Positions 1 through 64,000 of a DNA stretch of 64,000 nucleotides are shown piece by piece. The notes under the pieces are model-generated. The model had not been told where the DNA came from. It searched no databases and saw nothing but the letters and a program-made list of their open reading frames with translations. The position numbers and the translations under genes were made by a program. This DNA comes from Photobacterium profundum SS9. Lineage in GTDB: Bacteria; Pseudomonadota; Gammaproteobacteria; Enterobacterales; Vibrionaceae. Each line of letters starts with the position of its first letter. Position 1 is the first letter of the stretch. Location: the NCBI RefSeq assembly GCF_000196255.1, contig NC_006371.1, positions 2,163,595 to 2,227,594 on the forward strand, in the 5' to 3' direction.

Positions 1-690
1 AGCAACACCGTTTGGATATGTTTTAGATAAATCACCGTTATATCCCTGAGCGCCTGTCATTCTGTCATCCCAGCTTTTACCCTTAGTCGGTGTCATCTTT
101 AATGAAGTACGCATATCAGCGACTTCTTGCACCGTTGCCTTGCTCCACCCTGTATTATTTAACTCAGGTAAGTAATCAGTCACAGGCTTGCTCATATCAA
201 GCTTACCTTCACTTACAGCAATAGCGGCAAGCATCGAGGTATAAGACTTAGTTACTGACATATCCAAGTGCGTGCTATTTTCGTCCATATTGTTCCAGAA
301 ATGCTGGTGAACAAGATGGTTATTCTTAAGAACAACCATTGAATGATTCTTTAGACGATCACGCAAGAAAGTAGTCAATGGCATTTTTCCATCGAGATCA
401 TCAATCATTATCGTGGATAAATCGACTGACATATTTCTCTGTAGCGCTTCAGGCATTACTACGTCCGCCTTAGCACCTAGCAAACCATGGCTGATACGGT
501 AGCTGTTAGTAAACTTATATGCATTAGTAAACGTTGATGCCGCGTTTTCACCTGAATCCCAATTCTCGACTGTAATAGCATGAGCAGCACTTGCTTTGAT
601 AAAGACTTTGTCAGGCGAATTGAAAGTAGCTGCCATTGCTGGGATAGAAACACTTAACGCGATAAGAGCGGCTAAAGCTTGTTTTTTCAT
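1..690 (-). CDS. Secreted serine hydrolase, beta-lactamase family (partial)
   Basis: The gene starts at ATG 690 and runs off the left edge; 230 codons are visible. Residues 1-20 form a clear Sec signal peptide ending AMA. The motif S145-V-T-K148 fits the SxxK catalytic serine/lysine pair of class C beta-lactamase-like hydrolases (Pfam Beta-lactamase). It is followed by the usual text of that family: a 'GKLD...PVTDYLPEL' stretch and a 'W..ATVQEVADMRT' stretch, as in esterases and 6-aminohexanoate-dimer hydrolase relatives. The substrate cannot be told; a periplasmic or secreted esterase/amidase is likely. The Tyr and Lys/His motifs lie beyond the window. The gene appears to stand alone, with a same-strand barrel gene upstream. 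Confidence 0.85.
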   Translation of the reverse strand, partial: MKKQALAALIALSVSIPAMAATFNSPDKVFIKASAAHAITVENWDSGENAASTFTNAYKFTNSYRISHGLLGAKADVVMPEALQRNMSVDLSTIMIDDLDGKMPLTTFLRDRLKNHSMVVLKNNHLVHQHFWNNMDENSTHLDMSVTKSYTSMLAAIAVSEGKLDMSKPVTDYLPELNNTGWSKATVQEVADMRTSLKMTPTKGKSWDDRMTGAQGYNGDLSKTYPNGVA

Positions 691-795
691 TATTAAATCC
701 AAATTAATTATGCCTTCTTCTTTAATTTAACATCAAACCATCATGACTAAATGAACGCTTACTTTGATCACATATTTCAATGCCCAACCATTTGA

Positions 796-1534
796 TTAAA
801 AGTAGTACGCTACACCGATTTTAATCGTCTTGTCACTGTCTATAACATTCAGCTTTGCAATGCCTGTATTAACAATTGCCTCTGTACGTGTATAACCTCC
901 TTTTACATCGAACCACCAGCGACCATCAATACTTATTGGTGCGCCGTATGTAACTTCTAGCTTCTTAACGTTAATGTATTGTGTATTCATGTACTGAGGG
1001 GCAATTGACAGATACTTACCGTCATCACCTAAGTACACAGAGGCGAATAAATTCGCTTGATAGCCCTCACTCTTCCCTTTTATACCCCCGCTATCCATAT
1101 CAAGTGATACATAAGCGATATTCGGATACAAGGCTAGCCAATCAATACTGGTTTCAACTTTACCGATTAAGCCTAGTGCTGTTGTATCTAACCCACTTTT
1201 ATGCCCTTCTATGTAATCCACAGAGGCACCAATTGAAGAAATAACCCCAAAATCAACGCTTTGAACACCAAATAAGCGAACACGGGTATTGTCATTCACG
1301 TTTTTGCTATCACGTTTCCATGTGCGGGTGTGCTCAATTAACCCCAAGTAGCTAAAGTCTTGCGATAACTTCCCAGCAACACCGCCCGTTAAGGTGTAGT
1401 CATTATTGCCAGTCTGGCCCCATAAGAAGGTATTTGTTTGAGTAAGATCCGCGGGATCAGGCGGAGCTTCAGCCATAACAGCAGCAGATGATGTCACCAT
1501 CATTAAGAGCCTATACTTTAAATTTGTTTTGCAT
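796..1534 (-). CDS. Outer-membrane beta-barrel protein with a frameshifted signal peptide
   Basis: The open frame extends back to 1662, but its first ~50 residues look unlike any secretion signal. A good ribosome site (GAGGA, 1541-1545) lies 6 nt before ATG 1534. That ATG is one base out of register with the main frame and reaches TAG after seven codons. Joining the frames gives MQNKFKV-RLLMMVTSSAAVMA-EAPPD, a normal signal peptide. The body alternates polar and hydrophobic residues in barrel strands and ends in the aromatic pair YF, typical of Bam-inserted proteins. Function is unknown; a small porin-like or surface protein is plausible. Either the gene is inactivated, it is frameshift-regulated, or the sequence has a one-base error. 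The next in-frame ATG (1503) leaves too short a signal. Confidence 0.65.
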
Positions 1535-1662
1535 GTAAATTCCTCATTAGTACTGGCACGCATCAATGTGCTCTTAACATCTAAACCGACAATCATGACC
1601 ACGTCACAATAGTGTGAAGAATACACAGGTTTGACATCAAATATCAAGCCTAATGATGACAA

Positions 1663-1997
1663 TCTAATACATCATCAAACTCAGCCCCATTTTCAACCGG
1701 CAACCCTGCCACCTATTAAGCCCTTGCTTATTGGCACTTCATTGCACCCACCCCAAGTATATTTAATAACAAATCAATATCATAAAATTTATTATACAAT
1801 GTTTTTAACAAAACAATTTACGTAAGATATTGATTATAACTGCAATAAACTATGTCCGTTACATTTCATTACACACCACACGCGACCAACAGCCAATTTA
1901 GGTTTGACAGCGAACGTGTGGATCATTAATATCCACCCACCAAAAAGGTTCAATGATAAACCACGAAAAACCAACACATTGACTTATAGGATAAAAA
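1663..1997. other. Intergenic region upstream of the YadA-like gene
   Basis: AT-rich stretch between two divergent surface-protein genes, so it must hold both promoters. The short plus-strand open frame across its left part has no ribosome site and is discarded. A weak ribosome site (TAGGAT) ends the region before ATG 1998. No clear operator or terminator was recognised. Confidence 0.5.
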
Positions 1998-2864
1998 ATG
2001 AAAAAGACTCTACTTGCATTATCACTTGTTTCTCTTTTCGGCGCTGGCACTGCTTCAGCAAATCAAGATCAGATTGATACTAATACCGCTGGTGTCATAA
2101 TCAATCGCACAAGCATTGAAGGAATGATTAAAAAAGATACTCGCCAAGATCAACGTATCAATGATAATAAAAATAACATTGAATCTAACAAGGCGGCTAA
2201 TGACGCTAAAAATGCTTCGCAAGATCAACGCATTGATAATGCAACAATTAATAATGCTAACAACCGTGTAGATATTGGTAAAAATAAAACTGACATCAAC
2301 GAAAATACTGCCAACATCGACGAAAATGCTGAAAATATCAATAACAACTCGAGCAAAATTGATTCTAGCAACGAAAAAATCGATGATGTTGCTCGTCGTG
2401 GTAAAGCTGAATTCGACAAAATCTATGATGACGCTAATTCAGCAGCTAAATTCGTAGAAAAAGCAGGAGACGACTTCTACAAAGAAGCAAATAATGCATA
2501 TGCTAAAGCCACTAGTCAGGTTAACAGCAATACTAACCGTATTTCATCGTTAGAAAATGATTTTAAAACAATGGTTGGACGTCAAGATAACTTTGAAAAG
2601 CGTTTAGACAAGATGGATAAGAAAATGGATGGTGTTATGGCTGGTACTCACGCTGTAACTAACGCACGTCCTTTTGCTGGTAACGGTCAAACTGCTATGG
2701 GTGTTGGTACTGGTTTCGCGGGTTCAGCTCAAGCTGTTGCAATCGGTGTTTCTCACAACTTCCAAGATTCAGCATGGTCTATGTCTGCTACAACAAACGT
2801 TTCTACAGGCTCAGGCGTTAAGACTGATGTATCTGGTGGCGTTGGCGCACACTACGTATTCTAA
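1998..2864 (+). CDS. Short YadA-type trimeric autotransporter
   Basis: 288 residues. Residues 1-21 are a signal peptide ending ASA. Residues ~25-215 are rich in Asn, Asp, Lys and Glu with repeated 'INDNKNNIESNK / IDENAENINNNSSK' patterns, a stalk-like coiled coil with Asn in core positions. Residues ~215-288 match the YadA membrane anchor: a Gly-rich 'TAMGVGTGFAGSAQAVAIGVSHNF' region, then two strands ending YVF. Each monomer would supply four strands of a 12-stranded trimeric barrel. There is no recognisable YadA/Hia head domain, so the protein is a bare stalk on an anchor, much shorter than most adhesins of the family. It may act as a compact adhesin or a coat protein. Codon usage resembles the neighbours. 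Confidence 0.88.
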   Translation: MKKTLLALSLVSLFGAGTASANQDQIDTNTAGVIINRTSIEGMIKKDTRQDQRINDNKNNIESNKAANDAKNASQDQRIDNATINNANNRVDIGKNKTDINENTANIDENAENINNNSSKIDSSNEKIDDVARRGKAEFDKIYDDANSAAKFVEKAGDDFYKEANNAYAKATSQVNSNTNRISSLENDFKTMVGRQDNFEKRLDKMDKKMDGVMAGTHAVTNARPFAGNGQTAMGVGTGFAGSAQAVAIGVSHNFQDSAWSMSATTNVSTGSGVKTDVSGGVGAHYVF

Positions 2865-3338
2865 GAATCCTATGAGTCATCCGTTTTAGGGCTACGGACA
2901 AAAGAAGCCCTGCTCTAATAATAGAGTTAACATTCATTCCGTTTTGCTGACTACGAACTAAAGAGGTCAGCAACCTTAGAGGTACCTACAGCTCGTCGAT
3001 ATCTCTAAGTTTCCTAAGACTTACACCTCTCGTTGGCTTCGAGTAAAAGCAGCTATACCGATGTTACCTTAAAGTGCTTTTTCAGACACTAGCTCGAAGA
3101 CCTGATCAAGACGCAACACGAGGTAATTGTTATTCAATTTTATGCCTAGCATCTCGCTACAATTTGCCTTGCTGACTTTGCATCTTGAAGTATCATGGGT
3201 ATAGTCATAATTATTAGGCTGTAGTCGCCTTTACTGAGTTTTCATGCTCATTCCTCCCTACGTGGCGGCGTTGTCAACAAGAAGAACAGCCTTCCCTAGC
3301 CACGTAAAAAGCATATCTAAATTGATACTATGTAGCAG
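2865..3338. other. Non-coding stretch with a possible old MITE end
   Basis: No convincing gene. A GC-poor inverted repeat (AGGGCT...AGCCCT near 2887-2910) lies just past the autotransporter stop but lacks a T-run. Around 3181-3204 the sequence matches about 21 of 24 bases of the terminal repeat of the 261-bp MITE found elsewhere in the window (GCATCTTGA.GTA.C.TGGGTATAG). It may be a decayed copy. Confidence 0.4.
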
Positions 3339-3794
3339 TTAATCTTTGTACTCCTCTAGGCTCCACATAGTATTTTGTGTTGCTATACAGCTAAGCAAAG
3401 CATTTTTTATTATTTCATGATGCTCTTCAGGTATACCACTTATTGATTCATGAAGCCGATCAGTAATAACATGCGCCATCTCGTCGTGGATCTTCTTTCC
3501 TTTTTGAGTAAGAAAAATCAATTTTGCATTTTTATTTGTTGGATCGGGTGTCATCGCGACAAAACCATGAGTGAAACAGTGCTTAATTAGGCTCGTAATC
3601 GTTCCTTTTGACCGACCCATGCGCTTAGCAATGACACTAGGGCGCAATCCGTCCTCCCAATCAAGCTCCATCATAAGTAATACTCGTTCGACATTAAGCT
3701 CTTTGTATTTTTCGGTAATGTCAGCTTGTATATTATTTTGCAAGAAATGTGCGAATATCCACGATAGACCAGCAATCGATTCAAATGCTTTCAT
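3339..3794 (-). CDS. MarR-family transcriptional regulator
   Basis: 151 residues, the usual MarR length. A winged helix is visible: helix-turn-helix around residues 50-75 (RPSVIAKRMGRSKGTITSLIKHC), then the wing with TPDPTNKNAKLIFLTQKGKKIHDEM, the standard 'LT.KG' MarR signature. Helices at both ends would form the dimer interface. It lies tail-on to nothing obvious. A damaged paralogue sits just upstream, followed by a divergent azoreductase, so these regulators probably controlled quinone or azo-compound stress genes. The ligand is unknown. Confidence 0.85.
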   Translation of the reverse strand: MKAFESIAGLSWIFAHFLQNNIQADITEKYKELNVERVLLMMELDWEDGLRPSVIAKRMGRSKGTITSLIKHCFTHGFVAMTPDPTNKNAKLIFLTQKGKKIHDEMAHVITDRLHESISGIPEEHHEIIKNALLSCIATQNTMWSLEEYKD

Positions 3795-3929
3795 TTTTAT
3801 ATCCCAATCATGTTTAGCGGTTCGTTATTGAATTTACCGCTTTATTATCTACCTAGCAGTGTAAACATATTTCCCTTTGGATACAAAAATGCCGTGCGTA
3901 ATGGTAAGCGAATTGTTCATTCTCGGTAA

Positions 3930-4275
3930 TTATTGCTGAGTGGCTAGACCCGATATCGCCCAATTTGGCTCAAGATTAGTAATGCAATTTTTTAATGCAC
4001 AACCAACAATGTCTAATGTCTCTAATGAAAGGCCATTTATCGCTTCATCCATTTTCTCGTTCGTTAATGCCACCATCTCATCATGAATACGCTTACCCTT
4101 TTGAGTCAAAAAGATACGTTTTGCATTTTTATTCTCGGTGTCTGGTGTGCTTGCAGCTATACCTTTAGCCGTTGAGTGTTTAATAAGCTGGTGATTGTCC
4201 CTTTAGAGCGCCCCATACGCATAGCGATAACACTATACCCATGATAGACCCGGCAATTGATTCAAAGTGACGCAT
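3930..4275 (-). pseudogene. Decayed MarR-family paralogue
   Basis: Translation in two frames matches the intact regulator at 3339-3794. It opens with ATG 4275, giving MRHFESIAG and, one frame over, LSWV. About 40 residues of the N-terminal helices are then missing and the text resumes at VIAMRMGRSKGTITSLL. A one-base loss after this switches frame to HSTAKGIAASTPDTENKNAKRIFLTQKGKRIHDEM, continuing to TAA at 3930-3932. It therefore has one internal deletion and at least one frameshift. It lies divergently upstream of the azoreductase gene, the typical place for its dedicated repressor; loss of this repressor could leave that gene constitutive. Confidence 0.85.
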
Positions 4276-4543
4276 AGTAATTCCTTTCACCCCACAGATT
4301 TAATGTTGAATCATTTATTTTCATGAGTGAATTGTAAACATATTTTGCCATTAACACAAAGAATGCAGAGCAGTTTATCAAGCATTTCTCTGCTGGTGGT
4401 CATCAAATTGCCGAACTTAACCAAACAAGGTTAAACTCACAGGCTGTAGGCGAATAAATATAAAATACAAGACTACAATATATTTTTTTATCTTGTATGA
4501 TGCGGCACTACATACAGATGATTCAACATTAAAGGTGCTCGAA

Positions 4544-5131
4544 ATGCGCGTTTTATACATCACTGCCAACCCTAAATTAATTCACCATTCTGTTTCACTT
4601 TCGTTAGGTGAACTCGCGTTGCAATACTACCGTGAACTTAACCCCTCACATATCACTGATAGACTGGACCTTACCACTGAAGAGTACCCTCATCTAAATA
4701 GTGATACATTAAGCAACTTCATGAATCCTCATTCGAATCTTGCTACTCAATCTAAAATATTTAAAGATTATGATAAGTACATCATTGTTGCTCCTATGTG
4801 GAACCTTACCGTACCATCGGCACTTAAAGCATACCTAGACACGGTGATCATTCCTAATGTGCTATTCCGTTATACAGAGCAAGGGACGTGCGAGGGTCTA
4901 TGTGGCGGTAAAATGATTTACATTGGTGCGCGTGGGGGTGATTACTCTCACCCCCCTCAGTCAGAATATGCTTTTGATGATAAATACATGGAAGGCATAG
5001 CCAAAATGATTGGCTTAGAAAGCTACCAGTCATACGTTGCAAATGCAGTCGGTGGGTATCGTCGCCGTTCTGTCGCTCAATGGGTAGAACATGCTAAGTA
5101 TGACATTGAACAAATGGTGACGTCTTTCTAA
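4544..5131 (+). CDS. FMN-dependent NADH-azoreductase / quinone reductase family protein
   Basis: 195 residues from ATG 4544, preceded by AAAGGTG; the open frame upstream of this ATG is not protein-like. A flavodoxin-like fold is evident: strand 1 plus phosphate-binding loop (MRVLYITANPKLIHHSVS), the 'YIIVAPMWNLTVPSALKAYLD' stretch contacting FMN in AzoR-type enzymes, and 'GKMIYIGARGGDY' in the third flavin loop. The family reduces azo dyes and quinones with NADH, probably as protection from quinone stress. A broken MarR gene lies divergently upstream and an intact one beyond it. The exact substrate is not deducible. Confidence 0.85.
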   Translation: MRVLYITANPKLIHHSVSLSLGELALQYYRELNPSHITDRLDLTTEEYPHLNSDTLSNFMNPHSNLATQSKIFKDYDKYIIVAPMWNLTVPSALKAYLDTVIIPNVLFRYTEQGTCEGLCGGKMIYIGARGGDYSHPPQSEYAFDDKYMEGIAKMIGLESYQSYVANAVGGYRRRSVAQWVEHAKYDIEQMVTSF

Positions 5132-5177
5132 TAAGCAAAAAATTATGACTACATTGATACAATATAGTCAACACGCC

Positions 5178-5654
5178 CTAGATTGCAGCAGATAAAATCA
5201 AAGTGCCAGTGGCTTTAACATCGCCGCCATCAAGTCCATTTAGATCGAGATATGCAATTGCTTCCCATGGCGTTTGCATAAATCGGGTTCTAGTCGGCAC
5301 ATGGATCTGAGGATTACTGGCAGACAAAATAAGCGCGTCTGGATAAGCAGGGTTCATTGTTGCGAGTTCTAACCTAATGCCTGAGCACATATCTTTACCG
5401 ATATCAGCACTAACGTTTGTGCATTGGTATTGAATATTCAAACCCTTATATAAAGTCCAATATATTCGCATTTTCATATTGGCTTTCATTGTTGATGGTA
5501 GATATTGTTTAAATTCAACGTCTAGGCTAGGTTTTTGAATGAAGATTGTCTCTTTAACCTGATATAAAAGAGAGACTTCTTTCTTGGTGCTTATCGCAGC
5601 CATGGCTGAGAATGATATCAATGTGGCTAAAACAATCATGACACGATTTTTCAT
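5178..5654 (-). CDS. Small secreted pilin-like protein (third accessory fimbrial gene)
   Basis: 158 residues with a signal peptide (residues 1-19, ending AMAA). Its start ATG overlaps the stop of the preceding gene as ATGA, so translation is coupled. The body has alternating beta-strand character, a Cys pair (C..x9..C region 'CTNVSADIGKDMC') after 'IYWTLYKGLNIQYQ', and a final strand TGTLILSAAI. The same layout occurs in the two preceding genes and in the C-terminal part of the tip adhesin at 8102-8935, suggesting single-domain minor pilins taken up by the same chaperone and usher. No database family was recognised. It is the last gene of the fimbrial operon. Confidence 0.6.
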   Translation of the reverse strand: MKNRVMIVLATLISFSAMAAISTKKEVSLLYQVKETIFIQKPSLDVEFKQYLPSTMKANMKMRIYWTLYKGLNIQYQCTNVSADIGKDMCSGIRLELATMNPAYPDALILSASNPQIHVPTRTRFMQTPWEAIAYLDLNGLDGGDVKATGTLILSAAI

Positions 5655-6166
5655 ACTGCAGCCTCTATGGTGAGCGTGAATAGGGCCTTATAGGTGCGAG
5701 CTTCTAGAGGTTCATAGTACGAGCCGTGGGCGCTAAACTCCCAAACCCAAGCAGGGTCTTTAATGTTTCGCCAAGCCTCTTGAGTAAATGTATAAGAGTC
5801 CGGTTTTTCAGTTCTATCAATAAGAATGCATGCCAAATGAGATGATGGCGCTGGAAACCGAATAACTGCAATCATAAGCTCACAAATTTGCTTATTGGCA
5901 GCATCACATGTGACTTGTCCGGTAATAGTCAGATCGCTTTGTACGCTCCAATCTGCATTTACATATATGTACTTTGAGTCATTTCTTCCCTTAAATGGGT
6001 TAACAACAAATTCAATTTGAGTCGGAATGTTCATAACGTTAATGTACGATTTAGGCTTCATGTTGATCTGAAGTTCGACATTTTGAGTCTCTTTAACGAC
6101 TGCCACAGAGCTTAAGCTTGTACATGCCATCAAGCTGACTAATAGGGTGCGTAATAACTTGCTCAT
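5651..6166 (-). CDS. Small secreted pilin-like protein (second accessory fimbrial gene)
   Basis: 171 residues with a signal peptide (residues 1-21, ending SVA). It overlaps both neighbours by four bases (ATGA). The middle carries 'NADWSVQSDLTITGQVTCDAANKQIC', whose DW start and Cys pair recur in its two neighbours and in the tip adhesin. The last strand is LFTLTIEAAV. This resembles the C-terminal pilin domain of a CS1-type tip protein rather than a two-domain adhesin. It is probably exported to the periplasm, folded with the 12-kb chaperone and built into the fimbria, or it may act as an initiator or terminator of assembly. Function is inferred from position and layout only. Confidence 0.6.
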   Translation of the reverse strand: MSKLLRTLLVSLMACTSLSSVAVVKETQNVELQINMKPKSYINVMNIPTQIEFVVNPFKGRNDSKYIYVNADWSVQSDLTITGQVTCDAANKQICELMIAVIRFPAPSSHLACILIDRTEKPDSYTFTQEAWRNIKDPAWVWEFSAHGSYYEPLEARTYKALFTLTIEAAV

Positions 6167-6666
6167 GGTGTTAGCTCTATAGTGACGGCATAAATGATCG
6201 TATGCGAGGTATTGTGATCGTAGTCCTTGATGAAATTAGGCGCAGCAGCAATCCCAACCCGGAAATTTTTTATACCTTTAAACGTTTTGAATTGCGGGTC
6301 GTTAAGGATATATTCTTTCTCCGAACCTTTTTCATAAAGCGGCTCGTATTTTCCAGTAGATTTAAAGTCAGGGAATGCGATATAACCATGATCATCACAA
6401 TATGTTGATAATCGAGCGGAACAAATAGCAGATAATTTTATACCGCCGCTTGTGGACCAATCAAGTTTAGCGGGTAGCTCTACATACTGCTTATCAGCCT
6501 TACTATTAGCATCGACATCAAGGATAACCACACTCTTCTCGAAATCGAGATCTACATATTGGTGGAGCTCAAAATTTATATTGGTGTGAATCTCAGATTT
6601 TTGAAATGTGGTCGCACCTATCTGAAAAGTCGCTAGAATCGCCGCTGCAACAATTATCTTGTTCAT
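6163..6666 (-). CDS. Small secreted pilin-like protein (first accessory fimbrial gene)
   Basis: 167 residues with a signal peptide (residues 1-17). The body contains 'LDWSTSGGIKLSAICSARLSTYC', again DW followed by a strand and a Cys pair, and ends with the strand IIYAVTIELTP. If the IS4 element at 6707-8106 is removed, the tip-adhesin gene ends in TAATG shared with this start, so it was translationally coupled to the adhesin. Today the IS cuts it from its operon promoter, so expression of this and the two following genes would need read-through or an IS-borne promoter. Confidence 0.6.
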   Translation of the reverse strand: MNKIIVAAAILATFQIGATTFQKSEIHTNINFELHQYVDLDFEKSVVILDVDANSKADKQYVELPAKLDWSTSGGIKLSAICSARLSTYCDDHGYIAFPDFKSTGKYEPLYEKGSEKEYILNDPQFKTFKGIKNFRVGIAAAPNFIKDYDHNTSHTIIYAVTIELTP

Positions 6667-6706
6667 TAAATAGATACCTCAATATAGTATTTAACCACTG
6701 ATGAGC

Positions 6707-8106
6707 CATAGGTATCTACACAGATTGAGCAAAAAACGAACTGGCTATTTGCCTCATCGCGTTTATCTCATCCATGGTGTAGGTATCTAGTACTTCACAC
6801 ATTTGTAGGAAAACCCATAGTCCCGCAAGCAGTGATGGCTGAGTGACAGGCTTTGTTCGCTTAGTTAAACGACCACTCAGCTTAACCAAAAAACCTTTAA
6901 ATTCATTAGCTTCATCCGAGCTGTCCGAATAAAGCTTAAATATCAACGTCGTTGCAACACTGGCTGTGATCAGACGCTTTAATATTGACTCCGCAGTAGT
7001 TTGCTGCCATTTTTCTAACTGATGACCATCTGACTTCAATAACTTAAACCAAGATTCAATATTCCAGCGATGGCAATACCACGTTGCAATCTCTGTTGCA
7101 TCAACATCCAACACGTTAGACAGCAGATACCATCTTGCTAGCTCTTTACCTTCATCATCCGTGACCAGGCTCATAACAAAGCGACAGGTGGGCGCCGCTG
7201 ACGCGAGCTTTTCTGATTTCCGGTGTAACTCAACAGTCGTTTCACCAACAAACAAATAGCCCTCTTTACCTCGAAGAGAAATAACACCTTTCAAGTCTGG
7301 GGAGATTGTTCGACTGATGATTTCAGCCGTTTTAAACTGATCTTCGTGACGGAACGTTGAGCCTTTTTTAGTTCGAGTTAGCCAGTGAACTGAGCCTAAA
7401 CGTCTTAAGTCTTTCGCTGAATCTGCTTCTCTATCAACAACATGCACCAGGGGCTTGTCTAAATGTAATTGTTCTTGCCAATGAATGCTGTCAAAGAGTG
7501 AATCTAGGTGACTTTGCTTGGGTTGTAACTCTTGGCTTCGGCATTGATAAATACCGTTGCTTGTCAGTAAGTTAAGACCTGCTGGAGCAATGGGTGCGCC
7601 AGTATTTGCGTCTACCAATAAAGACGCTTGCAGTTCGTAGCCAACATCGAGAGCGTGTGACATCTTAGTTTTATCTAACTTACTATGATGTTTAGCGAAA
7701 TTGATATGGCACCAATCATGAGCCATTAATACATATCGACTTTGACTTTCTTTCACACCAGAACGAGCAAGTCCCAGCATCGGGCCACTTAGCATAGGAA
7801 AAGTCACATCCTCATTATGATAAAAACGCCATGTTGCTTGTGTCGATGCCCATGATTGTGTGTGGTGGCGAAGAGATTTTACACCTGGTGCATTGCTAGA
7901 ATTAACTGTCATATGTTCCATTATAAGGGTCTGATAACGCTTAGATAATCTTGATTCAAGGATACAGGGTAATTGATGTTGTTCAAAAAGAGTCATCGTC
8001 AATACTAATGAAATGAAAGTTAACTCTCTTGATCGTTGATCCTTAGATCAGTTCCCTTCTCTTGGCCGATTGGTTAATTCGTAACCATTTTGTGTAGATA
8101 CCTATG
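6707..8106 (-). mobile_element. Intact IS4-family insertion sequence in the tip-adhesin gene
   Basis: 1400 bp with perfect 16-bp terminal inverted repeats (CATAGGTATCTACACA at 6707-6722 and its complement at 8091-8106). It is flanked by a 9-bp direct repeat CTGATGAGC (6698-6706 and 8107-8115). Intact ends, target repeats and transposase indicate a recent insertion. Removing one target copy plus the element restores a continuous adhesin frame. Confidence 0.93.
6716..8002 (-). CDS. IS4-family transposase
   Basis: 428 residues, DDE transposase. The C-terminal catalytic region shows the IS4 signature Y-x2-R-x3-E-x6-K exactly (YCHRWNIESWFKLLK). 'DREAD' near residue 190 carries the second acidic residue, and 'MAHDWCHINF' near residue 115 the first. 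It fills the element; its stop lies inside the left terminal repeat. The reading frame is complete, so the copy may be active. It resembles the IS50/ISVsa-type branch more than ISH3; the subgroup is a guess. Confidence 0.92.
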   Translation of the reverse strand: MTMTLFEQHQLPCILESRLSKRYQTLIMEHMTVNSSNAPGVKSLRHHTQSWASTQATWRFYHNEDVTFPMLSGPMLGLARSGVKESQSRYVLMAHDWCHINFAKHHSKLDKTKMSHALDVGYELQASLLVDANTGAPIAPAGLNLLTSNGIYQCRSQELQPKQSHLDSLFDSIHWQEQLHLDKPLVHVVDREADSAKDLRRLGSVHWLTRTKKGSTFRHEDQFKTAEIISRTISPDLKGVISLRGKEGYLFVGETTVELHRKSEKLASAAPTCRFVMSLVTDDEGKELARWYLLSNVLDVDATEIATWYCHRWNIESWFKLLKSDGHQLEKWQQTTAESILKRLITASVATTLIFKLYSDSSDEANEFKGFLVKLSGRLTKRTKPVTQPSLLAGLWVFLQMCEVLDTYTMDEINAMRQIASSFFAQSV

Positions 8107-8935
8107 CTGATGAGCGCTTACCAATACCGGTTAATTTATCCAAATTAGAGAAGTGTAACTTCACATTCCACGGCTGATTATTAACCTGTACTGATGGTGC
8201 TTGGTTTTTCATCTCAACCGGATTATTCATTGTTGTTGAATGATAAATCGAACTCCACTGCGTCGCGACACTTTGAAAGTCAAGTTTTGTGATGCTGTCA
8301 CATAACCCCTTATCACCTGAGCATGTAGGCGTGACTTTAATATTACCTTTCCACCATCCGCCAATCATCATATCAATCTTAAATTTAGATATTTTAACAA
8401 TGGTTCCTTTCGACTTATCGCGAGACTTGTTGTATTTGATGGTGATATCAGTTTCAGGCGTTCTATAAGCTTTAAATACTAATGGGTACTTTGTAGCATC
8501 TACATTAAATGTGATATCACGTCCTGCTTTCATTGAAGTATCAGATTCAGTGTTATATGGGTATATACGATGGCGATTAGCGGGTATTGTTATCGAAGAG
8601 GGAATTGTTGAAATATTCCTAATATCAGTGCGAATTTCCATCGCGATGTAGCTGCTCGTAACCATTGTTGATTTCGGTTTGCTCATTCTTGATGCTTGCC
8701 TAGGTTCACAAGCGACGTACATCCCTCGATCTGTGTTTTTAGCAATTGATGTATAAGAAACGATCTCTTTCTTTTGACCACTAGAGTTAGGGCGAGAAAA
8801 TACATCTTTAACTGTGCCATGTTCTGAGGTAATACTATTAGCACGACCTGCACAACCTACAGGAGAGAAATCATTTATATAATAAGCATCTGTTTTTAAA
8901 TCGTTAAACTTAAGCCCTGTGTATGCTGTTCTAAA
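8102..8935 (-). pseudogene. CS1-type fimbrial tip adhesin, C-terminal part (broken)
   Basis: In frame with 8936-9229 after a TAA codon. Translation from 8935 begins FRTAYTGLKFNDL, continues through GMYVACEPRQA (where an ATG at 8722 could restart) and reaches GIGKRSSA, where the end of the IS4 element supplies a stop. Joining across the IS gives the true end SSVVKYYIEVSI and TAA. The segment includes a strand-Cys-x6-Cys unit (WWKGNIKVTPTCSGDKGLC) shared with the three downstream small genes. Total reconstructed length is about 380 residues, close to CooD, the tip adhesin of CS1 pili. Known for the family: CooD binds host cells and initiates pilus assembly. Here it is doubly inactivated. Confidence 0.7.
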
Positions 8936-9229
8936 TTAAAAAACGAAACCATTATAGTTAACAGACGTCCACCCGCCTTTACCCACACTTATGATATATG
9001 CAGCAAGACGCTGTGAATTTCCTTCTGATATCACGCGCCAACCTTCATTGAAATAAGGCACGTAAGCATATGACCCATTATCGGGAGTTAAAAATTGTTG
9101 CTGGTTTGAGAAGTAGGCATAGTTATTTTTGATTCTATCAAAACTTATCGTTGCACGCTCAGCATGAGCTGATGATGCCAGAGCAAGCAGCGAAAGAGCT
9201 GAGAACCTAACGAGGTATTTTCTTTTCAT
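8936..9229 (-). pseudogene. CS1-type fimbrial tip adhesin, N-terminal part
   Basis: 97 codons from ATG 9229. Residues 1-23 are a signal peptide ending AHA. The frame stops at TAA (8936-8938) inside the text 'YNGFVF-stop-FRTAYTG'. The downstream sequence stays in the same frame and remains protein-like for 278 more codons, so a CAA to TAA change is the simplest explanation. Position directly after the usher matches cooD in the coo operon. The stub would be secreted and unfolded; no function is expected unless the stop is suppressed. Confidence 0.68.
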
Positions 9230-9249
9230 TTTAATGTCCTATGAGGCTC

Positions 9250-10557
9250 TTAGCCGCTCTTATGCTGTACTTGTTTTCTTCCAACAAAATTAACCGGTTT
9301 GTTCAACTCACCAATGCTGATGGTTTCTGTTTGGCCGTCATCGTGTTCAATAATCAGCATCGTTTCGTTATCAAACGGCTCGATACTGAATTGCCCACTT
9401 TCATCAGTGAAGGTGGTTTTCTCTTTTGACTTGATCTTCACATACTGCATTACATTGCCGTTAGCATCCACCAGTTGCCCAAACACTGCCGCTGTTTTAT
9501 AAAATTCGGCATTAAGATTTAACACGTTGCCAGAATAAGCAACAAAACGTTTCTTACCGTGCTTGATGTTGAAATTATCCGCGCTGGCACCACGGGTGTT
9601 ATCAAATTCCAATTCATGCTCAGTCATTGAAGCTAGAGGGATGAATAGTGGCGATGCTGTAATGGTGTATCGATCTGTTCTAGTAACCAGATCAATATTG
9701 CCAATAGCTTCAGGGTTAACAGTAACTAGAACGCCAGATTCAGCGCTGCTATTGCTACCCATACCAACGCCATCGCCTGAAACGCCGATTGAACCGTTAA
9801 GATTCGTATACCCTGATGTAGAATTGCTTGTAACCGTTGCACCAACGTCACCCCTTATATAGTAAGTTTCAAATCCTGTGCGACCTGTAAGCTGATTTGA
9901 GTATTCATCAGTAGATGCTTTAACAGAAGCGTATCTAAACAGGCTATTTTCAAATGTCTGATGGTAATCAGCCATTAACTCAGCACCGGTTGAGTGATCG
10001 TAATTCGTCGATATATTGGCTCGTTTACTGGAACCAAAATCAATTGGGATAGTGACACGAATATCGACGGAATCCTCAAATTTAGAATCGCGTGAATTCA
10101 TGTATTGGCCATAATTAAAACCTGTCTCAACGCGTACATCGTGCAAACCTATTTCCCAAAAGCTCATCTCCGTTCTATAAGAAATTCGACCACTTTCAAA
10201 TTGGTCATCAAGCACGTTATAGTTGCTGTATAGGCTTATAGCGCTATTAACACCACCAGAATAGAAGTTACGGTTGAGCGAGAATGACGCAGTTTCGGTG
10301 TCTTTTCTTGTCTCGTGATCTTTTGCCTGCTTATCGAATTTATAAGTATTCTTTCGGTAGCTTAAATATGAGCTGTAATTACCCCACGACTTGTTTGCAT
10401 AACCCGAAATAGCACTATCACCTTGCGGATTTAATTGAGTAATTAAATAGAGATAGTGATTGTTTCCAATCGGCTCCGACTTGCGAATTTTTAGTGTCAA
10501 GTTTGGCTGAAAGTGATAACGCAGAGCCCGCGTTAAAGGGGATCTGATACATACCAC
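9250..10557 (-). pseudogene. CS1-type outer-membrane usher, C-terminal part
   Basis: The open frame is the downstream part of a CooC/TcfC-type usher. True homologous text begins about 10430 with NPQGDSAISGYANKSWGNYSSYLSYRKN, which continues the N-terminal fragment after a one-base frame change. It consists of barrel strands followed by a soluble C-terminal domain (VFGQLVDANGNVMQYVKIKSKEKTTFTDESGQFSI), matching the carboxypeptidase-regulatory-like C-terminal domain of CooC ushers. The first ~40 codons of the open frame (10557-10435) are out-of-frame overlap and not real. Without the N-terminal half it cannot insert in the outer membrane. Confidence 0.75.
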
Positions 10558-11896
10558 CCATCATAGGCACACCTTTATTTTGGTGTGCTTTATCACCATC
10601 GCGCTCTCTATCGAATTTAAAACCACCAAATACGGTGTATTTCTGGTCGAAGTCAATACGTTCTTTGATTACCTGTTTCGTCTCAGAACGGACGAACGTA
10701 TCACCGTCATAAATACGAACATCGACAAGGTAGTTACCCTGTGGAAATGATGAGGTATTCAAACGAGCGATGCCGGCATTAATGTACTGGGTATCAATAA
10801 GATCACTGTCTTTATAGATTTCAACACGACCAGCGCGAGACATTATTATTTCAACAGGAAGCAAGCTTGAACTTTCATCCTTAATATAAGTCTTGTTCGA
10901 GCTACCATATTCAAAACCAAGCAAATCTTGGCGGCTGTCCAATAATGTTTGTGTAAATCCACCATCATTGCCGAGCTTTTCTGTACTAAGAAGACCAGCT
11001 TTCGCGCCAGTCCCATTCATATCGTAACGGTAGTAAATATCATCTAATTGCGAACTTTCAGATGCAAAACGAGTGTTCGCGATAATATTATGCTCACCTT
11101 TTGATACAACACCTTTCAGTCGTAAATTGTATTGTTCGCTGTAATCTGAAGCCGAGGTGTTTAACTGGTACCCAAGAATACTTGTAACGTCGTCAGTCGT
11201 GGGGGGGGAAAGGTATTGGGCATTAACAAGGCTTATACCTTCATCACGCAGTAATTCAGATGTAACGTACAGATAGAGGTTAAGATTATCTTTGTCGAAT
11301 ATACCTTTTAGCAGTACATCATCAGGCTTGCAGTCTACGCCATTTTGTTTGAACTCATCACATTCAATGCCAGTAAATAGATTATCAGAACTAAGCAAAG
11401 CCGCCAGCTGACCATCATCAAAATCATCTTTGAAATAGTCTTTATGTTGGTTTGTAAGATTAATATCAGAAAGAGCAGATTTAGCTGGTGAGATTGATAA
11501 TGTTGCTTGCCCGATATCCTGACCACCAAGGATTAGCTGAACCGCGAAAGTTTGATTATAAACAATCTGTAGGAATTCCTCAGGGATGCCCTCAAGATCT
11601 TCTGCAAATTGCTCGCCATAGAGGGAAACAAACAGCTCATTCCGTTGAGCTGTTTTACGATTAAATGCAATTTCATCACTGATTTTCCTTGCCAGATCAG
11701 TTTTAGCCATCTTTTTACCTTCAATACGTGCAAAGTCAGAATCTAGCTTTGCCGTTTTATTATTGACCATCTTAATCTTTGCAGTTTTGACATCTTTGGC
11801 AATCAGCATGTTATCGGTTACGTTTGCATATGACGGGATAGAAACGAGAATTAACGTTCCAAGTAGAGACGGTTTTAAAACTGCAAAACTTTTCAC
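10418..11896 (-). pseudogene. CS1-type outer-membrane usher, N-terminal part
   Basis: Starts at GTG 11896 with a signal peptide (ends SYA, residue ~24). Residues ~90-240 are the periplasmic N-terminal domain, and the barrel begins near residue 240 with 'YQLNTSASDYSEQYNLRLKG'. 'LLPVEIIMSRAGRVEIYKDSDLIDTQ' and 'FPQGNYLVDVRIYDGDTFVRSE' are strong matches to the TcfC/CooC family. The frame ends at TGA (10418-10420) after FNYSIKSAR. Dropping one A in the AAA at 10430-10432 gives FNYSINPQGDSAIS and joins the C-terminal fragment, a total of about 880 residues, close to CooC. The usher is the secretion pore; its loss would block the whole fimbria. Confidence 0.8.
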
Positions 11897-11918
11897 TCAC
11901 ACACCTACTGCTTTATGA

Positions 11919-12653
11919 TTATTTTTTTTCTGCTATCAGTTTGTCACTGTACTTTGCGCGAATCTTTTGAATGTCGCCTGCGACGTCCAATTCAGCGGTG
12001 AAATATTCGCCTTGCTCAAGTTCTATCAGAACCTTTTGACTGTCACTAAACAGGGTAGAATCACCCATGGCGATACACTTACCATCACTATTGCATTTGT
12101 TCATACCACGCACTCGGAAATAGCTATCACCAGTATTCTTGGCAATGACTTCACCGTTATAATTATTGATGCTGTATGAATAGGTAGGGTTCATTTTAGG
12201 CACCAGTAACCCTTGAGAGAAAACAAGGTCGATACCAACAGCTGCCGCCATTTCTTCTTTAGAATCTTCGCCACCCGCAAACTCTGCACGCTCTTTACCA
12301 CGAACAGGTACATACTTAAGTCGGTATAGGCGATCTATTTCCCTTCCATCGGCAAAATAGACTTTCACGCTAGATTGAGATCCTGCAGGTGTAATGAATT
12401 TGGGGGGAACGACGGCAATATTGTCGCCCTCAACTTCATTGATTTTACGGCGGTCAGTATTTTCACCTTGGTAGTCCATCACCTCTTCAGCCTCTACACG
12501 GATAAACGCTGTGCTGTCAGTGGTGTTGAATACTTCAGTTACAACGAAATCTTGCTGAGGGGTAATGTATTCAACAAGGTTGACTGGCTGCACTGAAGCA
12601 AAAGAAGGAGAAGCCAGCGTTAAAGCAATTAGAGAAGGTAGTAGTTTTTTCAT
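11919..12653 (-). CDS. CS1-type periplasmic fimbrial chaperone
   Basis: 244 residues from ATG 12653; signal peptide residues 1-20 ending SFA. Two Ig-like domains are expected: residues ~22-150 with 'FIRVEAEEV' and 'IAVVPPKFITPAGSQSSVKVYF' (the G1-F1 donor-strand region and its loop), then ~155-244 with a Cys pair in 'MNKCNSDGKCIAMG'. Length and order before the usher match CooB of the alternate chaperone-usher pathway. It would hold subunits and complete their folds by donor strands. It is the only assembly gene in the operon still intact. Confidence 0.85.
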   Translation of the reverse strand: MKKLLPSLIALTLASPSFASVQPVNLVEYITPQQDFVVTEVFNTTDSTAFIRVEAEEVMDYQGENTDRRKINEVEGDNIAVVPPKFITPAGSQSSVKVYFADGREIDRLYRLKYVPVRGKERAEFAGGEDSKEEMAAAVGIDLVFSQGLLVPKMNPTYSYSINNYNGEVIAKNTGDSYFRVRGMNKCNSDGKCIAMGDSTLFSDSQKVLIELEQGEYFTAELDVAGDIQKIRAKYSDKLIAEKK

Positions 12654-12718
12654 TATCTTATCCAAAAGGCATCCATGCCTTATTCAACTGTCCCTAATAA
12701 TTATATTTTTAGAGGCAA

Positions 12719-13214
12719 TTAAACGCCGTATTCAAAGACCATCGCGAATGATCCTGCATAGTCGCCAACTCGCATGTCTCTCGCGCCTAGACCTACAACC
12801 TCAATATCAAGGTCGTAGTTGTTTTCAGCTGTCGCTGTACCTGTTAGCTCAACTAATGCTGCGCCAATTTGATTTTTATTAAGAGAAACAAGTAAACCAA
12901 GCTCTTTGGTGTTATCTACACTATTGATCAGCTTAGGGTCGGCAACGTCTAATCCAACTTTAAGAGGCTTACCAACATGAGCCGCCGCAAGAGTGATGCG
13001 GGTAACAACTGTCGCTTTTTTGAAATCATCAAGAACTGGATTGTATTTAACATCAATAGCTTCAGACCATGGACTTACCATCAAGGCGCTCGAAAGAAAA
13101 ACCATCTTCAACTTGAGCTGTAAAGTTTAGCTGGTAGTCTTTTTTAACGTTTGCGAATACAGAGCCGCTAGTAATAGCGATAAGTGCCGCAAGGGCTAGA
13201 GTTGTCTTTTTCAT
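12719..13214 (-). pseudogene. Second CS1-type fimbrial subunit, frameshifted
   Basis: ATG 13214 overlaps the previous stop as TAATG. The first frame gives MKKTTLALAALIAITSGSVFA, then NVKKDYQLNFTAQVEDGFSFERLDGK, and stops shortly after. The second frame (open from 13111) continues SPWSEAIDVKYNPVLDDFKKATVVTRITLAAAHVGK to the end strand FAMVFEYGV. Removing one A of the pair at 13075-13076 makes one 164-residue subunit, colinear with its neighbour (W-S-x-x-x-D-x... Y, then the V-G-K-P-L segment). It is thus a major-type pilin paralogue disabled by one base. Confidence 0.75.
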
Positions 13215-13729
13215 TATGCTTCCCCTTCCAGAACGATTGATGCGAAACCAACGTATCTACCGTCAGCTGGTTTACTTGTTAGACCTGAGTGTGTAACAAG
13301 AAGTGCTTTACTTACACCAGTGAAACCAGACTCGCCTTCAGCAACTACAGTTACGTTGCCCGCAGTTTTTAGCTCAACGCCGCCGACACTGATTTTAAAA
13401 CCATCGATCTTTGATTGGTCAATTTGGTTAACGATCTCAAGATCATTTTTAAGTAAGAAGCTTACTTTTTTACCCGCCATTTCTGGGGTCACCTTAGTGT
13501 TTAGCTTCAGGTTTTTAAACTCGCCATGACCTCCATTAGCTACATACTGCAGTTGAATAGGATCGCTGATAGCAGTGCCATCTACGCGAGACCAATCCAT
13601 GTATCCACCCACAGTAGTTTTAACTTTGATTTCTTGAGGCGCTGACGTTTTGGCAATTGTAGGCATTGCGACCAACATACCAGCCGCTAAAAGAGCAGTC
13701 GTGATCACGTTACGTGTTTTAAGAGACAT
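13214..13729 (-). CDS. CS1-type fimbrial major subunit
   Basis: 171 residues from ATG 13729, preceded by AGGAAACC; an upstream in-frame start (13780) lacks a ribosome site. Signal peptide residues 1-26 end TIAKT. Features of the CS1/CooA family: 'VDGTAISDPIQLQYV', the 'GVSKALLVTHSGLTSKPADGRYVGFASIVLEGEA' ending (CooA has the same PxxGxYxGxxSLVM pattern), and no cysteines. It is the first gene of the operon and would form the fimbrial shaft. A palindrome and a longer inverted repeat precede it. It is intact, but with usher, tip and second subunit broken it can hardly be assembled. Confidence 0.85.
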   Translation of the reverse strand: MSLKTRNVITTALLAAGMLVAMPTIAKTSAPQEIKVKTTVGGYMDWSRVDGTAISDPIQLQYVANGGHGEFKNLKLNTKVTPEMAGKKVSFLLKNDLEIVNQIDQSKIDGFKISVGGVELKTAGNVTVVAEGESGFTGVSKALLVTHSGLTSKPADGRYVGFASIVLEGEA

Positions 13730-13740
13730 TAGGTTTCCTA

Positions 13741-13756
13741 TTTGTATTAATACAAA
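13741..13756. promoter_or_regulatory. 16-bp perfect palindrome before the fimbrial operon
   Basis: TTTGTATTAATACAAA is a perfect palindrome ending 12 bp before the start codon side of the major-subunit ribosome site. Position and symmetry suggest a dimeric repressor site or a feature of the 5' leader. Which protein binds is unknown. Confidence 0.5.
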
Positions 13757-13780
13757 AGAATGAATGCAGTGGTGTCGCAC

Positions 13781-14081
13781 TGCGTTTGATTTTCAGTGCA
13801 GCGACAAAGTATGGAGTAGAAAGATAATCACTGCCCTGTAATAAATTCAAGCTGGTCATGACTGAACACCAATAAGACTTAACAACAAACCTTACAGGGC
13901 TAACACTTATTATTGACGTTATTAAATCATAACGTCAATAATACGTCATTACTTGAGTTATGCGCATCATACATGCGTAAGGTTTAGCGTCAAACACTTT
14001 CCAATGTTACTCTGTATCAAATTAACTGGTTGGATGAGATATGCAACCAAAAGCGTGGTTTTCTATAAATTAAGGTGATGT
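13781..14081. other. Divergent promoter region
   Basis: About 300 bp between the fimbrial operon and a plus-strand small membrane-protein gene. Apart from the 12-bp-arm inverted repeat nothing else was recognised; the region is AT-rich. Confidence 0.5.
13910..13941. promoter_or_regulatory. Inverted repeat with 12-bp arms upstream of the fimbrial operon
   Basis: Arms TTATTGACGTTA (13910-13921) and TAACGTCAATAA (13930-13941) are perfect complements with an 8-base centre. There is no T-run, so it is unlikely to be a terminator. Lying about 180 bp upstream of the major subunit and 140 bp before the divergent gene at 14082, it is a good candidate operator for either. A further half-site ACGTCA lies at 13944-13949. 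Confidence 0.5.
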
Positions 14082-14549
14082 ATGAGCGAATCAAATAGCG
14101 TTAGTGAATTGGAGCGGCTAATAGGAAAAGTGGTAAAACAAGAGATTGAAGCGCAAAATAAATCGATCCTAGCACTGCCTAGGTTACCTCTTGTTATTCT
14201 AATAAGTGCAATCATCTGTTTAACCATTAGCTTTACAACGATAGGCGTTAAAATGATGACAGATACAAAAAATGCGAGCGCGATTAAGCAACTAGAAGAA
14301 AATATACACACGCTTATTATTGATAATGGTCGGGCACATCAGAAGATACACACCCTACAGAATGAAGTGCATGAACAGCAGGAATTGATTGTACCCCCCC
14401 AACGAGCGAGTAAAAAAAGGAGCCAAATGGCTCCTTTTTTAGATTGTTTTAAGCTCTTTTATCGTAAGGGCTACAGCATCAAGGTTCACGTGTTCATTCA
14501 TGTTAATCAAATACTTACCATTCACTACAATGGCAGGAACAGAGCCTAG
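14082..14549 (+). CDS. Small single-pass membrane protein of unknown function
   Basis: The open frame is 155 codons. Residues 1-30 are charged, ~33-58 form one transmembrane helix (LPLVILISAIICLTISFTTIGVKMM), and 65-105 are a predicted coiled coil (KQLEENIHTLIIDNGRAHQKIHTLQNEVHEQQE). A run of seven C (14394-14400) follows. With one extra C the protein would end at TAA 14411-14413, immediately before the terminator at 14412-14440. As written it reads through the terminator hairpin, giving an improbable Lys/Arg-rich tail. The real product is probably about 110 residues. No family was recognised; an inner-membrane protein with a periplasmic or cytoplasmic coil is likely. Confidence 0.6.
   Translation: MSESNSVSELERLIGKVVKQEIEAQNKSILALPRLPLVILISAIICLTISFTTIGVKMMTDTKNASAIKQLEENIHTLIIDNGRAHQKIHTLQNEVHEQQELIVPPQRASKKRSQMAPFLDCFKLFYRKGYSIKVHVFIHVNQILTIHYNGRNRA
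14412..14440. terminator. Bidirectional intrinsic terminator
   Basis: Stem GGAGCC/GGCTCC with AAAT loop, flanked by A-run on the left and T-run on the right, so it can stop both the plus-strand membrane-protein gene and the minus-strand DsbA-like gene. Confidence 0.88.
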
Positions 14550-15065
14550 GTTAAGCTCTTTCATGATTTGCCTATCACGTTCAACCAGCTCGCTAATCTT
14601 CTCAAATTGTTCTGCTGTTAAATCCTCTGGGGCTTGTAAATTATAGGTATGGAAAATATCACGGATCTTGCTTTCTACTTGTAAACCGCTGAGGCCTTCC
14701 GCGTCATGCTGAATGAATGCAAATAATTGGTCCATTAACAACCGGCTTGGTTGGTCTTCTGTTTGTATGGCTGCAGAGTAATATAAGTAAGCTTCAGTGG
14801 AGGTACGCTTATTGAATACACAATGCATTTTTTGAATGTCAGATTCTGATTTTATTTCCAAGCTATGCATAATCTCTTCCATCATGCGACAGTGGGTGCA
14901 TGACAAAGAGAATATTTCTACCACCTCAGGAAGCTCATAAGAAATTGGAGGGAGAATAGTATAATGGATACCTTGCTTGGCGATGGTATCGCTATTACAA
15001 CCTGCAGAGAGCAACGAAAGGATAGCAAAAGCGATGGAGATACACTTTTTTTTGACGGTTTTCAT
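14439..15065 (-). CDS. DsbA-like thioredoxin-fold lipoprotein
   Basis: 208 residues. A lipobox L-S-A-G-C23 marks a lipoprotein; Asn24 follows the Cys, so outer-membrane sorting is likely. The thioredoxin-fold active site is C56-T-H-C59, preceded by 'EVVEIFSLS', and a cis-proline loop 'GSVPAIVVNGKY' lies near residue 180. An inserted helical domain between them matches DsbA architecture. It probably oxidises or isomerises disulfides in secreted proteins from a membrane anchor. DsbA itself is soluble and has CPHC, so this is a paralogue. It converges with the gene at 14082 on a shared terminator. A link to the Cys-pair fimbrial proteins nearby is possible but only positional. Confidence 0.85.
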   Translation of the reverse strand: MKTVKKKCISIAFAILSLLSAGCNSDTIAKQGIHYTILPPISYELPEVVEIFSLSCTHCRMMEEIMHSLEIKSESDIQKMHCVFNKRTSTEAYLYYSAAIQTEDQPSRLLMDQLFAFIQHDAEGLSGLQVESKIRDIFHTYNLQAPEDLTAEQFEKISELVERDRQIMKELNLGSVPAIVVNGKYLINMNEHVNLDAVALTIKELKTI

Positions 15066-15188
15066 TTCATAGCCCTATAGTTCATTTGACACCAAATCTT
15101 TAAATTGTTTTTACACTCCAAAAAGTGCAGGTGGATATTAACCATCTTGCGATTTGATGTCGAATCATTTTATCTTAAAGTGAAAATC

Positions 15189-15258
15189 ATACCAATCTGG
15201 ATAAGTAAATGGTCATAAATTTACGTAAGAAAAATCGGTAAGAACAAGGCAGAAATTG
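15189..15258 (+). repeat. Truncated copy of the ~160-bp repeat family
   Basis: Begins ATACCAATCTGGATAAGTAA and matches the copies at 22762 and 34727 up to 'AGAAATTG', where the IS66-type element starts exactly. The rest of the repeat is not found on the other side of that element. Confidence 0.75.
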
Positions 15259-16688
15259 GTAACCGTTCACCAGCCCCCTATTGACACAAAAAAATGTGAT
15301 GGAGCGCACTTGATCCACATTTGGCTATTGAGTGATCCTCCCCACACGTCATGCTTACCAGTATGAAAAAGAAATTATCATTTAAAGAAGAACCACCGAC
15401 GGTAAATAGCCTCAATGAAGCTCAAGCTCTTATCCAGGAGCTATGGGAGAAATTGCGGCACTACGAAGACAAGCTCTCGACGAGTTCTAAAAACTCATCA
15501 AAGTCGCCATCATCTGATGGCCCAAAAGAGAGGGCTGAGCGAAAAAAGCTGAAAGCCCTCGTAGCGGCAATAAGATTGGAGCTCAACAAGGTCACGAGGG
15601 CAAACGGCGAAAACTGAGCAAACTCAAAAAGACAGATACTGTTGTACCCTGTATGCCCAGTTCACTGTGCCCTTGTTGTGGCGATAGTCATATCGCGATT
15701 AATCAAAAACCATCCTATCGGCATCAAGTGCATGAAATCCCTGAGCCAATTGTAAATATTACTGAATATCAAGTCTTTCATGGCTGGTGTCAAAATTGCC
15801 AGACTTCCGTTAAGGGGAAGCGGCCTCAAGATACCCCACAGGGAATAATGGGCCCTAACCTCATGAGCTACATTGCCCTGCTGGCTGGACAGTTTCATCT
15901 CAGCGTTCGTAAAATACAAGAATTACTCAAGCTGCAGTTAGGCACCTCCTTTTCCACGGGCGCTATCTCTGAGGCTCAAGGAAAAGTATCATCGATGCTT
16001 ACGCCTTTACATCAAGCCGTTCGAGACGCCATTCAAAAAGCGCCAATGGTTCATATTGATGAGACTTCTCACATCAGAAATGGTGAAAGCAGCCTACGCT
16101 GGTGTTGGCTGATGTCGAGTGATGATTGGGTCTATGAACGTGTTTTGTTTTCACGCTCAACCCACTCGGCAAAAGTGATGCTGAATGAAAAATTTGCTGG
16201 GGTTGTTATCTCCGATCAATGTGCCAGCTATAATTGGCTCAATCCTGAAAAACATCAATTTTGCTTAGGCCACCTAAAGCGAAATCTCCAACAAATGGCC
16301 GATTACAGTGGGGGTGGGTTAACCGCTTTTATTGGCAAACGACTGACTCTGCTTATCAATATGATTTTTCGCACTCAACATCGTTATGAAGAAGAAAACA
16401 TTTCAGCGGAGATATACTTTCGGAGAATGAAGTGATTGAGAAAGAGCTTAACGCGCCGGTTACGTGGAAGCGTGATCATGCGAAAAATCAGTTTTGGTAC
16501 AAGCTCCGATCGCGGTGATAAGTTTCGAGGCCGAATACACACTCTTGTTGAAACCTGCAAGAAACGAAGTATGTCACCATTTATCGCTCTTCAACAGATT
16601 GTCAATGCTGTCGTGAAAAAACAGCCATATCCTGACATCTTCAATCTTTGTTCAGGGTAGCAGTCAAGCTACTCTGGTGAACGCTTAC
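15259..16688 (+). mobile_element. Degenerate IS66-type element
   Basis: About 1430 bp. The ends begin GTAA as usual for IS66: left GTAACCGTTCACCAG and right (complement) GTAAGCGTTCACCAG, 14 of 15 bases alike. Flanking 8-mers (AGAAATTG and AACTTTGC) differ, so no target duplication survives. It inserted within a copy of the 160-bp repeat, and one flank was later lost or rearranged. Confidence 0.75.
15351..16660 (+). pseudogene. IS66-family transposase, frameshifted
   Basis: Three frames together give one transposase. Part 1 (15351-~15545) has the leucine-rich N-terminus and 'STSSKNSSKSPSSDGP'. Part 2, shifted near the A-run at 15541-15547, reads KSPRSGNKIGAQQGHEGKRR and the zinc-finger 'CPCCG...CQNC'. 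It then carries the DDE core with 'HIDETSHIRNG', 'VISDQCASYNWL' and 'FCLGHLKRNL', ending at 16435. Part 3 (from about 16436) restores the C-terminal 'GDKFRGRIHTLVETCKKR' region. With at least two frameshifts it is not functional. Confidence 0.82.
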
Positions 16689-16833
16689 AACTTTGCCACC
16701 CTTTTGCTTCTTGTAAACAAGCCGATTCACCTAAGTAATGTTTAACTAAAACCTGCAATAAAGAAAGTAAGGCTACATCCACAACACCTTGATCTTTCAA
16801 TTGTGAGAACAGATTTTCATGTAATAACGTCAT
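16669..16833 (-). CDS. Short open frame, possible remnant of a disrupted gene
   Basis: 54 codons from ATG 16833, preceded by AGGTGATTTA. The text MTLLHENLFSQLKDQGVVDVALLSLLQVLVKHYLGES looks like an amphipathic protein N-terminus. It then runs into the end of the IS66-type element, where it stops. It may be the start of a host gene cut by that element. No family was recognised and it could be chance. Confidence 0.25.
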   Translation of the reverse strand: MTLLHENLFSQLKDQGVVDVALLSLLQVLVKHYLGESACLQEAKGWQSCKRSPE

Positions 16834-16846
16834 TAAATCACCTATA

Positions 16847-17107
16847 TACCCAAGCCACCTCAAGATGCAGAATTCAGAGTGACCTCAACGTGTTTAATTC
16901 AAGGAAAATATGTGTAGGAATGGCACTCCCTTTCAAACACATTTGACACAGAAGTAGACACGTTGAGTCACTCCCAAAGGGCGAGTTTTATTGGGCTCTA
17001 TACAGCGTTGCTAATTTTCAACGTAGAACCCTAGGTCTATAAATTAGCGCCTTGCCTAGAGCCCAATAAATTCTTGCTGAAACGAGCATCTTGAGGTGGC
17101 TTGGGTA
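16847..17107 (+). repeat. MITE copy 1 (261 bp, TA-flanked)
   Basis: Terminal inverted repeats TACCCAAGCCACCTCAAGAT and complement, flanked by TA on both sides. Internal inverted repeats (TTGGGCTCTA/TAGAGCCCAA) make it highly foldable. There is no coding capacity. It is the most diverged of the four full copies. Confidence 0.88.
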
Positions 17108-17154
17108 TAACCATTCGATATTCAAAAGCCAATAAAAAGCGTTAATACATGTTG

Positions 17155-17838
17155 TTAGGTATTTAAATAGCGAATAACCTTGCCAGGATTACCGCCAAAC
17201 AATACATTTTCTGGTACATCTTTCGTCACAATACACCCAGCGGCAATAACAGAGCCTTTACCAATATGAACCGGCCGTACAATATGACAATTGGTACATA
17301 ACCACACATTGTCTTCTATCACTAAATCAGCCATTATAGGGTTATCACGTTCATCAATACTCACACCATGACCACTATGACCACTTATCATTGTTCTACC
17401 TGCAATCATCACGTTATTACCAATAATGACTTTTGTACCAACGGTAATACCCGTTTGCCAGCCAATATAACAATCATCCCCAATCACTAACTGACACTGT
17501 TCATTATCAGGGTGACCATGAATACTCATCGCGCCATTAAGACAAGCATTATTACCGATAGAAATTGAAACCGGGCCTGCAATTAATGGCATACCATTTT
17601 CAAGTTGCAAACCCTTTGCATATTGAGTTAATTGCGATTGCAGCATAGGTACATAGATAAATAGATTCATGCAACGGTGAAAAGTGATTCCTACTAACTT
17701 GTAACATAAATAAACAAGCTTATAGAGTATTGTTAATGGCGGTAGCTGCCCGTATTTTGCAAATTTCACAATACGATAAAGAAGCTGACTAACTACTGAG
17801 TCTTGTTTTTTTATATTCCGTCTGAGTGTATTAATCAT
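17155..17838 (-). CDS. Hexapeptide-repeat acyltransferase
   Basis: 227 residues from ATG 17838, which follows a perfect AAAGGAG; the open frame has an earlier weaker start. Residues ~85-220 form a left-handed beta-helix of hexapeptide turns (ISIGNN, LVIGDD, VIIGNN, LVIEDN, VHIGKG). 'NVWLCTNCHIVRPVHIGKGSVIAAGCIVTKDVPENVLFGGNPGKVIRY' is the classic serine/maltose O-acetyltransferase ending with its GNP motif. The N-terminal 80 residues contain a hydrophobic helix, perhaps membrane-associating. It may acetylate a surface sugar, fitting the LpxL-type gene upstream. The substrate is unknown. Confidence 0.82.
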   Translation of the reverse strand: MINTLRRNIKKQDSVVSQLLYRIVKFAKYGQLPPLTILYKLVYLCYKLVGITFHRCMNLFIYVPMLQSQLTQYAKGLQLENGMPLIAGPVSISIGNNACLNGAMSIHGHPDNEQCQLVIGDDCYIGWQTGITVGTKVIIGNNVMIAGRTMISGHSGHGVSIDERDNPIMADLVIEDNVWLCTNCHIVRPVHIGKGSVIAAGCIVTKDVPENVLFGGNPGKVIRYLNT

Positions 17839-17915
17839 ATGTCGCTCCTTTATCAAAGATAAGCCTTACTCATTACGTTAATTAAGCCGTTCAGAATAAA
17901 GTGCACGTGTCTGAT

Positions 17916-18107
17916 TTATTTAGCTTCAACTTTGAATAACAGCCACAATAAAAAACATACATAAAGCATGCCACGTAATAACCGTGTCTTTGATATAAGC
18001 GTTTCAGCCGTTACGCTGCTTGCTTGCGATAAATGCGAATATGAATATATGAAAATAAATAGCCAGCCGTTAGCTGAGAAAACCATCGAATGGATAAGAA
18101 CAAACAT
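17916..18107 (-). CDS. Short hydrophobic open frame, doubtful
   Basis: 63 codons with two hydrophobic segments (residues ~5-25 and ~45-58). The ATG sits directly in the T-run of the upstream terminator and has no ribosome site; a later ATG (residue 8) is not better. It could encode a small membrane protein between the acyltransferases, or nothing. No family was recognised. Confidence 0.25.
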   Translation of the reverse strand: MFVLIHSMVFSANGWLFIFIYSYSHLSQASSVTAETLISKTRLLRGMLYVCFLLWLLFKVEAK

Positions 18108-18108
18108 A

Positions 18109-18136
18109 TAAAAAAAGAGGGCTAAACAGCCCTCTT
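18109..18136 (-). terminator. Intrinsic terminator after the LpxL-type gene
   Basis: Stem AGAGGGCT/AGCCCTCT with a four-base loop, followed on the minus strand by a run of T. It lies 10 bp past the acyltransferase stop. Confidence 0.88.
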
Positions 18137-18145
18137 CTTCATGAT

Positions 18146-19075
18146 TTACTTATAAAGTGATGGTTCACCCTCAGGGCGTGTTTTAAAGCGACGATGTAAC
18201 CACAAATACTGCTCTGGGGCTTCCATAATCGAGCGCTCAACAGCCTTATTAATGTAAGCGGCAGCCGCATCATGATCCTTATGCGGAAAGGCATCTAATG
18301 GTGGGAAAATTTTCAATGTGTATTTTCCTGAATCGGTATTTCTAATCATGGCAAATGGTACAGCCGCACAATCAGAAGCATCGACTAATAAACTTGTACC
18401 TGTTGTTGTACAGGCATTTTCAACTGCAAATAGCGGTGCAAATGTCGAACGACGGCGACCATAATCATGATCAGGGGCGTACCAGACTAGCTCTCCCTTA
18501 CGTAAAGCACGCAGCATGCCTTTTACATCTTTACGATCAATCATGTCTTTGTTCGAGCGCGAGCGACCTTTATATTGAAAATAATCAAAACAAGGATTGT
18601 TATTCGGGCGATAAACACCAACACCAGGGGTGCTTAAACCAAACGCACGTGCACCTAACTCCAAATTCATCGAGTGAATAGCTATCAGTAAAACGCCCTT
18701 ACCTTTAGCCTGCAGTTTTTTGATATGCTCTATACCTTCAACTTCAACATGACGTTGCACACGCAGGTCAGGCCAAAACCATGCCATTCCAGTTTCAAAT
18801 AACGCTAAACCTGTATTTTCCTGATTCTTATGAATCAAGGCATCACGCTCTGGTTCAGACATATCAGGAAAACACAGTTCTAGATTACGCTTTACCGTTT
18901 CTCGACGACGGGATGCAAGACGGAAACTTAACCAACCTACACCTTGCCCCATACGGAATTGAATAAAATAAGGGAGCCAGCTAATCAGATATAAAATAGA
19001 TATCATCATTAACGTCGGCCAATAGCGTGGATGTAAAAAAGCTTTCTTAAACGTAGGGGGGGTAAACTTACTCAT
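18146..19075 (-). CDS. lpxL: Lipid A acyltransferase, LpxL/HtrB family
   Basis: 309 residues. A membrane-anchoring helix (residues ~18-38) is followed by the LpxL domain. The catalytic H-x4-E occurs in 'LIAIHSMNLELGARAF'. 'GVGVYRPNNNP', 'RKGELVWYAPDHDYG' and 'EQYLWLHRRFKTRPEGEPSLY' are hallmark segments of the family. It adds a secondary acyl chain (laurate or, in cold-adapted LpxP relatives, palmitoleate) to Kdo2-lipid IVA at the inner membrane. LpxL and LpxP cannot be told apart from sequence alone. It is monocistronic with its own terminator. Confidence 0.88.
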   Translation of the reverse strand: MSKFTPPTFKKAFLHPRYWPTLMMISILYLISWLPYFIQFRMGQGVGWLSFRLASRRRETVKRNLELCFPDMSEPERDALIHKNQENTGLALFETGMAWFWPDLRVQRHVEVEGIEHIKKLQAKGKGVLLIAIHSMNLELGARAFGLSTPGVGVYRPNNNPCFDYFQYKGRSRSNKDMIDRKDVKGMLRALRKGELVWYAPDHDYGRRRSTFAPLFAVENACTTTGTSLLVDASDCAAVPFAMIRNTDSGKYTLKIFPPLDAFPHKDHDAAAAYINKAVERSIMEAPEQYLWLHRRFKTRPEGEPSLYK

Positions 19076-19445
19076 AATTTGGAATTAATTCCTTATTCAT
19101 TGCACATAAAGAACGCTTGGCACTCACAATAAAAAACAGTGTATTATAGCTAACTTTAATAATTTAAGCCTAATGTTTTCCTAGTAGATGTTCACAAAAA
19201 AATAGTTTGACCGAGAAATAATGAAGTATAGACACAAATAAACAGACTGTACTTTCTTGAATAACACTGTATTAATTAAAAGATATACCCAGCGATACAT
19301 TGCGCTACTGCTGTATAATATACATCACAATAATATCATTTCATTTCTGAATAAAAGCTGAAAATTGACTATTCAGTCAGTCATCTTGCCCACACCTTCT
19401 TGGAATCTTAGATTGCTAAATCCAATGTGCATTCATCTCTCTGTA
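19076..19445. other. Intergenic, nothing recognised
   Basis: AT-rich region between the LpxL-type gene and the end of the 970-residue protease gene. It must hold the lpxL promoter. No hairpin with a T-run, repeat copy or open frame with a ribosome site was seen. Confidence 0.5.
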
Positions 19446-22358
19446 TTACCAAAAACCACCCGTAACATTGAGATAAAACTGTTCCTTCCCTAGTTCTTCA
19501 TCGAAGCCATGCGCATAACCCAAGGTAATCGGTAGTGTTAAGCCATACCCTAGCTTTGCTTCAATGGTTATTTGCACACCAGCCCCCGTTAACTGCTGAA
19601 TATTATTGCTCTCCTTCCACGCAGCACCCGAATCAATAAACACTGAACCTGAAATATCACCAATACCAACGGGATACAGCCTCCAGTTTCGCTCTAATCG
19701 ACCCAACCATGTTTCTATCTCTAGCCGTTGAGTGGCATAGCGATGACCTCGCTGTACCGATTCATCGTAGCCACGTAGTGCTTGCGTATCTCGTCCAAAT
19801 AAACGCGATTCTTCCAAAAGATCGGTTCCTCCTAATCGGAATGACTTCGCGCTATCATCAGCATAACCAAAACCTAATCGCCCAGTTAACGTGGTTCTTC
19901 CGGGGAAATCCCATGTTCCTCGCCACTGCCCTTGATATTTTTCACCGCTAAAATCGCCATTAAATAATGCGTTTGTTTCCACAATAAAATCCGCATAGTG
20001 TCCCCAGCCAATACCGGGCACATTTAAATATGTTTCACGGTTATCGAACGTAAACGCAAAGCCAAACAATGATTCATCAGCGGGTCGATATGGCGGAAGG
20101 TTAGACAAGCTAGGTTCTGATACCAGTGATTCTTTTTCCCAAGTAACACCAGCATGTAACGCTAAATCATCTTCCCATGCAGTGAAAATGTTATTACGTT
20201 GCAATAATATATTGTCATCTTGAGTAATACGCCTGCCTGTAATCTCATTACCTGCCGAGGTGTTTTGTATAAACGTTTCAAAATTATGGCTACGTTCATA
20301 AGCAAGTAACCAACGATTGTCATAACGATAACCGGCATTAAAATTGGCGACATCATTGTCAAAATCCCAAGAACTTGAAACCCAATAATTGTGCCGACTT
20401 AATGCATCAGAACCCGAGGTAACAAACCCAACTTCCGTTGAGTTATCATCAATAAAAAGTAATGGCAGCCATGTTCGTGGGCGTAAACTTGACCATGGTG
20501 TATAAGGTTCAACTGCCGATTTATCACTGGTATTCACCACAACTGGCGGATAATCATAACGACCTTGCTGGCTGTTCACCGTAAATGTTGTTAATGGCTT
20601 AGGCTGCTCAATAACCTTCAAGTGATACCCATCAGTACCATACGCTTGATAGGCTAACCCTAAATAAGGCTGCCACTGTGGCTGAAATGCCCCTCCGATT
20701 TCACGCGTCCATTGAGTTACTTCACCAGAGTTGGGGGCGATAACAAAAATATTATATATCCCCTCATAATCAGCACTGTATGCAATGCGCCCATCGGGTA
20801 AATAGACTGGACTATTTTCAGTTGCCTTTGTATCGGTAAGGGGCAGCCAATCTATATCTAAAAGAGTATTTGATGGAAGAGAAGTAATAGGCAGGCGTTC
20901 TAAATTCCAGCCTTGATGCGGTCGTTTCATTGACGCAACGACAAAGTCTCCTGTCGGTGAAATATCAAAACCACCTAACACATCACCTTGCTCACCGCGC
21001 CACACTAAGGATGTATGTGAATTTCCCGCATCAATTAACCACAGTTCACTTAATCCATCGATATTACGACTCGCTAATAACTGCCGGCCGTTTAACATCC
21101 AGCGTACTTTGCGAAAACGCAGTCTTTCTGTCAGTCTTATCCAGCCCTTATCTTGATAGAGAAATAAATCATTAATTTGTCGACCATCAGTATAATTAAC
21201 AATCCGTGATACAACTAACCCGCCAGTAGGATGCAGATCTAACGCTGTGATACCTTTGGTATTAGCGATATTTTGCCATTTCCCTTCAGACTGGTCGCTA
21301 TTATTGAGCCGAGAAATAACCGCACGATCTTCACCATTTTTACGGGCAACTAACAGCCCATGATTACCCGGTGCGGTTACTTGTAAATACGGGTTGATAG
21401 CAATATCACGCCCAGTCACTGCCTGCTGAGCGAGTTCTTTTATTTGTGAATTATAACGCGTTTCAAAATCCTGTTGAAAGTCATCCCACAATTGGAAAAA
21501 GTCTTTACCAAATACTGTTTCAGCAGAGCCATTTAATAAAAAATAGGGGAGTAATTTTCGGCTGTAATCCTGTAGAAAAAGCGCCAGTTTTTCTTCACCA
21601 TACGTTGCCACAAGGTATTCAATAAAATATGCACCATACAAATATTGCGATCCTAGCGGCCATTCACGCGAAGCCACGACAACCTGTTCAAGATCGTTAA
21701 ACTTACCGCTAGCTACTTCCATCCGCATTTGCATGTCATAAATACTGCCTTGCAATCGACCATAGCCCAGTGCTTTATTTGTTTCTAAGTAAACAGCTAC
21801 CCCTTCAATAAGCATCGAAGGCGTTAAGGCATGAGGAAATAACAAGCCATTACGACCAAGTACCTTTCGGACACCTTTTACAGCCCCTGCACCTAGCTCC
21901 ATGTGCATAATATGCGCGTATTCATGACGAATAAGCATGTGTAACCATTCATTATTCGCCTCAAGGCCATTAACATCTTCTGGGGGGCTCATGAATAAAC
22001 GGATTTGTGCAAAAGGAAACGGCGTTGCCCAGCCATTAGAAAAATCAAAATCATCGACTAAAACAATTTCGGTACGGTTTTCTGGAGCATGAAAAAAAAA
22101 TGGCAGCAGCTCGCTGTGAACACGTTCTGCAATATCTAATGATTTAGCGGCTTGTGATTGATGCCCGTCACGAAAGTGAATGGTAAAATGTTCAGATTGC
22201 TGGCTTAACCATGTTTGATTTTGGCGATCCCAAGAAACGGATTGTGCTGCCATGGCACTAGGAAGAATTAAGCCGACACAAAATAATATGCCGACTAATA
22301 GACATATATGTGTACCAATATAAACGGTTCTTTTGAGAGTACTTCCCTTTACACTCAT
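19446..22358 (-). CDS. HExxH metalloprotease / TolB-like propeller / outer-membrane barrel protein
   Basis: 970 residues from ATG 22358 (AAGGA 6 nt upstream). Residues 1-38 are a signal peptide ending AMA. Residues ~55-300 form a gluzincin-like domain with H145-E-Y-A-H149 and the third zinc ligand candidate E185 in 'MLIEGVAVYLE'. Residues ~320-640 carry repeated 'DISPTGDFVVASM / LPDGRIAYSADYEGIYNIFV' blades of a TolB/PD40 propeller. From ~680 to the end there are amphipathic strands with 'FGFAFTFDNRETYLNVPGIG' and 'RLGGTDLLEE..LFGRDTQALRGYDE', resembling a BamA/D15 surface-antigen barrel, ending in aromatic GGFW. It would display a zinc peptidase at the outer membrane. The protein's substrate and partners are unknown. 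Confidence 0.8.
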   Translation of the reverse strand: MSVKGSTLKRTVYIGTHICLLVGILFCVGLILPSAMAAQSVSWDRQNQTWLSQQSEHFTIHFRDGHQSQAAKSLDIAERVHSELLPFFFHAPENRTEIVLVDDFDFSNGWATPFPFAQIRLFMSPPEDVNGLEANNEWLHMLIRHEYAHIMHMELGAGAVKGVRKVLGRNGLLFPHALTPSMLIEGVAVYLETNKALGYGRLQGSIYDMQMRMEVASGKFNDLEQVVVASREWPLGSQYLYGAYFIEYLVATYGEEKLALFLQDYSRKLLPYFLLNGSAETVFGKDFFQLWDDFQQDFETRYNSQIKELAQQAVTGRDIAINPYLQVTAPGNHGLLVARKNGEDRAVISRLNNSDQSEGKWQNIANTKGITALDLHPTGGLVVSRIVNYTDGRQINDLFLYQDKGWIRLTERLRFRKVRWMLNGRQLLASRNIDGLSELWLIDAGNSHTSLVWRGEQGDVLGGFDISPTGDFVVASMKRPHQGWNLERLPITSLPSNTLLDIDWLPLTDTKATENSPVYLPDGRIAYSADYEGIYNIFVIAPNSGEVTQWTREIGGAFQPQWQPYLGLAYQAYGTDGYHLKVIEQPKPLTTFTVNSQQGRYDYPPVVVNTSDKSAVEPYTPWSSLRPRTWLPLLFIDDNSTEVGFVTSGSDALSRHNYWVSSSWDFDNDVANFNAGYRYDNRWLLAYERSHNFETFIQNTSAGNEITGRRITQDDNILLQRNNIFTAWEDDLALHAGVTWEKESLVSEPSLSNLPPYRPADESLFGFAFTFDNRETYLNVPGIGWGHYADFIVETNALFNGDFSGEKYQGQWRGTWDFPGRTTLTGRLGFGYADDSAKSFRLGGTDLLEESRLFGRDTQALRGYDESVQRGHRYATQRLEIETWLGRLERNWRLYPVGIGDISGSVFIDSGAAWKESNNIQQLTGAGVQITIEAKLGYGLTLPITLGYAHGFDEELGKEQFYLNVTGGFW

Positions 22359-22466
22359 CAAGGTTCCTTATTCGATTAATCCGATGCAGAATCATCATTA
22401 CATTGAATAATATAGCCTAGTTTTTGATGCCGCTATTTCCCTGTTTTGGTAAAAAATACAGATTAA

Positions 22467-22745
22467 ATCACATGGCAGATCCATCAGGGCAAACTTCACC
22501 CGATATTGGCACACTTTTCTCAACTTTCCGACGAGCAAGACACAGCAATGATGGGGGATGAGCTTAAGATGATTGGGCGATGGCATGATTTAGTCAGTGG
22601 CGCTGGAGTCGCAATCTGTGAATCTGATAGCGCTGCAGCTATATCAGCGTATGCGCTGAAATGGAATAATGATATGGATATCTCAGTGCAAGTAGTAGTG
22701 GATGACACAGCGGCTCGAAAACTAGGAGAAAGCTTATTGTTATAA
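22467..22745 (+). CDS. DUF3303-like small protein, start unclear
   Basis: The frame reads TWQIHQGKLHPILAHFSQLSDEQD, then LKMIGRWHDLVSGAGVAICESDSAAAISAYALKWNNDMDISVQVVVDDTAA. This fits the ferredoxin-like DUF3303 family, usually about 90 residues (GRWH and 'AA..A..W.....V.V.PV' features). An in-frame TAA (22464-22466) lies just before and no ATG opens this frame. Translation would have to begin at TTG 22506, losing the first strand, or the true N-terminus lies in another frame. Probably truncated or frameshifted at its beginning. Confidence 0.55.
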   Translation: MTWQIHQGKLHPILAHFSQLSDEQDTAMMGDELKMIGRWHDLVSGAGVAICESDSAAAISAYALKWNNDMDISVQVVVDDTAARKLGESLLL

Positions 22746-22761
22746 GGCTCAGCTCAATAGT

Positions 22762-22921
22762 CTTTATCTGGATAAGTAAATGGTCAGATAATTGCGTAGA
22801 GAAAATTGATAATAACAAGGAAGAAATTGAAGTAACTAGTGGTTCTAATTATAAAATTTCTAACGTAGTTATAAGCTATTTTAACCAGCAAGGATGATCA
22901 GATACTTGTCTAGATTGGTAT
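22762..22921 (+). repeat. Copy of the ~160-bp repeat family
   Basis: Matches the copy at 34727-34887 along its whole length, including 'ACTAGTGGTTCTAATTATAA' in the middle and a right end TAGATTGGTAT. The left end is slightly altered (TTTATCTGGATAAGTAAA). Confidence 0.8.
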
Positions 22922-22996
22922 AAGTACTAACTAATGCCTTTCGTTGTTGATGAGCGCTCTACAGTTCAAGTACGAATATACCTTCATCAATCACGG

Positions 22997-23203
22997 CTAT
23001 TTCACACCCATTTGCACCTTGTATTTACTGACTGCACGTTCAAATAAATCACGGTCATCATCGTCTGAAATATTATTGCTCAACTCTGCAAATGCTTCAT
23101 AACCCGCTTTGGCATTCTTCACTTTCCACACGGTATAAGCTGCCTGCTTATCTAACTCGATGCGGTTTCTTTCTGTTTGGGATAGAAGCGATAGGTTTTG
23201 CAT
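22997..23203 (-). CDS. Small cytoplasmic protein, DUF3283-like
   Basis: 68 residues, highly charged and helical: MQNLSLLSQTERNRIELDKQAAYTVWKVKNAKAGYEAFAEL, an acidic SDDDDRD turn, then a C-terminal helix. The 'LDKQA..VW..K.AK' pattern resembles the Vibrionaceae family DUF3283. Function unknown. It stands alone on the minus strand next to the tail-anchored protein gene; a shared transcript is possible. Confidence 0.6.
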   Translation of the reverse strand: MQNLSLLSQTERNRIELDKQAAYTVWKVKNAKAGYEAFAELSNNISDDDDRDLFERAVSKYKVQMGVK

Positions 23204-23306
23204 AATTGATCTCTACAGCATTACGATTAATAGCCGATCTTATAAGATTTTAGCTGTAATACCAATCGAATCATTTCACCCCTGCCCCCTAAGATCTTTG
23301 CCTACG

Positions 23307-24071
23307 CTAAAAGCCAAGTACAATTTTAAGAATAACAAAGAAAGCCACAACCACAGCCATCATCAACATTACGCTCACAACGGGGCTAATGGTTGATGCG
23401 CATGGGTTGGTAATAACATCGGCAAGCTTTGGCTCATCATCGGTGCGATCTATCGGTGCTGTAACTAAATCAGCAATATGATGGTGGGCAGTCTCGATCG
23501 CTTCTTCACTTGAATCGATTACCTGCGCGCTGAACCAGTGTTCGGTATCGACCAGTTGTTCACCCACAACAGGCAACGACTTCATCAAAGTGCCGCATCG
23601 ACGGTCAATAACCGATACCATGATCTGGTTGTCTTTTTCACCCAGCACCCAACACGGAAAATAATCACCATCTAATTTCACTTTACTTGGATACGGGTAA
23701 TCAACTTGACTAACCGCCTGTAATAACCCTTCTTGTTCTGAAAATACAGACTGTAACCCTTGCAAGCCACGCTCTAACCAATAGCTCATATTATTGCGAT
23801 AAACAGACTGGCGTAATGGTGTAACCCGCGCAAATCCACGTGCAATATATTCAATAAATGCATCAGCGATCGGTTGTTTATCTGTCCACATATCTGGGGC
23901 ATTAATTGGCGCGACATCAAGGCGGTGATAAACCGTTCCATTAGCCGCAACCAACTTAATTTGATTACCACTACCTTCTGAACACTCGACACACCATGTA
24001 CTTGCAAGCTCTGCTAATACGACAGGGTACACGCGTTCAACAGTCGCCAAATAGTGCTGATAATTTGTCAT
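23307..24071 (-). CDS. Tail-anchored protein of unknown function
   Basis: 254 residues from ATG 24071 (GAGAGGG upstream). There is no signal peptide. Residues 1-215 are soluble and contain four cysteines, including 'STWCVECSEGSGNQ' and 'IDRRCGTLM'. Residues ~228-252 are one strongly hydrophobic helix (VVSVMLMMAVVVAFFVILKIVLGF) at the extreme C-terminus, so the protein would be held in the inner membrane with its bulk in the cytoplasm. It lies beside the trailer end of the CRISPR array, but nothing else ties it to defence. No family recognised. Confidence 0.7.
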   Translation of the reverse strand: MTNYQHYLATVERVYPVVLAELASTWCVECSEGSGNQIKLVAANGTVYHRLDVAPINAPDMWTDKQPIADAFIEYIARGFARVTPLRQSVYRNNMSYWLERGLQGLQSVFSEQEGLLQAVSQVDYPYPSKVKLDGDYFPCWVLGEKDNQIMVSVIDRRCGTLMKSLPVVGEQLVDTEHWFSAQVIDSSEEAIETAHHHIADLVTAPIDRTDDEPKLADVITNPCASTISPVVSVMLMMAVVVAFFVILKIVLGF

Positions 24072-24271
24072 AGTACCCTCTCTTAATACACTGAAAAGTT
24101 AAGTAAAACTCAAAAACTAATCGACTTTAGTTCCTCTTCATCATAATAACCTTCTTGATCATTAACTTTGACTTACCTCCTAGCTTGATAATTTTTTATA
24201 CCATTTTACTTTTCATCATCCACTGCACCGCTAAAAGTGGCCGGAAGTTAACGGGAATAAAAGAACATTGG

Positions 24272-25860
24272 TCTCTAAGCTGCCTGTGCGGCAGTGAACG
24301 GTGTTTTTCATAATGGCGGTGGAATACCAGATTTCTAAGCTGCCTGTGCGGCAGTGAACTCGCTCTTTCCGTGGGTTGGGTAATGGTGATTTTTCTAAGC
24401 TGCCTGTGCGGCAGTGAACGCGATCCAGAAACAGAGTTGCAATCATCTGAATTTCTAAGCTGCCTGTGCGGCAGTGAACCACATGAGCAACCAAGTCGGC
24501 GGTCAGATTCATTTCTAAGCTGCCTGTGCGGCAGTGAACAAATAGTTACCAAGGTGAATGAAATCATTGCATTTCTAAGCTGCCTGTGCGGCAGTGAACT
24601 TGAATATAGTCCGAAGTGGCTGTGTGTTTCATTTCTAAGCTGCCTGTGCGGCAGTGAACAACTAGTTAGGGCTTGGTTGCGGTATTCAGTATTTCTAAGC
24701 TGCCTGTGCGGCAGTGAACATCAGAGATGATCGCACCGGTAACAAGAGATATTTCTAAGCTGCCTGTGCGGCAGTGAACTCCCTCGCAATCTTAATACAG
24801 CAGTTCGAACATTTCTAAGCTGCCTGTGCGGCAGTGAACTCTTAAATCAAATTGTTCGGGTTTCGTTTACTTTTCTAAGCTGCCTGTGCGGCAGTGAACA
24901 TCAATTGAAATCGATTCGACTTCTTACCTTATTTTCTAAGCTGCCTGTGCGGCAGTGAACGTGCAGACGTAGCACCAGCATGCGCTACTTATTTTCTAAG
25001 CTGCCTGTGCGGCAGTGAACTAGTCGCGCATGATTGCGGTGACTGATTCTCATTTCTAAGCTGCCTGTGCGGCAGTGAACGTGTGAAGTAAGCAGCTTGT
25101 TCAGGACTAATATTTCTAAGCTGCCTGTGCGGCAGTGAACGCCACCTGCAAACCCCGCCCCCCCGGCTAGAATTTCTAAGCTGCCTGTGCGGCAGTGAAC
25201 GTTCCTGATTATGGTGAGCGCGCCTTTATTGATTTCTAAGCTGCCTGTGCGGCAGTGAACCTCGAGCTCAATGTGAAGCGGGTCTTACTGTTTTTCTAAG
25301 CTGCCTGTGCGGCAGTGAAGAAATTCACGTGCTTATGAACAACGGCAAAAAATTTCTAAGCTGCCTGTGCGGCAGTGAACAATGCTATACACTCTCTTTG
25401 GCTTTTTCTACATTTCTAAGCTGCCTGTGCGGCAGTGAACAATGATATAAATTGATATAGCCCGTTGTTACATTTCTAAGCTGCCTGTGCGGCAGTGAAC
25501 GTCATTTGCTGCGGTTATGCAGTCCCTCATAATTTCTAAGCTGCCTGTGCGGCAGTGAACAACCCCGCAGTGGTACTTTTAATCTCAGATAATTTCTAAG
25601 CTGCCTGTGCGGCAGTGAACTTGTAGCCGATACTGATCCCTGCCATATAAAATTTCTAAGCTGCCTGTGCGGCAGTGAACCTTGAATGATGCCATGTTCA
25701 TACCTGGCGTAATTTCTAAGCTGCCTGTGCGGCAGTGAACGCCAGTTCTACGCCTTCACGTACCGCATCAAATTTCTAAGCTGCCTGTGCGGCAGTGAAC
25801 ACGAACGCGTGGTTGATGAATCGTTTGATTTTTTTCTAAGCTGCCTGTGCGGCAGTGAAC
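24272..25860 (-). CRISPR. Type I-F CRISPR array, 27 repeats and 26 spacers
   Basis: The 28-nt repeat begins GTTCACTGCC on the minus strand, with the stem-loop CTGCCGCACAGGCAG and the ending CTTAGAAA. Spacers are 32 nt except one of 33 nt (24900-24932). Transcription runs leftward from the leader at 25861. The leader-distal repeat (24272-24299) has one changed base near its end, as expected for a terminal repeat. The repeat at 25293-25320 has its first base changed from G to C. All other repeats look identical and no duplicate spacer was noticed, which suggests an actively growing or recently active array. Confidence 0.97.
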
Positions 25861-25989
25861 AAGAGATTATCAGCATAAAAATAAGTTACAACAAGAAGTT
25901 AAGTAAAAATGTTCTTTTTTACCTATATTTCTCCTCCCGATGTAACTTATTGATTTTACTGACTGATTTTTAAAGAGCATTTTTTTTGG
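25861..25989 (-). promoter_or_regulatory. CRISPR leader
   Basis: 129-bp AT-rich segment between the cas6f stop and the first repeat, holding the array promoter and integration signals. On the minus strand it contains long A- and T-runs and GGGAGGAGAAA. Individual -35/-10 boxes and an IHF site are not certain. Confidence 0.75.
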
Positions 25990-26544
25990 TTAAAACCAAG
26001 GTATTGTTGCTGTGTTGCTTAGCCCATATGAATCAAACTCATCACTAACTGATGTCGCTTGTATATCACCAAACTCAAAGAATTTGCGATATACCTGCCC
26101 TGTTGAACTACTGAATAAATCTAGGTAAGGATTATCAAACCCTTGGCTTAGCATTTTTACCTTGTAACGTTTTTCACCGTCTTTATCTATACTGCCTCTC
26201 GCGATTAAACGTTTCAATTTTGCTTTACTTAAGTTACTGCGTTTAACGGAGATAACACGATATTGAACCTGATCTGGTACAACAGTAATTTCACCTACTT
26301 GACAATACCCTGCTAATGCCCCCAACCATTTGATACCTTGTAAGTCCTTTAATAAGCTAGCATTGCCATGAATACGAAATAGCCTACCGAGTTTCAAATT
26401 CATTTGCGGGAAACTAATGCCTATTTTATTTGTATTAAGTGTCGCTAATGCTTTATGAAACTTAGTAAATACTTTACTGCTGAGTTCCGCTTCACGCATT
26501 TCTGCATCGGGTTTTAATTGAATATCAACATATGAGTCCATCAT
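25990..26544 (-). CDS. cas6f: CRISPR endoribonuclease Cas6f (Csy4)
   Basis: 184 residues; AGGAGGG precedes two adjacent ATGs. Cuts the repeat hairpin and stays bound to the 3' handle of each crRNA. The N-terminal ferredoxin-like domain contains the catalytic His in 'VFTKFHKAL' (H30), matching H29 of Pseudomonas Csy4. '[17 protein letters not shown]' (~115-131) is the arginine-rich helix that reads the hairpin groove. The ending 'IPWF' and total length fit the family. Last gene of the cas operon, next to the array. Confidence 0.93.
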
Positions 26545-26550
26545 GCCCTC

Positions 26551-27561
26551 CTAAAGCCGAATATTAGAGACATAAGCGAGCCCTTTTTTGCCAAGGTAAA
26601 AACTTGACACGCCTGCATTTTCAATAAGTGTTTTGATTTCTTGCCCTTTGGTACGGTCTACATCAATACTAATTTCTAACTGTCCACTGGCTTTAGTCAT
26701 CATCGAAGTAACTTCACCCTGCCCTTTTATCTTTTCTTTTTTTATAAAAGGATTACCCCAAATCGTTTTTTTAGGTCCTGTAGTATAACGAGCCATAAAG
26801 TCTTTTTTAGTGAACCCTCTTTTAGAAATACCACTAATTCCGCCAGCTTTCGTTTTTGCCGTCGTCATATCAAACCTTACTTCTAAGCGGGCAAGCTGCA
26901 AATACAATGCAGAACAATAAATACTAATAGGTGTAATTAACCCTTTGTTATTTAAGTATTCAATGTCAGGAAAGTGCGTTTTTAGTACTTCAACAGTTTT
27001 TGCTAAATCGCCTTGATTTTCAAGCACCTTTTCTTTGTTTAGCAATTCAAGACGATTAATAATACTCAAAGGGTCAAGTTGAATCGTAACCTCGACTTGT
27101 TGATCATTGATAATAAAATCGCAAACCTGCATAAAATCTAAATTCAAAACACTCCAAAATTGCGACGAATATTCAGATGTAAATACAGAATCTGACACTT
27201 TTATCATTCCCGTAAATGAATTTTGATCTGTGCTGCCATTCATATTTCGAATAAATGTCATTTCATTTGTAAACTGTGGGTTATCTACAAAGCTGATTTT
27301 ATCTTCCAAATCTTCAAAATAGTAGACAGCTTCGTGCGTTTTACTTCGAGCTTGATAGAGCTTTCTTTGGTCGCCAATTAGGCGATTTAGTAACCCCATC
27401 ACTGTATCTAAGGTAGTTTCACGAACCTTAAAGTTACCTTCTTTTTTTAGGTTGGTCATCGATCCTAAAAATACTCTACCCTTTTTGGGTAATTGTTCGT
27501 TATTTGAACCATCTAAAAAAGAATTTCGCCAGCATGAGTCATATTCAATGGTTATTTTCAT
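26551..27561 (-). CDS. cas5fv: Type I-F2 Cascade subunit Cas5fv
   Basis: 336 residues. Starts [22 protein letters not shown] and ends '[19 protein letters not shown]', as in the Cas5 variant of I-Fv systems. In the Shewanella putrefaciens complex this subunit binds the crRNA 5' handle and contacts the PAM, replacing both Cas5f and the missing Cas8f large subunit. It sits 8 bp after cas7fv and its TAG overlaps the ribosome site of cas6f, so the three are co-transcribed. Assignment rests on order, size and recognised N-terminal text; Cas5 and Cas7 folds are hard to prove by eye. Confidence 0.85.
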
Positions 27562-27569
27562 TTAACCCC

Positions 27570-28517
27570 CTACTTAACGTAAAAATACTGAGCATATTGA
27601 GATTGTGGCTCAGTTACTATTTCTGACTCATCGCGCTTAATACGCATCATTTTATGACTGTCGTTATAGTCCACTGTTATTTCATCAACATACATATAAC
27701 CCTTTGCTTGGCGAATACTTAAGTCGGCAATGCGTGATAAAGTCTGTTCAACCAATGCTTTTACTGCGTCATCATTAAGTAATATGCCACATTCACCTTC
27801 TTCAAAAATGGTGCCCTTGCGCACATAGTTGCTATGGAAAGCGGCTACTGGGTTGAGTGATGGGTTAAGCGTTTTGATAAAGCTTTGTACAGCCTCCGCC
27901 ACTTCTTCGCCCTGACCTTCTTTTATTACCATGCTGGCTCGATCGAATTTTTTATCTAACGAAATAAATTGCAACTGTTCAATACTGATTGAGCCATAAG
28001 AAATATATTCCGTATCGCCAAAAGTTGTTTTAGAAAAGAAAGAAGAACTGTCACGTTCACCTGCTTGACCAAATTGTTCAAAATTACCATTTCCTAATTG
28101 ATCAACAAAATCTTCAATTAATAAAGGACTGGTTCTTTTGCATTGGCTTGACGGCACAACATAACCACGTATCAACCCAGTAATAGATGCGAGTACTTTT
28201 TCTAAATTTTTATCAGCCGCAAAATGCAAATCAAATGCTTGAGCTTTAAATAAATGATGACGAATACAATTTTGGCTAATATATAAAGGCGTTTTTTTGA
28301 AATCTATATCCGTAGCTTCTTTCTTATACTTATAGCCCGTTTCCTCTTTTATTTTGCCCGTTAAATTCGTATAACCACGAAGTTTAGGTAAAGTATGATT
28401 ATCAACGGTTTTACCATTGTCACCCGTGAGAGTCGTCGGCCCATTCCAGTTCACCACACCATGACCTAATGCTTTAATTTTAAAATCAACACTTTTAATT
28501 CCCGTTACTTTTTGCAT
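27570..28517 (-). CDS. cas7fv: Type I-F2 Cascade backbone subunit Cas7fv
   Basis: 315 residues. A RAMP-like protein directly after cas2-3, the position of cas7fv in I-F2 loci. It contains a long positively charged N-terminal half ([30 protein letters not shown]) and '[12 protein letters not shown]', likely crRNA-facing loops. Multiple copies coat the spacer part of the crRNA. Only 3 bp separate it from cas2-3, so translation is probably coupled. No csy1 (cas8f) or csy2-like gene exists in the locus. Confidence 0.85.
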
Positions 28518-28520
28518 GAT

Positions 28521-31445
28521 TTATTCCTCATCTTCTGTTGTTTGATTAATTGACACTGCGCCTATGGCTTGTTTATCGCAGACAGCGTAATAAATGGCAT
28601 GTGGGTGACGTGAGCTTTCGCCCCCCACTTGTAGTAAATCGTTAGTGGTATAACTCAAATAAATCGGTGATTCTGGATCGCGCGCTTCGTTTAATAGAAT
28701 CTTGTCTGTATGCGCTGTTTTAACTCCTGAGATATTGTGATGCTTTTTAAACATATGAGCCAATAGGTCTTTATCACTTTTGCCGTAACCTAAAATGGCA
28801 TTGGTGGCATAAGTCATATTGTCGATATTACTGTCATCATCCAGCGGTATTGAGTAAGCATATTCTTCCAGATACTTTGGTTCAGCATTGCTTAAATCAA
28901 CCACTGCTAATTGTACAAAGCGGTTATCACCGCGGAGCGAGCCTTTACTAATTTTGCTGCGCTTTTTATCTTTGTTTTTCTTTGGCGGCACTGTGATTGG
29001 ATCAATCACTTTCTCGTTAATCTTTTTCACGCTTTCTTTGAGTGCTGCGACTAAATCACTTTCAATAAAACGTTTGGTTGATTCTCTGTGATGAAACTCA
29101 TAATAGAGCTGATAGATTTCTGGCAATGTGAAGATTTTATCTTCAAGCGCGTTCAGTAAACATTGATACCAAGCCCGTACCGAACTCAATACATACATTT
29201 TTGAAAGAAAACGTGATGCTGGGCTATTACCTTTAGGTTCTGCAATTGATTTTGGAACCGCTAAAGCGTAGGTATTAAAAACGTTGTTTTCACCAAAGCG
29301 ATCTAACCGGCCTAAGCGCTGTAAGCAATCTTCCGCATTGGTGATTTCTGCCACCATATAATCACAACTAATATTTAGTGATGCTTGCACAATAGGGCCA
29401 CTGCGAAGCACTTCATATTTGCGTGTGCCACCACGCTTATAGGCTTCATACACTTCGCCAAACCATTTACGCTTATCACTTTTTATAAATTTAGAATGTA
29501 AAAGTACTGCATTTTCATCATGTTGATTTGCTATAAAGCTATTTTGTGCGGTGAGTGCCATATTACTAATCACAAAGGCACAGTCATTTTGAGGGACAAA
29601 AAGCGGATTGTCTTTACCGAGAACTGAATCGTCGAATACTTTGAAATCAAGCTGATACTGGCTTTGATTAAACGACGGCATCACGTTTATGTCGTCTTGA
29701 TGAATGCCAAGCAAGTCTTCAACAAACACATAATGCGGCGTAGCCGACACCAATAACGTATTAGCGTGTTGCTGTTGCATTTTTTTAGCCGCTATCAATT
29801 CGGCAAACAGTAAATTAAATGCGGGCATATTTACATATTCGTGAAACTCATCAAACACCACGCTCACATTTAAAAAATCAATCAGTGTATTGGCTTTGGT
29901 GTGACTTATCACCGACCCAATAATTTGATCAATCGTGGTAATAACAATGTCGCCTGAAAAGTTTTTATCTTCTGGTATTGGATTATCCCATTGATTATGA
30001 AACTTAAACTCACCGGTATTAATTTCTATGGTGGCATTTGGCAAGTATTGTTCTGACGTTAATTCGTAAAATAGCCCTTGGCACACCTGTACTCGTGGGC
30101 AAACCCAAATTATGCGCTTAGCTCCTTGTAACTTTGCCCATTCCAATGCAATTTTGGTTTTACCACACCCCGCAGCTCCCGCTAATACAGCGACATCTTC
30201 TGCGGTTGTAAGCTGCTGTGCGATCTCACTTTGTTTAATGCTGCGCTCACTATTGGGGAAGAAAGAGCTTAAGCAGGTTTCTATCTGGCTACTCAGCGTT
30301 GTTTCAACTTCAAGCAGTTCAGCGACTTTTTCGTCTAAGCTCCGTTCAAAAATCACTTCATGGAGATCGGCTGCACTGAGCGAAGAAATTTTCCTATCAG
30401 CCGTTATCAAACAGGCACGAGCGATGTTATTACGGGCATTACTTTTTATGCTACCGCTATTCGCTATAACAGATTCTTCTAATTCATATTCTTTATACGT
30501 TGGTAGCGCTGGCGCATCGGGCAAACTACTTTCTAGCTCAGTAGATACTTCAGCAAGAAAGGCTTTTTCGAGAGTGCTATTACTTAGTTCTCGATACTTC
30601 TTATCGATTCCCACAACTTGCTTGAGGAGTAATTGAGCTTGACCAACCATATCGCCTAATGAAACATCTTTTTGTTTTGCTATCAATTTCTTCGAGATAT
30701 CTTTATAGGTAGTAAAACTGTTTTTATCTTTACGAAATGGTTTTGCATGATGCCAGTAAACAGCATGTTTAATAGAACGCTTATTTTTCTTAGGAATAGC
30801 CGTTAGCTCTGTTCCATCAAGCAGCTGATAGAGTAATAGTGATACCTCATTATGACGAGGGTGTTTTTCAAAACTAAACTTGGCATCATCTATATGTTGG
30901 CCATCATCAGCAACATAGTTTTTCTTTTTTGGGTTCGTGACCCACTGTTGAAATTTAGGGTCGATTTTTCCTAAATCATGCAAACATCCCGCAATAAAAT
31001 TCACTATCGAAAATTGAGGGTTTTCGGGTAATAATTTTCGATGTAGTTGCTCGGCTAAATAGCCCACCGCAAATAAATGCTCAGCTAATGGCTGTAATTG
31101 AGTATTGGCATACAGTACACCTTGCTTTGGTTTGTCGGTGGCCACATCCATAAATACCTCTTTTCCGGTGGAATTAACAGGCACTATGCCTTGTTGATTA
31201 AATTTCAGTTTATTGCCTACTAACCACAACAATTGACTGCGTGAACGACTTCTAATCCAATGGCAACTGACTGCGGTGCTTTTACTGGCGGTTTGACGCA
31301 GCATTTTCTTTACGGTTAATAAACCATCTTCGGTGATGATGGTTTGCCATGTGTTATCCCCAATACGATTAGCGAACGCATCCAATACTCGGCGTGTTTT
31401 TTTCAGTGCATTCTTTTCACATTGGGATACAAAGGTGACCATCAT
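28521..31445 (-). CDS. cas2-3: Cas2-3 fusion: integration subunit plus HD nuclease-helicase
   Basis: 974 residues. Residues ~1-95 are a Cas2 domain ([30 protein letters not shown]). HD nuclease motif H156-D157 stands in '[13 protein letters not shown]', with further histidines 'KHPRHNE' and 'WHHAKP'. Helicase motifs: Walker A GAAGCGKT (423-430), DEFH (532-535), SAT (567-569) and QRLGRLDR (709-716). All catalytic motifs look intact. It degrades target DNA after Cascade recruitment and joins Cas1 in spacer acquisition, the arrangement peculiar to type I-F. Its ATG overlaps the cas1 stop by four bases. Confidence 0.95.
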
Positions 31446-32437
31446 GATGATTTTACCTTCTTGTTTTGTGGTGTTTTTTTATGATAAGACAACGCCACTT
31501 CTTTCACGGTATCAAACATAAAATCCAACACTTTATGGTCGGTAAACGCTTGCAATACTTGCTGTCTGAACTCTTGCTCTGTGTCGTTATCTTTGGCACA
31601 AATAAACGCCCAAGGCAGTACAATCGTGTCTTTTATGAGGTCAGCCACATCAAACACCAGCGCTCCTCTGCGTGTCTTTCCATGCATAACAGCAAAACCA
31701 TGAGGAATACCTAACACCCATAACGTACTTGCGGCTAACCCGTAAGCGAGGTAGTTACCGTGATTTAAGAAATCATTGGCTTTGTCTGTCGATTGGTGCT
31801 GTCGCTTAAAATCTTGCAGCTGAACCGCATTGGACGCAAATTTATAGAGATATTTAGTGAGTTGCGCTTCTGTGAGCAATAAATCACTTTGCTTGGTGGC
31901 TTCTTCGGTGCGTTGTTCAAATCGCTCGAAGGCTTGTAAAAGCCCTGAATCTTTAATATTGAAGCCTTCTTGTGTTAACTCACGGTCTTTTGACCAGATC
32001 TTTTGTAGAAACGTAAGGCGTGCTTGTTGAAAGGTTTTTGCGACTTCGAGGCGTTTTTGATCATCAAACCAAAATGACATCCAGCCCTGTAGGTATTCTG
32101 TTGGGCGATATTCACTTTGCGGGGTAAACCATTCTATTGGTTGCTCGGCATCGTTTGCCATGTATAACGGGGTGCCTCCGCCGCCACTAAAGCCAACTAA
32201 CACTCCGGCTTGAGCTAGCATTCTCATGGCTGCTTGAGTAATAGAGGTTCCGTTACCTAATAACAACACAGTGGTGTTGGCGATGGGGATATTAAAATAT
32301 TGGTTTTCATTCTTAGTTTCGGTTAAGTACAATACTCGACCGTCTTTTTGCATCACTCGGCAATATTCTAGATAGAACATATTCGCACGCTTTGAATGCA
32401 ATATACTTTTGAGATCAGAAGAAGATAAATTGTCCAT
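31442..32437 (-). CDS. cas1: CRISPR integrase Cas1 (type I-F)
   Basis: 331 residues. The N-terminal beta domain (to ~100) includes '[37 protein letters not shown]', typical of I-F Cas1. The metal-binding residues are E190 ([13 protein letters not shown]), H252 (GFAVMHGK) and D263/D266 ([10 protein letters not shown]). All are present, so integration should work. First gene of the operon. The start lies only 41 bp from the target repeat of the IS66 element, which has separated it from older upstream DNA. Confidence 0.95.
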
Positions 32438-32485
32438 GTGCTAGCCTTTAAAATGCTTCTTTAGACATGTTAGAGCCCTCGACTG

Positions 32486-34250
32486 GTAACTTCTCAATAA
32501 GTCGGGGCATAAGCGAAGAGTGATCCTGATAGTGTTTTTAAAATTAATGTTAGGATCTCTAAGATCGGCTTGATTGATCCTTTCAAACCTTCAAAATAGT
32601 AGCCTCTAACCACGTAGAGCCTTTTGTCTCAATGAAAATTAATCTCCCAGACATTCCAGAGTCAGAGCAAACCCCTTTGGTAAAAGGCTTAATTGGGATC
32701 ATTGAGCAGCTTTCCGATACGGTTGAGCGCCAACAAGAAGAAATCACCCTCCTTAAAGACGAGATCAACGTACTAAAAGGGCAGAAAAAACGGCCCAAGT
32801 TCAAGCCGAGTAAACTCGACACAAATACCGATGAAAAGTCAGACCAAGGCTCGACTGATAACAAACGGTCCGGCTCTACCAAGCGTAGCAAAAATCAAAC
32901 GCTGACCATTCATCAGGATAACATTGTCCAGCCAGAACAACCTTTACCTATCGGGGCACGATTCAAGGGCTACCGAGATTTTGTCGTCCAAGAGCTAGAG
33001 ATACAGTCGTGCAATGTACGTTATCGCTTAGCTTGCTATCTATTACCTGATGGTTCGACGGTTACCGCTACCTTGCCTAATGGACTAGCAGGCCAACACT
33101 TTGGCACTCGACTAAGAAGCTACATCCTCTATCAGTATCATCAATGTCAGGTCACTCAGCCTCTGTTGTTGGAACAACTTAGAGAATGGGGTATCGATAT
33201 TTCCAGTGGCCAATTAAATCGCTTATTGACCGAAAATCATGATGATTTGCATGAAGAAAAAGCCGAACTTCTGGCTGCAGGCCTGCAAAGCACTGGCTAT
33301 ATCACAACAGATGACACCGGAGCTAGGCATCAGGGCAAGAACGGTTTTGTCACCCACATAGGCAATGAGTGGTTTGCTTGGTTTCAAAGTTCAGACCGAA
33401 AAAATCGGATCAACTTCCTGTCACTCCTTCGGGCTGGAAACAAGGGTTATCAGGTGAACACCTGCGCACTAAACTATATGGCGACAAATAAACTCCCTGC
33501 TCCCCAGTTAGCATTGTTAGCAAACACACCAGTGACCAACTTTGGATGTGAGGAGGAATGGTCTGCTCATCTAGTTCAGCTGGGTATTGTCGTAAAAAGG
33601 CATATTCAAATAGCGACTGAAGGTGCCCTATTGGGTTGCGCGTCAGAGAATGAAGCTTTGGGTAAACTCGCTGTGATCAGTGATGGTGCTGGACAGTTTA
33701 AGGTTCTACAACATGGTTTGTGCTGGGTACATGCGGAGCGGTTGGTCCACAAGCTTATTCCGTTGAATGAGGGACATCGAGAAGACATCGCACAAGTACG
33801 TGATGAGATTTGGTCGTTCTACAAGGAGCTGAAAGAATACAAAAAACAGCCTTGCGACACGAAGAAATCAGCCCTGTCGAAGGAGTTCGATCGGCTATTT
33901 ACTCAGAAAACCCGCTATGAGCTCCTTAATCAGCAACTAAAGCGGTTAAACAAATTAAAATCAAGCTTATTGCTGGTATTGGAACGACCAGAAATTCCAA
34001 TCCATACAAATGGAAGCGAAAATGATCTAAGGGAGCAGGTCAAGCGGCGCAAAGTCAGTGGAGGTACTCGTAGTGATCTTGGCCGACAATGCCGAGATAC
34101 CTTTTCCAGCCTGAAAAAAACGTGCCGAAAATTAGGGGTTTCCTTCTGGAAATATCTCAACGACCGAATTTCTCAAAGTAATGTAATCCCATCTTTAGGC
34201 TCTCTGGTGCTCCAGAAAGCCCACCCTGCCTCGGCTTATTGAGAAGTTAC
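32486..34250 (+). mobile_element. Intact IS66-family element, single-gene (ISBst12-like) type
   Basis: 1765 bp with ends starting GTAACTTCTCAATAAG; the terminal repeat matches 22 of 24 bases. A perfect 8-bp target duplication CTCGACTG lies at 32478-32485 and 34251-34258, as expected for IS66. Only a TnpC-type gene is present, no TnpA/TnpB, which fits the ISBst12 subgroup. Inserted between cas1 and its former upstream region. Confidence 0.93.
32632..34242 (+). CDS. IS66-family transposase (TnpC)
   Basis: 536 residues. N-terminal leucine-rich coil (IIEQLSDTVERQQEEITLLKDEINVLKGQ), then a basic linker. The DDE core has its first Asp in 'YITTDDTGARHQGKNG', the second in 'LAVISDGAGQFKVLQHGLCWVHAERL', and a C-terminal 'IHTNGSENDLREQVKRRKVSGGTRSDLGRQCRDTF' carrying the catalytic Glu. 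The complete frame ends inside the right terminal repeat. Transcribed divergently from cas1. Confidence 0.92.
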   Translation: MKINLPDIPESEQTPLVKGLIGIIEQLSDTVERQQEEITLLKDEINVLKGQKKRPKFKPSKLDTNTDEKSDQGSTDNKRSGSTKRSKNQTLTIHQDNIVQPEQPLPIGARFKGYRDFVVQELEIQSCNVRYRLACYLLPDGSTVTATLPNGLAGQHFGTRLRSYILYQYHQCQVTQPLLLEQLREWGIDISSGQLNRLLTENHDDLHEEKAELLAAGLQSTGYITTDDTGARHQGKNGFVTHIGNEWFAWFQSSDRKNRINFLSLLRAGNKGYQVNTCALNYMATNKLPAPQLALLANTPVTNFGCEEEWSAHLVQLGIVVKRHIQIATEGALLGCASENEALGKLAVISDGAGQFKVLQHGLCWVHAERLVHKLIPLNEGHREDIAQVRDEIWSFYKELKEYKKQPCDTKKSALSKEFDRLFTQKTRYELLNQQLKRLNKLKSSLLLVLERPEIPIHTNGSENDLREQVKRRKVSGGTRSDLGRQCRDTFSSLKKTCRKLGVSFWKYLNDRISQSNVIPSLGSLVLQKAHPASAY

Positions 34251-34302
34251 CTCGACTGGAGCTAAGGCACTGTAAGTTAATCATTTAACGACATTCAATA
34301 TA

Positions 34303-34563
34303 TACCCAAGTTACCTCAAGATGCTCGTTTCAGCGAGAATTTGTTGCGCTCTAGGCAAGGCACTTATTTATAGACCTAGTCGTTCTACGTTGGAAATAAG
34401 TAACACCGCATAGAGCTCAACAAAACTCGCCCTTCGGGAGTGATTCAGCGTATCTACTTCTTCGTCAAATGTATTTGAAAGGGAATCCATTCCTACACAC
34501 ATTTTCCTTGAATTAAACACGCTGAGATCACTCTGAATCCTGCATCTTGAGGTAGCTTGGGTA
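34303..34563 (-). repeat. MITE copy 2 (261 bp, inverted orientation)
   Basis: Same element as at 16847, 41831 and 59368 but in the opposite direction. TA lies on both flanks (34301-34302, 34564-34565). It is 45 bp beyond the IS66 target repeat, so the original region upstream of cas1 also carried this element. Confidence 0.9.
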
Positions 34564-34726
34564 TATACACTTCGTTGGCACTGCCATCAACAGTTTCTCG
34601 ATAATTTCAGAGCCGTTTTACCTTCACATGTCATCCCGATTAGAATAACGGGTTTAGGCTGGTTGATAACATGGATTGGTGAGATCTTGGACGCAATGCA
34701 CCCTTATGCTAATGGCGAGAACAGTT

Positions 34727-34887
34727 ATACCAATCTGGATAAGTAAGTGGTCATAAATTTGCGCAGGAAAAATAGGTAAGAACAAGACAAAAATTGAAAT
34801 AACTAGTGGTTCTAATTATAAAATTTCTAACGCTGTTATTATCGATTTTAACCAGCAAGAATGAGCAGATACTTATTTAGGTTGGTA
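34727..34887 (+). repeat. Full copy of the ~160-bp repeat family
   Basis: 161 bp. Left end ATACCAATCTGGATAAGTA; complement of the right end ATACCAACCTAAATAAGTA, 16 of 19 alike. No coding capacity. Probably a second MITE family. Confidence 0.82.
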
Positions 34888-34938
34888 TTAGTGCGTAGAT
34901 TATGTGGGGCTCTGCCAGTGCTGCGATTAAGCACCAGA

Positions 34939-34970
34939 CAAAAAAATGCCAGTCATCAGACTGGCATTTT
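34939..34970 (-). terminator. Intrinsic terminator after putP
   Basis: Stem ATGCCAGTC/GACTGGCAT with a four-base loop, followed on the minus strand by seven T. It lies about 30 bp past the putP stop. Confidence 0.9.
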
Positions 34971-34995
34971 ATTTTCAATTAAAACTAATTAGGCA

Positions 34996-36492
34996 TTAAT
35001 CAAACTCTACAAGATTCTTCTCGTATTGGTCGAATTGCTTTTGGATTTTCTCTGATGGCTCACCTGTCGTCAGGCTCACAATCACGACTGATAATGTCGC
35101 TAAAATAAAGCCAGGTACGATTTCATAGATATCGAAGATACCACCTGTAATCTGCTTCCAGATAACAACCGTTAATGCACCCACAATAATACCGACTAAC
35201 GCACCATTACGGTTCATACGCTTCCAGTAAAGACTAAGTAGTAGTACAGGACCAAATGCAGCACCAAAACCAGCCCACGCATAAGAGACCAAACCAAGTA
35301 CCGTACTATCAGGGTTCATTGCCAACACCAGTGCAACAATAGAAAGTCCGATAACAGCAACACGGCCGACCATGACAATTTCTTCTGTTGGAGCATCTGG
35401 ACGAAATACTTGCTTATAGAAATCTTCCGCCAATGCAGAAGACGACACTAATAGCTGTGAATCAGCAGTACTCATGATAGCCGCAAGAATCGCTGCCAAT
35501 AGAATACCCGCAACCACAGGGTGGAAGATTGAGTTCACAAGTAACATGAAGATCTTCTCACCATCGGCTAGCTCGCCTGCCAATTGGTTATCAACATAAA
35601 GAATACCCACCAAGCCTACAAGTACCGCACCAATCATTGATAATGCAGTCCAGATAACCGCAATACGGCGTGCTGTTGTAATATCAGCATTGCTACGCGT
35701 TGCTTTAAAACGCGCAAGGATGTGTGGCTGACCAAAGTAACCTAAACCCCATGCTGCTAGAGAAATAATAGCAATGGCAGATAACGGTTGGCCTTTCACA
35801 TCATTGAACAACGTCATTAGCTCTGGGTTTTTCAGCTCCAATGCTGCCGTAAGATCACCTACGCCACCACTCATGGCAGCAATAGGCACAATAAGCAATG
35901 CCGCAGACATCAATAAACCTTGTACAAGGTCAGTCCATGATACGGCTAAGAAGCCACCAAATAAGGTGTAAGACACAACACAAACAGTACCGACAATAAC
36001 CGCAATGCTGTAATCAAGACCGAATACTGTTTCAAATAATTTACCGCCTGCAACTAAACCTGAACTGGTGTAGAAAAGGAAAAACAGCAAAATAAAGAAT
36101 GCTGAGATAGTTTGGATCAGTTTAGATTTATCATCAAAACGGCGTGCTAAAAACTCAGGAAGTGTTAGCGAGTTATCAGCAGTAATACTGTAAGTACGAA
36201 GACGCTTCGCACAAATCAACCAGTTCAGCCATGTACCCAGTAACAAGCCACCAGCTAGCCAAAGTGATTCGATACCAGCAGCATAAGCATAACCCGGTAG
36301 ACCCAGTAGTAACCAACCACTCATATCAGAAGCACCTGCCGATAACGCAGCCGGCCATGGACCTAACGAACGACCACCTAAGAAATAATCAGATGAATTA
36401 GATGTACGCTTATAGGCTATATAGCCAATTGCCATCATAGCTATCAGATAAACGATAAACGTTCCTGTAATAGCAAAGCTGTTTTCAATCAT
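34996..36492 (-). CDS. putP: Sodium/proline symporter PutP
   Basis: 498 residues with about 13 transmembrane helices, SSS family. Hallmarks: 'YFLGGRSLGPWPAALSAGASDMSGWLLLGLPGYAYAAG' (helix 2 with the sodium and proline site residues), 'GLGYFGQPHILARFKA' and 'AAILAAIMSTADSQLLVSSSALAEDFYK' (helix 9 signature). Imports proline with sodium at the inner membrane. GAGGGA precedes ATG 36492. Lies downstream of putA and the split PutA domain on the same strand. Confidence 0.95.
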   Translation of the reverse strand: MIENSFAITGTFIVYLIAMMAIGYIAYKRTSNSSDYFLGGRSLGPWPAALSAGASDMSGWLLLGLPGYAYAAGIESLWLAGGLLLGTWLNWLICAKRLRTYSITADNSLTLPEFLARRFDDKSKLIQTISAFFILLFFLFYTSSGLVAGGKLFETVFGLDYSIAVIVGTVCVVSYTLFGGFLAVSWTDLVQGLLMSAALLIVPIAAMSGGVGDLTAALELKNPELMTLFNDVKGQPLSAIAIISLAAWGLGYFGQPHILARFKATRSNADITTARRIAVIWTALSMIGAVLVGLVGILYVDNQLAGELADGEKIFMLLVNSIFHPVVAGILLAAILAAIMSTADSQLLVSSSALAEDFYKQVFRPDAPTEEIVMVGRVAVIGLSIVALVLAMNPDSTVLGLVSYAWAGFGAAFGPVLLLSLYWKRMNRNGALVGIIVGALTVVIWKQITGGIFDIYEIVPGFILATLSVVIVSLTTGEPSEKIQKQFDQYEKNLVEFD

Positions 36493-36514
36493 TGTCGAGT
36501 TCCCTCACTTATTT

Positions 36515-36539
36515 AAATACCCATTCATTGCGGGTATTT
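36515..36539. promoter_or_regulatory. Hairpin in the leader of putP
   Basis: AAATACCC/GGGTATTT arms with a nine-base loop, 23 bp upstream of putP. It may act as an attenuator or a weak terminator after the PutA-CTD gene. The T-rich side is on the plus strand, so efficient termination toward putP is doubtful. Confidence 0.45.
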
Positions 36540-36654
36540 TATTTATTTACTGAATATTCTATTCAGCATGTTTACTTGATTAACCGGCCTATCACTATTT
36601 CCTTCAGTCACACGACATAATTGAGGGAAATAACCATAAGCCAACCACTAAAAA

Positions 36655-37350
36655 TTAATGTTCGCCACTGCCCAGTTCAAGCAGTGTTGCATTACCTCCT
36701 ACAGCGGTAATATTAATGGTGCGTGTTCTTTCTGTAACAAAACGCAAGATGTACGTTGGGCTACCAATAACAGGTAACAACTCACAATCTGTTTCTGTTA
36801 CTAGCTGGGCTAATAAACCATCACGTGCAGCTAACTGACGAGCCAAAGCTTGTGAAGTTGATAACTGACCCGCATAAGCCACACCCGCGATGGCAGTATG
36901 GCTGGCCAAATCCGCGAGTTGATCACAATCTACCGCGACGACAACACCGTGCGGACAACCTGCTTTTTCAAGCTGTGATACCAATGCTTTGCCTGATAAC
37001 GCACTGCCAGTTGGCAAGCATATAAACAGAGTATTACCTGTCACTAATACCGCTGTAATTTGCCCGACAATTGCCGTAATAGTGGCATCAATATCAGCCG
37101 TTACCACAAATGCACCACGACCTGCACTGTACAGTTCGTTGGTTTCACCTGTTGGCCCTGGCATTAATAGTGTTTCCCCTACATGCTCTAACGCATTGCG
37201 GCATTGAAACTCCACCATCGATTTCGCATTGGCTTCTAGCTGGCTAGCCCACTGCGTTAAAATGGCAGTGCGTTCGCTGTAACCTAAACCATTCCAGTTT
37301 TCCCAGGTTGATAGGCTGCTATCTACCATGGTTTGAATATTTGTAGTCAT
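36655..37350 (-). CDS. Detached C-terminal domain of PutA (ALDH-superfamily fold)
   Basis: 231 residues, AAGGAAG before the ATG, 34 bp after putA. It lacks the aldehyde-dehydrogenase catalytic Cys and Glu segments, so it is not an enzyme alone. Instead it matches, from memory of E. coli PutA, the far C-terminus of long (type B) PutA proteins: 'LLMPGPTGETNELY' against LLPGPTGERNTY, 'ALARQLAARDG' against ELCRQIAARDG, and 'FVTERTRTINITAVGGNATLLELG' against LVIERSLSVNTAAAGGNASLMTIG. In long PutA this domain lids the tunnel that channels the intermediate between the two active sites. It probably associates with the shorter PutA next door. Confidence 0.8.
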   Translation of the reverse strand: MTTNIQTMVDSSLSTWENWNGLGYSERTAILTQWASQLEANAKSMVEFQCRNALEHVGETLLMPGPTGETNELYSAGRGAFVVTADIDATITAIVGQITAVLVTGNTLFICLPTGSALSGKALVSQLEKAGCPHGVVVAVDCDQLADLASHTAIAGVAYAGQLSTSQALARQLAARDGLLAQLVTETDCELLPVIGSPTYILRFVTERTRTINITAVGGNATLLELGSGEH

Positions 37351-37384
37351 AACTTCTTCCTTCTTAATTCAGACACAGCGGCTA

Positions 37385-40300
37385 TTACGCACTCAGTACA
37401 TCTTTAGTGAAGCGGTATAGGTAGTGTGGGCCACCCGCTTTTGGACCTGTGCCCGATAGGCCTTGTCCGCCAAACGGCTGAACACCCACCACAGCACCGA
37501 CTTGATCACGATTGATGTAGCAGTTACCCACCCGAGCGCGTTGCTCGATACGGCAATAAGTACGCTCGTTACGGCTGTGAACACCCAGCGTTAGACCAAA
37601 CCCTGTGTGATTAATCTGATCGACAACCTGATCGATTTCATTCGCTTTAAAACGAACGATGTGAAGAATTGGGCCGAAGTTTTCATTTTTCAAAATATCA
37701 ATACTGTTAATTTCAAATGCTGTTGGTGCAACAAAGTCACCCAACTTACATTCATCACTCAGCTGAGTTTGAGCCACTAGTGTCGATTGATTCTTTAACG
37801 ACTCAATGTGAGTTAACAGCTTTTCTTTTGCCGCGATATCAATAACAGGGCCAACATCGGTACTGTGTAACTCAGGGCGTCCGACAGATAGCTCAGCCAT
37901 CGCACCTTTGATAAGCGTAATTATGCGATCGGCAATATCGGCTTGAACAAATAACACCCGTAACGCAGAACAACGCTGCCCAGCTGATGCAAAGGCAGAA
38001 CGAACCACATCACGCACTACTTGCTCTGGCAACGCGGTACTATCAACGATCATCGCATTCTGCCCGCCGGTTTCTGCAATAAACGGAACCGCTTCACAAT
38101 CACGTGCGACTAAAGAACGGTTAATGCGTTGGGCTGTTTCAGTTGACCCGGTAAACGCGACACCCGCAATACGCACATCTGTTGTGAGTGTTGCACCCAC
38201 TTCAGCACCCGTACCCGGTAATAATTGAATCGCGCCAGCAGGAATACCCGCTTCTAGCATTAATTCAATCGCACGGTAAGCAATCAACGAGGTTTGTTCA
38301 GCAGGCTTGGCAACAACAGTATTACCCGCAGCCAATGCCGCAGATACTTGCCCTAAGAAAATCGCCAGAGGGAAATTCCATGGGCTAATACATGCAAACA
38401 CACCGCGGCCTTGATAGGTCAGCTGCTTGGTTGAACCATCAAAGCTTTTAATTGATTTCGCACTGGCGAGTTCAGACGATGCCTGTTCACCATAGAAACG
38501 ACAGAAATCCACGGCCTCACGAATTTCATCAATGCTGTCTTGAATTGTTTTGCCCGCTTCACGATGACAAAGGGCGACCAGCTCACCAGTGTGAAGTTCA
38601 AGTAAATCAGCTAAACGCTGTAAGCACTCACCACGCTCAGAAGCAGCAACTTGTGACCATGCAGGATATGCTTCACTTGCAACATCAATGGCTTGAGCAA
38701 CTTGGCTCGCACTAGAAAATGCAACCTGCCCGACACTTTCAGAACGATTATAAGGAGCTGTAATGGCGTGTTGTTCGCCATCAAGCGTTACGCCATTTAC
38801 GATAGGACCAGCCTGCCATTGATGCTGACTAAATGCCTGAATAGCAGCATTGAACGGTGTCCACTCAGATTCAATATCAATATTAATGCTGGCAGAGTTT
38901 TTACGGCTCTCACCAAAGATCTGGGGTGGCAGTGGAATAAGGCTGTTATTTAACGAAGGACGCGAGCGTAAGGTATCTACCGGATGCTCTGTTAATGATT
39001 CAATCGGGCAATTGGCATCAACCAAACGGTGAACAAACGAGCTGTTAGCACCGTTCTCAAGTAAACGACGTACAAGGTACGGCAGCAAATCTTTATGGCT
39101 GCCAACAGGCGCATAAATACGTACATTCGCTTGGTACATGTCCATTGCATGATTATAAAGCGCATCACCCATGCCATGCAGACGTTGGAATTCAAAATCG
39201 CGGTGATCAGTCATCGCCACAATAGCTGAAATTGTATGTGCGTTATGGCTAGCAAACTGCGGATAAATCACACCACGTAAATGCTCAGACAATAAGAAAC
39301 GAGCACACGCAAGATATGCGCTATCTGTTGACTCTTTACGGGTAAAGACTGGGTAGTCACTAAAACCGCTTTGCTGAGAAAGCTTTAATTCACTGTCCCA
39401 ATAGGCACCTTTCACCAAGCGTAAAGGAATAATATCGCCCTGCGCTTTACTTAACGCCGCTAACCATGCCAATACAGGTAGTGCACGCTTAGAGTAAGAC
39501 TGAACAACGATACCAAATCGACCCCAGCCTTTTACTGCATCTGAACGATATAGCTTTTCAAATAACTTTAATGACAACTCAAGACGATCGGCTTCTTCAG
39601 CATCAATCGTAATACCCACATTCAATTCACGCGCACGTGAAAGCAATGTCAGTACTGATTCATACATTTCATCTAATACGCGGGCTTCATTCGCTACATC
39701 GTAACGGGGGTGCAAAGCAGATAGCTTTATAGACACCGTTGGATCCGGCGATTGTTGATTGCTGCCTTTTTGGCTTGCATACTCATCACGACCAACAGAT
39801 TCAACCGCCATGATGTAATCTTTAAAATACTTTTGAGCATCTTGCGCCGTTAATGCCGCTTCGCCCAGCATATCAAATGAATAAGTGAAGCCTTTGTCAC
39901 GGTTACTCTTACCATTTTTCATTGCTTCTGAAATCGTACGCCCCAGCACAAACTGGTGACCCATGATCTTCATCGCCTGATTCATCGCTTGACGAATCAC
40001 AGGCTCAGACATCTTATTCACTAAGCGATTAATCACATGAGATGGCTTACCGTCTTCTTTGGCATCCATTGTGACCACTTTTCCCGTCAGCATCAGACCC
40101 CAAGTAGAGGCATTCACAAACAGAGAATCAGAATTTTTAAGGTGAGACTTCCAATCAGCAACACTGAGTTTGTCGCGAATAAGGGCATCAGCCGTTGCGG
40201 CATCAGGAATACGCATCAAGGCTTCTGCTAAACACATCAGCAAAATACCTTCTTTGGTATCTAGGCTGTACTCCAATAACAATGCATCAATCATTTGAAT

Positions 40301-40510
40301 CGCATTTTTATCGGCACGCACGCGCTGAATAAGTTCAGCAGCTTTATCTGTCGTGTGTTTACGTTCTATATCTGACGGCTCAGCCAAAGGTAATAGCTGC
40401 TCTAGCCATAACGACTCATCAACAGAATAGAGCGGCGAAATCAGTGTCCAGATTTCGTTTAACGGACGCTCAATAAAGGATGGCTGAAGTACATCTGCCG
40501 CATTGAACAT
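37385..40510 (-). CDS. putA: Bifunctional proline dehydrogenase / P5C dehydrogenase PutA
   Basis: About 1040 residues. The second ATG (40510) is chosen because GAGG lies 8 nt before it; the first is too close. The proline dehydrogenase barrel (~170-480) includes 'RLVKGAYWDSELK' and 'FASHNAHTISAIV'. The dehydrogenase domain (~560-1040) has 'GRGVFACISPWNFPLAIFLGQ', the catalytic Glu in 'ETGGQN' and Cys in 'GQRCSA'. Oxidises proline to glutamate using FAD then NAD. It lacks the N-terminal ribbon-helix-helix repressor domain and the C-terminal domain of the E. coli form; the latter is a separate gene. Control therefore falls to another protein, probably the AraC regulator upstream. Confidence 0.95.
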   Translation of the reverse strand: MFNAADVLQPSFIERPLNEIWTLISPLYSVDESLWLEQLLPLAEPSDIERKHTTDKAAELIQRVRADKNAIQMIDALLLEYSLDTKEGILLMCLAEALMRIPDAATADALIRDKLSVADWKSHLKNSDSLFVNASTWGLMLTGKVVTMDAKEDGKPSHVINRLVNKMSEPVIRQAMNQAMKIMGHQFVLGRTISEAMKNGKSNRDKGFTYSFDMLGEAALTAQDAQKYFKDYIMAVESVGRDEYASQKGSNQQSPDPTVSIKLSALHPRYDVANEARVLDEMYESVLTLLSRARELNVGITIDAEEADRLELSLKLFEKLYRSDAVKGWGRFGIVVQSYSKRALPVLAWLAALSKAQGDIIPLRLVKGAYWDSELKLSQQSGFSDYPVFTRKESTDSAYLACARFLLSEHLRGVIYPQFASHNAHTISAIVAMTDHRDFEFQRLHGMGDALYNHAMDMYQANVRIYAPVGSHKDLLPYLVRRLLENGANSSFVHRLVDANCPIESLTEHPVDTLRSRPSLNNSLIPLPPQIFGESRKNSASINIDIESEWTPFNAAIQAFSQHQWQAGPIVNGVTLDGEQHAITAPYNRSESVGQVAFSSASQVAQAIDVASEAYPAWSQVAASERGECLQRLADLLELHTGELVALCHREAGKTIQDSIDEIREAVDFCRFYGEQASSELASAKSIKSFDGSTKQLTYQGRGVFACISPWNFPLAIFLGQVSAALAAGNTVVAKPAEQTSLIAYRAIELMLEAGIPAGAIQLLPGTGAEVGATLTTDVRIAGVAFTGSTETAQRINRSLVARDCEAVPFIAETGGQNAMIVDSTALPEQVVRDVVRSAFASAGQRCSALRVLFVQADIADRIITLIKGAMAELSVGRPELHSTDVGPVIDIAAKEKLLTHIESLKNQSTLVAQTQLSDECKLGDFVAPTAFEINSIDILKNENFGPILHIVRFKANEIDQVVDQINHTGFGLTLGVHSRNERTYCRIEQRARVGNCYINRDQVGAVVGVQPFGGQGLSGTGPKAGGPHYLYRFTKDVLSA

Positions 40511-40932
40511 AATCATTCCCTCAATAATGAATCCTGAAGTTTATCTATATCGTCAGGATAAATGTTACACCAGTGTTACTATTGAGGGGATTCTATTTTC
40601 CACAGCTCGTCTAGTCTTGCTATATTCTCCGTTAATTTTTAGAAAAAGTCCGTTTTTTAACAAAATTAGACACAAAACATCATCAAAAAAATCTTGTTTC
40701 ATACCGATTAACGTAAAGTTAGCTGCAAAAAATGAACATGAAAAGTTACGCAAAAACAGTAAATGTTCCTACGTAAGTATGAATATGATAACGAGAGAGG
40801 CTAGAAAAGAAGAGAAACAAAGAAGAGTTAAAAAAATGCTGAATATAAGCAACAAAAAAATGATATTTTCAATTAAGCCGTTGAATTAAATGAAATATAA
40901 AAACTTTCGTACTATTAATCTAATAGATGATG

Positions 40933-41730
40933 TTATACGTTATTTTTTTTAAAACGCGCGGGGGGCATGCCGTATAAACGTGAAAACGCTTGGGTAAAAC
41001 TACTCTGACCCGAGAATCCACAGCTTTGTGCCACCTGGGCCAAACTCAACTGCGACTCTTCCATTAATTGTTTCGCCATTTCGAGGCGCTTCTTTAAAAC
41101 ATACTGATGGGGTGTTACACCTGTTTGATTCTTGAACAATAAATGAAATTGGCTTTCACCTAAAAAAACCTGTCCCGCCAATTGTGTTACAGAAATTTTA
41201 CGTGTTAGATGCTGAATAATGTATTGATCGACAATATCCATATTCAAACGTGCACTATGGCGATCAGATGCTAACGGCTTAAAATGTCGCTGCAATACGC
41301 ACATCAGTGTATCGGTACATGCTTTACTTAATAACAGATCATCAGGATGTGCTGTCATTTCAACGGTGAGTGCGTTAATAAGATTTTGAGCTTGGCTATC
41401 AAGATGAAAATAGCTCGACTGATCAAATAAGCGCTCGACACGATCCATTGCATAAGAAGGTTGTAAATAACCGTAGGTTTCTTCAAACGAGTGTTGAGAT
41501 ACGGGTATATTCAGGACCAGAATTTCATTTCGACCTAAACCAGAGAATGCGTGTTCAGAATCGGCGGTCACTAAACACCCCTGACCTGGGCAAACAAGAT
41601 TACCATAGCCTTCTATATCAAATTCTGTCTGTCCAGATAGACCAATCACAACTTGGTTATAACCATGATTATGGTGTTCCATCTGTTCTGGCAGTATGAC
41701 AATTTCTGAATGTTTAAACTTAGTATTCAT
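40933..41730 (-). CDS. AraC-family regulator, probable PutR
   Basis: 265 residues. The N-terminal cupin-like sensor (MEHHNHGYNQVVIGLSGQTEFDIEG) is followed by two helix-turn-helix units (residues ~165-262: 'ISVTQLAGQVFLGESQFHLLFKNQTGVTPHQYVLKKRLEMAKQLM', 'LSLAQVAQSCGFSGQSSFTQAFSRLYGMPPARFKK'). It sits upstream of putA on the same strand. In Vibrio an AraC activator named PutR turns on putAP in response to proline; position makes the same role likely here. It should bind proline and activate putA. Confidence 0.8.
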   Translation of the reverse strand: MNTKFKHSEIVILPEQMEHHNHGYNQVVIGLSGQTEFDIEGYGNLVCPGQGCLVTADSEHAFSGLGRNEILVLNIPVSQHSFEETYGYLQPSYAMDRVERLFDQSSYFHLDSQAQNLINALTVEMTAHPDDLLLSKACTDTLMCVLQRHFKPLASDRHSARLNMDIVDQYIIQHLTRKISVTQLAGQVFLGESQFHLLFKNQTGVTPHQYVLKKRLEMAKQLMEESQLSLAQVAQSCGFSGQSSFTQAFSRLYGMPPARFKKNNV

Positions 41731-41830
41731 CTATAACAAATAAACCAATAATGAATAAACCATTGTCTCAGTAACTGTGCCTACACTCTAGTTTCTTTTC
41801 TCTTAATGAACAATCTCTCTTCTAAATATA

Positions 41831-42108
41831 TACCCAAGCGACCTCAAGATGCAGGATTCAGAGTGATATCAGCGTATTTAACTCAAGGAAAATGTGTGTA
41901 GGAATGGCATTCCGCTGGAGTAATACAATAAGTGCAACACATTTGACACAGAAGTAGATACGCTGAATCACTCCCGAAGGGCGAGTTTTGTTGGGCTCTA
42001 TGCGGTGTTACTTATTTTCAACGTAGAACCACTAGGTCTATAAATAAGTGCCTTACCTAGAGCCCAACAAATTCTCGCTGAAACGAGCATCTTGAGGTAG
42101 CTTGGGTA
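41831..42108 (+). repeat. MITE copy 3 (278 bp)
   Basis: TA-flanked copy of the MITE, same orientation as copy 1, with an extra segment of about 17 bp around 41930 (GCTGGAGTAATACAATAAG) inside the left half. Confidence 0.88.
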
Positions 42109-42323
42109 TAGTGCTTTCGCCACGTAAACCCACCGGACAAGTGATCAAGATAGCATTCTTTACGGGCAGTGTGATTTCAATTTCAACGATCGCGCTTATT
42201 CCCTTATGCGACAAGGGCTCACTGGTCATTATGCCTCACTCGAAAGCATATCGATAAAATACCGTAAAATGTACCTGAAATTCACATAGATGAATAAAAT
42301 CAATAACTTAAATAGATTACATG

Positions 42324-42507
42324 CTTGATCATCGTTCCAGCTTTTTAGTGGCATAAGAAAGAAGAGCTCTAAACTTGAGATGAAAATAAGATCTGCCCTT
42401 GATCATTGTTCCGTATCGTTAACGATCTAAACATAGGATCCTTCTTGATCATCGTTCCAATTGAAATGACACCCCCCGTTAATTCGCGCTACTTGATCAT
42501 TGTTCCG
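42324..42507 (+). repeat. Four direct repeats CTTGATCATYGTTCCR
   Basis: 16-bp copies at 42324-42339, 42398-42413, 42444-42459 and 42492-42507. Two read CTTGATCATCGTTCCA and two CTTGATCATTGTTCCG, alternating. Start-to-start spacing is 74, 46 and 48 bp, all on the same strand, between 334 and 151 bp upstream of the AEC start. This is the pattern of a multi-site regulator or an iteron array rather than chance. Confidence 0.75.
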
Positions 42508-42657
42508 TAAGCAAACAGAGTACTCAACAACAATTCAGATCCCAATATAAACCTTTAAAAACAAACCATTAACTAAAATATCAATACATTATAGATTGAA
42601 ACATCCATTCGTCGCTCTTTTTGTGTTACAAATAGTTCGATTAATAAGGATATTGAA

Positions 42658-43611
42658 ATGAACGAATTCTGGATCCAACTGCAATACTCATTTTCTGTCA
42701 CTGGACCTATTTTTATCATGCTCGGTCTCGGTATTGCTCTTAGACGCTGGGGGATCATTGAAGAAAAGTTCATTGAAACGGGGTCGAAACTCGTCTTTAC
42801 CGTCACGCTGCCAGCGCTATTATTTTTAAGTGTGGTAAAAGCAGACTTAGCGCAAGTGGGAAATATCAACCTATTGCTATTTGCTTTAGCGGCAAACACC
42901 GCTACTTTCATCATTTTTGAGTGTTTAGCGCATTGGTTAGTAAAAGATAAAGCAGAAAGAGGCGTCGTTGTTCAGGGGGCATTTCGTGCAAATACCGGAA
43001 TAATTGGTCTGGCATATGTTTCCAATGCCTATGGCGAAAATGGCTTAGTGGTTGGCTCATTATATGTTGCTGTAATAACGGTACTTTACAATATTCTTGC
43101 CGTAATAACGCTAACGCGATCTTCCCCAGGCAACCAATCACTGAATACTGGCTATTTATTACGTTCTATTGTAAAAAATCCTTTAATTATCGGCATTTGT
43201 GCTGCCGTTCCCTTTTCCTATTTAGATATCAACATTCCAGAGGTGTTGCTTAAATCAGGGAGCTATTTTGCTGATATGACACTGCCCTTGGCGCTACTGT
43301 GCACTGGGGCAAGCTTGGATCTGAAACAACTGCGCCAAGATTCTACTCATGCAAAATATTCAACCTACGGGCGCTTGATCATCGCTCCGGGATTAATTTC
43401 GCTTGCTGGCTATATATTGGGCTTTAGAGGATTAGAGCTGGGGGTTATTTTCTTGATGAGTGCCGCACCAACGGCAGCAGCAAGTTATGTAATGGCACGT
43501 TCAATGGGGGCAAACGCTAAGCTAGCCGCCAATATTATTGCCCTTACCACTGTGGGATCACTGCTTTCATGTAGCTTAGGAATAACTATCTTAAACAGTT
43601 TTAACCTATAA
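42658..43611 (+). CDS. AEC-family (auxin efflux carrier-type) transporter
   Basis: 317 residues, ten predicted helices in two groups of five. 'GPIFIMLGLGIALRRWGIIEEKFIETGSKLVFTVTLPALLF' is the family N-terminus, 'RANTGIIGLAYVSNAYGE' the first crossover, and 'MTLPLALLCTGASL' and 'SAAPTAAASYVMARSMGANAKLAANIIALTT' the second half. Members carry malonate, malate or other organic acids in bacteria. Converges with the LacI gene 14 bp after its stop. A sequence almost identical to the upstream 16-bp repeats occurs inside the gene (43374-43389, 15 of 16). Confidence 0.88.
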   Translation: MNEFWIQLQYSFSVTGPIFIMLGLGIALRRWGIIEEKFIETGSKLVFTVTLPALLFLSVVKADLAQVGNINLLLFALAANTATFIIFECLAHWLVKDKAERGVVVQGAFRANTGIIGLAYVSNAYGENGLVVGSLYVAVITVLYNILAVITLTRSSPGNQSLNTGYLLRSIVKNPLIIGICAAVPFSYLDINIPEVLLKSGSYFADMTLPLALLCTGASLDLKQLRQDSTHAKYSTYGRLIIAPGLISLAGYILGFRGLELGVIFLMSAAPTAAASYVMARSMGANAKLAANIIALTTVGSLLSCSLGITILNSFNL

Positions 43612-43625
43612 AATCAGTGCAATTA

Positions 43626-44600
43626 TTAACGATGAGTCGACACCGATTCACGGCTTATTAATCGACCAGAAAGAGCACGCTGTTCTTGTTCTTGTACTTG
43701 AGTAGGTCGGTTATTAAGTAGCTCGCCTAACATACGCATTGATTCATCAACTAACTGTTCTGAAGGAAAACTAATGCATGTTAGAGGAGGGTTAAGTTGA
43801 CCTGCAAGTTCAGAGTCTTCAATACTAATAATTGAAACCTCTTGCGGTACTGCAAGGTTAAACTCACGAAACAAGCGCATCGCATGGGCAGCATGACTAT
43901 CATGCATTACCACTACTGCCGAAAACTGTGTATAGCTATTAAGTAAAGCCATTACAGCTTCTTCAGGGTTACTGTTTGTCTCTACAACTAATTGGCGATT
44001 AAACGGCAACGCTTGATTTTGTAAAGCGAGCTTATAACCCTCAACCGTTTTTAGCGATGACGCATCTTTATTACTATCGATAATAAGCGCGATATTACGA
44101 TGGCCTTTACTCATTAAAAAACGGCACGCACTTTCTGCCGCAAACGAGTAATTAAAACCGATAGAATAAGGGGAATCTAATGCAACACCATCAAGATGAA
44201 TTAATTTATCTGATTGTAAATCGGCATCTTTACCGCCAATTAAAATAATCGCACTGCAATGGCCATTTCCGAGTTCGTTAACTAATGCTTTTTGCTCTTC
44301 TCGCGTTTCTGCAAAATGTACTAGCATATGTTTACTGTACTTCTGTAAGCCCTTAGCAATTAAAGGTAAATACGACGAGATACGCCCAGCATCTGCTGAA
44401 GATAAGATAACACCAACATACTCTGACGCTTTCCCAGCTAAAGCTTGTGCAGCTGCATTTGGCTTATATTGAAGTTCATCAGCAGCACGTAATACAGCTT
44501 GCCGACTGTCTTCACGCACACCTCTTGTACCACTCAAAACGCGTGATACCGTAGCTTTAGACACATTCGCTAATCGGGATACATCAGTGATTGTTGCCAT
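43626..44600 (-). CDS. LacI-family repressor of the beta-glucoside PTS operon
   Basis: 324 residues from ATG 44600 (MATITDVSRLANVSKATVSRVLSG), since the helix-turn-helix must be at the N-terminus; the upstream 38 codons are not protein-like. Ligand domain 60-324 with 'YVGVILSSADAGRISSYLPLIAKGL', 'HRNIALII' and 'SIISIEDSELAGQLNPPLTCISFP'. It closes a gene series of porin, IIA, glucosidase, IIC and IIB on one strand. The perfect palindrome GGAAACCGGTTTCC before the IIB gene is a suitable LacI-type operator. Ligand probably a phosphorylated beta-glucoside or chitobiose; inferred. Confidence 0.85.
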   Translation of the reverse strand: MATITDVSRLANVSKATVSRVLSGTRGVREDSRQAVLRAADELQYKPNAAAQALAGKASEYVGVILSSADAGRISSYLPLIAKGLQKYSKHMLVHFAETREEQKALVNELGNGHCSAIILIGGKDADLQSDKLIHLDGVALDSPYSIGFNYSFAAESACRFLMSKGHRNIALIIDSNKDASSLKTVEGYKLALQNQALPFNRQLVVETNSNPEEAVMALLNSYTQFSAVVVMHDSHAAHAMRLFREFNLAVPQEVSIISIEDSELAGQLNPPLTCISFPSEQLVDESMRMLGELLNNRPTQVQEQEQRALSGRLISRESVSTHR

Positions 44601-44912
44601 ACTCTTTATCGACATATTTATAGCATCGCTATACAACAGAAAAATACTCAAAGATTGTACCACATCGTTCTTGGGGATGAGCCAGAACAAAACAGAAATA
44701 ACGAGGAACACCACCGTGTATTTTTAGGTATGCACACAAAATCTGGTTCTATTACATGGTGAGTACAACTTACCTAACATTTAGCCAATAAAGTTAGAAA
44801 TTACATTACCTATGCCAATATTATCAGGGCAACCAGTTTCAATTGGCTGGCCCTAATAACGCAACACTAACCAATGTCATTAATCAGTATTATCTGCGCA
44901 CTTCAACAAAAT

Positions 44913-46265
44913 TTACCACCACGCATCAAACATAATGCCGATCGTTGTTGCTGAGTCTTTACCCTGCTTCGCACCAGAGGCACCAACATATTCGGTATCC
45001 AATTCACCATAAGTTGCAAATACACGTACTTGCGGGCGAGATCCCAAGAAGCTACCTAAACCAAAGTTTTGTGACACTGTTGCCTTCCACGAAGAGTTCG
45101 TACCTTTGCCATCAAACTCAACTTGGTCATACGCCACATCAAGCCACGTACTCAAGTAATCATTCCAACGGTATCCTGGACGCACAACCGCTTGTGACCA
45201 TGTTTGATCTTCATCTTCCATCCCGTTCTTTTCGTATGTTAATGCGTACGCCAATTCCCATGCACTGCTTAACTCAAATTCACCTTGCGCGGTTAATGCC
45301 ATACCATCACCGTCTTTACCGTTGCCGCCTAATAACTGATTACGTGCGCCATCGTTATAACGCGCTCCAAATTCACTCCAACCATTGGTAAAAGACTGAT
45401 GATAAATGGCACCCAATTGGTAAGAATCTTTCACGTCTTCTAGCAAGACATCGTCGTTTTCAACTTCATTAGCAGAGCCAAAACCATAGTTCGCCAAGAA
45501 ACGTACACTGGCATTCTCGGTTATGGTGATACTGTGCAATTTAGTGGTTAACGCATAACGACCATTGTTGCCATTATCACCAGCAACTACCGAAAAATCG
45601 AACTTAGCAAACCCAAAATCAAGATCGTCAACACCACCGCCATTACCATCATTCATGAACCAGAAATAATCGTTCAGATCAACATGCTCACGGCCATTAA
45701 AACGCTTACCAGCCCATACATATGCGTCAGGTTGGGCAGCAAACACGCCATTCCCCCCCGCAAATGCCTGTGCGATTTTTAGTTTATCATCGCCATCATT
45801 CCAGTTTGAGCCACTACCGTAATTATCATCGACCATAATGAACACATCCCAGTGGCCTTTGGCATGATCAAAACGCTTATTTAAACCAAACTCAAGCCCG
45901 TGACCTTCATTACCAAGACGACCTGTTGCTTGGTATTGTGACCCTGCTGTGCGGATGATGTTTTGACCATTTTGAATCGAACCGTCATACAGTTCTGAAC
46001 CTGGATCCGTGTCTGTGAAACCAGCCCCCATTCGCGCATAACCACTGAACGTCAAGCTATCATCTACGGCTTCTGTTACAGGTGGTGAAATTGTTGCGGG
46101 CTCTTGTTCCAACTTACCTTTAGTATCAACATCAACAAAATCACCCGATAACGTTGCCGGATTTTGATTAGGAATTTGTGAAGGTGCTGTCGTTGATAAT
46201 TCAGCCATTACCGACATTGGCGATAAGATCGCCGCAACCGCCATTGCTATTGGTAGTCGTTTCAT
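44913..46265 (-). CDS. LamB-type sugar porin
   Basis: 450 residues. Signal peptide residues 1-21 (ends VMA), a ~45-residue low-complexity linker rich in Pro/Thr/Gln, then an 18-strand barrel. LamB features: 'SGYARMGAGF', 'RLGNEGHGLEFGLNKRF', 'AYVWAGKRFNGREHVDLNDYFWFMNDG' and the terminal 'GIMFDAWW' strand. It would let oligosaccharides through the outer membrane for the adjacent PTS, as BglH does. An imperfect operator (GGAAACTAGTTTA, 46456-46468) lies about 190 bp upstream, so it may have its own LacI-controlled promoter. Confidence 0.87.
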   Translation of the reverse strand: MKRLPIAMAVAAILSPMSVMAELSTTAPSQIPNQNPATLSGDFVDVDTKGKLEQEPATISPPVTEAVDDSLTFSGYARMGAGFTDTDPGSELYDGSIQNGQNIIRTAGSQYQATGRLGNEGHGLEFGLNKRFDHAKGHWDVFIMVDDNYGSGSNWNDGDDKLKIAQAFAGGNGVFAAQPDAYVWAGKRFNGREHVDLNDYFWFMNDGNGGGVDDLDFGFAKFDFSVVAGDNGNNGRYALTTKLHSITITENASVRFLANYGFGSANEVENDDVLLEDVKDSYQLGAIYHQSFTNGWSEFGARYNDGARNQLLGGNGKDGDGMALTAQGEFELSSAWELAYALTYEKNGMEDEDQTWSQAVVRPGYRWNDYLSTWLDVAYDQVEFDGKGTNSSWKATVSQNFGLGSFLGSRPQVRVFATYGELDTEYVGASGAKQGKDSATTIGIMFDAWW

Positions 46266-46677
46266 TTTTATATCCCTTAAAATAAACCAAATAATGATGC
46301 CGACTTATTTAATAAGCCGTTTGTATTGAATTCTTTTATTAATAGAAGCAACAATATACTTAGTGAACATTTATTCCCTAATTAAATAAAGGTACCGTAT
46401 ATTCATTTGAATTTTTATTCTTAGTTAGAAAAATCGTGATTAGCCTATAAAACAAGGAAACTAGTTTATTATTGGTTTGCAAAGTTTATTCTAACTACAC
46501 ACTAATGTTTAGATACATTTAGGTTGCTAGCGCGTTGGAATGACTAGTGTCAACAACCTTTCCTATGGTATTTCATATTGTTCGATGGCTTTTGGGAAAA
46601 AGTTACGAATGGGCTGCAGTATGATCTCTGAAGAGAAACGAATACTCAGCCCAATACATATATAGATAAACCTGTTT
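46266..46677. other. Gene-free region upstream of the porin
   Basis: 412 bp between IIA and the porin. Contains the imperfect inverted repeat GGAAACTAGTTTA (46456-46468), similar to the operator at 50393. Otherwise AT-rich with no terminator recognised. Confidence 0.5.
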
Positions 46678-46989
46678 TTATTCGACAGCAATACGACGAT
46701 GCAACTCAATGATTTCAATCACAAGTTCTTTCGCCAGCATTGAGGTCATTAAATGATCTTGTGCATGAACCATGATTAACGTCATCTTCGTTTTCCCTTC
46801 ACCTTCATCCGCTTCAATTAGCTGGGTTTGAACAAGGTGAGCTTGATTTGCAAATTCTTGAGCTTCTTTTAACAAACCTTCAGCTTCAGTAAATTCAGCT
46901 TTTTTAGCATGTCGTAGGGCTTCATAACATAAGCTGCGTGATTGACCGGCATTAATAATAATACCCATGACTTGTTCTTCTAAATCCAT
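46678..46989 (-). CDS. PTS IIA component, lactose/chitobiose family
   Basis: 103 residues, all-helical. 'IINAGQSRSLCYEALRHAKKAEF' and 'MTLIMVHAQDHLMTSMLAKELVIEIIELHR' define the family; the phosphorylated histidine is in VHAQDHLM (H75 or H79). It takes phosphate from HPr and hands it to IIB. AGAGAAAT precedes the ATG. Lies between glucosidase and porin; 165 bp separate it from the glucosidase. Confidence 0.93.
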   Translation of the reverse strand: MDLEEQVMGIIINAGQSRSLCYEALRHAKKAEFTEAEGLLKEAQEFANQAHLVQTQLIEADEGEGKTKMTLIMVHAQDHLMTSMLAKELVIEIIELHRRIAVE

Positions 46990-47154
46990 TATTTCTCTCC
47001 CGTAAAAATCATCACTTAATAGTGAGCAGAGGCGGTTTTACACCATTCTTAATAACCAAATATAAAAAGTTAAGATACTCGTTAATATTGATCTCTGCCA
47101 AACCGCCAAAATTATAATAATTAAAACTGTTCGCTGGATGTACTAAATAACAAT

Positions 47155-48537
47155 TTAATCAAACCCGTTCGCTTTAGACGCTTGAGCAAACCATTCACCA
47201 CTGCGCTTTACAGTGCGTGTTTGTGTTTCAAGATCGAGGCGGTAGAAGCCATAACGGTTTTTATAAGCATTTGCCCACGACCAGTTATCAATGAATGTCC
47301 AAAGATGGTAACCCTTACAGTTAGCCCCTTCTTGAACTGCTTTATGTAGCCAGGTTAAATGTCCTTTAATAAAGTCGATACGGTAATCATCTTTTACTTG
47401 GCCGTTTTCAATAAATTTCTCTTCACCCTCGACCCCCATACCATTTTCAGAGATATAACATGGAATATTGCCGTAGTTTTCTCGAAGGTTAGTTAGGATG
47501 TCATACACGCCTTGCTCGTAAATTTCCCAGCCACGGTGTGGGTTCATTTTGCGACCTGGCATTTCGTAATAATCAAAGAACCATTCAGGCAGAAATGGAC
47601 CGTCTGTATTCACTGTATGTAATTTGGCTTGAATACGACGCGGTTGATAATAGTTCACCCCAAGTAGATCAACGTTACCCGCCGCTATAGTGGCAAGATC
47701 CCCTTCCTGACAGGCTGGCATTTGATCATGTTCTTGCAGAAAGGCTATTAACTCTTGCGGATACTCACCTTTAACCGACGGATCTAAGAAGCTGCGATTA
47801 AACAATAAATCAGCAATATTTGCCGCTTTTACATCGGCAGTATTTTGTGAGCGTGGGTACGACGGGGTCAGATTTAAAATAATACCAATTTGACCATCGA
47901 GTTGCTGAGCGCGGTAACGCTTTACTGCTTCTGCATGGGCTAGCATCGTATTAAAGGCAACAGTGGCTGCACGTTTAAAATCGACCACATTAGGGTAATG
48001 GAAATCATAAAGATACCCGCCTTCAACTGGCACAATCGGTTCATTAAACGTAAACCAATGCTTTACGCGATCACCATAAAGCTTAAAACAAACATCAGCA
48101 AAATCAGCGTATGCTTCAACCACTTCTCGGCTTTCCCAACCGCCAAGCTCTTGCATTGCGACAGGCATGTCGAAATGGAATAAACAAATAAACGGCTCGA
48201 TATCGTTTGCAATTAACTCGTCAATCACCTTGCCATAGAATGCCACAGCTTCTTGATTAACTTCACCACGACCTGTTGGTATTAATCGTGACCAAGAGAA
48301 CGATGTACGAAATGTGTTGTGACCAATCTCTTTCATTAACGCGATATCAGTTTGGTAATTTTGATAAAACGTTGACGCCTTTGTCGCGCTTACATTATTA
48401 AAGAAACGGTTAGGTTGCTCTTGATACCAAAGGTCCCAAATATTATCCCCTTTGCCACCGTCAAAAGCTGCTCCTTCAGATTGTGTTGCTGATGAGGCAC
48501 TGCCCCACCAAAAATTTTCAGGAAATTGATATTTCAT
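47155..48537 (-). CDS. 6-phospho-beta-glucosidase, glycoside hydrolase family 1
   Basis: 460 residues from ATG 48537 (MKYQFPENFWWGSASSATQSEGA); an in-frame GTG at 48573 begins inside a palindrome and is less likely. The GH1 barrel has the acid/base Glu in 'WFTFNEP', the nucleophile in 'CYISENGMG', and the closing 'LWTFIDNWSWANAYKNRYGFYRLD' segment. The C-terminal 'KNRYGFYRLD..TQTRTVKRSGEWF' region is common in PTS-linked members. It splits the phosphorylated disaccharide brought in by the PTS. Cellobiose, a related beta-glucoside or chitobiose are possible substrates. Confidence 0.9.
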   Translation of the reverse strand: MKYQFPENFWWGSASSATQSEGAAFDGGKGDNIWDLWYQEQPNRFFNNVSATKASTFYQNYQTDIALMKEIGHNTFRTSFSWSRLIPTGRGEVNQEAVAFYGKVIDELIANDIEPFICLFHFDMPVAMQELGGWESREVVEAYADFADVCFKLYGDRVKHWFTFNEPIVPVEGGYLYDFHYPNVVDFKRAATVAFNTMLAHAEAVKRYRAQQLDGQIGIILNLTPSYPRSQNTADVKAANIADLLFNRSFLDPSVKGEYPQELIAFLQEHDQMPACQEGDLATIAAGNVDLLGVNYYQPRRIQAKLHTVNTDGPFLPEWFFDYYEMPGRKMNPHRGWEIYEQGVYDILTNLRENYGNIPCYISENGMGVEGEEKFIENGQVKDDYRIDFIKGHLTWLHKAVQEGANCKGYHLWTFIDNWSWANAYKNRYGFYRLDLETQTRTVKRSGEWFAQASKANGFD

Positions 48538-48559
48538 AGTAGTAAATTCCGATTTATCA

Positions 48560-48577
48560 GGCGGTGATATCACCGCC
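48560..48577. promoter_or_regulatory. Perfect 18-bp palindrome between IIC and glucosidase
   Basis: GGCGGTGATATCACCGCC lies in the 87-bp gap between two operon genes. As RNA it would form a strong hairpin, perhaps a processing or stability element separating expression of the membrane and soluble proteins. No T-run follows closely. Confidence 0.55.
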
Positions 48578-48624
48578 CTTAATTAATAATAAGATATGCT
48601 GTGTAGTCTGATATCACACTTGAA

Positions 48625-49947
48625 TTACGCAGTTACTGGCTGGTCTGAAACTAACTCTTGTTCATCTTTCGCTTCTTGTTCAAGCAGCTGCTTTTCATAC
48701 GCTTTCAGGAAAGGTAGGTACATCATTGCTGAAGAGACCATGCACAATAAACAAAGAATCACAGGACTAAACGCCCAATTTGCAGCCCACGAAGCACCTA
48801 TCGGTGCTGGTGTCGTCCAAGGTGTTAACGACACAACACGTGCAACTAAATCCATTTGCAGAGCGAAATAGGCAAGCGTGGCGTTAATCATCGGTACTAA
48901 GATGAATGGAAGGAAGAACACTGGGTTCATTATGATAGGAGCACCAAAAAGAATCGGTTCATTGATATTAAACAAACTTGGCACTGTACCCATTTTACCA
49001 ATCGTACGTAAATGAATTGCTTTACTACGTAATAATAAGAATGCCAGCGGTAATGTTGAACCAACGCCACCAATTAATAGGTAGTGATCCCAAAAACCTT
49101 GGACAAAAATGTTCGGAATCACCTCACCGGCAGCCATTGCGGCTTGGTTAATCGATAAGTTCGCCATCCAAAAAGGATTCATGATACCCGTTACGATAAG
49201 CGCACCATGAATACCTGCAAACCAAAGGATTTGACAAACAAGTACCGCAAGCAGCAGCGCGGGTAAGGTGTCAGAAGCAGCAACTAAAGGCTCGACGAGC
49301 GACATAATCGCTTGAGGAATAATCATACCAGTCAGTGCTTCAATCAATAAATTCAAAGGGTGTAAGGTTAAAATAACCGCTAAAACAGGAATAAGAATTT
49401 CGAATGAACGTGCCACACCTGTAGGTACTTCAGGCGGTAATTTAATAGTGATATTTTTACGTTTTAATAACGCATACACCTCTGTCGAATAAATCGAAAT
49501 AATAATAGCAGTGAAGATCCCTTGCCCTGAGAAGTACTGCATCGATAACATGCCATCTTGAACAGGTGCAGCCACTAAAAGAAACGACATCAAAGCCAGA
49601 AGCCCAGTAGTAACTGGATCTAAATCATGATGCCGCGCCAAGCTTGAGGCTATTCCGACCGAAATAAATACGGTCATTATTCCCATACTAAGATTAAACG
49701 GAAGCATTAGTGCATCACGATGTACGTCTGAAAAATCTAACCATGCACGGGCAAATCCCCAAGTCGAATCTGCAGAAAAAGGAGGGAAAATAAACACCAG
49801 CATGAACGAACCAACAATCATGAAGGGTAAAGCAGCAATAAAACCATCACGTATGGACGTCACATATTTCTGTTGACCAATTTTACCTGCGATTGGTGTT
49901 ATTTTTTGTTCTATAACACCAACCAATTTATCGTATAGGGCACTCAT
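48625..49947 (-). CDS. PTS IIC component, lactose/cellobiose/chitobiose family
   Basis: 440 residues with about 10 helices. Features: 'IRDGFIAALPFMIVGSFMLVFIFPPF', 'GIHGALIVTGIMNPFW' (sugar site region), 'PSLFNINEPILFGAPIIMNP' (hallmark loop) and 'PWTTPAPIGASWAANWAF'. It moves and phosphorylates the sugar with IIB. AAAAGGAATAA precedes ATG 49947. Second gene of the operon, 62 bp after IIB. Confidence 0.94.
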   Translation of the reverse strand: MSALYDKLVGVIEQKITPIAGKIGQQKYVTSIRDGFIAALPFMIVGSFMLVFIFPPFSADSTWGFARAWLDFSDVHRDALMLPFNLSMGIMTVFISVGIASSLARHHDLDPVTTGLLALMSFLLVAAPVQDGMLSMQYFSGQGIFTAIIISIYSTEVYALLKRKNITIKLPPEVPTGVARSFEILIPVLAVILTLHPLNLLIEALTGMIIPQAIMSLVEPLVAASDTLPALLLAVLVCQILWFAGIHGALIVTGIMNPFWMANLSINQAAMAAGEVIPNIFVQGFWDHYLLIGGVGSTLPLAFLLLRSKAIHLRTIGKMGTVPSLFNINEPILFGAPIIMNPVFFLPFILVPMINATLAYFALQMDLVARVVSLTPWTTPAPIGASWAANWAFSPVILCLLCMVSSAMMYLPFLKAYEKQLLEQEAKDEQELVSDQPVTA

Positions 49948-50009
49948 TGTTATTATTCCTTTTTGAGTTTTTGCTTATTCACTGTAAATAGACATTCTTC
50001 TTTTCACTT

Positions 50010-50315
50010 TTAATCGATCAGCGATAAAGCAAAATCCAATACCTTGTCACCCTTTTGCATGCCGTAATCCATCATGTTGATTGGCTCAACTTTTATGCCA
50101 TGAGCATCCGCTTTTTTCTGTAAGTCACTTTGCATATATTTCACCTGAGGTCCAAGTAGCACCACTTGGTAATTGCCTACATTCTGATCAAACTCAGATG
50201 CACCAAAAGCTTTAATTTCAACAGATAAGCTACGTTTTCCTGCTTCAATAACCATTTTTTTAACCAACAAACTGGTCGACATTCCCGCAGAACAACAAAG
50301 CATAATTTTTTTCAT
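50010..50315 (-). CDS. PTS IIB component, lactose/chitobiose family
   Basis: 101 residues from ATG 50315 (GGAGAG 8 nt before). The longer open frame to 50390 is upstream leader. The phospho-accepting Cys is C8 in 'MLCCSAGMSTSLLVKK', as in ChbB. Small alpha/beta fold with 'YQVVLLGPQVKYM'. First gene of the operon, with a perfect LacI-type operator 78 bp upstream. Confidence 0.94.
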   Translation of the reverse strand: MKKIMLCCSAGMSTSLLVKKMVIEAGKRSLSVEIKAFGASEFDQNVGNYQVVLLGPQVKYMQSDLQKKADAHGIKVEPINMMDYGMQKGDKVLDFALSLID

Positions 50316-50390
50316 TTCATCTCTCCAAATCGATTTAAGAAGAAGCATTAATTGCCTCGATGGAGGAAAATATAAACCCAGAGGAAACAA

Positions 50391-50774
50391 ATGGAAACCG
50401 GTTTCCGTATGATTCCAATTGAACTGTGAATGAGATCAACAAGATTAATAAAATCTTCATATTTTTTGTGATCAAAGCGATGTAAGGATTAGAACATGAT
50501 GAAACTGAGGGTAAGCCTTTGATTTATAACGGAGGTGAGTTTTAACTATTTGATTTAAATAATTAAAAACTTAAGATGTAAATTAAATATAAAAGCGGTT
50601 TTATTTTTAAGTTAGAGTGTCATAAGAATTTAAGTATATTCACCCCATAAATTTGAGCTTGAGATCACCATTTAAGTATCAGGTTAGTTAATAACCACAA
50701 GCTTATTATTTTTATGTTTCCGTCGGTTTCCAATGATAGTAGGCTAGCCCCACAATATTGGTAAGGAATAAGTG
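50391..50774. promoter_or_regulatory. Divergent control region of the two PTS loci
   Basis: Carries the perfect operator GGAAACCGGTTTCC (50393-50406) next to the IIB operon. A tandem half-site pair GTTTCCGTCGGTTTCC (50716-50731) lies 43 bp before the orphan IIC. The middle is AT-rich; TTGTGATCAAAGCGATGT near 50466 is a partial CRP-like site. Both transcription units are thus probably under the same LacI protein. Confidence 0.65.
50393..50406. promoter_or_regulatory. LacI-type operator
   Basis: Perfect 14-bp palindrome GGAAACCGGTTTCC with the central CG typical of LacI-family sites. The half-site GGAAACC recurs at 50725-50731 (inverted) and 52140-52146. Confidence 0.75.
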
Positions 50775-52085
50775 ATGAATGTACAACTGATGCGGGTCGT
50801 CACTAATGGTATAGAGCAATATATATCACCATTAGCAAATATGTTGACTCGTAGTAAGCATGTATCAGCACTTCGCGATGGTTTTCAACTCGCAATGCCT
50901 TTCGTAATAGTGGGCAGTCTTTTTGTTCCTTTAATTTTTCCCCCTATATTACAAGATGCAGGCTCAGGTATAGGCAGTGCTTGGTACCGTTTCTCGGTCG
51001 AATGGCGTGAACTTCTATTACCGCCCTTTCAGCTAACCCTTGGTTTAATTGCCTTAATGATTGCTTTTGGTACGTCAGCTAGTTTGGCAAAGCAATACCA
51101 AATGCCTGAAAGATTCTCTGGATTAACGGGCTGCTTATCTTTTTTATTACTAGCGGGCTTTTATGGTCCAGAACCTTCAGAAATGCGATATTTAGGAGGG
51201 ATGGGGATTTTTACTGCATTAATGGCAAGTTTTTATGCCATTGAAGTTATACGATTTTTCTATCTTAGAGGGTGGTATATTCAACTACCCGATGAAGTAC
51301 CTACTATCACCATGCAAGGCTTTAAATTAATAACGCCGTTAATTTTTATTCTTTTTACGCTCACACTGTTTAATGCTTACCTTCAACATGAATTTCAACT
51401 TCTTTTCCCACAAATTGTAGAGCTCTTCTTTCAACCGCTACTTGTTGCATCAGATACATTAACAGCCGTGTTAATATCATTATTAATTAGCCACTTACTT
51501 TGGTTTGTGGGTATTCATGGTGCGTTAATAATCACAGGGATTATGAACCCATTTTGGATGAGATCTTTAATTGAAAATCAGCAGGCTTTAGCGTCCGGTG
51601 TAGAACAATTGCCACACATTTATTTACAAGGTTTCTGGGATTATTATATTTTAATTGGTGGTATAGGCTCAACGCTGCCATTAATATTCATGGCAATACG
51701 CAGTCAATCAAAACAACTACGTTCGGTAGGAAAGGTAGGCTTAATACCCTCACTATTTAATATTAATGAACCCATATTATTTGGCTTTCCAATAATTATG
51801 AATCCACTGTTCTTAATTCCCTTTATTTGTGTACCGTTACTTAATGCATCACTAGCATGGTACCTAACCGATATCGGAGTCTTAGACAGGTTTGTTGCAA
51901 TGTTACCTTGGTCTATGCCAGCACCTATCGGTGCTGCTTGGGCTGCAAATGGTAGTATTAATAACCTCTGTATGAGCTTACTAGCCATTCTCAATTCATG
52001 GTTTATCTATAAGCCTTTTTTTAAAGCACACGAAAAAATGCTGATCGAACAAGAGTTGAAATTAAAGCGCAACCGCAGCGCATAA
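50775..52085 (+). CDS. Orphan PTS IIC component, divergent from the PTS operon
   Basis: 436 residues from ATG 50775 (AAGGA 7 nt before; the upstream GTG is too close). Closely parallels the IIC at 48625: 'LRDGFQLAMPFVIVGSLFVPLIFPP', 'GIHGALIITGIMNPFWM', 'PSLFNINEPILFGFPIIMNPLF' and 'PWSMPAPIGAAWAANGS'. No IIA or IIB accompanies it, so it must borrow those of the divergent operon. The duplicate may recognise another beta-glucoside. Half-operators for the same repressor precede it. Confidence 0.9.
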   Translation: MNVQLMRVVTNGIEQYISPLANMLTRSKHVSALRDGFQLAMPFVIVGSLFVPLIFPPILQDAGSGIGSAWYRFSVEWRELLLPPFQLTLGLIALMIAFGTSASLAKQYQMPERFSGLTGCLSFLLLAGFYGPEPSEMRYLGGMGIFTALMASFYAIEVIRFFYLRGWYIQLPDEVPTITMQGFKLITPLIFILFTLTLFNAYLQHEFQLLFPQIVELFFQPLLVASDTLTAVLISLLISHLLWFVGIHGALIITGIMNPFWMRSLIENQQALASGVEQLPHIYLQGFWDYYILIGGIGSTLPLIFMAIRSQSKQLRSVGKVGLIPSLFNINEPILFGFPIIMNPLFLIPFICVPLLNASLAWYLTDIGVLDRFVAMLPWSMPAPIGAAWAANGSINNLCMSLLAILNSWFIYKPFFKAHEKMLIEQELKLKRNRSA

Positions 52086-52239
52086 ATCACGTTCAACTTA
52101 AGATAACGACTACTTTCAATTATCGGTTTTCACTCAAATGGAAACCGCTCTCCATTTAGATTCATTGATACGATAAGATAAGAGCACCGGATAGATCATC
52201 GATGTATGACTAACTTGATTTTTTCCGTCATTTTAATTG
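52086..52239. promoter_or_regulatory. Convergent gap with an operator-like inverted repeat
   Basis: AAATGGAAACCGCTCTCCATTT (about 52136-52157) is an imperfect palindrome sharing GGAAACCG with the PTS operator, 50 bp after the orphan IIC. It could be a remote auxiliary operator for looping or a transcription-end hairpin. Confidence 0.4.
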
Positions 52240-53652
52240 TTACTTTGGACTAAAGCGACGCTTCGACCACAATGATTTAATGTCGTTAAGGTAATCACAG
52301 TAAGGAGAAGCCATTAAGAGCTCAGAATGATTTGCTTCTAACCACCCATTCAGTAATCTTATCGCATAAACAGCAGCCAGTACGTTCGCTATTGCGATCC
52401 CAATCCAAATAAATGTGAGCCCCATCCAAGCACCTACAACCGCAAGTGGAAGAGTAAAGATGATGGCTTTCACTAAGGTTAAACGTAGCGACAAGTTTGC
52501 TTGCTGAACCCCATTAAAAAATGATGTCGTGATAAGCGCTAACCCAAAAGCAGGAAATGATAAACCCACAAGATTGAAGTACAGTTGCCCATATTCAATA
52601 ATTTCTTTGCTGTCTGTAAAAATACCAATAATAGGCTGAGAAAATAGCACCATAATGGCAAAAAAGAATAATCCCCAATAAACCGTCATTCTGCCGGAAT
52701 ACGCAATCACTTGATCTAATCGCTGGTACGCTTTAGCACCATAATTCTGGGCAACAAGTGGCGTTACGATAACACTCAACGCCAGTATTCCAGTTAAGAT
52801 AAGTGATTCAATGCGCGTTACAATCCCATAAGCTGCAATGGCATTATCACCATATTGAGAGACCATGCGAGTGATCACCGCAATGGCTATTGGGTTTAGA
52901 ATCTGTGCAGCAATCGCGGGAGATGCGATGCTCATAATCTCTTTAAAATAGACTTTCGCTTGCGAAAAAGAATGCAGTGATGACAGAGAAAACAAATCTT
53001 CTTTAATCAAGACTAAAAGCATTAACCCAAAAATACTCACCCAAGAGATGAGTGTCGCAACCGCAGCCCCTTGCAAGCCTAAAGCAGGAAATAACCCAAT
53101 ACCAAAAATCAGTAAGTAATCAAAAATAACATTGATGATCCCACCAATCGCCATAATAACGGTTGTTTGAATCATGATGCCTTTTGACATCAGCGCGGCA
53201 TTACCAATTAAAGTACCGACTAATGCAAACATGCCAATATACAGTGGCAACATGTAGCTTGAAATCATCGCGATGGTTTCAGCTGTCGCACCAAGCAATA
53301 AAAAAGTAGGCTGAATAGTGAAGATTCCCGCAACAGCAAGTAATACGCTGAAAAGCATAAAAACAAGAATTGAAAGAGTTGTTAGTGATTGTGCTTTGCT
53401 TGAATCCCCTTCTCCTAACGCTTTACCTACTACAGAAGAAACACCAGCAGCCGTTCCCATGAAGAAACTGACAATAAAGATATAGATCGGATAAGAAAAG
53501 CTAATTGCGGCAAGTTCTTTCGTGCCAAGCTGACCAATGAAGTAGGTATCAACCAGTTGAAAGAGAAAGGTCATTAACATTCCAAACGCTGCGGGCACCG
53601 CCATTGATACCAATACCTTTTTTACTGGTTTATTTAGAAGTCCCGTATCCAT
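52240..53652 (-). CDS. MATE-family multidrug/sodium antiporter
   Basis: 470 residues, 12 helices in two repeats: 'VPAAFGMLMTFLFQLVDTYFIGQLGTKELAAISFSYPI' and 'SPAIAAQILNPIAIAVITRMVSQYGDNAIAAYGIVTRIE' are the two start segments. 'TPLVAQNYGAKAYQRL' is also a MATE hallmark. GGGGG lies before the ATG. Exports organic cations or drugs by sodium or proton exchange. Single gene, converging with the orphan IIC. Confidence 0.93.
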   Translation of the reverse strand: MDTGLLNKPVKKVLVSMAVPAAFGMLMTFLFQLVDTYFIGQLGTKELAAISFSYPIYIFIVSFFMGTAAGVSSVVGKALGEGDSSKAQSLTTLSILVFMLFSVLLAVAGIFTIQPTFLLLGATAETIAMISSYMLPLYIGMFALVGTLIGNAALMSKGIMIQTTVIMAIGGIINVIFDYLLIFGIGLFPALGLQGAAVATLISWVSIFGLMLLVLIKEDLFSLSSLHSFSQAKVYFKEIMSIASPAIAAQILNPIAIAVITRMVSQYGDNAIAAYGIVTRIESLILTGILALSVIVTPLVAQNYGAKAYQRLDQVIAYSGRMTVYWGLFFFAIMVLFSQPIIGIFTDSKEIIEYGQLYFNLVGLSFPAFGLALITTSFFNGVQQANLSLRLTLVKAIIFTLPLAVVGAWMGLTFIWIGIAIANVLAAVYAIRLLNGWLEANHSELLMASPYCDYLNDIKSLWSKRRFSPK

Positions 53653-53818
53653 GGTGCCCCCTTTCTATCTTTCTATTACTTGCTTTTTATTTCAGATACA
53701 AAAAGGGCGCATTTATACGATCTTTGTTGGCACTAGAATCGTAAAATACGCCCTTGCAGTATTAACTAAACAGTCGGTTATTCAGCTAAGATGCTTTTAA
53801 TAAAACATACCGCTTCAG

Positions 53819-54340
53819 CTATAACAGAGCAACGACTGTCGCTAACTTATCTTGCAGTTCAGCATTCGTTAGCTTTCCCTGTTCCATATCGAAGTTATCG
53901 TAAAAACTTGGTATCGATAAAGAGCCTTTCACGTCGGCAGCAAAATAGGGGGCTGAACCTGTCGCCGCCGCCAATACAGACGATGCACCACCAGGCCCCG
54001 GCGATGTTGCTAGCATAATAACAGGCTTACCTTGGTAGACTTTCATGTCGATGCGAGACGTCCAATCAAACACATTTTTAAATGCTGCTGTATACGAACC
54101 ATTGTGCTCGGCATAAGAAATAATGATGGCATCAGCTTCGCCTAGTTTCTTGTAGAAACGTTGCGCAGGCTCTGGCTGTCCCAGTTCTTTTTCTTTATCT
54201 TCACTGAAAATTGGCATATCGAAATCATTTAAATCCAAGACTTCTACTTCTGCATTTTCAACTAAGCTTGCTGCGTAAGTTGCCAACTGTTTGTTGATAG
54301 ATGTTGAGCTGCTGCTTGCCGCTAGAGCTAATACTTTCAT
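53819..54340 (-). CDS. NADPH-dependent FMN reductase family protein
   Basis: 173 residues from ATG 54340 (AAAGGA 6 nt before). Flavodoxin fold: 'MKVLALAASSSSTSINKQLATYAA' carries the FMN phosphate loop, 'ADAIIISYAEHNGSYTAAFKNVFDW' and 'KPVIMLATSPGPGGASSVL' complete the site. Probably reduces quinones or azo compounds. Forms a two-gene unit with the VOC protein upstream, divergent from a LysR regulator that likely controls both. Confidence 0.9.
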   Translation of the reverse strand: MKVLALAASSSSTSINKQLATYAASLVENAEVEVLDLNDFDMPIFSEDKEKELGQPEPAQRFYKKLGEADAIIISYAEHNGSYTAAFKNVFDWTSRIDMKVYQGKPVIMLATSPGPGGASSVLAAATGSAPYFAADVKGSLSIPSFYDNFDMEQGKLTNAELQDKLATVVALL

Positions 54341-54356
54341 GATGATTCCTTTATAT

Positions 54357-54587
54357 TTATTTTTTAAACGCATTCAGTCCGATATATTCAATGAACTCAA
54401 TAACATTTTTATCTGGGTCTCGGATAAAACAAGATACGCCTGTAGGGTGTTCCACAATCGCAACAGGCTCTGAACCGCTAGGACCCGTAATATATTCAAA
54501 CCCTAACTTGGCATAGAAATCTCGCGCGATTTCAAAATTACGAACACGTAAGCCAATATGATTAATGCGGGTAATCTGTTTCATCAT
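54357..54587 (-). CDS. VOC/glyoxalase-fold protein with an internal deletion
   Basis: 76 residues, about 60% of the normal ~125. The first module is intact (ITRINHIGLRVRNFEIARDFYAKLGFEYITGPSGSEPVAIVEHPTG). The text then jumps to the final strand 'VSCFIRDPDKNVIEFIEYIG'. In relatives, the region between carries the second module's start and the 'HPGYTHVALEV' segment. About 50 residues are missing in frame, so the metal site (His/Glu from both modules) loses ligands. It may be non-functional or act as a dimer. ATGATG start, divergent from the LysR gene. Confidence 0.75.
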   Translation of the reverse strand: MMKQITRINHIGLRVRNFEIARDFYAKLGFEYITGPSGSEPVAIVEHPTGVSCFIRDPDKNVIEFIEYIGLNAFKK

Positions 54588-54714
54588 ATGATCCTTTCTA
54601 TGCCTTTTTGTTCCATGGACTAACTATACTTTATACACAGATGTTGATTAATAGCCTAAATGTGTAATGATTATTTCCATATGACTTCTAATAAAAAATA
54701 AAGAGATAGATTCA

Positions 54715-55617
54715 ATGGCTTTCAACGCGGTTTTGTTTGATGGCATGGTGGTTTTTACAGAAGTGGTGAACAGTGGCAGCTTTACACAAGCTGCGTTAAA
54801 CAGTGGTCATTCGACATCTTACATCAGCAAAGAGATTAATAAACTAGAAGCCCGTTTAGGAATAAGGTTACTTCATCGTACAACGCGCACTCTAAGCCTA
54901 ACCCCTGAAGGTGAACTCTACTTTCAGCAATGCCTGCAGCTCATTGAAGATGCACAAGTCGCCGAGAATGCGATTACAGGCCAACAAGAAAAACCGCAAG
55001 GGCGTTTAAAAGTCAGTTGTCCTGTCAGCTTTGGTTTATCAAATCTACGTCCAATTCTGTCTCAATTTACCGAGCAATACCCTGAAATAGTTTTAGAATT
55101 GGATTTAAACGATAGAAAAATTGATATTGTCGCTGAAGGATATGACGTCGCAATACGCGCCTCAAAGCAGCTTGATGATTCGAGTTTGATTAGCCGTCGG
55201 ATAAGGCGTTCTTATACTGTTGTTATTGCCTCTCCTGATTACCTACAAAAACACGGTACCCCCAAGCACCCAAGTGAATTATCACAACATAAAACCATTA
55301 GTTATAGTTATATTCGCCAAGGTAACTCTTGGGATTTAATAGACCAAGACGGGCAAACAATTCATATCCCCATTAAAAGCCAAGTGGTGACCAATAATTC
55401 TTACATGGAATTAGCATTGTGTATGGCAGGCCAAGGGATCACAATCTTGCCGCATTTTCACTTACACGATGAAGTAGAACAAGGGAAGTTAGTTGCCCTT
55501 TTCACCGACTTTCCTCGCCTGCCGATTGATATTTTTATGGTGTATCCAAGTCGTAAGCATATGTCTGCTAAAGTACGGTGTTTTTTAGATTTCATTATGG
55601 AACATTTAGGGGATTAA
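54715..55617 (+). CDS. LysR-family transcriptional regulator
   Basis: 300 residues. N-terminal helix-turn-helix (FTQAALNSGHSTSYISKEINKLEARLGIRLLHRTTRTLSLTPEGELYFQQC), then the two-lobed ligand domain with 'GRLKVSCPVSFG' and 'GYDVAIRASKQLDDSSLISRRI'. The CrgA/DsdC-like branch is suggested by 'RTTRTLSLTPEGELYF'. Divergent from the VOC/FMN-reductase pair across 127 bp, the classical layout for its target. Ligand unknown. Confidence 0.92.
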   Translation: MAFNAVLFDGMVVFTEVVNSGSFTQAALNSGHSTSYISKEINKLEARLGIRLLHRTTRTLSLTPEGELYFQQCLQLIEDAQVAENAITGQQEKPQGRLKVSCPVSFGLSNLRPILSQFTEQYPEIVLELDLNDRKIDIVAEGYDVAIRASKQLDDSSLISRRIRRSYTVVIASPDYLQKHGTPKHPSELSQHKTISYSYIRQGNSWDLIDQDGQTIHIPIKSQVVTNNSYMELALCMAGQGITILPHFHLHDEVEQGKLVALFTDFPRLPIDIFMVYPSRKHMSAKVRCFLDFIMEHLGD

Positions 55618-55671
55618 GGTTACCTAGCCTTTACAACAGATAACCCATCTCAAATAACACACCACAAACAC

Positions 55672-55692
55672 TTGATAATAATTCTCATTTGC
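55672..55692. promoter_or_regulatory. Fur-box-like sequence before the exporter gene
   Basis: TTGATAATAATTCTCATTTGC matches 14 of 19 positions of the Fur consensus and keeps the first GATAAT and the TCATT core. It lies about 55 bp upstream of the ATG at 55747, in promoter range. Confidence 0.5.
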
Positions 55693-55746
55693 ATTTAAAT
55701 ATACCGATACTTTTCTTTTTCTCGATTGAACATTTCGGAGCTATTT

Positions 55747-56934
55747 ATGGCATCGCAGATCAAACAACCCAGTCATCTACAAGAGCATACAAAATGGCGC
55801 TTAACAAATAAACGCCTCATCCTTCCTATTGTCTTGCTTGCTCTACTCACGGTGACGAATACCAGAGAGATCACTATTTCTGTTTTATCTGATGCTTTTT
55901 GGCAAGTCGCAACTTATGTTGCAGCTACTCTTGCTATCTACCATGCGATTTCATCACGATTAAGTAATACCAATAAGCTGACTGGGCTACTCAATAAAAG
56001 TACTTATTTCCAGGTTTTATTTTCTGCCTCTATGGGGGCTTTACCTGGGTGCGGGGGGGCGATTGTTGTTATTACGCAATATGTGAAAGGTCGGCTCAGT
56101 TTTGGGTCTGTTGTCGCCGTACTCACTGCAACCATGGGAGATGCCGCTTTTTTATTACTTGCCGCACAACCCAAAACTGGTTTATTGGTTATCAGCGTGG
56201 GATTTGTCGTGGGCTTGCTTTCTGGTTGGACTGTCGATGCCATTCACGGCGAGCATTTCATGCGACCAGCCATTAAAGACGCACCCATCCCATCTTGTAC
56301 TAATAAAAAGGAAGCACATCAACCCCCACTAAAGTTACAAGGTCACTTTTGGAAGTGGATGTTATTACCAGCCTCGGTTATTGCCATTATGGGGTCATTC
56401 CAAATTAACATTGATCATTTTTTTCATCTTGAAAAAGGTACGATCAACATTATTGGTGCAGCTGCGGCCATTGTTTCTATTATTTTATGGGCGATAAGCC
56501 GAGACATTACAGATTATGAATCTGCGGTATCCGAAGATCCCAAAGAGCAAGCCAATACCCTTTTTCAACGAGTCGCCCAAGATACCAATTTTGTAACAAG
56601 CTGGGTAATTTGTGCTTTCTTATTATTTGAATTAACGATGTATTGGACCGGAATCAATTTAGCATCAGCATTTACAGAATGGTCTGCTTACATTCCCCTA
56701 ATGGGTGTTGTTATTGGTTTACTGCCAGGTTGTGGTCCTCAAATATTAGTTACTAGCCTCTATATCAGTGGTGCAGTGCCACTGTCTGCACAGTTGGGCA
56801 ATTCAATCAGCAATGACGGTGATGCTTTGTTTCCAGCGATTGTACTTGCACCTAAAGCAGCCCTGATGGCAACGATATATTCATCGATCCCAGCAGTGAT
56901 TGTTGCTTACGGCTATTACTACCTTTTCGAATAA
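55747..56934 (+). CDS. mneA: Manganese exporter of the MneA type (10-TM heavy-metal exporter family)
   Basis: 395 residues from ATG 55747, with CGGAG 8 nt before it; an earlier TTG is less likely. About ten helices in two repeats, each with a signature loop: 'MGALPGCGGAIVVITQYVKG' (first) and 'IGLLPGCGPQILVTSLYISG' (second). These paired PGCG motifs characterise the ArsP_2/DUF2899 family, of which Vibrio MneA exports Mn2+. 'TMGDAAFLLLAAQP' and 'SNDGDALFPAIVLAPKAA' repeat the GDA element after each. A Fur-like site precedes it, suggesting linkage between iron status and manganese efflux. Confidence 0.8.
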   Translation: MASQIKQPSHLQEHTKWRLTNKRLILPIVLLALLTVTNTREITISVLSDAFWQVATYVAATLAIYHAISSRLSNTNKLTGLLNKSTYFQVLFSASMGALPGCGGAIVVITQYVKGRLSFGSVVAVLTATMGDAAFLLLAAQPKTGLLVISVGFVVGLLSGWTVDAIHGEHFMRPAIKDAPIPSCTNKKEAHQPPLKLQGHFWKWMLLPASVIAIMGSFQINIDHFFHLEKGTINIIGAAAAIVSIILWAISRDITDYESAVSEDPKEQANTLFQRVAQDTNFVTSWVICAFLLFELTMYWTGINLASAFTEWSAYIPLMGVVIGLLPGCGPQILVTSLYISGAVPLSAQLGNSISNDGDALFPAIVLAPKAALMATIYSSIPAVIVAYGYYYLFE

Positions 56935-57436
56935 GAAATCACTAAATATGAATCTTTCACGTATTTTGCACGGCAAGTTAATCAATTAGCCGTCAAGAAA
57001 TACGTATATTCAGGCAATAAAATAGCAAAAATTAAGATATAAATACGACAAACAAATATTAGCCGAGGTGTCAATAGGTGATTTCCCCCCTTCTTTGTTG
57101 GTTCTCTCTCGGTTATAGTTTCTTTCGTAGACAGGGAGCATACTTCACTGCTTTCGGTCTGCAGTATCCAACTTTGGATACATGCCAATAGAGTTTACTT
57201 TTATATATACCCTCATATTTTAGATATGAACTTTATTGGATACCTCTTCTACACGTCGTACAGGATTGTGCTCTTCGGAGTCAAGCTCTTGTCTTTGCCG
57301 GTCTTATGACCGGCTTTTTTTTACTTTTATTTACGATTTTGTTTAATAAACACTCTGCTTCTGGTTGTAACATTTCTGCTATCTATTAGACTAACTCTCA
57401 TTCTCAATTTAATCCTGATACTGCTAGGCTAAACCA
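56935..57436. other. 502-bp gene-free region, possible small RNA
   Basis: Long gap ending in a strong terminator (57297-57322). The terminator is 360 bp past the exporter stop, unusually far for its 3' end, so an independent transcript of 70-200 nt starting within the region is possible. TTTTAGATATGAA near 57213 could be a -10 box. A C-run lies at 57085-57090. No known riboswitch or Vibrio small RNA was recognised. Confidence 0.45.
57297..57322 (+). terminator. Strong intrinsic terminator
   Basis: GCCGGTC-TTAT-GACCGGC perfect seven-pair stem followed by eight T on the plus strand. Confidence 0.9.
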
Positions 57437-58147
57437 GTGAAAGACAACATTGACCCATCCTTGCTCCATATTTTTAATCAACTTCCTGGCTGCTGGGGGT
57501 GTAAAGATGAAGATTCTGTCTTTGTTTACGCTAATTCAGAATACGGGAAAATAATAGGTGTTGAGCATCATTTAGATTGTATTGGTCGCACTGATTATGA
57601 CATGCCAAGCCCAACCATTGAATATGCTCCGTCATTTCAAGAACAGGATTTGCAAGTAATGACATCTGGTCTGCGCATGCGAGTGCTTGATATACACCCT
57701 TATTCCGACGGAAGTTGGCGTGCACACTTATTCACAAAAACACCGTGGAAGAATGAAGAGAATAAAACGGTTGGTACTATTTTTTCAGGTGTAGAACTAA
57801 CAGATACCGCGATTCTAGAAGTCGGACATTGGATTTGCCGAGCCGCAGGTATTAGTAAAAATGATCAGGCTTCATTTAGCTTAGATTTACATAATCAAAA
57901 AGTAGCCATTAATACTCGTGAATCTGAAGTGCTTTTTTTATTACTTTACGGAAAAAAGCCTCAGTACCTTGCAAAGGTACTTAATGTCTCAGTAAAAACA
58001 GTAGAAAACTATGTGCTGCGGTTACGTGAAAAATTTAACGCCAACTCCAAAGCAGAATTAATCGATTTAGCATTAGATTTAGGTTTTGGATCGCATATTC
58101 CAGAAAGCATGTTAAAACGCCAACTATCTGTAATACTTAAAGAATAA
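57437..58147 (+). CDS. PAS-LuxR transcriptional regulator
   Basis: 236 residues from GTG 57437 (no ATG in a suitable place; ribosome site weak). Residues ~10-130 are a PAS-like sensor ('CWGCKDEDSVFVYANSEYGKIIGVEHHLDCIGRTDYDMP', 'NKTVGTIFSGVELTD'). Residues ~165-225 form a LuxR helix-turn-helix ('TRESEVLFLLLYGKKPQYLAKVLNVSVKTVENYVLRLREKFNANSKAELIDLA'). 'CWGCK..' resembles haem- or ligand-binding PAS of Vibrio regulators. Stand-alone gene; target unknown. Confidence 0.85.
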   Translation: MKDNIDPSLLHIFNQLPGCWGCKDEDSVFVYANSEYGKIIGVEHHLDCIGRTDYDMPSPTIEYAPSFQEQDLQVMTSGLRMRVLDIHPYSDGSWRAHLFTKTPWKNEENKTVGTIFSGVELTDTAILEVGHWICRAAGISKNDQASFSLDLHNQKVAINTRESEVLFLLLYGKKPQYLAKVLNVSVKTVENYVLRLREKFNANSKAELIDLALDLGFGSHIPESMLKRQLSVILKE

Positions 58148-58350
58148 TAAAAAACACAGTTCTTTCATATAATCCATGAATCTAAGTTTACGGTAATGAG
58201 GCTATTCCTTTAAATAATCAATTTTCAGATCAAATTTAACTCAGCTTGATAAAGCTAAAATACGCCCCATGAGCCAGCCATACAATATGGCAAAGAAATC
58301 TGAAGCAATACAATTAGTGCATCAGACTATTGATTATCATTGGGAATAAT

Positions 58351-58518
58351 ATGAAACAATTTACAATCACTTACGTAATACATCCACACTTTAATATACC
58401 GTTTAAGTTTAACATTTCAGCGAGTTCTGAAATTGATTCGATCAAAAATGCGGAAGAGACATTAAGAACACGTCACCCTGAAGGGGTTAGTATCGTGACT
58501 TCAAATGAGCAGTATTGA
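58351..58518 (+). CDS. Small protein of unknown function
   Basis: 55 residues from ATG 58351, preceded by GGGAAT. The sequence MKQFTITYVIHPHFNIPFKFNISASSEIDSIKNAEETLRTRHPEGVSIVTSNEQY has a strand-strand-helix-strand pattern like small ferredoxin-like proteins. No family known to me. Moderate codon quality makes it plausible. Confidence 0.5.
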   Translation: MKQFTITYVIHPHFNIPFKFNISASSEIDSIKNAEETLRTRHPEGVSIVTSNEQY

Positions 58519-58611
58519 GTTAACAATATTTTTGATAAGTATGAAACGCAGTATATTCAAATAAAACAAATAGAAGCGTAGTTATTTCGCTACACTTCTA
58601 TTTGATAACAT

Positions 58612-59247
58612 TTAAGGTGCTAGACGATCAATATTCCAATGTGATGATTCATGGGAATATATAAAACGATCGTGCAGACGGTTTTCTCCACCTTGCCAAA
58701 ACTCAATCGAGTTAATTTTCACACGATACCCCCCCCAAAAAGTAGGTACAGGTACTTTACCTTGGGCAAATTTTTGTTTCAGTTCTAAATATTTGCCTTC
58801 TAACGCTTGTCGTGCAGAAATACGATTACTTTGCTTACTTGCCCAAGCCGCTATTTGGCTTTCTTTAGGGCGAGAGGTAAAATATTTCATAACCTCTAAC
58901 GACGACAGTTTTTCAACCTCGCCTGTAATATGAACTTGCCGTTCAATAGCATGCCATGGAAAATGCAGACTTATCTTTGAATTATGGCTTAAATGAAGTG
59001 CTTTACGACTACCCAAGTTGGTATAAAAAATAAAGCCATCACGATCAAAATGTTTCAGTAAAACGATACGTTGAAAAGGTTGACCTGATTCATCGACAGT
59101 AGCAACAGTCATCGCCGTTGGATCAGCAATTTTGGCATCTATCGCCTGCTGCAACCACTTCTTAAATAAAGGTAGTGGTTCATCTGGTAAATCATTACGA
59201 CGTAGCCCACCTCGCGTATACTCACGACGAATATCAGACAAATCCAT
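58612..59247 (-). CDS. pdxH: Pyridoxamine 5'-phosphate oxidase
   Basis: 211 residues, family-standard length. FMN and substrate-binding text: '[41 protein letters not shown]', '[24 protein letters not shown]' and the PdxH ending '[32 protein letters not shown]'. Converts PNP and PMP to pyridoxal phosphate with oxygen. Single gene; GGAGAT before the ATG. Downstream a hairpin-like repeat TAGAAGCG/CACTTCTA may terminate. Confidence 0.96.
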
Positions 59248-59685
59248 TGTTATCTCCGTTTATGGCTCAAGCCTATATGCAATGATAGAAATTGTGCGCT
59301 TTGCTAATACGAAAAACAAGTACCAGCCTAACCTTAGCTTCTTTTCTTCAATAATTTATTATCGATATACCCAAGCTACCTCAAGATGCAGGATTCAGAG
59401 TGATCTCAGCGTATTTAATTCAAGGAAAATGTGTGTAGGAATGGCATTCCCTTTCAAGCACATTTGACACAGAAGTAGATACGCTGAATCACTCCCGAAG
59501 GGCGAGTTTTGTTGGGCTCTATACAGTGTTACTTATTTTCAACGTAGAACGACTAGGTCTATAAATAAGCGCCTTGCCTAGAGCACAACAAATTCTCGCT
59601 GAAACGAGCATCATGAGGTAACTTGGGTATATATGCAATGATATGAGATCGCTGCAAGCTACTTCTTGTTTTCAAGGCTAAAAAT
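59248..59685. other. Divergent region with MITE copy 4
   Basis: Mostly occupied by the MITE at 59368-59629, which lies in the shared upstream region of pdxH and the sensor kinase gene. It leaves about 55-120 bp on each side for promoters. Confidence 0.6.
59368..59629 (+). repeat. MITE copy 4 (262 bp)
   Basis: TA-flanked, same orientation as copies 1 and 3. TACCCAAGCTACCTCAAGAT left end; the right end has one base change (ATCATGAGG). Contains internal inverted repeats. Confidence 0.9.
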
Positions 59686-59724
59686 TTGTTAGCGTTTCAT
59701 TCTAAACAAAAGCTAGGTGCTAAC

Positions 59725-61545
59725 GTGCAAAAGAAAAAATACCTCACTTTACTCATCATTATTGGGCTGCTGCTTAGTGGACTAATAGCCAATGTGACTT
59801 ATCAGCAAGCAAAAACACACCTTTCCGATAAAATTATCAATGATGTAAACCAACTTGGTGAAAAATTAGATGCCCAGCTATCGCGTTATAGTCAATTACC
59901 CGAGGTGTTATCTAACGACCCACGATTGTTAGCACCGCTTATTTCAGATAAAACATCAGTTATTCCTATTTCGCAGCAATATCAAACAACTAGCCGTCTA
60001 TTGCAAACATGGTCTAATAATATTAACGCAGATACCATTTACCTCATTAACCAAGGTGGTAATACGATTGCGGCAAGTAACTGGCAAAGTGACAAAAGCT
60101 TTGTTGCTCAAAACTACGGCTACCGACCTTATTTCAAAGAGGCGGTAGCTGGAAATCTTGGCCAATATTTTGCGTTAGGCATCAGTTCGCAAAAACGCGG
60201 GTATTATTTTTCAGCCCCCGTTTATGAACAAGATAAAATTATTGGCGTATTAGTGATCAAAGTCGATTTGTCTTTAATAGAAGATATTTGGCAATACGAT
60301 CAAATTGAGTATGCTATTGCCGATCAGAAAGGCGTCATATTTTATAGCTCTGAAGAGAACTGGTTATATCGTTCACTGACTATTTTAGATGACCAACAGC
60401 GAAAACAAGTCGTTGCTTCGCGCCAGTATGGTGAAACAGAGCTCAATGCACTCAGTGAATACCAAGATTTAACGACCTTTGATCGCCAGGAAATCAGCAG
60501 TATAAAAACACCTGAGAATGGAAAAAAGAACGCCTATCTTATTGCGCATCACAGCATGGATAAAGCAGGTTGGAATATTTATGGATTTAGCCCAATCAGT
60601 ACTGCCTATCTATATGTTATGCAAGCTATCGTCATCTTTACTGCTTTTTATATGCTGCTATGTTTTGCCCTTATGTCTTGGTTACAAACCATACTGACTA
60701 AAAAAGAATTAGCACAACTCAATGATAAATTAGAACAGTTAGTCGTTGAACGAACACATAACTTATTAGAAACCAACCAACAGCTACGCGATACCATTGA
60801 ACAATACGAGCGTAGCCAAGCAGAATTAAGACAAACTCAAAATGAATTAGTACAAGCCGCAAAATTAGCCATGCTCGGCGAGCTTTCTGCCAGTATAAAC
60901 CACGAAATCAATCAGCCATTAGCAGCAATGCGCACCTATGCGGAAAATAGCCGCAAGCTTTTGGTAAAAGAGCGCTATGATTCTGTCGCTAACAACATCG
61001 ATGAGATAATTAAGCTCAATATAATGGTGTCTGAAATCATTGCACGACTTAAAATTTTTGCTCGTAAAACATCAATAGAAACCAATAGTTGTACTGTTGC
61101 TGCTAACTCAATTCGCTCATCGATCAGTTTATTACGCAATAAACTGATCAAAGGCGGGGTGATTTTACGCTTAGGCGAACTGCCAGATAACATACAAGTT
61201 CGCGCTGATGCCGTTCAATTAGAACAGGTGCTTATCAACCTGCTGCATAATGCAATTCAGGCACTAGAACATACGTACTCACCTCAAATCGGCGTACAGT
61301 TAACTGACCAAGGTGACAGTGTTGAAATTCGTGTATGGGATAACGGCCCAGGGCTCAGTGAATCTCAGAAACAACGTATTTTCACCCCTTTCTTTACCAC
61401 AAAAAAAGATGGATTAGGCTTGGGACTCACTATTTCGAAAAGGATCATCGATTCTTTTTCTGGCAGCCTGATCATTCAAGATCATAGTGAAGGTGGTGCA
61501 GAATTTATCATCAACCTGCCTTGCATTACTAAGGAAGTACAATGA
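59725..61545 (+). CDS. dctB: DctB-like sensor histidine kinase
   Basis: 606 residues from GTG 59725 (AGGTG 8 nt before); an upstream TTG at 59686 is possible. Two helices (~6-26 and ~300-325) bracket a periplasmic double-PAS domain with the 'YGYRPYFKEAVAGNLGQYFALGISSQKRGYYFSAPVY' segment typical of dicarboxylate sensors. A coiled coil follows, then the H-box 'SINHEINQPLAAMRTY', 'NLLHNAIQAL' (N), 'VWDNGPGLSE' (G1) and 'GLGLGLTISKRII' (G2). It should autophosphorylate and pass phosphate to the next gene. It overlaps its partner by four bases. No DctPQM transporter is in the window. Confidence 0.9.
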   Translation: MQKKKYLTLLIIIGLLLSGLIANVTYQQAKTHLSDKIINDVNQLGEKLDAQLSRYSQLPEVLSNDPRLLAPLISDKTSVIPISQQYQTTSRLLQTWSNNINADTIYLINQGGNTIAASNWQSDKSFVAQNYGYRPYFKEAVAGNLGQYFALGISSQKRGYYFSAPVYEQDKIIGVLVIKVDLSLIEDIWQYDQIEYAIADQKGVIFYSSEENWLYRSLTILDDQQRKQVVASRQYGETELNALSEYQDLTTFDRQEISSIKTPENGKKNAYLIAHHSMDKAGWNIYGFSPISTAYLYVMQAIVIFTAFYMLLCFALMSWLQTILTKKELAQLNDKLEQLVVERTHNLLETNQQLRDTIEQYERSQAELRQTQNELVQAAKLAMLGELSASINHEINQPLAAMRTYAENSRKLLVKERYDSVANNIDEIIKLNIMVSEIIARLKIFARKTSIETNSCTVAANSIRSSISLLRNKLIKGGVILRLGELPDNIQVRADAVQLEQVLINLLHNAIQALEHTYSPQIGVQLTDQGDSVEIRVWDNGPGLSESQKQRIFTPFFTTKKDGLGLGLTISKRIIDSFSGSLIIQDHSEGGAEFIINLPCITKEVQ

Positions 61546-62894
61546 ACAAACATGTTATTTTCATTGATGATGAGAAGCCAATTCGTGATGCACTAGGGCA
61601 AACATTAGAACTTGAAGATTACGACGTAAGCTTATTTTCAAGTGCAAAACCAGCATTAGATACTATCGATAATCATTATACAGGCGTGATCATATCAGAT
61701 ATCAATATGCCTGGTATCGATGGGTTAACCTTCTTAAAGCGCGCCTTAGCCATAGATCCGGAACTATCTATCATTCTTTTAACCGGACATGGCGATATAA
61801 CCATGGCCGTAGATGCCATGCGGATCGGCGCATATGATTTTCTAGAAAAACCTTTTTCAACGGAAACATTACTCGACGTAGTGAAACGAGCGGGCGATAA
61901 GCGCGAGCTTATTTTAGAAAATAGAGAACTGCGCCGTGAATTAGAGGCGCAAAGTGGTCCTGGCCCCCGGATCCTAGGCAGTAACCCACAAATAAAACAG
62001 CTTCGCCGAATTCTAAGTCATATAAAAGATACCGCTGCCAATGTAATCATTCAGGGTGAAAATGGAACGGGAAAAGAACTTGTAGCCCGCTTCCTACATG
62101 ATCATAGTGCCCGACAAAATAAACCTTTTATCACAATCAACTGTAACGCTATACCGCAAACGATGATCGAAAGTGAATTATTTGGTTTTGAATCCAGCAC
62201 ATTTTCGAGTGGACAAAAAAAACGTTCAGGAAAGCTTGCGCATGCAAATGGAGGTACACTTTTCTTAAATGAAATTGAATCGATGCCTGCGCCTCTTCAA
62301 GAAAAACTGTTACGCGTTTTGGAAAATAGAAATGTTGAACCTTCAGCCATCAATCAAATGATGGATCTTGATATTCGCTTTGTTAGTGCAACTAAGAAAG
62401 ACTTAAAAGTGATGAGTGAACGGGGTGAATTCAATCAAGATCTTTATTATCGCCTAAATGTTGTGAGTGTGAACCTTCCCCCTTTACGCGACAGAAAAGA
62501 TGACCTATTGATCTTATTTCAAAATTTCACACGTACGGCATCAACACGCTATGGTATTGAGCACCCAGTAATTAGCCCAGAACAACAAACTAAACTGCTC
62601 GAATATGACTGGCCGGGAAATGTGCGTGAATTACGAAACCTTGCTGAACGCCTAGTTTTAATGGGAGACACGGTAAGCCTGAGCAATGAGGGGGAGATAA
62701 GTGATGAGCAATTTAATTTAACCCTGAGCGATCGCGTGAACCGGTTTGAATTCACATTACTTTGCGATGCGTTAAAACGCCATAATGGGTGTTTGAAAGA
62801 GGCGCAAGAAGAACTCGGCCTAGCAAGAAAAACGCTATACGACAAAATGAAGAAACACGGTATTGATAAATACGATTTTAAAGTAACGCATTAA
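61542..62894 (+). CDS. dctD: DctD-like response regulator with altered AAA+ motifs
   Basis: 450 residues. The receiver (1-120) has D9/D10, phospho-acceptor D53, T81 and K103 intact. The AAA+ domain (~143-380) has Walker A G172-ENGTG-K178, but the sigma54-contact loop GAFTGA reads STFSSG (219-224). The Walker B text reads FLNEIE with N243 where Asp is normal. The Arg-finger region 'RLNVVSVNLPPLRDRKDD' and sensor II 'WPGNVRELRN' remain. The C-terminal Fis-type helix-turn-helix is 'GCLKEAQEELGLARKTLYDKMKKHGI'. It should bind DNA, yet may not open sigma54 promoters. Overlaps the kinase gene by four bases. Confidence 0.88.
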   Translation: MNKHVIFIDDEKPIRDALGQTLELEDYDVSLFSSAKPALDTIDNHYTGVIISDINMPGIDGLTFLKRALAIDPELSIILLTGHGDITMAVDAMRIGAYDFLEKPFSTETLLDVVKRAGDKRELILENRELRRELEAQSGPGPRILGSNPQIKQLRRILSHIKDTAANVIIQGENGTGKELVARFLHDHSARQNKPFITINCNAIPQTMIESELFGFESSTFSSGQKKRSGKLAHANGGTLFLNEIESMPAPLQEKLLRVLENRNVEPSAINQMMDLDIRFVSATKKDLKVMSERGEFNQDLYYRLNVVSVNLPPLRDRKDDLLILFQNFTRTASTRYGIEHPVISPEQQTKLLEYDWPGNVRELRNLAERLVLMGDTVSLSNEGEISDEQFNLTLSDRVNRFEFTLLCDALKRHNGCLKEAQEELGLARKTLYDKMKKHGIDKYDFKVTH

Positions 62895-63329
62895 ATTATA
62901 CTGGCGTTAGCCGTTACTTCACTCGCAATGGGTAATACTGTTCGCTCGGTAGTATTACCAATATCCTTAATGGTTCATTAAAGCCCTATACCCAAGTTAC
63001 CTCAAGATGCTCGTTTCAGCCCAGAAACTTCAAACAACAACAGCTTATCAGTTCACTCTAGAATCCTAAAATAGCCCCATAATTTACATGTAACTGCCCC
63101 TTCTTACATTTTGTATTCGACTCATATATCGAAAATGACGTCATTAGAAAAAACAGTGTGAATGATTGGAAGTAGATTTGCTAAATTATATTTATCTATC
63201 TCGTACTACCTTCAATTCAATCAGTTAATCTCAATTTTAGCATGAGAAAAACGATTCAATACTAGGGCGTATTGGCGTTTCAAGATTCGGCCAGCTAAAA
63301 ATAATCTTAATCACGATGGTTGAAATAGC
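62895..63329. other. Gene-free region before the LapD-like gene
   Basis: Contains a 32-bp MITE fragment at 62989-63020. The remainder is AT-rich with no clear hairpin or operator. A ribosome site for the next gene is weak (GATGGTTG). Confidence 0.5.
62989..63020 (-). repeat. MITE terminal fragment
   Basis: TACCCAAGTTACCTCAAGAT and 12 further bases match the left end of copy 2, then similarity stops abruptly. A solo end left by deletion. Confidence 0.75.
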
Positions 63330-64000
63330 ATGACTTTATACAAACAACTTACTTTAGGTGCAATCGCTTGTAGCTTTACGGTGTGCTTAATTTTATTTAT
63401 GGCTCTGTGTTTCTCAAATACTACAGTATTAAAGAACCGACAAGAAAACTATATAGAACAAATACTATCGTCAAATATCACAGTATTAACATCAATAATA
63501 AACCGTGATATTCCCCAAAAAGAAAAAACACAACTCGTTGAATCAGTCTTAAATAGCCTCCTAGATCAACCTATGATCAGTAGCGCGAGTTTCCAAGTAA
63601 ATTCAAATTCTTTTGATAAAAATTTAACGAATAACAAACAAAACAACACGAGTGCTAGCGTGCCAGCGTGGTTCAAATTCACCTTTCCGATTAACTCATT
63701 AACGGTATCTAAGCAGCGAATAGACCCTTTTGTAACACTAACGATTGCCACAAACTCGGCATATTCTTACCAGCAACTGTGGTCAAAGACATTACACAGT
63801 GGATTCATAGCATTCGTGCTTTTTTTCGTTAGCCTTTTCTTGACCATACCTTTACTTACTTATAGTTTACGCGCATTAAAAAAAATCACGGCATATTCTG
63901 CTCGACTACAAAGCGGGAAACCTTACCAATCAATCTTATTACCACCGCAGCAAGATTTACGAACAATTGTCAAAATGATGAATCAGATGCACGCCCATCT
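63330..64000 (+). CDS. LapD/MoxY-type membrane protein, partial (c-di-GMP signalling likely)
   Basis: 223 codons visible from ATG 63330. MTLYKQLTLGAIACSFTVCLILFMALCF is the first helix. A periplasmic domain of about 120 residues has the 'VPAWFKF' segment and 'SAYSYQQLWSKTL' just before the second helix (~155-177). The cytoplasmic start looks like a HAMP linker ('RALKKITAYSARLQSGKPYQ'). This is the layout of LapD, an inside-out receptor with degenerate GGDEF-EAL domains that controls adhesin release. The diagnostic GGDEF/EAL region and any LapG neighbour lie outside the window. Confidence 0.75.
   Translation, partial: MTLYKQLTLGAIACSFTVCLILFMALCFSNTTVLKNRQENYIEQILSSNITVLTSIINRDIPQKEKTQLVESVLNSLLDQPMISSASFQVNSNSFDKNLTNNKQNNTSASVPAWFKFTFPINSLTVSKQRIDPFVTLTIATNSAYSYQQLWSKTLHSGFIAFVLFFVSLFLTIPLLTYSLRALKKITAYSARLQSGKPYQSILLPPQQDLRTIVKMMNQMHAH

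Follow-up and report, generated by a model that had tools for sequence, protein, structure and literature searches.

The type I-F variant of CRISPR-Cas (I-F2 or I-Fv) was described from Photobacterium profundum in 2011. In the available part of that paper its components are Cas1, Cas2/Cas3, Cas6f and two unassigned proteins, PBPRB1993 and PBPRB1992, with no cas8; PBPRB1993 was likened to Csy2 (Cas5) and PBPRB1992 to Csy3 (Cas7) (PMC3150331; this and the other papers are cited from excerpts). A 2015 paper traces the first description of the variant to PBPRB1995-PBPRB1991, and for the I-Fv system of Shewanella putrefaciens it demonstrates interference, crRNA production and a GG PAM (PMC4605320). 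PDB entry 5O6U is the S. putrefaciens I-Fv complex, in which the helical domain of Cas5fv is reported to take the place of the large subunit and residue Q113 to distort the first base pair of the PAM (PMC6546366). According to the excerpt of a 2025 paper, the S. putrefaciens system has been used to make deletions in Escherichia coli (PMC12714560). RNA-seq of SS9 derivatives is reported to place 27 putative CRISPR-DR4 elements, listed with the transcripts from repeated regions, on chromosome 2 of P. profundum, between PBPRB1989 and PBPRB1991 (PMC3505737).

The locus analysed here lies within a window of 64,000 nucleotides, the whole stretch of DNA examined. We are highly confident that it is a complete type I-F2 (I-Fv) CRISPR-Cas system, almost certainly P. 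profundum SS9 PBPRB1991-PBPRB1995, where the variant was first described. Set against that locus it has the same gene content, the same location on chromosome 2 and 27 CRISPR-DR4 repeats, which is the published count, and no difference was found. If the locus numbering runs through the operon, the gene order here makes PBPRB1993 cas7fv and PBPRB1992 cas5fv. The locus was therefore read correctly from its letters but is almost certainly the one reported in 2011, and the finding is already known because the locus, the S. putrefaciens mechanism and its use in editing have all been published.

The I-Fv system of S. putrefaciens CN-32 (Sputcn32_1819-1823; PDB 5o6u, 5o7h and 9g44) shares the five genes and the repeat type with the P. 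profundum locus, and its proteins are closely similar; both have a GG PAM and no cas8f. The two differ in array size (26 spacers here, 81 in CN-32) and in the IS66-type element that lies upstream of cas1 in P. profundum. The CN-32 locus is also flanked by a dinG homologue, reported as dispensable for interference in the excerpt available (PMC4605320), whereas both Helicase_C_2 (DinG-type) matches of P. profundum, in open reading frames of 692 and 620 residues, fall on another replicon. In Vibrio cholerae (RC385 and TM 11079-80) the I-Fv system is described with the same cas1, cas3, cas7fv, cas5fv and cas6f and is placed inside genomic island VPI-6. The TM 11079-80 copy has its cas3 interrupted by a transposase (PMC6360697, in part); the P. 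profundum locus, by contrast, has five open genes, with the inserted element lying upstream of cas1.

The five cas genes are consecutive on the minus strand and span 25990-32437; all are open, their motifs are intact and signs of decay are absent. This agrees with the sequence-only reading, which had listed cas1, cas2-3, cas7fv, cas5fv and cas6f as the only cas genes at the locus. The product of cas1 (31442-32437) matches PADLOC Cas1fv at 602.2 bits and TIGR03637 at 493.8 bits, and residues 190, 252 and 263 are E, H and D. The cas2-3 fusion (28521-31445) encodes a Cas2 domain, which matches the Cas2 domain of I-F Cas3 (PF21384) over residues 1-79, an HD nuclease and a helicase; it matches chain 9g44_A and carries HDLGK at 156, GCGKT at 426, DEFH at 532, SATP at 567 and QRLGR at 709. 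The E/H/D residues of Cas1 and the HD and helicase motif residues of Cas2-3 are catalytic, and all those predicted to be intact were found at the expected residues. The remaining genes are cas7fv (27570-28517), which encodes the backbone subunit and matches chain 5o6u_C, cas5fv (26551-27561), identified by its PADLOC, Pfam and PDB chain matches and encoding the helical domain, and cas6f or csy4 (25990-26544), the crRNA-processing endoribonuclease, matched by TIGR02563 (151.7 bits), PF09618 (194.1 bits) and chain 5o6u_B.

Profile searches of the five proteins, which were expected to return I-F2 families, did so in PADLOC, NCBIfam and Pfam. The top PADLOC models are Cas1fv, Cas3fv, Cas5fv and Cas6f, and for the backbone protein Cas7f followed by Cas7fv. 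NCBIfam places the backbone protein in the Cas7fv equivalog NF040577 (505.6 bits; cut-off 200) and gives zero matches for Cas5fv. Pfam finds Cas5fv_helical (PF20158), the domain that replaces the large subunit, at residues 110-266 of Cas5fv (240.1 bits; cut-off 25). Among solved structures, sequence comparison puts chains of 5o6u, 5o7h and 9g44 closest to Cas7fv, Cas5fv, Cas6f and Cas2-3; the match of Cas5fv to 5o6u_F spans all 336 residues, and the protein is 83% identical to an entry named S. putrefaciens Cas5fv (P0008). Cas1 is closest to 5fcl, 9p11, 3god and 8flj, which we take to be type I-F Cas1 proteins. Residue Q113 of Cas5fv is invariant in 22/22 aligned sequences, the P. profundum one included, picked among 120 listed of 2280 found. 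Cas7fv itself occurs in three of 52 genomes of the genus, counting that of P. profundum.

Canonical I-F1 systems (Csy1-4) share Cas1, the Cas2-3 fusion, Cas6f, the repeat, the CC/GG PAM and an A/T bias at the first spacer position, but also have Csy1/Cas8f, Csy2 and Csy3, none of which was found in the P. profundum locus. An I-F1 system that recently lost cas8f, its Csy2 and Csy3 having been misnamed, could look similar, and the PADLOC models do lend this some colour: PDLC01393 'Cas7f' outscores 'Cas7fv' on the backbone protein (677.4 against 623.4 bits) and PDLC01392 'Cas5f' also matches Cas5fv. We take these labels to be models broad enough to cover the I-Fv variant. Neither RAMP protein matches a Csy2 or Csy3 family in NCBIfam or Pfam, an assignment that would have undone the I-F2 reading and that only the PADLOC Cas5f and Cas7f labels approach. 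The loss of cas8f from an I-F1 system is contradicted by the Cas7fv equivalog and the Cas5fv helical domain, both far over cut-off, and by the I-Fv proteins being the best solved relatives of Cas7fv and Cas5fv; in addition, the same five-gene set is reported, in partial sources, from V. cholerae and S. oncorhynchi. We consider such an origin extremely improbable and retain the I-F2 assignment. Transposon-associated type I-F3 systems lack cas1 and cas2-3 and have a Tn7-like tniQ, whereas here cas1 and cas2-3 are present.

The absence of a large subunit extends beyond the locus. Csy1/Cas8f (PF09611) has 0 matches in the whole 6,403,280-base genome, with a positive E. coli control, so that neither beside the locus, as had been claimed, nor elsewhere in the genome does a cas8f match appear. 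Csy4 has a single match genome-wide, the cas6f of the I-F2 locus, and the I-F repeat, allowing up to three mismatches, is present only within the I-F2 array. The Cas1 search returned one further Cas1, in two pieces, on an 80,033-base contig (a plasmid), where 8/8 scanned proteins of an operon match type I-E families, Cas8e included. This plasmid type I-E system (L215 5354-17319), which has the full set of eight cas genes, is separate and is the only other CRISPR-Cas system found in the genome. Its presence means that the I-F2 locus could in principle borrow the Cas8e large subunit; however, the I-E operon has its own array of 65 repeats, and that repeat differs from the I-F2 one. E. coli BL21 lacks I-E cas genes. 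The S. putrefaciens I-Fv system is reported to make deletions in E. coli BL21-AI (PMC12714560, in part), and the characterised I-Fv complex is described without any Cas8 in the text available (PMC6546366, PMC12714560). We give the borrowing of Cas8e almost no credence.

The CRISPR array (24272-25860, minus strand, leader-proximal end at 25860) has 27 repeats of 28 nt and 26 spacers. Rfam CRISPR-DR4 gives 27 matches (45.6-50.1 bits). The repeats had been called nearly identical, and 25 of the 27 are fully so; the two others, at 25293-25320 and at the leader-distal end (24272-24299), have one change each. Twenty-five spacers are 32 nt long and one is 33 nt; a 28-nt I-F repeat with 32-nt spacers matches the lengths seen in other I-F2 loci. 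The leader (25861-25989, minus strand), between cas6f and the first repeat, contains a GCTCTTTAAAAA-like and a TGTTGTAACTTATTTTTA-like block, and both recur with variation in eight aligned I-F2 relatives. The same alignment shows common TGTTGTAACTT-like sequence, also variable, adjoining the first repeat. The leader thus resembles those of relatives, in keeping with its apparently normal look in the sequence-only reading. The array is adjoined on its other side by a gene (23307-24071) for a 254-residue protein with a hydrophobic C-terminus and no NCBIfam, Pfam or PHROGs match.

Isolated repeats were seen in some other loci. In one relative (L176, about 16180-16730) a mini-array upstream of cas1 has two repeats that are both split, at an identical position, by a sequence of 183 nt; pieces of this sequence are scattered through the genome of that relative. 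At L207 (8292) a solitary I-F repeat, decayed in part, has neighbouring sequence that resembles the surroundings of the L176 mini-array and is perhaps the remnant of a lost CRISPR locus. In two related genomes I-F-like repeats lie apart from any regular array: L208 has a single one (8002), and the one in L209 (7992) has a second repeat-like stretch just upstream, which is perhaps an array remnant.

Every spacer in the P. profundum array begins with T (20/26) or A (6/26), with a chance of 1.3e-7 given the spacers' inner composition. Across I-F2 arrays, 65/66 exceed their own inner composition for A/T at position 1, and A/T makes up 78.3% of first bases (n=2655 spacers) against 57.6% inside; some I-F2 loci hold more than one array. 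Counts were made on arrays of at least eight spacers, with spacers of 31-33 nt, duplicate spacers being removed for I-F2 and kept for I-F1. Local context alone is insufficient to account for 78% A/T, because across 80 fetched I-F2 loci, with their arrays counted in, CC is followed by A/T in only 59% of cases. The bias is not a new finding: it is present in 16/16 I-F1 arrays from the same bacterial family (73.5%, n=589 spacers; 20 fetched regions of 29 Csy1 matches in 26/150 genomes) and is reported for type I-F in the excerpt available (PMC5059440). Since the rule is already in print for type I-F, what is seen here extends it to I-F2 arrays, and the 26/26 A/T starts are an extreme case of it.

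A spacer search had been suggested as a route to the PAM, and it succeeded for one spacer in 26. A search of 50,697 phage records with the array yielded a single hit, between spacer 25 and Vibrio phage K404 (E = 0.04); the two agree at 29/32 positions, and on the crRNA-sense strand the protospacer is immediately preceded by CC, which reads GG on the complementary strand. A pattern derived from this match was found in a single viral contig, L195, which agrees with spacer 25 at 28/32 positions and likewise has CC directly upstream. The CC/GG PAM is thus present in 2/2 viral matches of spacer 25, the second of which is not independent of the first. Both protospacers encode RTFRGLGNGD, and spacer 25 would encode RSFRGLGNGD. 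The K404 protospacer lies within a 1129-residue protein for which PHROGs returns two families without an assigned function and a weak match to a tail fibre family. The first 20 nt of six other spacers have no exact match in the viral contigs. None of 50 candidate stretches on these contigs encodes Cas5fv.

Other apparent targets for the most part resemble arrays or repeats. Searched with the array, 56 plasmid records match; where a record matches in many pieces, the pattern suggests another I-F-type array, and the positions of the single-piece rows (H55-H58) coincide with repeats, though a plasmid protospacer may still be among these records. Of the genomes of the genus 13/52 match, with at most seven candidates scored per genome, but the strong matches align at 67-72%, as is usual for other arrays, and several of the short ones are located on repeats. 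A weak match of spacer 2 in G018 (E = 0.008) was not recovered in the fetched sequence with up to seven substitutions. There is no indication of self-targeting, the best match elsewhere in the organism's own genome having E = 0.195.

By analogy with S. putrefaciens, Cas6f would cut the array transcript into crRNAs and copies of Cas7fv would coat the spacer portion of each. Cas5fv would bind the 5' tag and its helical domain would read the GG PAM, replacing Cas8f. Cas2-3 would then be recruited to degrade the target, and Cas1 with Cas2-3 would be expected to insert new spacers.

Several repeated elements surround the CRISPR region. An intergenic repeat of about 155-160 nt has copies on either side (22766-22925 and 34733-34892). 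These were considered as att sites of a mobile island, an idea rejected as the sequence is dispersed, with 41 genome matches at 71-100% identity. An element of 269 bp (34299-34567), bounded by inverted arms of 40 nt, has seven further genome matches of at least 90% over nearly its whole length and is perhaps a miniature transposable element.

Outside the CRISPR system, 48 bp upstream of the cas1 start, lies an IS66-type element of 1765 bp with terminal inverted repeats (32486-34250, plus strand). It is flanked by an 8-bp target duplication, CTCGACTG, at 32478-32485 and 34251-34258, read off the flanking letters with the element limits set as the core common to the other genomic copies. Its one transposase open reading frame matches PF03050 above cut-off (56.9 against 23.1 bits) and NF033517 below it (108.5 against 180 bits). 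Elsewhere in the genome the near-complete copies at 99% identity or more number at least 32, and three more are shorter or more diverged; these are lower bounds, with 61 matches and 40/343 candidates scored. The element has therefore been amplified recently.

This insertion bears on whether the system is expressed. In 58 relatives (of 66 loci with a Cas1 start, among 82 searched) the median distance between cas1 and the nearest upstream open reading frame of at least 80 residues is 250 bp, and three of the 58 have a gap no longer than 48 bp, so the native promoter may now lie beyond the IS66-type element. The machinery could then be intact and the system silent, with the operon parted from its native promoter and the array still transcribed from its own leader. 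The recent amplification of the element, its 8-bp duplication and the short gap point this way, as does a sigma-70-like consensus scan of 32300-34320 that found no minus-strand site. That scan is weak, however, returning one site on the other strand where 3.2 are expected by chance. Insertion elements can bear outward promoters, the remaining 48 bp could still house one, and the cas genes show no decay. The RNA-seq study assigned transcripts to the array region, which would fit an array still driven by its leader, but in the excerpt available the assignment is called ambiguous owing to the repeats (PMC3505737). We regard silencing as a possibility to be taken seriously, though not the favoured outcome. 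The sequence-only reading had suggested a working system, which the element 48 bp upstream of cas1 makes less certain.

As a finding the locus carries little weight, as the subtype, its structure, PAM reading, genome editing with the S. putrefaciens system and the locus itself (in 2011) are all published. Its use is as a check that raw sequence is enough to assign subtypes correctly. For the organism, a reading that we hold to be less likely than not is that in the founding locus of I-F2 the machinery is intact while the cas operon has been re-wired or silenced by the IS66-type insertion, leaving immunity dormant or under the control of the element. A locus called intact may still be without its promoter.
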